This document shows, one piece after another, positions 1 through 40,494 of a stretch of 40,494 bases of DNA. Made by a program: the position numbers and the translations under genes. The DNA is taken from NCBI GenBank assembly GCA_020248905.1, contig JADCGR010000001.1, positions 1-40,494 of the forward strand, in the 5' to 3' direction. The stretch comes from Curvibacter sp. (GTDB lineage: Bacteria > Pseudomonadota > Gammaproteobacteria > Burkholderiales > Burkholderiaceae_C). The notes under the pieces were generated by a model. That model had not been told where the DNA came from. It did no database searches and worked only from the letters and a program-made list of their open reading frames with translations. Every line of letters begins with the position of its first letter. Position 1 is the stretch's first letter.

Positions 1-1
1 A

Positions 2-244
2 GGCAGCAAGCATGGTGCCCACGGCACCGGCGAGCACCACGCCGGCGACCTGCCCAGCCTCAAGGCCGATGCCCAGGGCGTCGCACGCTTCAGCTTTGAG
101 TCCACAAGCATTACTGTGGGCAGCGGTGCCGCCGACATTGTGGGCCGCGGCCTCATTGTCCATCGCGACCCGGATGACTACACCACCCAGCCCACGGGCA
201 ACTCCGGCCCGCGCCTGGCCTGCGCCGTGATTGCGCGACAGTAA
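2..244 (+). CDS. sodC: Cu/Zn superoxide dismutase, C-terminal part (5' end outside window)
   Basis: Only the last 80 codons are present; the frame is open at the window's left edge and ends in TAA. The enzyme converts superoxide to peroxide and oxygen, usually in the periplasm. Seen: the metal-site region HHAGDLPSL, the stretch GRGLIVHRDPDDY, and the C-terminal GNSGPRLACAV with the conserved disulfide cysteine and arginine. These are hallmark segments of bacterial SodC. There is no start codon in the window, so the N-terminal signal peptide and the first copper histidines cannot be checked. It converges on the MobA-like gene, with 7 bases between the two stops. Confidence 0.93.
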   Translation, partial: GSKHGAHGTGEHHAGDLPSLKADAQGVARFSFESTSITVGSGAADIVGRGLIVHRDPDDYTTQPTGNSGPRLACAVIARQ

Positions 245-251
245 ACCGTCT

Positions 252-803
252 CTAGCTGGTCCCTGCCTGCGCGGCCCGGCGCGCGACCAGGATCTGCTGC
301 GCCCGCTGCAGATCCTCCACGGTATCGACGTCCAGCACGCAACCGGGATCGTCCACCTCCACGGTCCAGAGCGTGTGTTGGCGCACCACGGTCGAAGCGC
401 CAACGTCACCTTGAAGTTTGAGCAGCGTGGGCGCGCAGTCATGCGCGAAACGCACGGGGTGCCCGTGCCGGCCCCGGTCCACCGGGCGCACCACGCGATG
501 CTCCCCGGGCGCCTGTGCAACGGCCAGCAGAGTTGCGGGCAAGACCAGTGGCAGGTCCGCCGGCAGGATCAGCCACGCCGGCGCGTGAAGCTTAGCGCGC
601 ACGGCGGCGGCTATCGTGTCGCCCATGCCGGGATGGCCTCCGTCTTCCAGGTGCCACGGCAGGCCACTGGCGCGAACCGCGTCCAGCGTGTGCTGCAAGA
701 CGGGCTTGCCCCCGAGCAGGGCATGCAGCTTGTGCGTCGTGCCGCCGGAAGCCAGAAAACGCTCGCCCCGGCCCGAGGCAAGCACGATGACAACGGGCTT
801 CAT
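252..803 (-). CDS. MobA-like nucleotidyltransferase (molybdenum cofactor cytidylyl/guanylyltransferase type)
   Basis: 183 residues. The N-terminus VVIVLASGRGERF is a slightly changed version of the LAAGxGxRMG nucleotide-binding loop of the MobA/MocA family, followed by KLHALLGGKPVLQHTLD. PADLPLV stands at the usual metal/nucleotide acidic motif, and GHPVRF with LQGDVGAS matches the C-terminal half. Such enzymes attach CMP or GMP to molybdopterin before it is inserted into xanthine-dehydrogenase-type enzymes. It lies 10 bases after the xdhC-like gene on the same strand, a common pairing that supports the role. I cannot tell from sequence whether CTP or GTP is used. No molybdoenzyme structural gene is in the window. 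Confidence 0.8.
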   Translation of the reverse strand: MKPVVIVLASGRGERFLASGGTTHKLHALLGGKPVLQHTLDAVRASGLPWHLEDGGHPGMGDTIAAAVRAKLHAPAWLILPADLPLVLPATLLAVAQAPGEHRVVRPVDRGRHGHPVRFAHDCAPTLLKLQGDVGASTVVRQHTLWTVEVDDPGCVLDVDTVEDLQRAQQILVARRAAQAGTS

Positions 804-813
804 CCGGTCTGGA

Positions 814-1815
814 TCAAGCCGTCAGGCAGCGGGGCGCTGCGGCGGCACGTTGCCAAGCGGCGTTTTTGACCTGCACGATCTCGGCCAGGATGGCCACCGC
901 AATCTCGGCGGGCGTGCGCGCGGCTATCGCCAGTCCGACCGGGCCGTGCAGGCGTACCAGCTCGTCGGCGCTGAGGTCAAAGTGCTCGGCCAGACGCTTC
1001 TTGCGCGCAGCCTGGTTGCGGCGTGAACCGAGCGCCCCGACGTAGAACGCGGCCGACTTGAGCCCTTCGAGCAGGGCCATGTCATCCAGCTTGGGATCGT
1101 GGGTCAGGGCCACGATGGCCGTATGGGCGTCGGGCAGCATGTCGCGAACCACGTCGTCGGGCATGCCAGGCAGGCGCCGCACACCCGCACTGCTCAGCGT
1201 CGCCGCGTACTCCTCCCGCGGATCGCAGACCAGGACCTCGAAGTCGAGCAGCCCGGCCATGCTGGCCACCGCCTGCGAGAGCTGACCTGCGCCGATGAGC
1301 AGAAGACGCCAGCACGGCCCGAACAGCGTGGTCAGGCGCTGCTCGTCAAAGACCATGGGCTGCCCGCGCACGGCATCGTCCAGACTGACCTGACCCGTGG
1401 AGAGGTCCAGTGTGCGCGCCACCAGCCGGTGCCCGGACGTGCGCGCCAGCAGCTGCTCGATCCAGTCCGCATCCTGCAGGGACTCCTGCACCAGACGCAG
1501 GGTACCGCCGCAGGGCAGGCCAAAGCGCGCCGCCTCGTCCTTGTCAACGCCATAGACGATGATTGAAGGACGCGCAGCCAGCGGTTCCTGCCCGGATGTG
1601 GCGAGGCTTGCCCTGGCCCGTGCGATGAGGTCATCCTCGACACAGCCACCCGAGACCGAGCCGCTGACCACGCCATCCTCGCGCACAGCCAGCAGCGCGC
1701 CGGGCGGACGCGGCGCACTGCCCCAGGTCTGCACCACCGTGACCAGCGAGACCGCCTGGCCGGCACGCTTCCAGGCCAGCGCATCGGCCAGCACCCGCAA
1801 GTCAAGACTTTCCAT
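814..1815 (-). CDS. xdhC: XdhC/CoxI family protein
   Basis: 333 residues. The N-terminal XdhC_CoxI domain shows VVQTWGSAPRPPGALLAV and SGSVSGGCVEDDL, the second holding the conserved cysteine. The C-terminal half has a Rossmann fold beginning LLLIGAGQLSQAVA, with VCDPREEY at the second strand and GALGSRRNQAARKKRL near the end. XdhC proteins bind molybdenum cofactor and help sulfurate and insert it into xanthine/CO-dehydrogenase-family enzymes. The downstream MobA-like gene fits the same maturation step. The start is the ATG at 1815, followed by a typical MESLDLRVLADAL N-terminus. A small ORF with a good ribosome site lies 25 bases upstream and may share the transcript. Confidence 0.87.
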   Translation of the reverse strand: MESLDLRVLADALAWKRAGQAVSLVTVVQTWGSAPRPPGALLAVREDGVVSGSVSGGCVEDDLIARARASLATSGQEPLAARPSIIVYGVDKDEAARFGLPCGGTLRLVQESLQDADWIEQLLARTSGHRLVARTLDLSTGQVSLDDAVRGQPMVFDEQRLTTLFGPCWRLLLIGAGQLSQAVASMAGLLDFEVLVCDPREEYAATLSSAGVRRLPGMPDDVVRDMLPDAHTAIVALTHDPKLDDMALLEGLKSAAFYVGALGSRRNQAARKKRLAEHFDLSADELVRLHGPVGLAIAARTPAEIAVAILAEIVQVKNAAWQRAAAAPRCLTA

Positions 1816-1840
1816 CTTTGCGCTCTTTCAGACTGCGCGC

Positions 1841-1978
1841 TCAGGCAAGGCGGACCGCTCCGGGCGCCAGCGGCAGCTTACGCACACGCTTGGCGCTGCG
1901 AGCGGCAACCGCACAGTCGATTCCCGGCACTACCAGGGCGGTGGTCGGCTCGTAGATGACGTTCAGGGTCTTACCCAT
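1841..1978 (-). CDS. Small ORF upstream of xdhC, 45 aa, function unknown
   Basis: A 45-codon ORF begins MGKTLNVIYEPTTALVVPG and ends in a basic, Arg/Lys/Ala-rich tail. It is preceded by AGGAG seven bases before the ATG, a better ribosome site than that of many larger genes here. It ends 25 bases before the xdhC start, so co-transcription is likely. It has no signal peptide or membrane segment, and one cysteine in a GIDCAVAARS context. I do not recognise it. It could be a real small protein of the molybdoenzyme operon, a leader peptide, or a remnant of a gene end. Confidence 0.45.
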   Translation of the reverse strand: MGKTLNVIYEPTTALVVPGIDCAVAARSAKRVRKLPLAPGAVRLA

Positions 1979-2144
1979 CGTCAAGCTCCTGGCCGCAAAC
2001 CCGAGAACGCGGCAATGTTGAGAGGACGTTGGATCAGATTAGTGACATTCCAGCAGGTCGCCATACGGATTAGCCCTAGGGAAGGTGTGAACCAGTCCCA
2101 CCCGCAGCAGGCCATGGCCAACGCCATGCCTATACTGCGGCCCT

Positions 2145-2780
2145 ATGCCCTCGATTGCCGACATCCGCAAAAGCTACGAACGCGCCGAACTCAGCGAGGA
2201 GGCGTCGCACGCCGACCCGCTGAAGCAGTTCGACCAGTGGCTGCATGAAGCGATCCAGGCCGGGGTTCCTGAACCTAATGCCATGACGCTGGCCACGGTC
2301 GCCAGCGATCTGCGGCCCTCGACCCGCGTGGTGCTCATCAAAGGCTATGACGCGCGCGGCATCGTCTGGTACACGAACTACGAGAGCCGTAAAGGCCGCG
2401 AGCTGGCTGGCAATCCCTTTGCTGCGCTGCAGTTCCACTGGGTGGAGCTCGAGCGCGTGGTGCGTATCGAAGGGCAGGTGAAGCCGGTCAGTGCGCAGGA
2501 GAGCGATGCCTACTACGCGAGCCGACCACTCGATTCACGCATCGGTGCCTGGGCCAGCCCGCAAAGCCAGGTGATCAGCGGGCGGGGCGTGCTGGTGGCC
2601 AACGCCGCCAGGTACAGCGCCCAGTTCCTGCTGCAGCCGCCGCGCCCACCCCACTGGGGAGGCTACCGGCTCGTGCCGGACCGCTGGGAGTTCTGGCAGG
2701 GCCGTCCCAGCCGGCTGCACGACCGCCTGCGCTACACCCTGGCGGGCAGCGCGTGGCAGCGCGAGCGGCTGGCGCCCTGA
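2145..2780 (+). CDS. pdxH: Pyridoxamine/pyridoxine 5'-phosphate oxidase
   Basis: 211 residues, the normal length for PdxH. The enzyme uses FMN and oxygen to make pyridoxal 5'-phosphate. Diagnostic stretches are MTLATV (about residues 47-52), [27 protein letters not shown] cut across the FMN/PLP site, [14 protein letters not shown], and the C-terminal [18 protein letters not shown], where the RLHDR arginine and histidine contact substrate and flavin. It stands alone, divergent from the xdhC set, with a short upstream region containing TATACT at 2131-2136 that could serve as a -10 element. The broken permease follows on the other strand, 9 bases downstream. Confidence 0.96.
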
Positions 2781-2789
2781 GCGCGCAGA

Positions 2790-3725
2790 TCAGAGCTTGC
2801 CCAATCCCCACATGACGAGCGGCAGCGTGAGCAGCACGGACACGCTCGACACGGTGAGGCTCGCGGTCACCAGCTCTTGCGCCACGTCGTAGCGCTGCGC
2901 GAACATGAAGACATTGGTGCCCATGGGCAGCGCGGCCGGCACCACCATCACATTCAGTGGCAGTCCGGCCAGGCCCCACCACAGGCCGAAGCCGGCGACG
3001 AGGGCGGGCCGCGCCAGGTTCTTTGCAAGGGTCAGGTGTCGCGCCCAGCGCCGATGCGTACCGACGCGTGTGGACGCCAGCGTCGCCCTCACCAGAACGA
3101 GGGCCAGTGGACCAAAGGCCTGACCCAGCCACTGCAGGGGCCGGTCAACCACCTCAGGCAGGTCCCAGCCGGTCTGGGCAAGAAAAAGTCACGCGATGAT
3201 GGGCAGCGGCACGGGATGGATGAGCGCACGCATGGCGCCCAGCACGGTGCGCCTCATGGGCGTGCGGCCCCGCGCCGCTGCTTCGCGCGCCACGCCTAGC
3301 TTCAGCACTGTGTTGCTCGCGGCCAGCAGCACCAGCGCATGCACCGATAGCGGGGCGAACGGGATCACCGGCCCGGCCTCGCCATAGGCCAGCTGGATCA
3401 GCGCGATGCCGATCATCACCGTGTCGCTGAAGGTGACGCCCAAGGCCAGCACGGCCCCACGCCGGTTCAGGCCCCGCCACAGCAGCACGGCGCCAAAGAG
3501 CAGGCAGACTGCGGCAAAGTAGCTGGCAAGTGGCAGGAAATCAAGCTCTCGCAGATCGGCCTTGCCCATGGCGCGGAACATCAGCGCCGGCGTCAGCACC
3601 AGGAAGACGAAGTTAGAGAGGTCCTTGGCGGACTCGGCACCCAGCCAGCGCAGCCGGGCTGCGGCTTAGCCCAGCGCGATCAGCAGCGCGACCGGGATCA
3701 GGGCATAGAGGGCGGAGTGGGCCAC
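2790..3725 (-). pseudogene. AEC family (auxin efflux carrier/malonate-type) permease, broken by two in-frame stops
   Basis: Read through, the frame gives a 311-residue AEC transporter of normal length: AHSALYALIPVALLIALG at the start, AKDLSNFVFLVLTPALMFRA, an inner hydrophobic core, then HPVPLPIIA, LFLAQTGWDLPEVV and a C-terminal GTNVFMFAQRYDVAQELV region. All parts are in one frame. A TAA lies at 3666-3668, about codon 20 (GLG-stop-AARLRWLG), and a TGA at 3189-3191 (PLPIIA-stop-LFLAQTG). The family usually has Tyr at the first site and Gly at the second, so each stop is one base away from the expected codon. There is no indel. The proposed start is the GTG at 3725, directly after an in-frame TAG. 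Either the gene is decaying or the bases are assembly errors. Confidence 0.85.
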
Positions 3726-3733
3726 CTATCGAT

Positions 3734-3844
3734 GGTATCGCGGGCCGTCACGAGGACCCGCGATACCTGAACCGGGCCTGCTGACACCCTGCTCGCCCGT
3801 GCGCGAACAGGCCCGGTGGATCCTGCCGGCGTCCTGGCAGGATC
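3734..3844. repeat. Three tandem perfect inverted repeats between receptor stop and AEC pseudogene
   Basis: Three hairpins sit side by side. The first has 11-base arms GGTATCGCGGG (3734-3744) and CCCGCGATACC (3757-3767). The second has 10-base arms ACCGGGCCTG (3771-3780) and CAGGCCCGGT (3808-3817). The third has 9-base arms GATCCTGCC (3819-3827) and GGCAGGATC (3836-3844), which overlaps the stop codon of the ZnuD-like receptor. On the minus strand they lie directly after that gene, so they probably end or protect its transcript. None has a clear T-run, so this is not a classic intrinsic terminator. Confidence 0.8.
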
Positions 3845-5858
3845 AGAACGTCAGCTGCAAGCCCACCCGCAGGCTGCGGCCGGGCAGCGGCACGCGGCCA
3901 GGCTTGGTCTGAGTGAGGAAGGACGAAGAAGAGTAAGCCAGCTTGTCGCCGATATTGTCCAGCCGGGCGTACCACAGGGCCGGCACACCTCCGAGCTTGT
4001 CCCGCAGACTCAGGCCGGCATTCCACAGCGCGTAGCCGCCCGTGGTCTGCTGACCCGAGGGCACGCGGTCCTGGCCCGCGTAGGCGTCCACACCCAGGCG
4101 CGCGCTCCAGGCGGCGTGGCTCCACTGCAGGGTGGCGCCCACGCGATGCGGCGCGATGCGCGGCAGGGGCTGGCCGGTGCTGGTGTTCTCGGCACGCACG
4201 GTATCGGCACGCAGGAGCAGGTCCAGCTTGTGCTGGGCATCGAGCAGGCGCACGTTGCCGTCTGCCTCGGCCCCGACGAAACGGGCTCGTACCTGGGTGT
4301 AGGTGTATTGCGGCGGGGAGGCCCCCAGGTCCGTACCCTCCAGCGAGATGTAGTTGCTGAAGCGATGCTGGAAGACCTGTACCCGGGCACGATGGGCGCC
4401 ACGCTTCCATGCAGCGCCTACATCGACGTTGGCCGAGCGCTCCTTGCCGAGGTTGGCATTGCCGATCTCCTCGGCATTCGTCGCCACGTGTTCGCCGTTG
4501 GCGTAGAGCTCGTAATGCCTGGGCGCGCGCTCGTTGAGCGAGAGGTTGGACGTGAGCTGCCATTCAGGCGCGACATTCCAGAGCGCGCCCAGGGCGTAGC
4601 TTGCGGGGTTGAAGCTGCGCGAGCCAGGCGTGAAAGTGGCGTTGCCAGCAATGCCGAAGGACTCCACGCGCACCGACTCCACCCGCACTCCGGCGCTGAG
4701 CTTGCCCCAGCCGGTCCCGAGCTCCTCATGCACGAAGGCGGCGCTGCTGCGCGTGCGACTGTGGGGGGCGTAGGCCTCAGCGCCGTCCGCAGAGAAGCGG
4801 CTGTCGTCCAGCTGCAAGCCAACTAGGCCGTCGAGCTTGCCGAAGCGCGCATGACGCGCCTCGATTCGCAGGTCGTTGCCGGTGGTCTTGAAAAAGGTCC
4901 CTACGGTGCTCCCCTCGAATTCGGAGTGCTGGTAGTCCGTACGGCTGAACTTGGCACGCACGCTCTGCCAAGCCGGTCCCAGATCACGCAACTCGCCCTC
5001 CACGGCCAGACGGTTGGAGCGCATGCGGATCGTCACATCATCTTCGGCGACGGCGCCGTAGTTCTTGTCGTAGGTGGACAGCGACGCACCGAGGTAGCCA
5101 CGGTCGAAATGCATGGTGCCTCCGACGGCGCCACCATAGGTCTCACTGGCGGAGTTGCAGATACGGCGCGCATTGGACGAGGCGCCAGGCTTGGTGCAGT
5201 CCAGGGCGATCGGCACGGCCACGTCCTCGGTCTTGCGCGACATCGCGTCCACGTGCAGGCTGAACCGATCGTTGCCACCGTCGAGCACGACGGCGCCTCC
5301 CTGCTCCCTGTTGCCGCTGGCCAAGCCCGCGTCGAGACGGCTCGCGACGCCCCCCTGCTTGCCAAACAGGGGTTCGCGGTGGATACGGCCATCAATCACA
5401 TTGACGACCCCACCCACGGCGCTGCCACCATACTGAAGCACGCCAGGTCCACGCAGGACCTCAACGCGTTCGATCAGCAGGGGGTCCAGCGTCACCGCAT
5501 GGTCGACGCTGAGGGCCGAAAGGTCGAGGTTGCCGCCGCCATTGCTCAGGATGGTGATGCGGTCGCCATCGAGGCCGCGGATCACCGGCCGGCTGGCATT
5601 GGGGCCGAAATAGCTGCTGCTCACGCCGGGCAAGCCGTTGAGCATCTCGCCGAGCGTGGTGTCGCGGCGTTGCAGCAGCTCGGCGGCGTTGAGCTGGTCG
5701 ACCGGGGCGATCAGCTCGGTGGCACCCAGCGGGTTGGCGGTCACGACCACGGGCGCCAGGGTGGCGTTTTCATGGGCCCAGCCGCTGCAGGCCAGCAGGC
5801 TGACGCTGGCCACGGCGCTGAGTCGGAAGCGATGAATGAAGCTTGATGTTCTTGACAT
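3843..5858 (-). CDS. znuD: TonB-dependent receptor, ZnuD-like (probable zinc uptake)
   Basis: About 671 residues from the ATG at 5858 (MSRTSSFIHRF), with a signal peptide ending near SGWAHENATL. An upstream in-frame ATG at 5891 gives an odd hydrophobic extension and is not preferred. The plug domain shows LAPVVVTANPLG (TonB box area), LNGLPGVSSSYFGPNASRP, VIRGLDGDRITILSNGGG and GPGVLQYGGSAVGGVVNVID; the barrel ends in LRVGLQLTF with a terminal aromatic residue. The plug wording and the cysteine pair in a barrel loop (ALDCTKPGASSNARRICNS) resemble ZnuD zinc receptors of Neisseria and relatives. It is the last gene of a run headed by a Fur-family regulator, next to a His-rich protein, which supports zinc. 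The substrate remains inference. Confidence 0.85.
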   Translation of the reverse strand: MSRTSSFIHRFRLSAVASVSLLACSGWAHENATLAPVVVTANPLGATELIAPVDQLNAAELLQRRDTTLGEMLNGLPGVSSSYFGPNASRPVIRGLDGDRITILSNGGGNLDLSALSVDHAVTLDPLLIERVEVLRGPGVLQYGGSAVGGVVNVIDGRIHREPLFGKQGGVASRLDAGLASGNREQGGAVVLDGGNDRFSLHVDAMSRKTEDVAVPIALDCTKPGASSNARRICNSASETYGGAVGGTMHFDRGYLGASLSTYDKNYGAVAEDDVTIRMRSNRLAVEGELRDLGPAWQSVRAKFSRTDYQHSEFEGSTVGTFFKTTGNDLRIEARHARFGKLDGLVGLQLDDSRFSADGAEAYAPHSRTRSSAAFVHEELGTGWGKLSAGVRVESVRVESFGIAGNATFTPGSRSFNPASYALGALWNVAPEWQLTSNLSLNERAPRHYELYANGEHVATNAEEIGNANLGKERSANVDVGAAWKRGAHRARVQVFQHRFSNYISLEGTDLGASPPQYTYTQVRARFVGAEADGNVRLLDAQHKLDLLLRADTVRAENTSTGQPLPRIAPHRVGATLQWSHAAWSARLGVDAYAGQDRVPSGQQTTGGYALWNAGLSLRDKLGGVPALWYARLDNIGDKLAYSSSSFLTQTKPGRVPLPGRSLRVGLQLTF

Positions 5859-5932
5859 GATGATCTCGTTGAACCAAACAAAGGGACACACCGCGGCGGA
5901 GCACCGTCGCGGCGTGAGGCTGGTAAGGGGGT

Positions 5933-6361
5933 TCAGCGAGAAACGGGCGGTCCGCGCGCGACAAAGGCCACGCAGGGACGCGGCTGCAGCGCCTGCAGCA
6001 CGACCCAGGCGGGTAGCAGGGGCAGGGCCGTGGGCAGGAGCAGCTGCGGCACGCTGGCGGGCACATCCTGCGCCACCGGATCGTAGAGGCGGCAGCCCTC
6101 TTCCTCCCCGGCGGGGGCGAGCAGGTGGGCCAGCAGGCCGTGGGGGGCGTGCGCATCGTAACCCGCGCTGTGGCTGTGGCTGTGGCCGTGGCCGTGGTCA
6201 TGCGCGTGCGCCAGACCGGAGCCGCCGGCCGCTGGACCATGTGCATGCAGCACACGATGCGCCAGGCCAAGGGCCTGGGCCCAGAGCAGCGCCAGCACGA
6301 GCAGCGCCGTGCCCGGCAGCAGCCATCGCGGATTGCGGGTCGTGGACCGGGGGCGCAACAT
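5933..6361 (-). CDS. His-rich membrane/exported protein, DUF2946-like
   Basis: 142 residues. A hydrophobic segment at about 13-35 (LLPGTALLVLALLWAQALGL) is followed by HRVLHAHG and a His run at about 51-66 (HAHDHGHGHSHSHS). There is a second hydrophobic stretch near 108-125 and a C-terminal FVARGPPVSR, similar to the ARxPP ends of DUF2946 proteins. The His run suggests binding of zinc or a similar metal on the periplasmic side. It lies between the DUF3299 gene and the ZnuD-like receptor, all on the minus strand, so a metal buffer or delivery role is likely. The family call is by resemblance only. Confidence 0.6.
   Translation of the reverse strand: MLRPRSTTRNPRWLLPGTALLVLALLWAQALGLAHRVLHAHGPAAGGSGLAHAHDHGHGHSHSHSAGYDAHAPHGLLAHLLAPAGEEEGCRLYDPVAQDVPASVPQLLLPTALPLLPAWVVLQALQPRPCVAFVARGPPVSR
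6167..6196. repeat. Hexanucleotide tandem repeat encoding the His run
   Basis: Five adjacent copies of GCYGTG lie at 6167-6196, with a sixth degenerate copy at 6197-6202. On the coding (minus) strand they read as alternating His-Ser and His-Gly codons of the His-rich protein. A change in copy number would lengthen or shorten the metal-binding run by two residues per unit without breaking the frame. Confidence 0.8.
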
Positions 6362-6389
6362 GCTCGATTCGTTAGCGTGAAAAGGTGGC

Positions 6390-6908
6390 TTACTTCACCG
6401 GGACCGCCTCGACGATGCGGTAGTACAGGCCATAGGGGTCGTCACGCAGCACCGACAGGCGCCCTTGCACCACCACCGGCTCCATGCCATAGCGGATGGG
6501 CGTCTTGGTTCGCACCTCGACCATGCTCTCGGGTCCGCCGGGCAGGCAAAACGAGCAGGTCAGCGGCACCGAAGTCAGCAGGAAATGCGTCTGCCGCTCG
6601 CCCGGCTCCAGCGGCATCATGAAACCCTGCACACGCTGCGGCTTGCCGTCCAGCGCCAGGATCTCGGGCGGGAAGACGGGGAGCACTCGGTTCTTCTCAA
6701 GCCGGGTCTTCACATTCGTGAGGAAGGACCAGGGCAACACATCCGAGCGCTGCTTCAGCGGCGGAAAGGGACTTTGCGCGCCATGCGTACCCGCGCCGCT
6801 GCCGGGCGGGCCACTGGGCACGCCGCCTTCGATGGGCGAACTCAGCAGCTGGGCCTGGGCCAGTCCCGCGCAGAGCAGTGCGGCCAGCAGGAGCAATTTA
6901 GTGCTCAT
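6390..6908 (-). CDS. DUF3299 family exported protein
   Basis: 172 residues from the ATG at 6908 (MSTKLLLLAALLCAGLAQA, a clear signal peptide). An upstream extension in this frame is Arg-rich and lies inside the preceding gene, so I reject it. The mature part shows LPWSFLTNVKTRLEKNRVLPVFPPEI, GFMMPLEPGERQTHFLLTS, then SFCLPGGPESMVEV and a C-terminal VVVQGRLSVLRDDPYGLYYR. That order is typical of DUF3299, whose CxxC-like region (TCSFCLPG) may bind metal or thiol partners. It overlaps the small Cys-rich gene by 11 bases. In Pseudomonas aeruginosa a DUF3299 protein sits with a similar ABC transporter in a zinc-repressed set (PA4063-PA4066), as I recall. Function unknown. Confidence 0.78.
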   Translation of the reverse strand: MSTKLLLLAALLCAGLAQAQLLSSPIEGGVPSGPPGSGAGTHGAQSPFPPLKQRSDVLPWSFLTNVKTRLEKNRVLPVFPPEILALDGKPQRVQGFMMPLEPGERQTHFLLTSVPLTCSFCLPGGPESMVEVRTKTPIRYGMEPVVVQGRLSVLRDDPYGLYYRIVEAVPVK

Positions 6909-7134
6909 GGCGCATGCCGCAATACTTGCCCAGAGCCAGGCCCTTGCAGGCCGCCTGCAGCTCCTTTTGGCAGACTTCGAACTTCTTGCCCGACTCCAGG
7001 CACCGCGCCGCGGCTTCGTGCGCGGCCGCCATGGCGCGGTGACGCTGGACGTCCTTGGCAATGGCCTTGGCGTCGTGGGCCTGGGCCGACAGCACCGGCA
7101 GCGCCAGGACCAGCAGGCAAAGCAGTTTTCTCAT
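6898..7134 (-). CDS. Small exported Cys-rich protein with twin CX9C-like spacing
   Basis: 78 residues from the ATG at 7134, preceded by AAGGA seven bases upstream; another ATG at 7149 lacks such a site. Residues 1-19 (MRKLLCLLVLALPVLSAQA) form a signal peptide. The mature helix-prone part carries four cysteines as C-x9-C, seven residues, C-x8-C (RCLESGKKFEVC, then ACKGLALGKYC) and ends in MRHEH. This spacing looks like a two-helix hairpin held by two disulfides. It lies between the permease and DUF3299 genes and overlaps the latter, so it is probably a periplasmic part of the metal system. I know no named family for it. Confidence 0.72.
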   Translation of the reverse strand: MRKLLCLLVLALPVLSAQAHDAKAIAKDVQRHRAMAAAHEAAARCLESGKKFEVCQKELQAACKGLALGKYCGMRHEH

Positions 7135-7145
7135 GATCAAGTCCT

Positions 7146-8345
7146 TCATCGTTCATTGAGCAGCGCGGCCGCTTCGCTGCGGTAGGCCGCCAGCACCGGC
7201 AGCGCCGCGGCCAGTGCCGCGACCGTCAGAGCCAGGACCGGCACCCAGAGTTCCTGCGCCAGCCAGACGGTGCCGCTGATCGGCAGCGACCTGTCCTGCT
7301 CCAGCAACCAGCCTAGCAGAGCTGTCAAGCCATGGCCGGCCGCCAGCCCCAGGGCCGTGGCCAGCAGGGCCAGCCACAGGGCCTCGCACAGCAGCAGGGC
7401 CGCCAGGCGACGCGGCGGCGCGCCCAGCAGGCGCAGCAGGGCCAGGTCGGCGCGGCGTTCCCGCAAGGCACTCCAGAGCGCGATGAATACGCTCAGGCCG
7501 GCACTCAGCAGCAGGACCGCGGCAAAGCCGCGCAGCACGTCCGTGCCCACCCCCACCAGACGCAGCAGGCGCGTGATCTCCAGAGCAGGCGCAGCCGCCT
7601 GCAGGCCCGTGGCCTCGTTGACGTAGCGCGTAAAGGTCACGGCCGCCAGCGGGCTGCGGTAGCGGATCAGGGCCAGCGTGATTTCTCGCCCGGCCTCCAG
7701 CGCCCGCCGCTCGGCCTCGTCCTCGGGCTCGCCTTCGTGCACGCGCCAGACCGATTCGCTGGAAGTCAACACGAGACGGTCGAGCACGCAGCCGCAGGGC
7801 GCGAGCACACCGCTCACCAGGTAGGGCTCCTCGCCATGCACCTCGCCTCCCCCACCCAGGCCGTGGACCCCGGCAAACAGGCCGCCTGCGGTCAGGCCCG
7901 TGTTGCGCGCCACCTGGGCTCCGAGCACGGCTTCCATCGGCGCCTGCCACCACTGGCCCTGGGCCAGCGCAGCATCGTAATGCGCGGGGTAATCGCGCGT
8001 GGTGCCCACGATGCGGAAACCCTCGTAGCTGTCGCCCAGGCTCAGCGGTATGAGCTGGGCCACGCGCGCATCCTGCGCCAGCGCCTGCGCCTCGCTCAGG
8101 GGTATGTTGCCCGGCGGCACGTCGATGTGGAACACGCCGGAGAGGATGAGCTGCAGCGGGCTGCCCTTGGCGCCCACGACGGCATCGATGCCCGCGACGT
8201 CGCGCTCGAAGGCGCGGTCCAGCTGGGTGCGCACCAGCAGCACCAGGGTGATGGCCGCCAGCGCCAGGCTGAGCAGCAACAGGTTCAGCGCGCTGGCCAG
8301 CGGCCGTGCCCAGAGGTAGCGCCAGGACAGGGACAGGGTGTTCAC
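7146..8345 (-). CDS. ABC transporter permease, FtsX/MacB type
   Basis: 399 residues. A GTG start overlaps the ATPase stop as GTGA. The topology is that of MacB/LolC/FtsX permeases: one membrane helix at about 17-38, a long periplasmic domain (about 40-260, with GAKGSPLQLILSGVFHID and APCGCVLDRLVL), then three helices around 270-300, 317-345 and 365-390. RERRADLALLRLLGAPPRRL between helices is the characteristic FtsX cytoplasmic loop. Such permeases usually extract lipids or lipoproteins or drive periplasmic partners; they are not ZnuB-type importers. The neighbouring Fur-family gene and ZnuD-like receptor suggest a role in metal homeostasis, mechanism unknown. Confidence 0.87.
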   Translation of the reverse strand: MNTLSLSWRYLWARPLASALNLLLLSLALAAITLVLLVRTQLDRAFERDVAGIDAVVGAKGSPLQLILSGVFHIDVPPGNIPLSEAQALAQDARVAQLIPLSLGDSYEGFRIVGTTRDYPAHYDAALAQGQWWQAPMEAVLGAQVARNTGLTAGGLFAGVHGLGGGGEVHGEEPYLVSGVLAPCGCVLDRLVLTSSESVWRVHEGEPEDEAERRALEAGREITLALIRYRSPLAAVTFTRYVNEATGLQAAAPALEITRLLRLVGVGTDVLRGFAAVLLLSAGLSVFIALWSALRERRADLALLRLLGAPPRRLAALLLCEALWLALLATALGLAAGHGLTALLGWLLEQDRSLPISGTVWLAQELWVPVLALTVAALAAALPVLAAYRSEAAALLNER

Positions 8346-8995
8346 GCCACGGACTCCATCGCGTCCAGGTCCAGCACACGGGCCTGCGGCAGGGCGCTGC
8401 GCACGCGTGCATCGTGGGTGGCGATCACCAGTGTGGCGCCGCAGCGCTGCGCGCTCGCCTGCAGCAGCGTCAACGCATCATGCGCGGCGACGTCGTCCAG
8501 ACTGGCCGTAGGCTCGTCGGCCAGGATTACCTTCGGCTGCAACAGCACGGCCCGCGCCAGCGCCACCCGCTGGGCCTGCCCGCCCGAGAGCGTGGCGGGG
8601 CGGCGCGCCGCCAGCTCGCTGACGCCCAGGGCCTGCAAGGCGGCGGCCATGGCTTCCCGGTCCACGGACAGGCCGGCAGCAAAATAGACCAGTTCCAGGT
8701 TGCCGGCGACCGTGAGCGCCTCGCTCAGATGCAGCCTCTGCGGCAAAAAGCCGACGGTGCGCGCGCGCCAGGCATCGGCCTGCGCGGGCCCGAGCGCTGC
8801 GAGCGCCTGGCCCGCCACGGTGACCTCGCCGCCAGACGGCGTCATGAGGCCGGCGACCAGGGCCAGCCAGCTCGACTTGCCGCGGCCCGAACGGCCGCGC
8901 AGCAGCAAGGTCTCGCCTTGCGCCAGCGTCAGATCGAGAAAGTGGATGTGCGCGCCACCTGCGTAGCGGCAGGCCAAGCCTTTGCTGTGGATCAT
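8342..8995 (-). CDS. ABC transporter ATP-binding protein, LolD/MacB type
   Basis: 217 residues from the ATG at 8995 (MIHSKGLACRYAGG), which overlaps the regulator's stop as ATGA. A longer in-frame reading lacks family features. Seen: a Walker A-like LRGRSGRGKSSWLAL (GRSGRGKSS in place of GxSGSGKST, so the usual terminal Thr is Ser), Q-loop VGFLPQRLHLSE, signature LSGGQAQRVALARA, Walker B VILADEPTASLDD and H-loop IATHD. It pairs with the permease directly downstream through a GTGA overlap. It powers whatever the FtsX-type permease does. Confidence 0.92.
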   Translation of the reverse strand: MIHSKGLACRYAGGAHIHFLDLTLAQGETLLLRGRSGRGKSSWLALVAGLMTPSGGEVTVAGQALAALGPAQADAWRARTVGFLPQRLHLSEALTVAGNLELVYFAAGLSVDREAMAAALQALGVSELAARRPATLSGGQAQRVALARAVLLQPKVILADEPTASLDDVAAHDALTLLQASAQRCGATLVIATHDARVRSALPQARVLDLDAMESVA

Positions 8996-9471
8996 GCCGG
9001 CCTGCGGCCAGCCGTGCCCGCCAGCGTGCAACCAGCGCACACCCCACGCACGGACAGGTCCACGCTGAGACCGTGATGGCCTACCGATTCCAGCGCACGC
9101 AGTGCCGAGCGGGCGGCGCGCTCCAGTTGAGCCGCGCTGTCGTGCAACTCGAAGTTGCGGTGACAGGCCTGGCATTCGAAACGCGGCGAGGCCTCGGGCG
9201 AGTCCGACGCCACACGGTAGTGACGCACGCGGTCCGCATCCACATGGCACAGCAAAAGACCGGCCTGGGAGAGCCGGTCCAGCAGGCGGTACAGCGTCAC
9301 GCGGTCCAGGTCCGCGGTTTGCTCCGAATGCAGAGCCTCCAGCAGTTCGGCATGGGTCCAACTGCGCTCGAGATGCGCGTGCAGCCATTTCAGAACAGCA
9401 CGCGCGGCGTGCGTACGCCGCAGACCGTGCTCGGACAGCAGTCGGTCGATCGATGCGTCGGTTTCAGGCAT
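8992..9471 (-). CDS. zur: Fur family transcriptional regulator, probably Zur
   Basis: 159 residues. The N-terminal winged helix has LRRTHAARAVLKWLHAH and WTHAELLEALH, then DRVTLYRLLDRLSQAGLL, the DNA-reading helix of Fur proteins. The dimer domain has two CxxC pairs, FECQACHRNFEL and VRGVCAGC, which form the structural zinc site; HVDADRVRHYR supplies a likely regulatory metal site. It heads the leftward transcript and sits beside two palindromes at 9489-9537, so autoregulation is likely. Zur rather than Fur is inferred from the ZnuD-like receptor, His-rich protein and COG0523 GTPase. The gene overlaps the ATPase by 4 bases. Confidence 0.82.
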   Translation of the reverse strand: MPETDASIDRLLSEHGLRRTHAARAVLKWLHAHLERSWTHAELLEALHSEQTADLDRVTLYRLLDRLSQAGLLLCHVDADRVRHYRVASDSPEASPRFECQACHRNFELHDSAAQLERAARSALRALESVGHHGLSVDLSVRGVCAGCTLAGTAGRRPA

Positions 9472-9488
9472 GTGGCTACCCCAGTTAC

Positions 9489-9511
9489 TTAATGCAACTG
9501 AATTGCGTTAA
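9489..9511. promoter_or_regulatory. Candidate Zur operator 1
   Basis: A 23-base dyad: TTAATGCAA, five bases, TTGCGTTAA, with one mismatch between the arms. Its core is GCAA-N5-TTGC. It lies 18 bases before the regulator's start codon in an AT-rich stretch between divergent genes. It shares core and size with the next palindrome, which supports binding by one dimeric regulator. Confidence 0.7.
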
Positions 9512-9514
9512 TAT

Positions 9515-9537
9515 ATACCGCAACACAGTTGCAGTAT
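9515..9537. promoter_or_regulatory. Candidate Zur operator 2
   Basis: A second 23-base dyad: ATACCGCAAC, three bases, GTTGCAGTAT, with one mismatch. Core GCAA-N5-TTGC is the same as in operator 1, and the centres are 26 bases apart. The pair sits between the regulator operon (left) and the COG0523/receptor/CobN-like operon (right), so both directions could be repressed together when metal is plentiful. Confidence 0.68.
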
Positions 9538-9604
9538 TACATGGCGTCTAGCACCTTACCCCGCCCAAGCGGGAATAACCCCGATTGTCGGCGATCCGGC
9601 CCAC

Positions 9605-9626
9605 GTCGGCCGAGCCACAGGCCGAC
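9605..9626 (+). other. Hairpin in the leader of the COG0523 operon
   Basis: Seven-base perfect arms GTCGGCC (9605-9611) and GGCCGAC (9620-9626) enclose an 8-base loop, about 70 bases before the GTPase start. It has no T-run. It may be a leader structure or chance in GC-rich DNA. The rest of 9538-9695 shows only a small CCCGC/GCGGG hairpin near 9560. Confidence 0.3.
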
Positions 9627-9695
9627 ACCCGAGCGGAAGGTGTGGGCATGGAGTCGTGCACGCACTGTTTTCTTCTTGCTTCCAGGAAATCACCC

Positions 9696-10940
<1,245 letters not shown>

Positions 10941-10974
10941 CCCGCTTCTTCTCCATCAGCCACCGCCTCTGACC

Positions 10975-13215
10975 ATGAAAAACAAAATGCCAACTTCCCG
11001 TCCGCCATTCCCCGTGCGCCTGCTCAGCGGGCTGATCCTCTGCCAGTGCCTGCCCTGCGCCGCACTGGCCGATGAAGTGGCCGAAAAAACACTCGGCAAC
11101 GTGGTGATCACCGCCACCACCCAACCCATGGAAGCCGCCGACGCCCCGGCCGCCGTCACCGTCATCAAGCGCCAGGAGATCGACTCGCGCAACGTCACCC
11201 GCCCGGCCGACGCGCTCAAGGCTGTGCCCAGCCTCTACATCGGCGCGCAGGCCGATGGGCAGATCAATCGCAATGCCGGCGGCACTGGCGCCGTCACACT
11301 GCGCGGTATTCCCGGCGCGCGGACCCTGGTGCTGCTCGATGGTCAGTCTTTGCTGGGGGCGAACTCGGGCGCGATCAACTGGCGCGCCATCAATGTCGAC
11401 GAACTGGAGCGCATCGAGGTCGTGCCTGGCCCCTTCTCCTCGCTCTACGGCAGCGGCGCCATCGGCGGCGTGATCAACATGATCACCAAACAACCCGACC
11501 GGCAGGAATTCGTGGCGCGCTGGAAGCGCGGATATGGCGACGCGGCGGGCGACGACCTGGGCATCTTCTTTCGCGACAAGATGAGCAACGGTCTGGGCCT
11601 GCAAATCAGCGCCAGCCAGATCAGCCGCGAAGACTACGCCAACGACGCGGTGCTCGCGCCCCCCTCGACAGGCGCCGCGGGCACCGCCGTCACCGGCGCT
11701 GTGCCCCTGCAGACGCCCACCGGCGGCTCCACCTACCAGGTCGGCACCAAAGGCCTGTCGCCCTGGCGCCAGGACAATTTGGGCGCGCGGCTCAGCTTCG
11801 ACCTGGACGCCCGCAGCCGGCTGTACGCCGGTGTATCGCGCTTGGAGTTCAGCGAGTCGCGCCAGCCCTATGAGAGCTGGCTGCGTGATGGCAGCAACAA
11901 TGTGGTGAGCAGTGGCACCCTGGGCATCAACGGCCAGCGTGTGGTGCTGCAGGAGAGCGCCTTTGTCAATTCGCAGTCGCGGCAGACCGCCACGCGATAC
12001 GTCGCAGGATACGACGGCATGCTGGGCCGCGAACGCAAGCTCAAGCTTGACCTGGCGCAGATCAGGGACGACGCCCGCTCCCAGGTCATCACCAGCGGCC
12101 AGCCTGTGGCCAGCGGCACAGGGCGCCTGAGCCTGACTCCCAGCGACACCACGGACCTGCTGGCCCAGATCAGCGAAGGCCTGGGCGAGAAAGCCTTCCT
12201 GGTCTATGGCCTCGCGGTCCGCAAGGCCGAGGTGGCCCAACGCCAGTGGGCGCTGTGGAACTGGAACGATCCGACCACACAGAGCACGCTCAATGAGGGT
12301 TACGATGGCCGCTCGACCACCACGTCGCTGTACGGACAGGTCGAATGGCAGGTGACGGACCCGCTGACGCTCTACCTCGGGGGACGTTACGACCAGTGGC
12401 GTACCAGCGGCAGGTACTTCAAGAACACGGCACCCACTGTGAATGCAAGCTACGCGGAACGCCAGGAAGCGGCCTTCAGTCCCAAGGTCTCGGGCGTCTA
12501 CAAGCTGGCTCCGGCCCTGTCGCTGCGCGGGTCCATCGGCCAGTCCTTCCTGGCACCTAGCAATCTCGACCTGTACGCGCGCTCCTTTCACGGCCCCAAC
12601 ACCTTCCTCAACGATCCCAATCTCAAGCCCGAGCGCGGCACGACCTGGGAAGTGGGCAGCCTCTGGCAGGCCACGCCCGACATCAGCAGCGGCCTGACCT
12701 ATTACGAGTCGCGCCTCAAGGACCTGATCATCCTCAAGCAACTCAGCACCTTCACGCGCCAGTACGTGAACATCGGCGAAGCCAAGGTGCGCGGCATCGA
12801 ATGGACAGGCAAGGCCCAGCTGATGGCTGGCCTGCGTCTGGACGCCAACTACAGCTGGATCGACGCCACGACGGTGGATAACGACGCCGAACCGGCCAGC
12901 GTGGGCAAGCGCCTGACTTTTGTGCCAAAAAACATGGCATACGCCGGACTCACGGGTAAACGCGGCGCCTGGAGCAGCACGCTCGATCTGCGCTACACCG
13001 GCAAGGTCTACGGCAACACCGACAACTCCGACACCGTGCAGGGCGTACCCGGCGCCTATGACGCCTATGTCTGGGCCAACGCCAAACTCGGTTACCAGTA
13101 CAGCAAGCACGTGCGTGTCAACCTGGGTGTGACCAACCTGACCGACCGCAAGGTCTACCAGTCGATCCTCATGCCCGGTCGCAGCTGGAACACCGAACTC
13201 GTCTACGCCATGTGA
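10975..13215 (+). CDS. TonB-dependent outer-membrane receptor (metal complex or tetrapyrrole type)
   Basis: 746 residues from the ATG at 10975 (MKNKMPTSRPPFPVRLL), with a signal peptide ending near CAALADE. The frame is open further upstream, but that part overlaps the GTPase gene out of frame. The TonB box area is TLGNVVITAT; the plug continues with RPADALKAVPSLYIG, VTLRGIPGARTLVLLDGQSL and GPFSSLYGSGAIGGVINMIT. The barrel has LKPERGTTWEVG and a C-terminal VTNLTDRKVYQS and WNTELVYAM. The end is GYQYS to VYAM rather than a terminal Phe. It lies between a COG0523 GTPase and an exported CobN-like protein, overlapping the latter by 4 bases. The layout matches HmuR-HmuS of haem uptake, so the ligand may be a metallo-tetrapyrrole. 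Confidence 0.87.
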   Translation: MKNKMPTSRPPFPVRLLSGLILCQCLPCAALADEVAEKTLGNVVITATTQPMEAADAPAAVTVIKRQEIDSRNVTRPADALKAVPSLYIGAQADGQINRNAGGTGAVTLRGIPGARTLVLLDGQSLLGANSGAINWRAINVDELERIEVVPGPFSSLYGSGAIGGVINMITKQPDRQEFVARWKRGYGDAAGDDLGIFFRDKMSNGLGLQISASQISREDYANDAVLAPPSTGAAGTAVTGAVPLQTPTGGSTYQVGTKGLSPWRQDNLGARLSFDLDARSRLYAGVSRLEFSESRQPYESWLRDGSNNVVSSGTLGINGQRVVLQESAFVNSQSRQTATRYVAGYDGMLGRERKLKLDLAQIRDDARSQVITSGQPVASGTGRLSLTPSDTTDLLAQISEGLGEKAFLVYGLAVRKAEVAQRQWALWNWNDPTTQSTLNEGYDGRSTTTSLYGQVEWQVTDPLTLYLGGRYDQWRTSGRYFKNTAPTVNASYAERQEAAFSPKVSGVYKLAPALSLRGSIGQSFLAPSNLDLYARSFHGPNTFLNDPNLKPERGTTWEVGSLWQATPDISSGLTYYESRLKDLIILKQLSTFTRQYVNIGEAKVRGIEWTGKAQLMAGLRLDANYSWIDATTVDNDAEPASVGKRLTFVPKNMAYAGLTGKRGAWSSTLDLRYTGKVYGNTDNSDTVQGVPGAYDAYVWANAKLGYQYSKHVRVNLGVTNLTDRKVYQSILMPGRSWNTELVYAM

Positions 13216-16200
13216 GCGCCGACATGAGCCTGCCATCGATGGACTTGCGCGCGTGCTGCCGCCGCGCCCTCTGGGCTCTGGGCCTGCCGCTGGCCTTGCT
13301 GGCCGGCAACGCCCAGGGGGGCGAGCGCATCGCCGTGTTTTCGACCAAGATCCTGCTGGAGCACCGCTACAAGCTCATGGAGGCGGACGCCCGCGCCGCC
13401 GGCCTGGAACTGGCGTGGACTCAGGTAGACGTCGAAGGAGAAGCCGGTGTGCGCCGCGTGCTTGAAGGCGCCAAGCTGGTGCTCGTCGATAGCCACCGCA
13501 ACGAAGACCGGGCTGTGATCGAGCGATATGCCGCTGAGGCCTTGCGCCAGACCGGCCTGCCCAGCGTCAGCGTGAACAACACGCCCCTGTCCCCCGGGGG
13601 GCAACGCGGCATCGGCCTGCCCGAGGAACAGGCGCGGCGCGTCTATGCCTACTACGTCAGTGGTACGCCCAGCAATCGCGCGGCACTCTTCCAGTACCTG
13701 GCCGCGCTGGTGCGCGCCCAGGACTTGGCCGCGGTACCACCGCCGCAGCCACTGCCGCCCTCCGCCATCTACCACCCGCGTCACCCCCAGCGTCTGGTCA
13801 CGGACCTGCCGTCCTTCCTGGCTTGGTGGCAACAGGCCACGGGCCGAGACTGGCGCACGCGCCCGGTGATCGCAATGGAAATGGCCTCGACCTATGTGGC
13901 CGAAAGCCAGACTCGCATGCTGGACGAAACGGTGCAGGCCGTCGAAGCGGCCGGTGCCGTGCCGCTGCTCTTTTACCGCTCCACCCGGCTGGGGCCGGGC
14001 CGCCCGCAAGTAGGCACGCCCGGGCCAGAACCCCTGATCACTCTCGAAGGGAGGACGCTGCCTCATGTGCTGCTGGTCAACACCTTTCTCGGCATCAACC
14101 CGGACGGGCGCCGCGCCTGGCACCGAAGCCTGGGCATCCCGACGATCAATGTGCTGGCCTACCGTGAAGGCAACCGGGCCGACTATCTGCGCAATCCGGC
14201 CGGCGTGAGCAGCTTCTTTCTGCCCTTCACCGTGACCAACGCCGAGTACATCGGCCTGCAGGACCCGGTGGTGCTGAGCACCAACGAAGGCGGCGAGCTC
14301 GTGCCCATGCCCGAGCAGATGCAGTTGCTGGTGGGCAAGGCGGTGCGGCTGGCGCAGTTGCAGATGATGACCCATGCCGACAAACGCGTGGCGCTGCTGT
14401 TCTGGAACCATCCGCCAGGAGAGCGCAACCAGGGCGCCTCCAACCTCAATGTGCCGCGCTCAATCGAACAGGTCGTGGCGCACCTGCGCGCTGAGGGTTA
14501 TGCCTTCGACGCGGTGCGCGAGCAGACCCTCATCGACACCGTGGCTCAGATGCTGCGCCCCAGCTACCGGGCCGGCACCCTACCCGAGCTGATGAAAACG
14601 GCGCACTGGGACTTCCTTCCCTTGGACGACTACCGCCGTTGGTACGCACAACTTCCCGAGTCGGTGCGCCGGCCTATCGACGCGGCCTGGGGCGCACCGG
14701 AAAAAAGCGCCTGGATCGCTCGCCGACGCGGCGTGACGGGTTTTGTCATCCCGCGGCTGGAGCTCGGGCACTTGGTCGTGCTGCCTCAGCCCGCGCGCAA
14801 CGAGACCGCCGCCAGCGGCCGGGACGAGGGCAAGCTGTTCCACGACACCAAAATGCCGGTGCACCACGCCTACCTGGCCACCTACCTTTGGGTGCGCGAG
14901 CATTTCCGCGCCGACGCCATCGTGCACTTCGGCACCCATGGCACGCAGGAATGGACGCCGGGCAAGGAGCGCGGGCTCTGGGCCTACGACGAACCCAATC
15001 TGCTGGTGGGCAACACACCCGTGGTCTATCCCTACATCGTCAACAACATCGGCGAGGCGCTGAACGTCAAGCGCCGGGGCCGCGGCGTCATCGTGAGCCA
15101 CCAGACCCCGCCCTTCGCGCCGGCCGGTCTGACCAGCGACTTCGTGCGCATCAATGACCTGATCCGTGAATACCAGGCGCTGGACGAAGGCCTGGTGAAA
15201 GACAACAACCGCCGCCTCATCATCGAGCAGGCTGTGAAGATGAACATCCACCGGGACATGAAGTGGAAGGTCGCCGACCTGGAGCGCGAGTTTCCGCGCT
15301 TCCTGCGCGAGATCGAGGACTACCTCGAGGAGCTCGGCGCCAGCATGCAGCCGCTGGGCCTGCACACCCTGGGGCAGACGGCCGAGGCCGCGCACCGCGT
15401 CAGCAACGTGATGCAGATGCTGGGCACGCCGCTGCTCGAAGCCCTGGGGCTGCAAGCGGGCAGCTTCAAGACCGACTACCGCCAGTTGCAGCAGAGCCGG
15501 CCCTTCCGCTTCGTGCAGGACCATGTGCTTGAAGGCAGGCCGCTGGACAGCACGGACCCAAGGCTGCGCGAACTGGCGCAACGCGGCCGCGAGTACCTGC
15601 AGAACCTGGAGGCCGGAGTCGAGCTGCAGGCGCTGAGCCGCGCCTTGTCGGCGCGCTGGATCGACCCGTCTTACGGTGGCGACCCGATCCGCAACCCCGA
15701 CGCACTGCCCACGGGACGCAACCTCTATGGCTTCGACCCCTCGCGCATTCCCACACGCGCGGCCTACGAGGCCGGCCAGCAGGCTCTCAAGCAACTCGTG
15801 GCCGACTACCGCCTGAACCACGGCCAGGCGCCGCAGAAGCTGGCCTTCACGCTCTGGAGCACGGAGACCCTGCGCCATCTCGGCATGCTGGAGTCGCAAA
15901 TTCTCTACGCCCTGGGCGTGCGACCTCGTTGGGACGAAGGGGGTCGGGTGGTCGGTCTCGAAGTGATACCCGCCGCTGAGCTGGGACGTCCGCGCATCGA
16001 CGCCGTGATCTCCCTCACGGGCCTGTACCGCGACCAGTTTCCCAATCTCATGGAGCGGCTCAACGAGGCCGTTGCCCTGGTCGCTGCACTCGACGAAGCA
16101 GCCGTGCAGAACCCCGTGCGCGCCCACACCGAGCGGGTGCGCCAGCAGTTGCAGACGCGAGGCGTCGCCGCAACGGACGCCCGGGACTTTGCGCTGACCC

Positions 16201-17234
16201 GCATCTACGGCAACGAAAGCGGTGACTACGGCACCGGGCTGACCGAGGCCACCCTGGCCTCGGAGCACTGGAACGAGGACGATGGCAAGCTGGCCGGCCT
16301 CTACCTCAGGCGCATGTCCTGGGCCTACGGGCCTGACCCCGCGCGGTGGAGCCGCAAGCTCAACGACCCGCAGGGACAAGAGATCAACGTCTATGCTGAA
16401 CAACTGCGCGGCACAAACGCGGCCGTGCTGTCGCGTTCATCGAACCTGCGCGGCCTGCTCGATACCGACCATCCCTTCGAATACCTCGGGGGCCTGGCGC
16501 TGGCGGTGCGCCAGCTCGACGGCGCCAGCCCCACGCTCTACGTGGCCAATCTGCGCGACCCTGGCCGCGCCAAGCTGGAACGCGCGGAGACCTTCATCGC
16601 CAAGGAGCTGCGCAGCATCTACCACCACCCGCGCTGGATTGGCGAGATGCAGCGCGAGGGCTACGCCGGCACGCTGCAACTGCTCAACACGGTCAACAAC
16701 TTCTGGGGCTGGCAGGTCATGGACCGCCAGACTGTGCGCGCCGACCAATGGCAGGAGTTCCACGAAATCTATGTGCAGGACCGCCATCGTCTGGGTCTGC
16801 GCCAGTGGTTTGAGCGACACAACCCCGATGCAATGGCCCAGGTCGTCGAGCGCATGCTCGAAGCCGTGCGCAAAGACTACTGGCAGGCCGACGAGCGCAC
16901 CGTGCGCGAGCTCGTGAGTGCCTACCAGCAGCTGAGCCGTCGGCATGACATCGTCTCGTCCAACGCCACCTTCCGCGCCTACGTGGCCGAACTGGCGGCC
17001 GGTTACGGCCTGGGTCTGGGCAAGCCGGCAACAACCCAGCGTGCTACCGGCGCCCCCCAAACAGCGGTAGCCCCGCCTGCCGATCCCACAGTCCGAGGGC
17101 AGGAATTGCGCGTGGTGCCCCGCGCAGCCCAGGCCTTCGAGAAACTGATCTGGACCTATGCTCTGTTGATCGGCCTCATCGTGGCCGGCGGCATCGGCTA
17201 CCAGGCTTGGCGCACCCGACGTCCCTCCCTTTGA
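13212..17234 (+). CDS. Exported CobN/HmuS-like chelatase-family protein with C-terminal membrane anchor
   Basis: About 1,336-1,340 residues. A GTG at 13212 overlaps the receptor stop (GTGA); an ATG at 13224 is also possible. A hydrophobic signal (ALWALGLPLALLAGNAQG) opens the protein, and one membrane helix near the end (WTYALLIGLIVAGGIGYQAW) anchors it. The body is a CobN/BchH-type large chelatase subunit: VHFGTHGTQEWTPGK near residues 566-580, PVVYPYIVNNIGEALNVKRRG, SHQTPPFAPAGL, PRIDAVISLTGLYRDQFPN and TRIYGNESGDYGTGL. Cytoplasmic CobN works with CobS and CobT; neither is here and this protein is exported. The following genes match HmuU/HmuV, so it is better compared with HmuS, which removes metal from haem. 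Metal and ligand are unknown. Confidence 0.88.
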   Translation: MSADMSLPSMDLRACCRRALWALGLPLALLAGNAQGGERIAVFSTKILLEHRYKLMEADARAAGLELAWTQVDVEGEAGVRRVLEGAKLVLVDSHRNEDRAVIERYAAEALRQTGLPSVSVNNTPLSPGGQRGIGLPEEQARRVYAYYVSGTPSNRAALFQYLAALVRAQDLAAVPPPQPLPPSAIYHPRHPQRLVTDLPSFLAWWQQATGRDWRTRPVIAMEMASTYVAESQTRMLDETVQAVEAAGAVPLLFYRSTRLGPGRPQVGTPGPEPLITLEGRTLPHVLLVNTFLGINPDGRRAWHRSLGIPTINVLAYREGNRADYLRNPAGVSSFFLPFTVTNAEYIGLQDPVVLSTNEGGELVPMPEQMQLLVGKAVRLAQLQMMTHADKRVALLFWNHPPGERNQGASNLNVPRSIEQVVAHLRAEGYAFDAVREQTLIDTVAQMLRPSYRAGTLPELMKTAHWDFLPLDDYRRWYAQLPESVRRPIDAAWGAPEKSAWIARRRGVTGFVIPRLELGHLVVLPQPARNETAASGRDEGKLFHDTKMPVHHAYLATYLWVREHFRADAIVHFGTHGTQEWTPGKERGLWAYDEPNLLVGNTPVVYPYIVNNIGEALNVKRRGRGVIVSHQTPPFAPAGLTSDFVRINDLIREYQALDEGLVKDNNRRLIIEQAVKMNIHRDMKWKVADLEREFPRFLREIEDYLEELGASMQPLGLHTLGQTAEAAHRVSNVMQMLGTPLLEALGLQAGSFKTDYRQLQQSRPFRFVQDHVLEGRPLDSTDPRLRELAQRGREYLQNLEAGVELQALSRALSARWIDPSYGGDPIRNPDALPTGRNLYGFDPSRIPTRAAYEAGQQALKQLVADYRLNHGQAPQKLAFTLWSTETLRHLGMLESQILYALGVRPRWDEGGRVVGLEVIPAAELGRPRIDAVISLTGLYRDQFPNLMERLNEAVALVAALDEAAVQNPVRAHTERVRQQLQTRGVAATDARDFALTRIYGNESGDYGTGLTEATLASEHWNEDDGKLAGLYLRRMSWAYGPDPARWSRKLNDPQGQEINVYAEQLRGTNAAVLSRSSNLRGLLDTDHPFEYLGGLALAVRQLDGASPTLYVANLRDPGRAKLERAETFIAKELRSIYHHPRWIGEMQREGYAGTLQLLNTVNNFWGWQVMDRQTVRADQWQEFHEIYVQDRHRLGLRQWFERHNPDAMAQVVERMLEAVRKDYWQADERTVRELVSAYQQLSRRHDIVSSNATFRAYVAELAAGYGLGLGKPATTQRATGAPQTAVAPPADPTVRGQELRVVPRAAQAFEKLIWTYALLIGLIVAGGIGYQAWRTRRPSL

Positions 17235-17250
17235 TCCCGACCTCATCAAC

Positions 17251-17742
17251 ATGAACGCCATCGAAACCCTGCTCTACGAAATCACGCGTCTCTTTCTCAA
17301 CCCGGTGCTGATCCTGCTCTGTCTGATGTTCATCTACGCGCTGTTCACCCTGGGCATGCTGCTGCACGACCTGTTGCGCCGCGCCTGGGGCCGGCCGGCG
17401 GGCCTGGCCCTGCAAGCGCATCTGCAGCAGCACCCCGGTCTGAACCAGGACAAGCTGGAGCTGCTGGTGCTGCGCAAGATCGAGCTACAGCGGCTGGTCA
17501 GCCGCATCGCGCCCATGCTGGGTCTGGTGGCCACGATGATCCCCATGGGACCGGCCCTGGTGGCCGTTTCGGCCGGCAACGCCGAGGGCATGGCCCGACA
17601 TCTGGTCGTCGCATTCGCTGCAGTCATCGTGGCCCTGGTGGCGGCATCGATCACCTACGGCGTGCAGACGGTGCGCCGTCGCTGGCTGCTCGAAGAACTG
17701 GCTCAGATCCTGGAGGACCGCGATGCAAGCGCCCGGATCTGA
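17251..17742 (+). CDS. MotA/TolQ/ExbB-type membrane protein (HmuU-like)
   Basis: 163 residues. Three hydrophobic segments: about 15-38 (FLNPVLILLCLMFIYALFTL), 85-108 (IAPMLGLVATMIPMGPALVAV) and 118-140 (HLVVAFAAVIVALVAASITYGV). The second carries the GLVATMIPMGPAL pattern of the TolQ/ExbB proton-channel core. It is shorter than ExbB. It starts 16 bases after the CobN-like gene and overlaps the DUF2149 gene by 20 bases. Together with DUF2149 it probably forms an ExbB-ExbD-like motor that energises this system's receptor or chelatase. Confidence 0.82.
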   Translation: MNAIETLLYEITRLFLNPVLILLCLMFIYALFTLGMLLHDLLRRAWGRPAGLALQAHLQQHPGLNQDKLELLVLRKIELQRLVSRIAPMLGLVATMIPMGPALVAVSAGNAEGMARHLVVAFAAVIVALVAASITYGVQTVRRRWLLEELAQILEDRDASARI

Positions 17743-18124
17743 GCCCCAAGCCCTGTACCCCGCCCCGCGCCGCCTGCGCCTCAACGTGCTGGACGACGAC
17801 GATGCGGACGATCCCATCCTCAGCGTGGTCAACATCGTCGACGTCTTTCTGGTCATCATCGCCGTGCTGCTGATCGCCGTGATCGAGAACCCGCTCAACC
17901 CTTTTTCCACCGATCACACCATCGTGATCAGGAACCCGGGGCAACCGAACATGAGCATGGTCGTCAAGGAAGGGCAGGAGCTGAAACAGTACAAATCCTC
18001 CGGCCAGATCGGCGAAGGCCAGGGTCGCAAGGCCGGCACGGCCTACCAGCTGCAAAACGGCACTATGGTCTACGTACCGGAAGCCGCCGAAGGCACGCGG
18101 GCGCCTCCCGCCGCCTCACGCTGA
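17723..18124 (+). CDS. DUF2149 protein (HmuV-like, ExbD-like topology)
   Basis: 133 residues. A short N-terminal cytoplasmic part with an acidic run ([21 protein letters not shown]) leads into one membrane helix ([21 protein letters not shown]) and a periplasmic tail with [18 protein letters not shown]. The acidic residue before or in the helix and single-span layout resemble ExbD/TolR. The ATG at 17723 has GGAGG six bases upstream and lies inside the end of the previous gene, so translation is coupled. It is last in the operon, converging on msrA. Confidence 0.85.
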
Positions 18125-18131
18125 GTGCGGA

Positions 18132-18680
18132 TCACGCCTGGGGTTTGAGCAGCGCCGCAAACTGCTGGCGGAACTTCGCCACCTTGGGGCCGACCACATA
18201 GGCACAGTAGCCCTGGCCGGGGTGCTGCGCGAAATAGTCCTGGTGGTAGTCCTCGGCCGGCCAGTAATTGGCCAACGGCAGCACCTCGGTCACGATGGGA
18301 GCGTCGAAGATCGCGCCCTGTTCCAGTTCGTCGATCAGCAGCCTGGCTTCCTGTTCCTGGGCCGGGGTCGTGTAGTACACCCCACTGCGGTACTGGGTGC
18401 CCACGTCGTTGCCCTGGCGGTTGAGCGTGGTCGGGTCGTGGATGGCGAAGAAGATGCCCAGAAGCTGGCGCACGCTCACCTGCTGCGGGTCGTAGACCAG
18501 GCGGACCACCTCGTTATGGCCGGTCGTGCCGGTGCAGACCTGCTCGTAGCTGGGCCGCTCCACATGCCCGTTGCTGTAGCCGCTCTGCACATCTACAACA
18601 CCGCGGACACGGTCGAAGACGGCCTCAGTGCACCAGAAGCAGCCGCCGCCGAGAACGAGGAAGGGAAGGTCGTGGGACAT
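18132..18680 (-). CDS. msrA: Peptide methionine-S-sulfoxide reductase
   Basis: 182 residues from the ATG at 18680 ([17 protein letters not shown]). The [10 protein letters not shown] motif carries the catalytic cysteine; [40 protein letters not shown] and the C-terminal [11 protein letters not shown] with a resolving cysteine complete the family pattern. It repairs oxidised methionine. A longer in-frame reading upstream runs into the divergent regulator gene and is an artefact; a second ATG at 18710 is possible. It is divergent from the TetR gene with 171 bases between starts. Confidence 0.96.
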
Positions 18681-18788
18681 GGGATAGTGTTCGCTCTGAG
18701 GAACCTGCATCTTAATCAGGCCCGCGCCCTCTACCCCGCCTTCACCTTTCTTGGGCCGCAGGCTTGCATGGGCAAGGCAGGATGCGGC

Positions 18789-18817
18789 TTGACGGACCCG
18801 CGGCTGCGGGATTACAT
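18789..18817 (+). promoter_or_regulatory. Candidate promoter of the TetR-RND operon
   Basis: TTGACG at 18789-18794 is a good -35 match. After 17 bases TTACAT at 18812-18817 is a modest -10 match. It points at the TetR gene, starting at 18852, and abuts the dyad at 18817-18838. Confidence 0.4.
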
Positions 18818-18838
18818 TAATAACCCGCCAGTCATTAA
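18817..18838. promoter_or_regulatory. Candidate TetR-family operator
   Basis: A 22-base dyad: TTAATAAC, six bases, GTCATTAA, with one mismatch in eight. It lies just downstream of the candidate -10 and 13 bases before the regulator's ATG, where a bound repressor would block its own operon. Its AT-rich arms stand out from the GC-rich flanks. Confidence 0.5.
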
Positions 18839-18851
18839 AATCCACCGCGCC

Positions 18852-19547
18852 ATGATTACCAAGCTGTTCGCCGAAAGCTGCGCCAAGGCGCAGGCCAAGC
18901 GCGAGCGGCGCAAGGAGGCGCGGCCAGGCGAACTGCTGGCGGCGGCGCTGGAGTTGTTCGTCGAGAAAGGCTACGCCGCCACACGCGCCGATGAAGTGGC
19001 CCGCCGCGCCGGGGTGTCCAAAGGCACGCTGTTTCTCTACTTCGCGACCAAGGAAGACCTGTTCAAGGCCGTGGTTCGCGAGAACATCGCCGGGCGCTTC
19101 GCCGAGTGGAACACCGAGTTCGAGACTTTTGAGGGCACCACGCCCGAGATGCTGCACTACGCCCTGATGACATGGTGGGAGCGCATCGGCAAGACACCAG
19201 CCGCAGGCATCACCAAGCTCATGATGAGCGAGGCGGTCAATTTTCCCGAGCTCGCAGCCTTCTACCAGCAGGAGGTGATCGGCCCCGGGCACGCACTGAT
19301 CCGGCGCATCCTGCAGCGCGGCGTGGACCGCAAGGAGTTCCGTGCGATGGATCTGGACCTGTCGGTCTACGCCGTGCTCACACCGATGATCTTCCTGATG
19401 TCCTGGCGGCATTCGTTCGGCGCTTGCGCCAGCGCGGCTGACGAACTGGACCCTGAAAAGTACCTGGAGATGCAATGCGGGATCTTGCTCCACGGCCTGT
19501 GTCGGCCGGACGGCCAGGGCGCGCTGCCCCCGAACCGAAAGAGCTGA
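18852..19547 (+). CDS. TetR/AcrR family regulator
   Basis: 231 residues from the ATG at 18852 ([14 protein letters not shown]); the longer open frame upstream runs antisense through msrA and is rejected. The helix-turn-helix is at about residues 40-75: [41 protein letters not shown]. The C-terminal ligand domain has [23 protein letters not shown]. It begins a three-gene operon with an RND adaptor 4 bases downstream and an RND pump after that, so it most likely represses efflux until an inducer binds. A dyad overlaps its promoter region. The inducer is unknown. Confidence 0.92.
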
Positions 19548-19551
19548 GACG

Positions 19552-20679
19552 ATGAAACGCTGGATGATGTGGGCCCTGGCGGCCGTGGTGATGGTCCTGC
19601 TGGCGCTGGGCGTGTTGCGCGCCCTGGGTGCGCGCAAGGCCCAGCAGGCGGCTGTGGCCGAGCAGACCGCGCGCAGCGCCCAGGCCGTGGTCGAACTTGC
19701 CGCGAGTGACTACTTTGCCCTGCAGGAGCAGGAGTTGCAGGGCGGCCTGCCCGTATCGGGCACGCTGCGGGCCGCCAACACCGCCTTTGTGAAGGCCCGT
19801 GTGGCCGGAGAACTGCAGGGCCTGGCCGTACGGGAAGGCGATGCCGTGAAGTCCGGCCAGGTCATCGCGCGCATCGAACCTTCGGAATACGACGCGCGGC
19901 TGCGCCAGGCCCAGCTACAGGCCGATGCGGCCAAGGCGCAGATCGATATCGCGCTGCGCCAGTACGACAACAACAAGGCCCTGGTGGATCAGGGCTTCAT
20001 CTCCAGGACTGCGCTGGACACCTCGCTGGCCAACCTCCATGCGGCGCGCGCCAGCCATGAGGCGGCCATGGCCGCCGCCGACGTGGCGCGCAAAAGCGCC
20101 TCCGACACCGTGCTGCGCACGCCCATGAGCGGCCTGGTCTCCCAGCGCCTGGCCCAGCCGGGCGAACGCGTGGCCGTGGACACCCGCATCGTCGAGATCG
20201 TGGATCTCTCGCGCATGGAGATCGAGGCCGCCCTCAGTGCCACGGACTCGGTGGGCGTGCGCTTGGGCCAGCGCGCGGAGCTGCACGTCGAAGGCTTCGA
20301 CAAACCGTTGAGCGCCCGCGTGGCGCGCATCAACCCGAGCACCCAGGCCGGCAGCCGCAGCGTGCTGGTCTACCTGCAGCTGCAAGCCACCCCGGGCCTG
20401 CGTCAGGGTCTCTTCGTACAAGGTTCGCTGGGCACCGGCAGCATCAGGGCGCTGGCTGTACCGCTGGAGGCGGTGCGCACCGACAAGCCCCAGCCCTATC
20501 TGCAGGTGCTGCAAGGCGATCAGATCCGCCACGTCAGCGTCACGCTGGGGGCGCGTGGTCAGGCCAACGGCAGCGAACGGGTCGCTGTCAGCGGCCTGAC
20601 CGCCGGCAGCCTGGTGCTGGCGGGCGCCGTCGGCCCGCTGCGCGAAGGAACGCAGGTGAAGCTGGCCGCCCAGCGTTGA
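19552..20679 (+). CDS. RND efflux periplasmic adaptor (membrane fusion protein)
   Basis: 375 residues. An N-terminal membrane anchor (MMWALAAVVMVLLALGVLRAL) is followed by the lipoyl half GTLRAANTAFVKARVAGELQGLAVREGDAVKSGQ, an alpha-hairpin region at about 110-185, the second half LRTPMSGLVSQRLAQPGERV and beta-barrel segments with RVARINPSTQAGSRSVLVYL. It bridges the inner-membrane RND pump and an outer-membrane channel. The operon has no dedicated channel gene; the TolC-like gene 4 kb downstream is a possible partner. Confidence 0.93.
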   Translation: MKRWMMWALAAVVMVLLALGVLRALGARKAQQAAVAEQTARSAQAVVELAASDYFALQEQELQGGLPVSGTLRAANTAFVKARVAGELQGLAVREGDAVKSGQVIARIEPSEYDARLRQAQLQADAAKAQIDIALRQYDNNKALVDQGFISRTALDTSLANLHAARASHEAAMAAADVARKSASDTVLRTPMSGLVSQRLAQPGERVAVDTRIVEIVDLSRMEIEAALSATDSVGVRLGQRAELHVEGFDKPLSARVARINPSTQAGSRSVLVYLQLQATPGLRQGLFVQGSLGTGSIRALAVPLEAVRTDKPQPYLQVLQGDQIRHVSVTLGARGQANGSERVAVSGLTAGSLVLAGAVGPLREGTQVKLAAQR

Positions 20680-20736
20680 ACGGCCAGCACCGGCAGCCCC
20701 CACGCACAAAGCACAACGCCGAACAGTCAACGTCTC

Positions 20737-23700
20737 ATGTGGTTCACCCGCGTCAGCCTCCAGAACCCGGTCTTTGCCACGATGGTCATGCTGGCCTTCG
20801 TGGTGCTGGGCCTCTTCTCCTACCAGCGCCTGCAGGTCGACCAGTTCCCCAACGTCGACTTCCCCGTGGTCGTGGTCAGTACCGAGTATCCGGGCGCCTC
20901 GCCCGAGATCGTGGAGTACGAGGTCACCAAGAAGATCGAGGAGGGCGTCAACTCGATTGCCGGCATCAACGCCCTGACCTCGCGCAGCTACGAGAACCAG
21001 TCGCTGGTGATCATCGAGTTCCAGCTCCACATCGATGGCCGCAAGGCCGCCGAGGACGTGCGCGAGAAGGTGGCTTCGATCCGCCCCAGTCTGCGCACCG
21101 AAGTCAAGGAGCCGCGCGTGCTGCGCTTCGATCCGGCCAGCCGCGCGATCTGGTCGCTGGCCGTTCTTCCGGCCGAGGGCACGGAGAGAGCCCCCTCAGC
21201 GGTGGAGCTCACCAGCTGGGCGGACCAGGTGCTCAAGAAGCGGCTGGAGAACGTGCGTGGCGTGGGCGCGGTCAATCTGGTGGGCGCGACCAAGCGCGAG
21301 ATCAACCTGTACCTGCGGCCTGAGGCACTCGAGGCCTATGGCGTGACGCCGGCACAGGTCGTGGCGGCAGTCCAGAGCGAGAACCAGGACCTGCCGGTGG
21401 GCGCCGTGCGCTCCAGCAGCCGCGAGCTGGCGGTGCAGATCGACGCGCGCATGCAGCGCCCGGAGGATTTCGGCCGCATCATCGTCACCCGCAAGGGCAA
21501 CACACCCATCCGGCTGTCCCAGCTGGCCACCATCGAGGACGGGCCGCAGGAGACAGAGACCCTGGCGCTCTACGAAGGCCAGCGCACCCTGTTGCTGACG
21601 GTGCAGAAGGCGCAGGACGAGAACACCATCGCCGTGATCGACGGCCTGACACGCACCGTCGCCGAGCTGAAGGGCCAGCTGCCACCGGGCGTGCGGCTCG
21701 AACCGATCCAGGACGGCTCGCGCCCGATCCGCGTGGCGGTGGACAACGTGCGCCGCACGCTGATCGAGGGAGCCATCCTCACGGTGCTCATCGTCTTCCT
21801 GTTCCTCAATTCCTGGCGCTCCACCGTCATCACGGGCCTGACGCTGCCGATCGCGCTCATCGGCACTTTCCTCTTCATGCACTGGTTCGGCTTCACCATC
21901 AACATGATCACGCTCATGGCGCTGTCGCTGTGCGTCGGCCTGCTGATCGACGATGCCATCGTGGTGCGCGAAAACATCGTGCGGCACGTGCAGATGGGCA
22001 AGCCCCCCTACCAGGCCTCGCTCGACGGCACGCAGGAAATCGGCCTGGCCGTGCTGGCCACCACCTTCTCCATCGTGGCGGTGTTCCTGCCCATCGGCTT
22101 CATGGGCGGCATCATCGGCAAGTTCTTCCACGAGTTCGGCATCACCATCGTCGCGGCGGTGCTGATCTCGATGTTCGTGAGCTTCACGCTGGACCCTATG
22201 CTGTCCTCGGTCTGGCACGACCCGACCATCCACGCCCATGGGCAGAAGACGACCCCCGTGACCTTCTACGACCGGACGATCGGCCGCGTCACCGCCTGGT
22301 TCGAGCAGGCCACCGACAGGCTGGCCGACGCCTACCAGGCCATCCTGCGCTGGTCGCTTGTGCACAAACTGAAGACACTGGCACTGGCCTTGGGCATCTT
22401 CGTGCTGAGCATTGTGATGGTGCCCCTGCTGGGCACCGAGTTCGTGCCCAAGGCCGACTTTTCGGAAACCAGCGTCAGTTTCTACACCCCTGTGGGTTCG
22501 TCCATCGAAACCACCGAAGCGCGGGCGCAACAGGTGCAGGGCATCCTGCGCTCGTTCCCGGAGGTGCGCTACACGCTGGCCACCCTGAACACGGGCAACG
22601 CCCAGGGCAAGAACTACGCCAGCCTCTATGTCCGCCTGGTCGACCGCAAGGACCGCAGCCGCAGCGTCGACCAGATCTCTGCCGCCCTGCGCGAACGCCT
22701 GCGCCAGGTGCCGGGCATCACCGTCACCCACGTGGGCCTGCTCGACCCGGTGGGCGGGCAGAAGCAGATCGAGTTCTCGCTCCAGGGCAGCGACCAGAAG
22801 GAGCTGGAGCGTCTGAGCCTGCAGGTGATGGAGCGCATCCGGACCATCCGCGGCCTGGTGGACCTGGACTCCAGCGTGAAGCCGGGCAAGCCCACGATCG
22901 CCGTGCAGGTCAACCGCGAGGCTGCGGCCGACCTGGGCCTGAACGTGAACCAGATCGCTGCCGGCCTGCGCACGCTGATCGCGGGCCAGACGGTGGGCAA
23001 CTGGCGTGCCAGCGACGACCAGACCTATGACGTCAAGGTCAGGCTGGCGCCCGCAGCGCGCAACACCATGAGCGACCTGGAGCGCCTGCCGTTTGCGCTG
23101 GGCAACAACAGCGACGGCAGCTCGCGCGTGATCCGCCTCAACCAGGTCGCCAGCCTGTCGGCGGACACGGGCTCGAACCAGATCAACCGGCGCGACCTCA
23201 TGCGCGAGGTGGCCATCAATGCCAACGTCTACAACCGCTCGGCCGGCGAAGTCTCGGCCGACATCCGCAAGGCGCTCGACGGTGTGAGCTTTCCGCCCGG
23301 CTACCGCTACCAGTTTGGTGGCTCCACGAAGAACATGCAGGAGTCCTTCGGCTACGCCATCTCGGCGCTGGCCATGGCCATCATCTTCATCTACATGATC
23401 CTGGCCAGCCAGTTCAAGAGCTTCCTCCAGCCACTGACCCTGATGACCTCGCTGCCGCTCACGCTCATCGGGGTGGTGCTGGCGCTGCTGATGTTCCGCT
23501 CCACCCTGTCCATGTTCTCCATCATCGGCGTGGTCATGCTCATGGGACTGGTGACCAAGAACGCGATCTTGCTGGTGGACTTTGCCATCCGCGCGCGCGA
23601 GGAGGGGATGGAGCGAGCCGAGGCCCTGCTGCTGGCCGCCAAGGTGCGGCTGCGCCCCATCCTCATGACCACGCTGGCCATGGTCTTCGGCATGGTGCCG

Positions 23701-23856
23701 CTCGCCTTCGCGCTGACCGAGGGCTCGGAGCAGCGCGCGCCCATGGGCCAGGCGGTGATCGGAGGCGTCATCACCTCCTCGCTGCTCACCCTCGTGGTGG
23801 TGCCGGTGGTCTACTGCTACATGGACGACCTCGTACGCTGGCTGAGGCGGCGCTGA
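20737..23856 (+). CDS. RND efflux transporter, hydrophobe/amphiphile type
   Basis: 1,039 residues, normal for an RND pump. Twelve membrane segments are expected; the N-terminal TM1 is [20 protein letters not shown], followed by [27 protein letters not shown]4 has the proton-relay acidic pair in [16 protein letters not shown] and the conserved [14 protein letters not shown]. Two large periplasmic domains are present and TM10-12 contain [17 protein letters not shown]. It exports drugs, dyes or metabolites by proton antiport. It starts 57 bases after the adaptor. ATG at 20737 fits the short cytoplasmic N-terminus of the family. Confidence 0.95.
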
Positions 23857-23878
23857 CAAGGCGGCGCATAGCCCTTGC

Positions 23879-23884
23879 TACAAT
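23879..23884 (+). promoter_or_regulatory. Candidate -10 element before pcm
   Basis: TACAAT at 23879-23884, in the stretch TTGCTACAATTTTCC, is a close match to a sigma-70 -10 box in an otherwise GC-rich gap. CTGACA at 23853-23858 is the nearest -35-like sequence but sits 20 bases upstream, longer than ideal. It would start the pcm-rhodanese-tolC transcript. Confidence 0.4.
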
Positions 23885-23920
23885 TTTCCGGGAACCCGAA
23901 CGATACCGAATGGAGTGTTT

Positions 23921-24586
23921 ATGAATCTCGAACAAGCCCGCTTCAACATGATCGAGCAACAGATCCGGCCATGGAATGTGCTTGACGCCGAGGTTCTGGA
24001 CCTGCTGGGACAGGTGCGGCGCGAGGACTTCGTACCCGCCGCGCACCGGGCCCTGGCTTTTGCGGACCTGGAGCTGCCCTTGCGCGGCAATGGCGAGAAT
24101 GGCCTGTGCATGCTGGCGCCCAAGGTCGAGGCACGCATGCTGCAGGACCTGGCCGTGCAGAAGCACGAGTCGGTGCTGGAGATCGGCTCGGGCTCCGGGT
24201 ACATGGCCGCCCTGCTCGCGCACAAGGCGCAGCGGGTGGTTACACTGGAGATCGACGCCGGCATCGCTGCCCTGGCCCGCAGCAACCTGCAGAAGGCCGG
24301 CATCACCAACGTGGAAGTCCGTCAGGCCGATGGCGCGCGCGGGACGCAGGCAGATGGGCCCTTCGACGTCATCGTCCTCAGCGGCTCGGTCGCCGAGGTC
24401 CCGCACGGCTTGCTGGAGCAACTCAAGGTCGGTGGCCGGCTCATGGCCATCGTCGGCGATGCGCCCGTGATGCGGGCCACACTGATTGAACGCAGCAGCA
24501 CGGTTGAGTACCGCACGCGCCAGGACTGGGACACCCTGGCGCCGCGCCTGCTGAACTTCCCCGAGCACGCCCGCTTCAGCTTCTGA
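23921..24586 (+). CDS. pcm: Protein-L-isoaspartate O-methyltransferase family protein
   Basis: 221 residues from the ATG at 23921, with GGAG five bases upstream. MIEQQIRPWNVLD opens the protein and AMARA-like target loop ML APKVEARMLQ is followed by the SAM-binding motif VLEIGSGSGYMAALLA. VVTLEIDAGIAALAR and FDVIVLSGSVAEVP continue the class I methyltransferase fold. Family members methylate isoaspartyl residues for repair, though several close homologues in Burkholderiales lie beside tolC and may have another target. Rhodanese and a TolC-like gene follow on the same strand. Confidence 0.87.
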   Translation: MNLEQARFNMIEQQIRPWNVLDAEVLDLLGQVRREDFVPAAHRALAFADLELPLRGNGENGLCMLAPKVEARMLQDLAVQKHESVLEIGSGSGYMAALLAHKAQRVVTLEIDAGIAALARSNLQKAGITNVEVRQADGARGTQADGPFDVIVLSGSVAEVPHGLLEQLKVGGRLMAIVGDAPVMRATLIERSSTVEYRTRQDWDTLAPRLLNFPEHARFSF

Positions 24587-24603
24587 CCCCCCCGAGCCTC
24601 ATC

Positions 24604-24948
24604 ATGATCGAGCACATCCACCCCGGTGATCTTGCGCAATGGATCAGCAAAGTCCAGGCCCATGGCCGCCCCGTGGTTCTGGACGTGCGCGAGCCCCACG
24701 AACTGCAGCAGGCCAGCATCCGGCCTGGCGCCGACTACGATCTCGTCACGATCCCCATGGGTGCGATCCCGCCGCGCCTGGGCGAACTCGATCCCGTGCG
24801 ACCGGTGGCCTGCCTGTGCCACCACGGCGGGCGCAGCATGCGCGTCGCCGAGTTCCTGAAACACCACGGCTTCCGGGAGGTGGCCAACATCAGCGGTGGC
24901 ATCAATGCCTGGGCCATCCAGGTCGATCCCACGGTACCGCGCTACTAG
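24604..24948 (+). CDS. Single-domain rhodanese-like protein
   Basis: 114 residues. Rhodanese elements in order: VVLDVREPHELQQASI (residues about 24-39), the substrate loop HIPMG-like TIPMGAIPPRL, the active-site loop CLCHHGGRSMRVAEFL with the catalytic cysteine (about residue 73), and a C-terminal VANISGGINAWAIQVDP. It transfers sulfane sulfur to an acceptor. It is 17 bases after pcm and 59 before the TolC-like gene; this trio recurs in Burkholderiales, but its joint role is unclear. Confidence 0.93.
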   Translation: MIEHIHPGDLAQWISKVQAHGRPVVLDVREPHELQQASIRPGADYDLVTIPMGAIPPRLGELDPVRPVACLCHHGGRSMRVAEFLKHHGFREVANISGGINAWAIQVDPTVPRY

Positions 24949-25007
24949 GGCCGGTCCACGCTGTCTGACCCTGACTTTTCCGTAGACACCCCCGGAGTAC
25001 CCCGACC

Positions 25008-26369
25008 ATGAAGACCTTACGCCTGCTGCCGCTGACCGTTGCCATCAGCGCCGCCCTGGCCTTGCCCGCGCAAGCGCAAAGCCTGCTGGAGCTCTACGAC
25101 GCCGCCCGCAGCTACGACGCAGCCTATCAGTCAGCCCGCGCGCAGTACGAGGCCAACCAGTTCAAAGCGGACCAGGCCAAGGCCGCGCTGCTGCCCACGG
25201 TTAACTTAACGGCCGGCGCGTCATCCTCGCAGCTGCGAACCGAAATCGGCGGCTCGACAACCGAGCGCAGCTTCGACAACCGCAACTTGGGCGTGAGCGC
25301 TACGCAGCCCCTGTACCGTGGCGTCAACATCGCCAACTACCAGCAGGGCGTGCGCCAAAGCGACCTGGCCGAAGCCCAGCTGCTGACCGCAGAGCAGGAC
25401 CTGATCGTGCGTGTGAGCCAAGCCTACTTCGATGTGCTGGCCTCGCAGGACAGCCTGGTCTTTGTGCAGGCCCAGAAGACGGCGGTGGCCGAGCAGCTGG
25501 CCTCCGCCCGTCGCAACTTTGAGGTGGGCACGGCGACCATCACCGACACGCGCGAGGCACAGGCCCGCTTCGATCTGGTCGTCGCCCAGGAGATCGCCGC
25601 TGAGAACGACCTGCGCGTGAAGAAGCTCACGCTAGATCAGCTGGTCGGCAAGCCGGATGCACGTCCCCATCCGCTGGCGGCGGCCAGCGGTCTGCCCAAC
25701 CTGCTGCCCGAGGACGTGAATATCTGGGTCCAGCAGGCGCAGGAGCAGCACCCGGCCATCCGGCAGGCCCGTATTGCGCTTGAGATCGCGAACCTGGAGA
25801 CGGACAAGGCCAAAGCTGGTCACCTTCCGACGCTGGATCTCAATGCAAGCCAGACCGTCAACCGCAACATCAACGGCTCGGTCCTCTCAACGCAGGACTC
25901 GCGCACCACGAACACCACCGTGGGTGTGCAGTTCGTGATGCCCCTTTTCGCGGGCTTTGCCACGCAAAACCGCCTGCGCGAAACCGTGGCCCTGCAGGAG
26001 AAGGCGCGCGCCGATCTGGACGCGGCCCAGCGCAATGTGGCGCAAGGCACCCGGACCGCCTACTACGGCGTGGTCTCGGGCCAGGGCCAGGTGCGCGCCC
26101 TGCAGGCGGCGGAAGCATCGAGTCAGAGCGCGCTCGACGCCAACAAGCTGGGCTACCAGGTTGGTGTGCGCATCAACATCGACGTGCTGAACTCCCAGAG
26201 CCAGCTCTTCCAGACCAAGCGCGATCTGGCCAAGGCACGCTACGACGTGCTGGTCGGCGGCCTCAAGCTGCGCCAGGCCAACGGTACGCTCAAGAGTGAG
26301 GATCTGCAGGGCGTCAACGCCCTGCTCGCTGCGCCGGCTGCACCCGCCGCCAGCCCTCAGGGCAGGTAA
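25008..26369 (+). CDS. tolC: TolC family outer-membrane channel protein
   Basis: 453 residues with a clear signal peptide (LPLTVAISAALALPAQA) and mature start QSLLELYDAARSYDAAYQSARAQYEAN, the TolC opening. Two OEP repeats follow, with LGVSATQPLYRGVN and GVQFVMPLFAGFATQNRLRE at equivalent positions and long heptad-like helices. It forms the trimeric exit duct for RND pumps and type I secretion. The RND operon upstream lacks its own channel gene, and the RTX-type genes near the right edge would also need one; pairing is inference. The 3' end overlaps waaA by 13 bases. Confidence 0.93.
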   Translation: MKTLRLLPLTVAISAALALPAQAQSLLELYDAARSYDAAYQSARAQYEANQFKADQAKAALLPTVNLTAGASSSQLRTEIGGSTTERSFDNRNLGVSATQPLYRGVNIANYQQGVRQSDLAEAQLLTAEQDLIVRVSQAYFDVLASQDSLVFVQAQKTAVAEQLASARRNFEVGTATITDTREAQARFDLVVAQEIAAENDLRVKKLTLDQLVGKPDARPHPLAAASGLPNLLPEDVNIWVQQAQEQHPAIRQARIALEIANLETDKAKAGHLPTLDLNASQTVNRNINGSVLSTQDSRTTNTTVGVQFVMPLFAGFATQNRLRETVALQEKARADLDAAQRNVAQGTRTAYYGVVSGQGQVRALQAAEASSQSALDANKLGYQVGVRINIDVLNSQSQLFQTKRDLAKARYDVLVGGLKLRQANGTLKSEDLQGVNALLAAPAAPAASPQGR

Positions 26370-27631
26370 TCGGCCAGCGCCTTGCAAGTGCGGGCTACGG
26401 CGCCGCGATGGTCGCGGGCAAAGCGGCGTGAGGCGCGTGCCATGCTGTCCTGGCGTCCGGGTTCGCGCACCAGCGCCAGCACGCCGCGCACCGCAGCGGC
26501 CATGTCGGCGCAGCGCACGGCTGCGCCCGCTTCCAGCGCGAGATTTGCTGCCTCCTCGAAATTGAAGGTGTGCGGTCCCAGGAACACGGGGCAGCTGCAG
26601 GCCGCCGCCTCGATGAGGTTCTGCCCTCCCAGTGGCGCGAAGCTGCCGCCCAGCAGTGCCACATCGCTCAGGCCGTAGTACAGCGGCATCTCACCCAGCG
26701 TGTCCCCAAGCCAGACGTCAGCCGCCAGATCGACCTGCGTGAGCAGCTCACCCCAGGTGCTGCGGCGCGCGAGAGTCCAACCGTCACGGGTGATGAGGTC
26801 GGCCACTTCGTCGAAGCGCTGCGGATGGCGTGGCACGATCAGCCAGTGCACGCTGCGCGCAGCATCGCGCTCAGCGTGCAGCGCCTGCAGCAGATCGGCT
26901 TCCTCGCCCTCGCGCGAACTGGCGAACATCACCACGGGCCGGCCCAGCGCGGCGCGCCAGTCGCGCCCCCGCTCCAGCAGGGCTGGATCAGGCGTCGCGT
27001 CGAACTTCAGGTTGCCGAAGACGCCGCGTACCGGCGCGTCCAACTGGCGTAGCCGCTGCGCATCGTCCTCGGTCTGGGCCCAGACCGCCGCCAGACGGCG
27101 GTAGGTGAGCCGCGAAAGCCAGGCCACGCGCAAAGCACCGCGCAGGGACTTCTCGCTCAGGCGCGCATTGGCCAGCACCAGAGGCACGGCAGCGGCAGCG
27201 CACGCAGCAGCCAGGTTGGGCCAGACCTCGGTTTCAAGCAGGATGCCCAGTCGCGGCCTGAAATGGGCGAGAAAACGCTGCGCCGCCTCGGGCGTGTCCC
27301 AGGGTTGCCAGACCTGCACATCGCCCTCACGCAAGAGGCTTGCGCCTTCGGCACGCCCAGTGGCGGTGCCGTGGGTCAGCAGCAGCCGCACGTCGGGCCA
27401 GCGCGCGCGCAGTTCCCTGAGCAGCACGGCTGCGGCGCGCGTCTCGCCCAGCGACACGGCATGAACCCAGACGGTGCGACCATCATCCGGCAGGGCCGGC
27501 GAGCTGTAGCGACCAAAGCGCTCTTCGACGGCCACACCGTAGCCGGGCTCAGTACACACGCGTCGGGCCAGCTTGCGCCGCAGCAGCGGCTGCAGCGTGC
27601 GCATGAGCAGGGAGTACAGCACGCGCACCAT
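26357..27631 (-). CDS. waaA: 3-deoxy-D-manno-octulosonic acid (Kdo) transferase
   Basis: 424 residues from the ATG at 27631, which shares one base with the waaC stop (TGATG). Diagnostic segments: VWVHAVSLGETRAA (residues about 54-67), LTHGTATGR, LGILLETEVWPNL with the catalytic Glu, VFGNLKFDA, and GGSFAPLGGQNLIEAA near the C-terminus. WaaA adds Kdo from CMP-Kdo to lipid A precursor at the inner membrane. It follows waaC, giving an LPS inner-core unit. Confidence 0.96.
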   Translation of the reverse strand: MVRVLYSLLMRTLQPLLRRKLARRVCTEPGYGVAVEERFGRYSSPALPDDGRTVWVHAVSLGETRAAAVLLRELRARWPDVRLLLTHGTATGRAEGASLLREGDVQVWQPWDTPEAAQRFLAHFRPRLGILLETEVWPNLAAACAAAAVPLVLANARLSEKSLRGALRVAWLSRLTYRRLAAVWAQTEDDAQRLRQLDAPVRGVFGNLKFDATPDPALLERGRDWRAALGRPVVMFASSREGEEADLLQALHAERDAARSVHWLIVPRHPQRFDEVADLITRDGWTLARRSTWGELLTQVDLAADVWLGDTLGEMPLYYGLSDVALLGGSFAPLGGQNLIEAAACSCPVFLGPHTFNFEEAANLALEAGAAVRCADMAAAVRGVLALVREPGRQDSMARASRRFARDHRGAVARTCKALADYLP

Positions 27632-28620
27632 CAGCTCGCCCCACTGACCGCCTGCCAGGCAGCCCACACCGCCTCAACCGCAGGCACGGGCTGGGCATAG
27701 ACGCTGCGCTGGCGCTTGCGCTGCACGGGCCCGGTGCGCCAGGCAGTATCGAAGTTGTAGATCTGCACGTGGGGCAAATCTAGCGCCACGGCGATATGGC
27801 TCAGACCACTGTCCACTCCCACCACGCCCGCGCAGCCAGCCAACGCGTCCGTCAGCGCGTCCAGTGCCAGGCGCGGCCACACGACCGCGCGAGGCATAGC
27901 GCGCGCCATCTGCCGGCTGCGCCGCTCCTCCTCGTCGCTGCCGTGCAGCAAGGCCACGTCATAGCCCGCGGCGTCCAGGCGCGAGGCCAGCGCAATCCAG
28001 TGCTCCGCTGGCCACTGCTTGTCGGCCCGCGAGGTACCGTGCACCAGCGCCACGCAGGGCCGTGCCCCCAGCATGCCCAGCGCCACCTGTTCGTGCGGGA
28101 CGCGCGCGCCCAGTCCATAGTGCTCCTGCGGGCCCGGCTCGTAGCCCAGTGCGCGGGCACAGAGCAGGCGCGAGCGCTGCACCGCGTGCACATGGGGCTC
28201 GATGCGCAGCGCCACATCAGCGACCCAGCGCGTGGGTGCCTCGTAGCCAGAGCCCTCGGTGCGATTGGCCAGCGCGTAGCGCCTGCCACCCGGTGCAAGC
28301 CGCGCGAGCCACGCCACCAGTGCCGACTTGCTCAGGCCCTGCAGGTCGATGACTGCGTCGTAGGCCTCAGCCTGCAGTGCGGCCTTGAAAATCTTCCATT
28401 GCGCCCGCGTGGTTGCCGCAAAGGGTGACTTGCGCCAGCGCCGAAGTTCGCAGGGAATGACGCGACGCACGCCCTCGCAACGCTGCACCAGGGGCGCAAA
28501 GCCTCTCTCCGCCACCCAGTCGATCTGCGCCTGCGGCATGGCGCAGCGCAGGTCCTGCACGGCTGGCATGGCGTGCACCACGTCACCCAGCGAGGACAGC
28601 TTGACGATGAGGATATTCAA
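27631..28620 (-). CDS. waaC: Lipopolysaccharide heptosyltransferase I
   Basis: 329 residues. ILIVKLSSLGDVVHAMPAVQDL is the N-terminal GT9 motif; VIDLQGLSKSAL, VHGTSRADKQWPAEHW and GVDSGLSHIAVALDLP complete the heptosyltransferase pattern. It adds the first heptose to Kdo-lipid A. The start is unusual: the codon before NILIVK is TTG at 28618-28620, with GGGGA six bases upstream, and no ATG fits the family start. The TTG overlaps the TGA of a tiny upstream ORF. waaA follows with one shared base. Confidence 0.94.
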   Translation of the reverse strand: MNILIVKLSSLGDVVHAMPAVQDLRCAMPQAQIDWVAERGFAPLVQRCEGVRRVIPCELRRWRKSPFAATTRAQWKIFKAALQAEAYDAVIDLQGLSKSALVAWLARLAPGGRRYALANRTEGSGYEAPTRWVADVALRIEPHVHAVQRSRLLCARALGYEPGPQEHYGLGARVPHEQVALGMLGARPCVALVHGTSRADKQWPAEHWIALASRLDAAGYDVALLHGSDEEERRSRQMARAMPRAVVWPRLALDALTDALAGCAGVVGVDSGLSHIAVALDLPHVQIYNFDTAWRTGPVQRKRQRSVYAQPVPAVEAVWAAWQAVSGAS

Positions 28621-28724
28621 AAGTGGTCCCCACGCTTGTCATTGCTCGTACCTTCTTGCTCCCCGCGGGGGCCCTTGCATCTTGGAGCGGCCCGGCGATG
28701 CTCACGCCTTAGCTGCTTACTCAT
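28617..28724 (-). CDS. Tiny basic ORF between manB and waaC, 35 aa, doubtful
   Basis: The frame runs MSKQLRREHRRAAPRCKGP and ends GDHF, with its TGA overlapping the waaC TTG start. It is Arg/Lys-rich and has no ribosome site before its ATG, which begins two bases after the manB stop. A perfect 10-base palindrome, CCCCGCGGGG at 28661-28670, lies inside. It may act as a translational coupler for the TTG-started waaC, be part of a dispersed repeat, or be untranslated. Confidence 0.3.
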   Translation of the reverse strand: MSKQLRREHRRAAPRCKGPRGEQEGTSNDKRGDHF

Positions 28725-28725
28725 G

Positions 28726-30108
28726 TCAATGCGCGGCGGCAGCGAAGGCGGCGTCCGGCTTGACGCTGCGCAGCAGGGCCAGCATCTCGCCTTCGATGCG
28801 CTGCAGCGCCTGCGGCGTGTGGCCTTCGAAGCGCAGCACGAGAACCGGTGTGGTGTTAGAGGCACGGATCAGGCCGAAGCCATCGGGCCAGTCGACCCGC
28901 ACGCCATCAATGGTGTTGACGGTGGCGGGTGCGACGAACTGCGCCTTGTTCTGCAGCGCGTCCACCAGGCGGTGCGGTTCCCCCTCAGCGCAGGGCACGT
29001 TGAGCTCGGGCGTGGAATGGCTGGTGGGCAGGGCGTTGAGCACCGCCCCCACATCGGCCGAACGGCTCAATATCTCAAGCAGACGGCAGGCCGCATAAGT
29101 GCCATCGTCAAAACCGAACCAGCGCTCCTTGAAGAAGATGTGGCCGCTCATCTCGCCGCCCAGCGGCGATTCGATCTCCTTCATGCGAGCCTTGATCAAC
29201 GAGTGGCCGGTCTTGAACATCAGGGGCTTGCCGCCCGCAGCCTCAATCGCGGGCGCGAGGCGCTGCGAGCACTTCACGTCGTAGACGATGGTACCGCCGG
29301 GCACACGGCTGAGCACGTCGCGCGCGAACAGCATGATCTGGCGGTCGGGAAAGATGTTGTTGCCATCACGGGTGACGATGCCCAGGCGATCGCCATCGCC
29401 ATCGAAGGCCAGCCCCAGCTCGGCGTCGCTGCCCTGTAGGGCGCCGATGAGGTCGCGCAGGTTCTCGGGCTTGCTCGGATCCGGGTGGTGGTTGGGAAAG
29501 GTCCCGTCGACCTCGCTGTGAAGCTCGATCACCTCGCAGCCCAGCGCGCGCAGAATGGCCGGGGCTGAGGCACCGGCGACGCCGTTGCCCGAATCAACCA
29601 CGACCTTCATCCGTCGCGCCAGCCGGACGTCACCGATGATGCGATCACGGTAGGGTGCGTAAACATTGAGGTTCGTGACCTTACCTCCCTCGCGCAGTTG
29701 CCAGGATTCACGTTCCATCGTCCGGCGCAAGCCCTGGATCTCGTCGCCATAGATGGCTCGGCCCGCGAGCACCATCTTGAAGCCGTTGTAATCGGCGGGG
29801 TTGTGGCTGCCCGTGACCTGGATACCGCTGTGGCAGACGGTGCTGGCCGCGAAGTAGACCATGGGGGTGGTGACCATGCCCACATCAATCACCTCCATGC
29901 CCGTGCCTACCAGGCCGCGAATCAGCGCTGCACTGAGCGCCGGGCCGCTGAGTCGGCCATCGCGCCCCACGGCCACACGGGTCTCGCCGACCTTGCGCGC
30001 GGCGGTGCCAAAGGCCCGGCCCAGGGGCTCGGCCACGGCCTCGTTGAGGGTGGACGGCACGATGCCGCGGATGTCATAGGCCTTGAAAATCGAGGCGGAA
30101 ACTTGCAT
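28726..30108 (-). CDS. manB: Phosphomannomutase/phosphoglucomutase
   Basis: 460 residues from the ATG at 30108 (MQVSASIFKAYDIRGIVPS). The active-site serine loop is QVTGSHNPADYNGFK (about residues 100-114), the metal loop is LAFDGDGDRLGIV (three Asp), the sugar loop is GGEMSGHIFFKERW, and the phosphate loop is RASNTTPVLVLRFEG near the end. It interconverts hexose 1- and 6-phosphates for LPS, exopolysaccharide and nucleotide sugars, which fits its place before waaC and waaA. The longer open frame upstream covers the divergent small gene and is not used. Confidence 0.95.
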   Translation of the reverse strand: MQVSASIFKAYDIRGIVPSTLNEAVAEPLGRAFGTAARKVGETRVAVGRDGRLSGPALSAALIRGLVGTGMEVIDVGMVTTPMVYFAASTVCHSGIQVTGSHNPADYNGFKMVLAGRAIYGDEIQGLRRTMERESWQLREGGKVTNLNVYAPYRDRIIGDVRLARRMKVVVDSGNGVAGASAPAILRALGCEVIELHSEVDGTFPNHHPDPSKPENLRDLIGALQGSDAELGLAFDGDGDRLGIVTRDGNNIFPDRQIMLFARDVLSRVPGGTIVYDVKCSQRLAPAIEAAGGKPLMFKTGHSLIKARMKEIESPLGGEMSGHIFFKERWFGFDDGTYAACRLLEILSRSADVGAVLNALPTSHSTPELNVPCAEGEPHRLVDALQNKAQFVAPATVNTIDGVRVDWPDGFGLIRASNTTPVLVLRFEGHTPQALQRIEGEMLALLRSVKPDAAFAAAAH

Positions 30109-30205
30109 GGGTGAGGGCTCACAGGAAGCTGAAATCCAGCCCGCAGTGCGCGGGGTCGCCCATTGTAGGCGGGGCTTCATGGCACGCCGATAATTGGGAG
30201 TGGAG

Positions 30206-30367
30206 ATGAACTCCGCCCGCAAGAGCAAACTCAAGCTCAAGCAGCACCCGCCGCGCAACCCGATGGTGGTGCCCGCGCGACAGCGCAAGGCGGGCTCGCA
30301 TCGCCGGACGAAGAAGAGCGAACGCCAGGCCCAGCAGCGCGCGCTGCGCAAGGCGCTGCAAGCCTAA
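30206..30367 (+). CDS. Small basic conserved protein, 53 aa
   Basis: MNSARKSKLKLKQHPPRNP opens a 53-residue protein made almost wholly of Lys, Arg, Gln and Ala, ending RALRKALQA. GGGAGTGGAG lies directly before the ATG. GATAAT at 30189-30194 could be a -10 element. Similar short basic proteins are annotated as hypothetical in Burkholderiales, as I recall, but no function is known to me; the charge suggests nucleic-acid or ribosome binding. Its stop overlaps that of the convergent GIDE-type gene by three bases. Confidence 0.72.
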   Translation: MNSARKSKLKLKQHPPRNPMVVPARQRKAGSHRRTKKSERQAQQRALRKALQA

Positions 30368-31269
30368 AGCGGCTGGCGCCACCACCAGGCCAGCCAGCCC
30401 AGGGCGGCGAAAAAGACAGCGAGTTGCCCCAGCGCCATCCAGAGAAAGCGCCGCACGAGCTCGTCTGGTTCGTGGTTGCTGATCAGATAGAGACTCAACG
30501 GCGCTCCCTCCACCAAGTGCAGTTCGGGCTGGCGTCGCAGCTCGCGGTGCTTTTTCTCCACCTCGCCCCGCGCGAGGCGCCGGGCCATTTCCCACTCACG
30601 CAAATCGACCTGGCCATCGTGGTCGAGATCGAAGCGCCTGAGCAGGCCGCCCTGATCGCGCTTCCACTCGGCCAGCATATCGCGCACGTCGGCGCCCGCG
30701 TCCAGCCCATGGTGCGGGTGGCGCGTCACGAAATGACCGAGCACATAGATGCGATCCCGTTGGCGCAGGGTCCACTCCGCGTAGCGGTAGTCGACCTCGT
30801 TCCAGCGCCTGCAGTGTCGCGTCACGATCTCGGCCCCATCCGGGTCGACCAGACACTGGCCGCTGCCGTCGTCCAGCACGAAGCTCGTCTGGCTCTGGCC
30901 CTGATCGACCAGCTCCCATTTGTTGTCACTGCCCTTGCGCTCGACCTGGTAGCGGTACCACAGGCAGGGCGCCCCGCTGAGCGGTGACACCAGGGGGTTC
31001 ACGTCCAGGGGGTGTCCACGCCCGTGCAGTTCCACATAGCCCTGGGCCGCGCTCGCAATGCGCGAAGTCGGCATGCCCGTGATGGCATATCGCCGGCGCA
31101 GGGCCAACACCCAGCCCAGCAGGGCCAGCGCGGCCACGCCAGCCAGCGCGACTAGCCAGACCTCACGCTGCCCTTTGTGGAAACCCACGGCCATCAGGAC
31201 GAACTGACCGAAAACCACCCGAGCGTGCAGGGACCCCGGCCCCCCACCGAAGGACAGATACCAGCGCAT
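30364..31269 (-). CDS. GIDE-domain membrane protein with EF-hand
   Basis: 301 residues from the ATG at 31269. Membrane segments are near the N-terminus (about 37-56, LVALAGVAALALLGWVLAL) and C-terminus (about 273-297). Between them is the GIDE domain: SAAQGYVELHGRGHPLD, LSGAPCLWYRYQVERK, DGAEIV and YRYAEWTLRQRDRIYVLGHF. DLDHDGQVDLREW at about 212-224 is a full EF-hand calcium loop with acidic residues at 1, 3, 5 and 12. GIDE proteins are known next to LemA, and lemA lies 22 bases upstream here. In eukaryotes the domain occurs in a ubiquitin ligase; the bacterial role is unknown. Confidence 0.83.
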   Translation of the reverse strand: MRWYLSFGGGPGSLHARVVFGQFVLMAVGFHKGQREVWLVALAGVAALALLGWVLALRRRYAITGMPTSRIASAAQGYVELHGRGHPLDVNPLVSPLSGAPCLWYRYQVERKGSDNKWELVDQGQSQTSFVLDDGSGQCLVDPDGAEIVTRHCRRWNEVDYRYAEWTLRQRDRIYVLGHFVTRHPHHGLDAGADVRDMLAEWKRDQGGLLRRFDLDHDGQVDLREWEMARRLARGEVEKKHRELRRQPELHLVEGAPLSLYLISNHEPDELVRRFLWMALGQLAVFFAALGWLAWWWRQPL

Positions 31270-31291
31270 GGCCAAGCGTGACCGCTGGCGC

Positions 31292-31867
31292 TCAGCGTAT
31301 GAAGAGCTGGGCCACGTCCACGTCGGCCTTCTCGTGGTCGGCAAACTCGAGCAGCGGATGGTGCCCGAAACGGAAGAAGCGCGCGACCAGCGTATCGGGG
31401 AAGGAGTCCACCCGCACATTGTTGATGTTGACCGACTCGTTGTAGAGCTCGCGCCGGTCCGAGATCAGGCTTTCCAGGGTGCTGATGCGCTGCTGCAGCT
31501 CCATGAAGTGCTCGTTGGCCTTGAGCTCCGGGTAAGCCTCGGCCACGGCAAAGATCTGGCCCAGGCCCATGCGAAGCGTGCCTTCGGCACGGCTTAAGGC
31601 TGGCACGTCCTGCGCCTCGCGGGCGCTCTGCACCCGGCTGCGAGCCTCGATCACGGCCTGCAGCGTGGCCTGCTCGAACTGTTTGTACTGCCTGCACACC
31701 TCGACCAGCTTGGGCAACTCGTCATGGCGCTGTTTGAGCGCGACATCAATATTGGCCCAGGACTTGGCAACGTTGTGCTTGAGCTGCACGAGGCCGTTGT
31801 AAAGCATGATCACGTAGATCGCGGCGACGAGCACGACGCCCCAGAAGATCGCGGAACCCATGGACAT
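31292..31867 (-). CDS. LemA family protein
   Basis: 191 residues. One N-terminal membrane helix (AIFWGVVLVAAIYVIMLYNGLV) is followed by the LemA signature VQLKHNVAKSWANIDVALKQRHDELPKLVE and a long coiled region ending ESVNINNVRVDSFPDTLVARFF. GAGGAGG lies six bases before the ATG at 31867. It faces the periplasm or cytoplasm as a membrane-tethered helical bundle of unknown job. It is first of a two-gene set with the GIDE protein. Confidence 0.93.
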   Translation of the reverse strand: MSMGSAIFWGVVLVAAIYVIMLYNGLVQLKHNVAKSWANIDVALKQRHDELPKLVEVCRQYKQFEQATLQAVIEARSRVQSAREAQDVPALSRAEGTLRMGLGQIFAVAEAYPELKANEHFMELQQRISTLESLISDRRELYNESVNINNVRVDSFPDTLVARFFRFGHHPLLEFADHEKADVDVAQLFIR

Positions 31868-31935
31868 CCCAGCCCTCCTCAGTGTGGACGCTCATCATAC
31901 GAGCGGGCCTGCTGCAACGTACGCCCCGCGATGGA

Positions 31936-31971
31936 AAAAAGGGACCGCATCCTTCAGCGCTGTCCCTTTTT
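31936..31971 (-). terminator. Rho-independent terminator after ahpF
   Basis: Perfect 10-base arms AAAAAGGGAC (31936-31945) and GTCCCTTTTT (31962-31971) around a 16-base loop. On the minus strand the hairpin follows the ahpF stop by 16 bases and is followed by a T-run, as expected of an intrinsic terminator. The A-run on the other arm would also allow use in the plus direction. Confidence 0.82.
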
Positions 31972-31987
31972 GGCGACGCAGTGCCAC

Positions 31988-33565
31988 TCAGGCAGCGACG
32001 GCCTCGGGCACCGGCGTGCGGATCAGATGATCGAAGGCGCTGAGCGCGGCCTTGGCGCCATCGCCCGCAGCGATCACGATCTGCTTGTAAGGAACGGTCG
32101 TGCAGTCGCCAGCAGCAAAGACACCGGCCACATTGGTGTGGCCCTTGGGGTCGACCACGACTTCGCCATAACGGCTGAGCTCGACGGTGCCCTTGAGCCA
32201 CTCGGTGTTGGGCACCAGGCCGATCTGCACAAAGACACCTTCGAGCTCCACGTGTTTCGTCTCGCCGCTCACGCGGTCTTTGTAACCCAGGCCATGCACC
32301 CTGCTGCCGTCGCCGGTGATCTCGGTGGTCTGGGCGTTGACGTGGATACTCGCATTGGGCAGGCTCTTGAGCTTGCTTACGAGCACGGCGTCGGCCTTGA
32401 GCTGATCGGCGAACTCGATGAGGGTGACGTGCTGAACGATTCCAGCCAGATCAATGGCCGCTTCCACGCCAGAGTTGCCACCACCGATCACGGCCACGCG
32501 CTTGCCCTTGAACAGAGGGCCATCGCAATGCGGGCAGTAGGCCACGCCCCGGTTCTTGTACTCCTGCTCCCCGGGCACGTTGACATTGCGCCAGCGCGCG
32601 CCGGTGGACAGGATCACGCTGCGCGCGGCCAGCACGCCGCCGTTAGCCATCTGCACCCGGACCAGGCCGCCAGGTGCTTCGGCCGGGATCAGTCTGTCGG
32701 CACGCTGCAGGTTCATGATGTCCACCTCATAGTGGCGCACCTGCTGTTCCATGGCGGCGGCGAAAGCCGGACCATTGGTCTCCAGCACCGAGATGTAGTT
32801 CTCAATGCCCATGGTGTCGTTCACCTGGCCGCCAAAACGCTCCGCTGCCACACCCACGCGGATACCTTTGCGCGCCGCGTACACGGCCGCTGCGGCACCG
32901 GCAGGGCCACCGCCGACGATGAGCACGTCGTAGGGCTCCCGGGCGGAGAGTTTGGCCGCATCGCGGTCTTGCGACTTCACGTCAAGCTTGGCCACGATCT
33001 CCTCCACGGTCATGCGACCCGAGGCGAAGACCTGACCGTTCAGATAGGTCATGGGCACGGCCATGATCTGGCGCGCATCGACCTCCGCCTGGTACAGGCC
33101 GCCGTCGATCACCGTCGTCTTGACGCGCGGGTTGAGGATGGCCATGAGGCTCGTCGCCTGCACCACGTCCGGGCAGTTGTGGCAGCTCAGGGACATGTAG
33201 ACCTCGAACTGGTAGTCCCCGTCGAGCGCCCGGATCTGCTCGATCACGTCCGCCTCGACCTTGGGCGGATGTCCGCCGGTCCACAGCAGGGCGAGCACCA
33301 GGGAGGTGAATTCGTGGCCCAGCGGGATGGCCGCGAAGTGTACGCCGGTGCTTTCGCCCTCACGCGCGATCACGAACGACGGCTTGCGGGTATCCGTGCC
33401 GCTCTCGTCATAGCTCACCTGGTCGGAAAGACTGGCGATCTGCCGCAGCAGATCGCGCAGCTCGGACGACTTATCACTGCCATCGAGCGATGCGATCAGG
33501 CGGATCGGCCGCTGCAGCTTGCCCAGGTAGGCCCGGAGCTGGGATTTGAGCGTGTCGTCAAGCAT
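31988..33565 (-). CDS. ahpF: Alkyl hydroperoxide reductase subunit F
   Basis: 525 residues, full length for AhpF. The N-terminal double-thioredoxin domain has [12 protein letters not shown] (CxxC, about residues 130-133). The flavoprotein part has [21 protein letters not shown] (FAD), the redox-active CPHC in [31 protein letters not shown] (NADH) and [16 protein letters not shown]. It passes electrons from NADH to AhpC. The ATG at 33565 has GGAG six bases upstream. It follows ahpC on the same strand after 127 bases with inverted repeats. Confidence 0.97.
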
Positions 33566-33594
33566 GGCTTACTCCATCGAGGGTTGTGCGTTCA

Positions 33595-33668
33595 GCGTTG
33601 AGCGCCGCAGTGCCAGCGCCGCGGGCTAAGCGTTCAGGGAAGGGCGCTGAGCGCAGCACGCTCAACGC
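33595..33668. repeat. Inverted repeats in the ahpC-ahpF gap
   Basis: GCGTTGAGCG (33595-33604) pairs perfectly with CGCTCAACGC (33659-33668). Related words GCGTTCA (33589 and 33630 areas), GCGCTGAGCGC (33644-33654) and TTAACGCTC (33677 area) fill the rest. The stretch could fold into a branched hairpin between ahpC and ahpF that trims or partly ends the ahpC message, giving more AhpC than AhpF. Confidence 0.6.
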
Positions 33669-33692
33669 CCAACACTTAACGCTCGACCAGCC

Positions 33693-34256
33693 TCAGATCT
33701 TGCCGACCAGGTCCAGGGACGGGGTCAGGGTCTTGGCGCCTTCGTTCCACTTGGCCGGGCAAACCTGGCCGGGGTGGGCGGCGGTGTACTGGGCGGCCTT
33801 GAGCTTGCGCAGAGTTTCCTTGACGTCGCGGGCAATCTCGTTGCTGTGGACTTCAGCGGTCTTGATGACGCCCTCGGGGTTGATCACGAAGGTGCCGCGC
33901 AGCGCCAAGCCTTCTTCGGGGATGAGCACGTCGAAGGCCTTGGACAGGGCGTGGGTGGGATCGCCCACCAGCGGGAACTTGGCCTTGCCCACGGCGGGCG
34001 AAGTCTCGTGCCATACCTTGTGCGAGAAGTGGGTGTCGGTCGTGACGATGTAGACCTCGGTGCCGGTCTTCTGGAACTCGGCGTAGTTCTCGGCTGCGTC
34101 CTCAATCTCGGTGGGGCAGTTGAAGGTGAAGGCCGCCGGCATGAAGATCAGCACAGACCACTTGCCCTTGAGGGTGGCGTCGCTCACTTCGATGAACTTG
34201 CCGTTATGGAAAGCCGTGGTCTTGAACGGCTGGACCGGGGTGTTGATCAGGGACAT
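33693..34256 (-). CDS. ahpC: Peroxiredoxin AhpC
   Basis: 187 residues, the usual length, from the ATG at 34256 with AGGAG five bases upstream. The peroxidatic cysteine is in FMPAAFTFNCPTEIED (about residue 47; Asn replaces the common Val before Cys) and the resolving cysteine in GQVCPAKW near the end. FPLVGDPTHALSKAFDVL and RGTFVINPEGVI are typical. It reduces hydrogen and alkyl peroxides with AhpF. A 39-residue in-frame extension upstream has no ribosome site and lies in the promoter region. Confidence 0.97.
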   Translation of the reverse strand: MSLINTPVQPFKTTAFHNGKFIEVSDATLKGKWSVLIFMPAAFTFNCPTEIEDAAENYAEFQKTGTEVYIVTTDTHFSHKVWHETSPAVGKAKFPLVGDPTHALSKAFDVLIPEEGLALRGTFVINPEGVIKTAEVHSNEIARDVKETLRKLKAAQYTAAHPGQVCPAKWNEGAKTLTPSLDLVGKI

Positions 34257-34321
34257 GGGAACTCCTGGTGGGTTGATAAGGGAAAGAGAGCTACAGCACG
34301 GCTGCGATTGCCGACCGGGGA

Positions 34322-34386
34322 ATTGTAGTCTTTGGCTATTAGTTTCTATTTGCGATTTATCAATGCTAAGCATAGAGATTCTTTAT
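34322..34386 (-). promoter_or_regulatory. ahpC promoter with candidate OxyR site
   Basis: On the minus strand TACAAT (plus positions 34322-34327) is a good -10. Upstream, at 34350-34386, tetramers spaced by seven bases read ATAA, CTAT, ATTG, GCAA; the OxyR pattern is ATAG, CTAT, ATAG, CTAT, so the first three match at 3, 4 and 3 of 4 bases and the last poorly. The stretch is AT-rich, in the right place to contact RNA polymerase, and the gene is a classic OxyR target. Confidence 0.35.
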
Positions 34387-34417
34387 TGCGCCGCATAAAC
34401 AACCCCAAGCGGGGGAG

Positions 34418-35221
34418 ATGATGCGCTTTTACCGTGGGGCACAATGGCCAGCGATGTTCGTGCTTTCCAAGCTGCTCTCCTTCGTCACCCAGCCGCTCTC
34501 GTGGGTAATCGCCGTGCTCGCCGCCGGTGTGCTGTTGCAGCGCCGGCGGCCGCGCGCCGCAAGGGCGCTGCTGTGGAGCGCGCTGACCGTCCTGGTCCTG
34601 CAGGGCTGGGAGCCCTTGCCCGACGCCCTGCTGCGCCGGCTCGAAGCGCAGCACCCGCGACCAGCCCAGCCGGACCTGCAGCGATATGCGGGCGTCGTCG
34701 TGCTCGGCGGCGCACTGGAGCCCGCAGCCCTGTGGACGTCCCATGAACAACCGGCGCTCAACAGCGCGGCCGAGCGCATGACGGCTGGCGTGGCCCTGCT
34801 GCAGCGCGCGCCCGGCCTGCGCCTGCTCTTCACAGGCGGCGAGGGCGAACTGCTGGGCAGCCCACTGAGCGAGGCCGAACGGGCCCAGCGTTTCTACGCC
34901 GAGCAGGGCGTGGACCCGCAGCGCCTGATCTTCGAATCGGCCTCGCGAAACACCTACGAGAACGCCGTGTTCAGCGCCCGGATGTCAGGAGTGGACAAGA
35001 GCCGTCCGTGGCTGCTGCTCACCTCGGCCTGGCACATGCCGCGCGCAATGGCGACCTTCCAGCAGGCGGGCTGGAACGTCACCCCCTGGCCGGCCGACTA
35101 CCGGGCGGCGCGGGAGTCTGACTGGCACCGCTATTCGCTGGCCTCCAGCGCACTCAAATGGCAGACCGCCCTGCACGAGTATCTGGGCCTGGCGGTATAC
35201 CGCCTCGCGGGACGCCTCTGA
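34418..35221 (+). CDS. YdcF/SanA-type DUF218 membrane protein
   Basis: Up to 267 residues; ATGs at 34418, 34421 and 34454 are possible, the last giving MFVLSKLLSFVTQPLSWV, a common family start. Two membrane helices lie near the N-terminus. The DUF218 domain has VVVLGGALEP, ERMTAGVALLQ, LLFTGGEGELL, IFESASRNTYENAVFSA and LLTSAWHMPRAMATFQQAGW. Family members affect envelope carbohydrate or cyclic Enterobacterial common antigen; the precise reaction here is unknown. It is divergent from ahpC and convergent with the CNNM-type gene. Confidence 0.88.
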   Translation: MMRFYRGAQWPAMFVLSKLLSFVTQPLSWVIAVLAAGVLLQRRRPRAARALLWSALTVLVLQGWEPLPDALLRRLEAQHPRPAQPDLQRYAGVVVLGGALEPAALWTSHEQPALNSAAERMTAGVALLQRAPGLRLLFTGGEGELLGSPLSEAERAQRFYAEQGVDPQRLIFESASRNTYENAVFSARMSGVDKSRPWLLLTSAWHMPRAMATFQQAGWNVTPWPADYRAARESDWHRYSLASSALKWQTALHEYLGLAVYRLAGRL

Positions 35222-35242
35222 CCTACGCCCGGGGGCAGCGAC

Positions 35243-36538
35243 TCAAGGCAGAGGTCGCGCGAGCAGCTTGTCGATGCGCCGCCCATCGAGGTCCACCACC
35301 TCAAACTCCCAGCCCGCGCAGGCAATCTTCTCGCCCGTGCGTGGCAAGTGGCCGCTCACGGCCAGCAGCAGGCCGGCCACGGTGTTGTAGCGCCCCTTCT
35401 CCTCGTCCGGCAATTCGCGGATGTCGAGACGGCTCTTGAGTTCGTCCACGGGGATCATTCCGTCGAGCAGCCAGGACCCGTCCTCGCGCTCGGTGGCCCA
35501 GGCGTCCACCTGTGCGACCGGTTGCAGCTCCCCCGTAATAGCCTCCAGCAGATCACCCGGCGTGAGCATGCCCTGCACCACCCCGTACTCATCCACCACG
35601 AACACCATGCGGCCGGAGCGCTCGCGGAACTGCTCCAGCAGCTCCATGCCCGAGAGCGTCTCCGGCACGAAGACAGCCGGCTGGGCGTGCTCGCCAATCC
35701 GACCGCTCGCTGCGGCCCCGAGCTCCAGCAGCTGGCCCACGCTGACCAGGCCCAGCACCTCGTCCATGGAACCTCGGCACACAGGGTACCAGGAATGCGC
35801 GCCCGCCTGGCCTGCTACACCCACGTGCTGCAGGCACTCGGCTACGGTGAGCGACGCGTCGAGCCAGTCGACATCTGCCCGTGGCACCATCAGCGAGGTC
35901 AGCGGCCGGTCATCCAGCCGGAAGACATTGCGCACCATCTGGTGCTCGTGCTGCTCGATCACGCCCGCATCGACGCCCTCCTCCAGGCTATGGCGGATCT
36001 CCTCTTCGGTCATGGCGCGGCCCACATCGGTGGGTATGCGCAGCAGCGTCAGCACGCCCTGTGTGGTGGCAGCCAGCAGCTTCACAAAGGGCTTGGCGGC
36101 GATCGCCAGCCCGTGCATGGGCCGCGCCATCCAGCGCGCGACGAGCTCGGGATAAAGCTGGCCGATGCGCTTGGGCACGAGCTCGCCGAAGATGATGGTG
36201 ATGAAGGTGATAAGGGTCACCACCAGGGCCGTGGCGGTAATGGCCGCCGCTCCCTCGCTCATGCCCAGCGGCATGCCCAGCAGCCAGGCCGCCAGGTCGC
36301 CACTGAAAGCTGCCTCACCCACAATTCCGTTAAGCACGCCGATGGAAGTGATGCCGACCTGGATGGTGGACAGAAACTGGTTGGGCTGATCCATCAGGTC
36401 CAGCGCCTTCTGCGCACCGCGGTCGCCGCTCTCGGCCATGGCCAGCAGGCGGGATTTGCGGCTCGCGGCGAGGGCGAGTTCGGACATGGCGAACACGCCG
36501 TTAAGCAAGATCAGCAGAGCAATCAGCAGGAATTCCAT
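35243..36538 (-). CDS. CNNM/CorC-HlyC type membrane protein (DUF21, CBS pair, CorC_HlyC)
   Basis: 431 residues from the ATG at 36538 (MEFLLIALLILLNGVFAMSELAL). DUF21 membrane region spans about 1-190 with SELALAASRKSRL, STIQVGITSIGVLNGIVGEAAF and ITIIFGELVPKRIGQLYP. Two CBS domains follow (about 210-335, with LMVPRADVDWLD and VFVVDEYGVVQGMLTPGDLLEAI), then the CorC_HlyC domain ending FEVVDLDGRRIDKLLA. Homologues move Mg2+ or modulate ion balance; the old name haemolysin is misleading. The longer open frame upstream runs into the IS remnant. Confidence 0.93.
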   Translation of the reverse strand: MEFLLIALLILLNGVFAMSELALAASRKSRLLAMAESGDRGAQKALDLMDQPNQFLSTIQVGITSIGVLNGIVGEAAFSGDLAAWLLGMPLGMSEGAAAITATALVVTLITFITIIFGELVPKRIGQLYPELVARWMARPMHGLAIAAKPFVKLLAATTQGVLTLLRIPTDVGRAMTEEEIRHSLEEGVDAGVIEQHEHQMVRNVFRLDDRPLTSLMVPRADVDWLDASLTVAECLQHVGVAGQAGAHSWYPVCRGSMDEVLGLVSVGQLLELGAAASGRIGEHAQPAVFVPETLSGMELLEQFRERSGRMVFVVDEYGVVQGMLTPGDLLEAITGELQPVAQVDAWATEREDGSWLLDGMIPVDELKSRLDIRELPDEEKGRYNTVAGLLLAVSGHLPRTGEKIACAGWEFEVVDLDGRRIDKLLARPLP

Positions 36539-36639
36539 GACTGCGCGGGGGTGTGGCGATATACGAACTGTACCCTGTGCGCCGCCATCAAAGCGGCACC
36601 CGTACGCGAGCGAGGCAGCGTCAGAGCTGCGCAATGAAT

Positions 36640-36785
36640 TCAGCCGCTTTGAGCCACTCCAGCCCTTGGCGGGGAAACGTATTCGTGGAGCGTCTGTGGA
36701 GAGCGACCAAGTACAGGGGGCGTGCCTGCGGGCCCATGATGGCGTCAGTGCCGCCGACGCTGACATCGCACAGTTGATTGACTGA
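36640..36785 (+). pseudogene. IS3-family transposase (orfB) remnant
   Basis: In one frame the stretch reads WRGNVFVERLWRATKY, and after a one-base shift CLRAHDGVSAADADIAQLID. Together they match the conserved end of IS3-group transposases (DNVFVERLWRSVKYEEVYL, then a YDGVSEAR-like run and YIDFYN). The conserved catalytic Glu of the DDE triad sits in VERLW. No intact frame, upstream transposase part or terminal repeats were found, so it is a decayed fragment. It marks the left end of the toxin-like region. Confidence 0.75.
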
Positions 36786-36820
36786 AAAAATGCCGAGCGA
36801 CCGCACGGACTCGAAAAGTT

Positions 36821-37363
36821 TTACATCGACCAGTCTTCGATAGCCGTTAGTACCCAGCATTCGTTCTTGACAAAGAAATAAGTTACCTGGTAGCCCGTGT
36901 CTTCCTTGAATAGAGTTGCTTCCGCTTTTTTTTCTGACAACTTGTCGATACGCATGGCCAATAATTTGGCATCCCGCTCGGCGCGTAATGGCAACAATGG
37001 GAATTTAATTTGTGCGTATTTAAGCTTTTTCACAACTGGCTTTGGCTCTGGCTCTGCGTCCAAATCAAGCCGTTGCATCTTCAGCGGTATCCGCAAAAAC
37101 GTCCGCTGGATAGCCTCGCTATTTGCGTATGCGGATAAAAATTCTGGGAACTTCTGTGCCGGGCATGCAGTTTCATTGGGCTGCCTCGTATCGACGTCTT
37201 GATTGTCTGAAGCAAAAACGACTTGAGTTGGAACCAACGCTGTGGCAGCAAATAAAAGGAAGCAACTAGCCCATTTCTTCCGAAAAAACTTTCGTAAAAC
37301 AATCTGCGCAGTTTTTTCTTTGTGCGATAGAGCATCACAGTAAAAAAAGTGATTACGTCTCAT
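36821..37363 (-). CDS. Exported protein, possible immunity protein, DUF4348-like
   Basis: 180 residues. A basic start (MRRNHFFYCDALSHKEK, FRKKW) precedes a signal-like hydrophobic run (ASCFLLFAATALVPTQVVFA), followed by a mature part with CPAQKFPEFLSAYANSEAIQ, KYAQIKFPLLPLRAE and YQVTYFFVKNECWVLTAIED. The pattern of a helical lead, a KFPL segment and an ending W-L-x-x-I-x-D resembles small exported immunity proteins and DUF4348. Its ATG overlaps the stop of the upstream ATPase fragment as ATGA. The gene is visibly AT-richer than the core genes. It directly follows an RTX-type gene, so cognate immunity is inference. Confidence 0.55.
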   Translation of the reverse strand: MRRNHFFYCDALSHKEKTAQIVLRKFFRKKWASCFLLFAATALVPTQVVFASDNQDVDTRQPNETACPAQKFPEFLSAYANSEAIQRTFLRIPLKMQRLDLDAEPEPKPVVKKLKYAQIKFPLLPLRAERDAKLLAMRIDKLSEKKAEATLFKEDTGYQVTYFFVKNECWVLTAIEDWSM

Positions 37364-37533
37364 GCGTCCCCCTTCAACAAACGCATGTGCATGGCATGCT
37401 GCCCCATATTCACCACCTCATCCACTTGCAAGCCCTTCGGCACCTGATGCGTGATAAAAATCATCGTCACCTTGCCCTTGAGCCGGTTGATGGTCTGGGC
37501 GAAGTGCCCGGGGATCATGCGGCGATCCTCCAT
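37360..37533 (-). pseudogene. 3' fragment A of a type I secretion ATPase gene
   Basis: The 57-codon frame from the ATG at 37533 reads MEDRRMIPGHFAQTINRLK, then VTMIFITHQVPKGLQVDE and a tail ending HAMHMRLLKGDA. It matches only the C-terminal part of HlyB/RaxB-like peptidase-domain ABC transporters, after the D-loop, with the H-loop His in FITHQ. Walker A, signature and Walker B are absent. The frame is intact, overlaps the RTX-type stop at one end as ATGA and the next gene at the other as ATGA. It is either a relic or a spacer kept by recombination. Confidence 0.7.
37371..37523 (-). repeat. Direct repeat copy A (153 bp, ATPase tail)
   Basis: 153 bases align without gaps to 39819-39971 with about 15 differences counted by eye (about 90% identity). 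The last codons of the upstream RTX-type gene in each copy also match (AND-x-x-W-x-x-AA-stop), so similarity extends about 33 bases further. Homologous exchange between the copies would delete the intervening genes. Confidence 0.82.
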
Positions 37534-38994
37534 GCTGGATCGTTGGCCGCACGGTCAGCCAAAGAAGCCGCCAGCAGCACCGGTGCGGCCCGCCCGTGGG
37601 GATTGGGGTCTCTCGTACCCCAGCACCACACGCCTGCCCATTCCTCGCCCATGAATTCTTCCAGGGCTTCGAGTTTGCGCGCGTCTCCTATGGCGTTGCC
37701 ATAGATCATGCGTGAAGCCCGGCTGCTTGGATCAACGTCCTGTACACCAGTCCAGCGGTAGATGATCTGCGTGATCAGGGCGTCCCGGTCTTCGGGCGTC
37801 GCGGCTTGGGTGAAGGCTGTGACCAGCGCCTTGAGTTCGCCCGTGGCATCCATGGCCATGGCCTGGTGCAGGTCGCGGACCTTGCCGTAGCCTTGGGCGT
37901 CGGGAAGTGCGGCGATGTCTTCCGGCACATCCACCCAGTCGGTGGGCACGCTGTAGGTGGCATCGGTCTTGACCCACACGTCGGTAGCAGTACGGGTCTC
38001 GCCATCGGTGGTGGTATAGCTGCCCACTTGCCGGTGAGCGTTGCCTTGGGCATCGACGAAATTGGAGTTGGTGTAGTTGACGTTGATGCTCTTGACCCCG
38101 GCTTCTTGGAGCGTGAGCAATTCGCCTTCGCCTGTGCGAGCGTTGGTGTCGGCATCGACCCACACACGCAGTTGGGCATAAACGGGGTCGTCGGCATCGA
38201 TGAAGCCGTCGCCGTTGGCATCAAATGCCTTCAGGGCCTCGAAACCGTTGACGGCATTCAGGCCGTTGGGTAGCAGGGTCTCGGAGCCGAACAGTTCGCG
38301 GCCGGAGCCGATCAGGCCGTTGGCGTTGCGATCCCACACCAGCAGGCCGTCTCCGGGGGCGACCCAGCCGGTGCGCTCGGCAAAGCCGTCGCCGGCGTGG
38401 TCGAAGAAAACGCCCGACGATAGGCCTACGGTAGCAATGACGCCATCGCCGTCCAGGTCGAGGATGATCGGCGAGGGTATGGTGGTGGCGGACTGGGTTT
38501 TCTTTTTGATGCGCCCCATCTCACAATCAAAGAGATTTGCTGCCGCCGCAGCCACCCAGCGTCCAAAAGCTTCCGCATGAGGAGCGACGAACTTGCCAAT
38601 GTCTTGGTACAAGGATTCACCGAAATATGCGGCGGCAGCGGCACCTGCACCCGCCAGCATCTCGATAGCTTTTCTCGATCTGCTTTGAATCAGGGAGCTT
38701 GTTCCCTGGATTGTTTGCAATGTCGCGTACATACTGCCGATAATGTTGTCTTGCGACGTCTTCAAATTTGTCTCTATACGCATCGGGGCCAGCAACTTTA
38801 TCCCAGAAGTTCTTCACCATCCTGTTCATGACTTCGTCATAAACATCTCGACTGTTGCCAGATGTCACGACATATGCATTGTCTGCATAGTTATCGCCAA
38901 CTGATGCAAGGTATTGCCACCCACCTTTGTAGTCTCCCGCGTCGGCATAGGATTTTGCTGTTGAAAGCTGTTGTTGGGTAATGTTCAATGCCAT
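37515..38994 (-). pseudogene. RTX/haemolysin-type secreted protein, frameshifted
   Basis: The N-terminal frame starts at the ATG at 38994 (GGGAG upstream) with MALNITQQQLSTAKSYADAG and runs to 38617. The rest is in another frame to 37515: AIEMLAGAGAAAAAYFGES, then PIILDLDGDGVIATVG, WDRNANGLIGSGRELFG, FDANGDGFIDADDPVY and GVWCWGTRDPNPHGRAAPVLLA. These are calcium-binding and conserved segments of Neisseria FrpC-like and similar type I secreted proteins. A one-base loss at the A4 run (plus strand 38670-38673) would join IEK to AIEMLAG cleanly. The C-terminus is cut short before the usual RTX tail and ends AANDPAWRIAA. It starts two bases after the preceding stop. Confidence 0.75.
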
Positions 38995-38996
38995 GA

Positions 38997-39797
38997 CTAT
39001 CTCCCTTGTCCTTTGAATTCCGTATTTGCTGCCCGCTCGAAGTCATCGAACATGGTTTTTAAAGCCGAGTCGATTTCGCGCCAGTGTTCCAAATAATTTT
39101 TACCGTAAGAATACTCAAGCACGATGCCCTCTTTATAGTTTGACTTTGTTCTGCAACCGGGTGAGAAGTCACTGCTTGCAGGCTCTGGATCGCAGCTTAT
39201 AGTCAATTCCAAGTCATCCCCAATCGGGAAATAGGCATCCTCCATGCCTTTAACTGAAAAGCGAGCTAGTCCAAAGTCATCAGGTATCCGCATAGCGAAT
39301 TGTTCTTCGCCTCTCAAATACCTGTCTCTTAATTGATGAAGCCACCCCTGGGAGCCGCGTGAGACAGTGATATCCACTTCCAGCCTATCGCCGTGACCCC
39401 TAACGTTCCAATGCGTATCGTCTTCTGGGTAGTAGGGTTTTAAGCCCGGCAAAAGAACACTTAGCGTGAGCGCGCCGACTTTCACGCGCTCAGGCTTTGC
39501 GGCTGGCCATCGACCGTGTTTCTCAATGGCCTGTCCGTAGGTGTATCGCATTGGCACGTTGTATCGTCGCCCTTCCATTTCAATGCGAATCACCTCGGAC
39601 TCCAGATTCTTTTTTTGCTGTTCTGGTGCATTTTTTGACATTCGTTCTCTCCAATTCCTCATCCATTTCGCCGCGAATTCTGGCGACACCGTAGCTGTGG
39701 CCGCTAATAGGTATCCCGGTCGCCACCAAGCCAAGCTCACCGCGCCGACCCAAAGTAGAAGCACAGCCAATGCTATGCCGAGAGTCCAACGTTTCAT
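38997..39797 (-). CDS. Membrane-anchored periplasmic protein, possible immunity protein
   Basis: 266 residues. One N-terminal membrane helix (LGIALAVLLLWVGAVSLAWW) leads into a soluble domain with EVIRIEMEGRRYNVPMRYTY, VKVGALTLSVLLPGLKPYY, DYFPIGDD-like AYFPIGDDLELTISCD and a C-terminal helical end. Position and size resemble Tli4-like immunity proteins, but I cannot assign a family with confidence. It follows ATPase fragment B by 10 bases and precedes the MALN gene by two, and is AT-richer than core genes. It probably protects against the RTX-type protein encoded just upstream at 39963-40494. Confidence 0.55.
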   Translation of the reverse strand: MKRWTLGIALAVLLLWVGAVSLAWWRPGYLLAATATVSPEFAAKWMRNWRERMSKNAPEQQKKNLESEVIRIEMEGRRYNVPMRYTYGQAIEKHGRWPAAKPERVKVGALTLSVLLPGLKPYYPEDDTHWNVRGHGDRLEVDITVSRGSQGWLHQLRDRYLRGEEQFAMRIPDDFGLARFSVKGMEDAYFPIGDDLELTISCDPEPASSDFSPGCRTKSNYKEGIVLEYSYGKNYLEHWREIDSALKTMFDDFERAANTEFKGQGR

Positions 39798-39807
39798 GCT
39801 GCCCTCC

Positions 39808-39966
39808 TCATATCTCCTCCTTCACCAAACTCATGTGCATGGCATGCTGCCCCATATTCACCACCTCATCCACCTGCAAGCCCTTGGGCACCTGGTGCGT
39901 GATGAAGATCATCGTCACCTTGCTCTTCAAGCGGTTGATGGTCTGGGCGAAGTGTTCGGCGGTCAT
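39808..39966 (-). pseudogene. 3' fragment B of a type I secretion ATPase gene
   Basis: The 52-codon frame from the ATG at 39966 reads MTAEHFAQTINRLKSK, then FITHQVPKGLQVDE and ends HMSLVKEEI. It starts just past the Walker B/D-loop region, as in fragment A, and has no other ATPase motifs. TAEHFAQTIN is the usual wording of RTX-type transporters. It overlaps the upstream RTX-type stop as ATGA and is followed by GGAGGG before the next ATG at 39797. Confidence 0.7.
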
Positions 39967-39971
39967 GCGGC
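39819..39971 (-). repeat. Direct repeat copy B (153 bp, ATPase tail)
   Basis: Partner of the copy at 37371-37523, same orientation, about 2.4 kb apart. Most differences cluster in the last 50 bases. The two copies bracket one RTX-type gene and one putative immunity gene, which makes a cassette. Confidence 0.82.
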
Positions 39972-40494
39972 TCGCTCCCACAATGAATCGTTCGCCCCGG
40001 CGGTTTGACTCTTTTTCTCGGGCAGGTTGAAGAAGTACTGGCCGTTGAAGGCTTCGAGCACATGCAGCTTGCGGCTCCAGTCACTGATCAGGTTGCGGTA
40101 GCGCTCGGAGAGATACAGGCCGCCGAAGTCGGTCATCAGCGCGGCACCGCCGCCTCCACCGCCCACGCTGCCGGAGGAGACCGCCGCGAAGGCCACGGTA
40201 TCGATGCTGCTGCTGCGCCGCTCGTTGCCGAAGGCTTCGTAGACGATGCGGTATTTGCCGGAGGCGCGTTCTTCCAGGCTCTTGGCCATGCCGGAGGTGT
40301 CGGCCCAGCTGGTGATCAGCTGGTCGAGCAGGGCCTTTTGTTCGGCGCGAGTCGTGGCGGACTGGAACTGGGCCAGTACCCCGGCGACGCTGCCGGACTG
40401 GGCGGCGGCCTGCTGCAGTTCGCGCACGTTGCCTGCGCCACCCATGGTGGGCAGGGATTTGAGGGGCTCGGGGACGTCGATATCGTTGGCGAAC
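39963..40494 (-). CDS. RTX/haemolysin-type protein, internal to C-terminal part (5' end outside window)
   Basis: The frame is open to the right edge and ends with TGA at 39963. It reads FANDIDVPEPLKSLPTMGG, then NVRELQQAAAQSG, LDQLITSWADTSGMAKSLEE, YRIVYEAFGNERRSS, a Gly run, and LHVLEAFNGQYFFNLPE. These match the region after the calcium repeats in large haemolysin-type proteins of Burkholderiales and Neisseria. The normal tail after FNLPE is missing and the protein ends AGANDSLWERAA, like the other copy. The ATG at 40445 is internal. Truncation at the ATPase fragment suggests recombination. Confidence 0.78.
   Translation of the reverse strand, partial: FANDIDVPEPLKSLPTMGGAGNVRELQQAAAQSGSVAGVLAQFQSATTRAEQKALLDQLITSWADTSGMAKSLEERASGKYRIVYEAFGNERRSSSIDTVAFAAVSSGSVGGGGGGAALMTDFGGLYLSERYRNLISDWSRKLHVLEAFNGQYFFNLPEKKSQTAGANDSLWERAA

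What the first reader, a model, noticed from the sequence alone, without database searches (positions are those of the whole stretch)
8992..18124. Zinc-type regulon joined to an exported CobN/HmuS-like metal-stripping set
Two operons diverge from twin palindromes. One has a Fur-family regulator, FtsX-type ABC transporter, DUF3299, His-rich protein and ZnuD-like receptor. The other has a COG0523 GTPase, a TonB receptor, a 1,336-residue exported CobN-like protein, a MotA/TolQ/ExbB-like protein and DUF2149. The last four match the HmuR-S-U-V haem set of Bacteroidetes, but here they sit in a zinc context with a metal-chaperone GTPase. This suggests uptake of a chelated metal, perhaps a metallo-tetrapyrrole, and removal of its metal in the periplasm during zinc limitation. 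I know of no characterised case.
Basis: partly seen in the sequence, partly recalled or inferred. Interest (0 to 1): 0.85.

Follow-up and report, generated by a model that had tools for sequence, protein, structure and literature searches.

The report
Zinc-controlled metal-stripping cassette replacing ZnuABC
In this bacterium, the spot beside a predicted zinc-sensing gene where most examined relatives keep the standard zinc pump holds instead a five-gene set that likely pulls a zinc-carrying molecule into the cell envelope and is predicted to strip the metal from it with a relative of a gut-bacterial enzyme that takes iron out of heme.

Summary
The regulator is very probably Zur: all 31 orthologue loci I fetched (of 71 other genomes with a match) carry the same GCAA-N5-TTGC palindromes upstream, and 22 of 31 carry znuCBA. 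In the window that slot, between zur and msrA, holds zigA, a TonB receptor, a CobN-like protein, an ExbB-like protein and DUF2149. The genome shows no ZnuA, no ZnuB-type set, and one ZIP permease.

The CobN-like protein matches HmuS heme dechelatase best in the PDB. It keeps HmuS's His538/His1209/Glu1212 but lacks its Met-rich insertion and Met79/His254 heme site. At position 79, 51 of 55 "A-type" relatives have Pro; the window and the one other zigA-linked locus (L137) have His.

The ExbB-like/DUF2149 pair lies by nearly every exported CobN-like gene (each 102 of 113) and by 0 of 5 true CobN genes. Other branches carry Fur boxes or copper genes.

The kind is not unknown: Pseudomonas aeruginosa PA1922-PA1925 is Zur-controlled, function undetermined. 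Substrate, direction and energy source are untested. Verdict: new variant of a known kind.

The parts
9489..9511 (.). Zur operator 1 (zur side), 23-bp palindrome
   Evidence: Matrix score 32.3; the 57 sites of 31 relatives have median 28.4
9515..9537 (.). Zur operator 2 (zigA side), 23-bp palindrome
   Evidence: Matrix score 26.5; 26-bp spacing, the commonest in relatives, 13 of 26 spacings
8992..9471 (-). zur, Fur-family zinc regulator
   Evidence: Pfam FUR 28.5 bits; orthologue loci carry the palindromes 31 of 31 and znuCBA 22 of 31; no Zur model of NCBIfam matches it
8342..9007 (-). ABC ATPase of the zur operon
   Evidence: Pfam ABC_tran
7146..8345 (-). FtsX-type permease
   Evidence: Pfam FtsX, MacB_PCD; found in 27 of 31 zur loci
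6898..7149 (-). small exported-looking protein, 83 aa
   Evidence: No Pfam match; found in 27 of 31 zur loci
6390..6968 (-). DUF3299 protein; start uncertain, probably an inner ATG
   Evidence: Pfam DUF3299 23.1 bits; found in 27 of 31 zur loci
5933..6361 (-). His-rich protein, 142 aa, 13 His
   Evidence: No Pfam match; composition
3843..5855 (-). ZnuD-like TonB-dependent receptor
   Evidence: NF038289 ZnuD 314.5 bits, under its cut-off of 950
9696..10940 (+). zigA-like COG0523 GTPase with CICC motif
   Evidence: NF038288 ZigA 584.5 bits, cut-off 600; motif
10975..13215 (+). TonB-dependent receptor of the cassette; 2 His in 746 residues
   Evidence: Pfam; 2 of 399 family genomes at E 1e-60, both with this operon; His count
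13224..17234 (+). exported-looking CobN/HmuS-like class I chelatase homologue; His91, His572, His1083, Glu1086 at HmuS 79, 538, 1209, 1212
   Evidence: PF02514 967 bits; best PDB match HmuS 9d26; residues
17251..17742 (+). ExbB/TolQ-like proton-channel protein
   Evidence: Pfam 22.2 bits against 22.9; model pLDDT 94.3, best Foldseek matches ExbB and TolQ, E about 0.05, probability 0.98-0.99
17723..18124 (+). DUF2149, ExbD-like by its membrane-span Asp40
   Evidence: Pfam DUF2149 95.4 bits; Asp40 in 103 of 103

Best explanation
The window holds a five-gene cassette (zigA, TonB receptor, exported-looking HmuS-like chelatase, ExbB-like protein, DUF2149) at the place where most examined relatives keep znuCBA beside the predicted zur; it would be switched on by zinc shortage and likely feeds the cell by stripping zinc from an imported chelate in the periplasm. 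Shown: gene content, the twin operators and their conservation at zur, no znuABC found, the kept bis-histidine site, the missing heme-holding site, and the steady company of the ExbB-like/DUF2149 pair. Inferred: (1) Zur with zinc represses both operons. (2) The receptor takes up an organic zinc complex. (3) The chelatase runs as a dechelatase, the chelate sitting between His572 and His1083. (4) The ExbB-like/DUF2149 pair powers this machine from the proton gradient, doing what ATP-driven CobS/CobT or ChlI/ChlD motors do for cytoplasmic relatives (recalled). (5) Freed zinc enters through the ZIP permease and ZigA hands it on. The ligand is unknown; a tetrapyrrole is the first candidate because this is what the superfamily handles.
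For: Zur: 31 of 31 fetched orthologue loci have at least one palindrome upstream and 23 of 31 two or more (one of these, in L239, may lie in coding sequence); 13 of 26 spacings are exactly 26 bp. 22 of 31 have znuCBA, Pfam-confirmed in examples; in one of the 22 (L240) it lies about 4 kb off.

Replacement: in 9 of the 31 loci the order is zur(-), znuCBA(+), msrA(-) or its mirror image; the window has zur(-), cassette(+), msrA(-) (read). No ZnuA; the only ABC-3 match, 24.6 bits, is a BtuC-type permease by eye; one ZIP.

Dechelatase site: best PDB match HmuS. His538, Glu577 and Asp1208 are kept. His1209 and Glu1212 are kept in the window and in 51 of 51 covered A-type rows; 36 of 36 B and 15 of 15 C rows have Asp/Gln, and true CobN has Asn or Thr with Asp. 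H538A abolishes HmuS activity (PMC12583661, section read).

Zinc rather than heme iron: no Met-rich insertion, no Met79/His254; His at position 79 seen only in window, P0002-P0004 and L137; receptor poor in His (2, and 5 in L137, against 9-18 in nine others).

Motor: ExbB-like and DUF2149 each in 102 of 113 exported CobN-like loci, 0 of 5 true CobN loci; Thr95 99 of 99, Asp40 103 of 103. Of the 11 loci without DUF2149, 10 end within 552 bases of the chelatase gene.
Against: No expression, binding or activity data exist for this organism in any call. NCBIfam's Zur model does not match the window regulator; its only match is PerR at 20 bits, cut-off 200. Only one genome in the survey shows the exact replacement. 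L137, the only other zigA cassette seen, has a different Fur-family regulator (PerR models 47.9 bits, Zur model 28.9, all far under their cut-offs) and none of the palindromes, and its genome keeps an atypical ZnuA-like match. ZnuA is missing also in 5 of 5 sampled same-genus genomes, none of which shows an A-type cassette, so the cassette is not needed wherever ZnuABC is absent. The position-79 His may be one event, not two: the tree of the catalytic body separates L137 from the window, but holding them together is not rejected (p 0.103). Purified HmuS was active in vitro (PMC12583661), which weakens the motor step. A weak Fur-like match (12 of 19, p 0.025) overlaps the receptor's start, inside the operon; the zur-zigA intergenic region has none (10 of 19, p 0.65). 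The relation of PA1923 to this protein could not be tested.
Confidence: 0.55

Rival explanations
1. Cobalt reading: the cassette imports cobalt or a cobalt chelate, or inserts cobalt, so that cobalt can stand in for zinc during zinc shortage.
For: Suggested for the P. aeruginosa set: raised cellular cobalt in the znuA mutant (PMC4542158, passages), and a guess that PA1922 derives from a cobalt importer (PMC11761036, passages). NCBIfam names the protein CobN above cut-off, 1714.7 against 1248.
Against: The genome has a separate CobN (C57) that groups with the true CobN rows. The window protein carries the HmuS His/Glu pair that the 5 true CobN sequences lack. No CobS/CobT partner in the operon.
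Confidence: 0.17
2. Free-zinc reading: the receptor imports zinc ions and the CobN-like protein only binds or stores them in the periplasm.
For: A review assigns PA1922 to free zinc (PMC10393844, passages). Zur control fits.
Against: The receptor has 2 His in 746 residues, odd for a zinc-ion receptor. The chelatase active-site residues are kept, which storage would not need.
Confidence: 0.13
3. Heme-iron reading: an ordinary HmuS-type heme dechelatase that has fallen under Zur control.
For: Best PDB match is HmuS; the receptor scores best against the TonB-hemin model, 220.7, cut-off 316.85.
Against: Met79/His254 and the Met-rich insertion are absent. None of the heme-receptor motifs FRAP, NPNL or YNPL (recalled) occurs in the receptor. 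A Fur box at p 0.01 lies upstream of the receptor in 0 of 24 scored A-type loci, at p 0.05 in 1 of 24, and none in the window's zur-zigA region.
Confidence: 0.1
4. On the motor alone: the ExbB-like/DUF2149 pair energises the outer-membrane receptor, as ExbB/ExbD do with TonB, and not the chelatase.
For: Proposed for HmuU/HmuV (PMC12583661, passage). The ExbB-like model matches ExbB and TolQ.
Against: The pair is also kept in C-type loci, where no receptor was found directly next to the chelatase, and next to cassettes that seem to have their own exbB-exbD-tonB (L065, L092, by eye).
Confidence: 0.45

Closest known systems
Pseudomonas aeruginosa PA1922-PA1925 (Zur regulon)
   Same: TonB receptor, CobN-like, ExbD-like and hypothetical gene in one Zur-controlled operon, strongly induced in zinc depletion (PMC4542158, PMC8531726; passages read)
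   Different: No zigA in the operon as listed; P. aeruginosa keeps ZnuABC; sequence relation not tested because PA1923 was not in hand; function there undetermined
HmuR-HmuS-HmuU-HmuV heme set of Bacteroidota (HmuS, PDB 9d26)
   Same: Receptor, exported CobN-like protein, ExbB-like protein and small partner; His538/His1209/Glu1212 site
   Different: No Met-rich insertion, no Met79/His254 heme site, no HmuY or HmuT gene seen, zinc regulator instead of iron/heme control
znuCBA beside zur in related genomes of the same family
   Same: Same place between zur and msrA (9 of 31 loci), same twin operators
   Different: An ABC importer of zinc ions; here replaced by the cassette
P. aeruginosa PA4063-PA4066 (reported pyochelin-cobalt exporter, PMC13083405, passages)
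   Same: ABC ATPase, permease, small lipoprotein and His-rich protein under Zur: the same sort of set as the window's zur operon
   Different: Compared by description only, not by sequence

Membership tests
HmuS heme dechelatase | HFG(T/A)HG motif with catalytic His538 | tested here: met
   HFGTHG with His572
HmuS heme dechelatase | His1209 and Glu1212 facing His538 | tested here: met
   DHPFEYLGG, His1083 and Glu1086; the LSLDH lead-in of the published motif is LLDTDH here
HmuS heme dechelatase | Met79/His254 heme ligands at head/neck | tested here: not met
   His91 and Glu275 in the alignment
HmuS heme dechelatase | Methionine-rich insertion in domain IV | tested here: not met
   23 residues and 0 Met where HmuS rows have 99-125 residues, median 20 Met
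HmuS heme dechelatase | Removes metal from a tetrapyrrole | not testable with these tools
   Needs an assay
CobN cobaltochelatase (B12) | Curated CobN family score | tested here: met
   NF004644 1714.7 bits, cut-off 1248
CobN cobaltochelatase (B12) | Residues at HmuS 1209/1212 as in the 5 true CobN rows (Asn or Thr / Asp) | tested here: not met
   His/Glu in the window
CobN cobaltochelatase (B12) | Cytoplasmic, works with CobS/CobT in B12 synthesis | tested here: not met
   C-terminal membrane span, operon partners are TonB receptor, ExbB-like and DUF2149; location itself not measured
Zur | Operator shared with zur orthologues | tested here: met
   31 of 31 fetched loci
Zur | Adjacent zinc-uptake genes in relatives | tested here: met
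   znuCBA in 22 of 31 loci
Zur | Curated Zur family score | tested here: not met
   No Zur model matched at E 0.001; only PerR, 20 bits against 200
Zur | Zinc-dependent DNA binding | not testable with these tools
   Two CxxC motifs are present; binding needs an assay
ZigA zinc metallochaperone | Curated ZigA family score | tested here: inconclusive
   584.5 bits, cut-off 600
ZnuD | Curated ZnuD family score | tested here: not met
   314.5 bits, cut-off 950; called ZnuD-like only
ExbB/TolQ/MotA proton channels | Fold and family score | tested here: inconclusive
   Pfam 22.2 against 22.9; Foldseek best hits ExbB/TolQ, probability 0.98-0.99 but E about 0.05
ExbD-like (DUF2149) | ExbD fold | tested here: inconclusive
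   Model pLDDT 66.7, matches meaningless; membrane-span Asp40 in 103 of 103
PA1922-PA1925 operon type | Sequence orthology with PA1923 | not tested
   No PA1923 sequence could be fetched (accession not held)

The most novel reading that the evidence does not exclude
There is a class of periplasmic metal-stripping machines, a class I chelatase homologue run backwards by its own proton-driven ExbB-like/DUF2149 motor, that bacteria have wired separately to zinc (Zur), iron (Fur) and copper gene sets. The head-domain residue at the HmuS Met79 position sets the metal, and in this genome such a machine has taken over the place of the ZnuABC zinc importer.
Probability: 0.28. Interest if true: 0.86.

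Novelty: new variant of a known kind. Interest (0 to 1): 0.64.

Why it matters
It ties two literatures that I did not see joined in the listings: the undetermined Zur-controlled CobN-like operon of Pseudomonas, discussed there in terms of cobalt or free zinc, and the HmuS dechelatase. If right, bacteria short of zinc do not only bind ions but take zinc out of organic chelates in the periplasm, and can do without ZnuABC. It also gives testable residues (His572, His1083, His91), a testable power source for exported chelatases, and a possible way to predict the metal of the many proteins now named cobaltochelatase subunit CobN.

Tried and rejected
Riboswitch control: no riboswitch of any Rfam family in the window or in six related loci. 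Fur boxes for the A-type cassettes: 0 of 24 at p 0.01 and 1 of 24 at p 0.05, against 10 of 33 and 14 of 33 for B-type (L169, counted with B there, is an A-type duplicate and was no hit; for L137 the stretch scored lies inside the operon). Palindromes as a mark of the cassette itself: rejected, they mark zur. Other operators in the genome: the motif search with up to 3 mismatches gave 7 further places; all 7 were scored and reach at most 6.6. The 84 bare-core matches were not all scored, so this was not a full genome scan. Two independent origins of the position-79 His: not shown. DUF2149 structure: low-confidence model, its matches (Hsp90 and others) ignored. Loss of ZnuA as the general companion of the cassette: not supported, because same-genus genomes without an A-type cassette lack it too and A-type genomes G574, G669 and G192 keep it. 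PA1923 could not be brought into the tree.

Rows dropped: L020-L026, L138 and L139 were left out of the tree as duplicates, and frames under 1000 residues, such as L061, did not enter it; four long-branch rows were left out of the careful trees; loci with under 200 bases upstream or no receptor next to the chelatase were left out of the Fur count. Of the 71 other genomes with a zur match, 31 were fetched, mostly the better-scoring ones. Of 176 neighbour proteins listed, most of the 126 in the Pfam tally were taken.
Full report
1. What is there. The second operon is tight: gaps of 34, 8, 16 and -20 bases from zigA to DUF2149. The first runs to 3843, beyond the stated start. The genome has 3.2 Mb. 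The nearest named chelatase in the protein database is from Hylemonella sp. W303a, 83% identical, so I take the host for a member of the Comamonadaceae (inference; family of Hylemonella recalled).

2. The regulator is Zur, as far as context can say. The genome has two Fur-family genes, a strong Fur-like one and this one. NCBIfam does not name it Zur. 72 of 399 sampled family genomes, the window's own included, have a match to it. In 31 loci fetched from the 71 others, every one has the GCAA-N5-TTGC palindrome upstream; 23 have two or more, 13 of 26 spacings being exactly 26 bp and 19 of 26 being 25-27; the consensus is ATAATGCAACTCAGTTGCATTAT. The window's two sites score 32.3 and 26.5 in a matrix built without them; nothing else in the window passes 1.6. 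22 of the 31 have znuCBA, and FtsX, the small protein and DUF3299 are each found in 27 of 31 (Pfam on examples). Of the 22 with znuCBA, 21 have two or more palindromes; of the 9 without, 7 have one. That is what one operator per operon would give.

3. The cassette stands in the place of znuCBA. In 9 of the 31 loci the order is zur, znuCBA, msrA with the same orientations that the window shows for zur, cassette, msrA; in 8 more, msrA lies on that side with no znu genes found (read); the other 14 stretches show no msrA. The window's genome has no ZnuA match, and its only ABC-3 match, 24.6 bits, is a permease that sits by eye in a BtuFCD-like set. A ZIP permease is present and is the likely route across the inner membrane. 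Five of five sampled same-genus genomes also lack ZnuA and have no match to this regulator at 1e-12, so the history is not a simple one-step swap in this genus.

4. The chelatase homologue. Its best PDB match is HmuS. Matches to it at 1e-100, of any type, occur in 8 of 369 class genomes and 58 of 399 family genomes. I built a tree of 127 CobN-like proteins. It separates true CobN, Bacteroides HmuS, and several exported proteobacterial groups, here called A (57 rows, with the window and P0002), B, C and others. Position by position against HmuS: His538 is kept throughout; His1209/Glu1212 are kept in the window and in 51 of 51 covered A rows, but are Asp/Gln in 36 of 36 B and 15 of 15 C rows, mixed in the 9 others (4 His/Glu, 5 Asp/Gln), and Asn or Thr with Asp in the 5 true CobN. 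So the A type has the HmuS arrangement in the pocket where H538A kills heme turnover (PMC12583661, section 20 read). It lacks what HmuS uses to hold a heme at the head/neck: Met79/His254, and also the Met-rich insertion (sections 6 part 3, 18 and 22 read). Zinc does not change redox state, so absence of a reducing site fits zinc; this is inference.

5. A residue that follows the zinc wiring. At HmuS position 79, 51 of 55 A rows have Pro, 1 Ser, 1 His (L137) and 2 are gaps; the window and P0002 have His. Among 151 listed database relatives a simple pattern found Pro in 122, His in 4 (P0001-P0004), Ser in 1, and no match in 24; the gene neighbours of P0002-P0004 are not known to me. The receptor of the window is found in only 2 of 399 family genomes, the window's and G751 (two candidates were scored per genome, so misses are possible). 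G751's locus, L137, has the same five genes in the same order behind a divergent Fur-family gene, which was not matched by the window's regulator and lacks the palindromes. Head-domain trees join the window and L137 (support 80/88 without the position-79 column). Body trees put L137 with Hydrogenophaga-type proteins, but the AU test does not reject one clade, p 0.103. One origin, two origins or domain exchange all remain open.

6. The partners. The ExbB-like protein and DUF2149 each occur in 102 of 113 exported loci and in 0 of 5 true CobN loci, one of which (L001) is only 6 kb long. Of the 11 loci without DUF2149, 10 end within 552 bases of the chelatase gene; L043 has 3.4 kb left and shows none. 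The ExbB-like model is confident (pLDDT 94.3) and matches ExbB and TolQ, though with E near 0.05. DUF2149 carries an invariant membrane Asp, as ExbD does (recalled), but its model is poor. Some A loci seem to have a separate exbB-exbD-tonB set as well (by eye; Pfam counts of ExbB, ExbD and TonB among neighbours), which suggests that the pair serves the chelatase. Cytoplasmic class I chelatases are driven by AAA+ motors (recalled); an exported one has no ATP. I therefore propose, as inference, a proton-driven chelatase.

7. Other wirings. Upstream of the receptor, B-type loci have Fur boxes in 10 of 33 at p 0.01 (14 of 33 at 0.05), A-type in 0 of 24 (1 of 24). DUF2946, PCu(A)C or SCO1 genes lie near 20 of 52 A loci, 4 of 37 B loci, 0 of 15 C loci, 0 of 9 others and 0 of 5 true CobN loci (families identified). 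The cassette thus seems to be reused for iron and perhaps copper, with zinc a minority use. That DUF2946 means copper rests on its company here, not on a call.

8. What is known. P. aeruginosa PA1922-PA1925 rises 147-, 122-, 45- and 56-fold in a znuA mutant, and its precise role 'remains to be determined' (PMC4542158, passages). Zur binds the PA1922 promoter (PMC8531726, passages). A review reads it as free-zinc import (PMC10393844), a proteomics preprint guesses descent from a cobalt importer (PMC11761036), and another paper lists it among genes annotated for cobalt (PMC13083405); passages only. In the listings I saw no paper that reads it as an HmuS-type dechelatase; the library holds open-access papers only, the listings are capped, and I read only the passages named. 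The HmuS papers place HmuS in heme use of Bacteroidota and leave other relatives open.

9. Verdict. Observation confirmed; zinc control strongly supported; dechelation of a zinc complex the best reading at 0.55; new variant of a known kind.

Noticed in passing
L033:16240-20441 and L034:4665-8261: In methanotrophs the A-type cassette lies by genes that look like a 2-hydroxyglutaryl-CoA dehydratase D-component homologue, an activator-like protein and membrane proteins (by eye; Pfam HGD-D in 2 of 126 neighbour proteins); a reductive partner for the chelatase is conceivable.
   Followed up: partly
L065:414-6098, L085:5718-7559, L092:349-6099: A-type cassettes next to DUF2946, SCO1, PCu(A)C and PepSY genes point to a copper version of the system.
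   Followed up: partly
L152-L165, L176: C-type exported CobN-like genes have ExbB-like and DUF2149 genes just before them and, in most, an ABC ATPase gene and a TonB receptor some kb away, a different layout with an Asp/Gln pocket.
   Followed up: partly
L061:9920-14018: The second CobN-like gene of Nitrosomonas europaea ATCC 25978 reads as three separate frames.
   Followed up: no
P0109, P0110, P0119: Some exported CobN-like proteins carry an added PF11804 domain (DUF3325 by recall).
   Followed up: no
L140:8032-14574: In a same-genus genome a B-type cassette sits beside a ZnuD-like receptor (799 bits to the window's) and genes that look like tonB-exbB-exbD, with Fur-like sequences by eye between them; that receptor may serve iron there. 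The Fur score upstream of the cassette's own receptor was not significant, p 0.19.
   Followed up: partly
window:18186-23856: msrA, a TetR-family regulator gene and what look like RND efflux genes follow the cassette; msrA is also found in 17 of the 31 fetched zur loci.
   Followed up: partly
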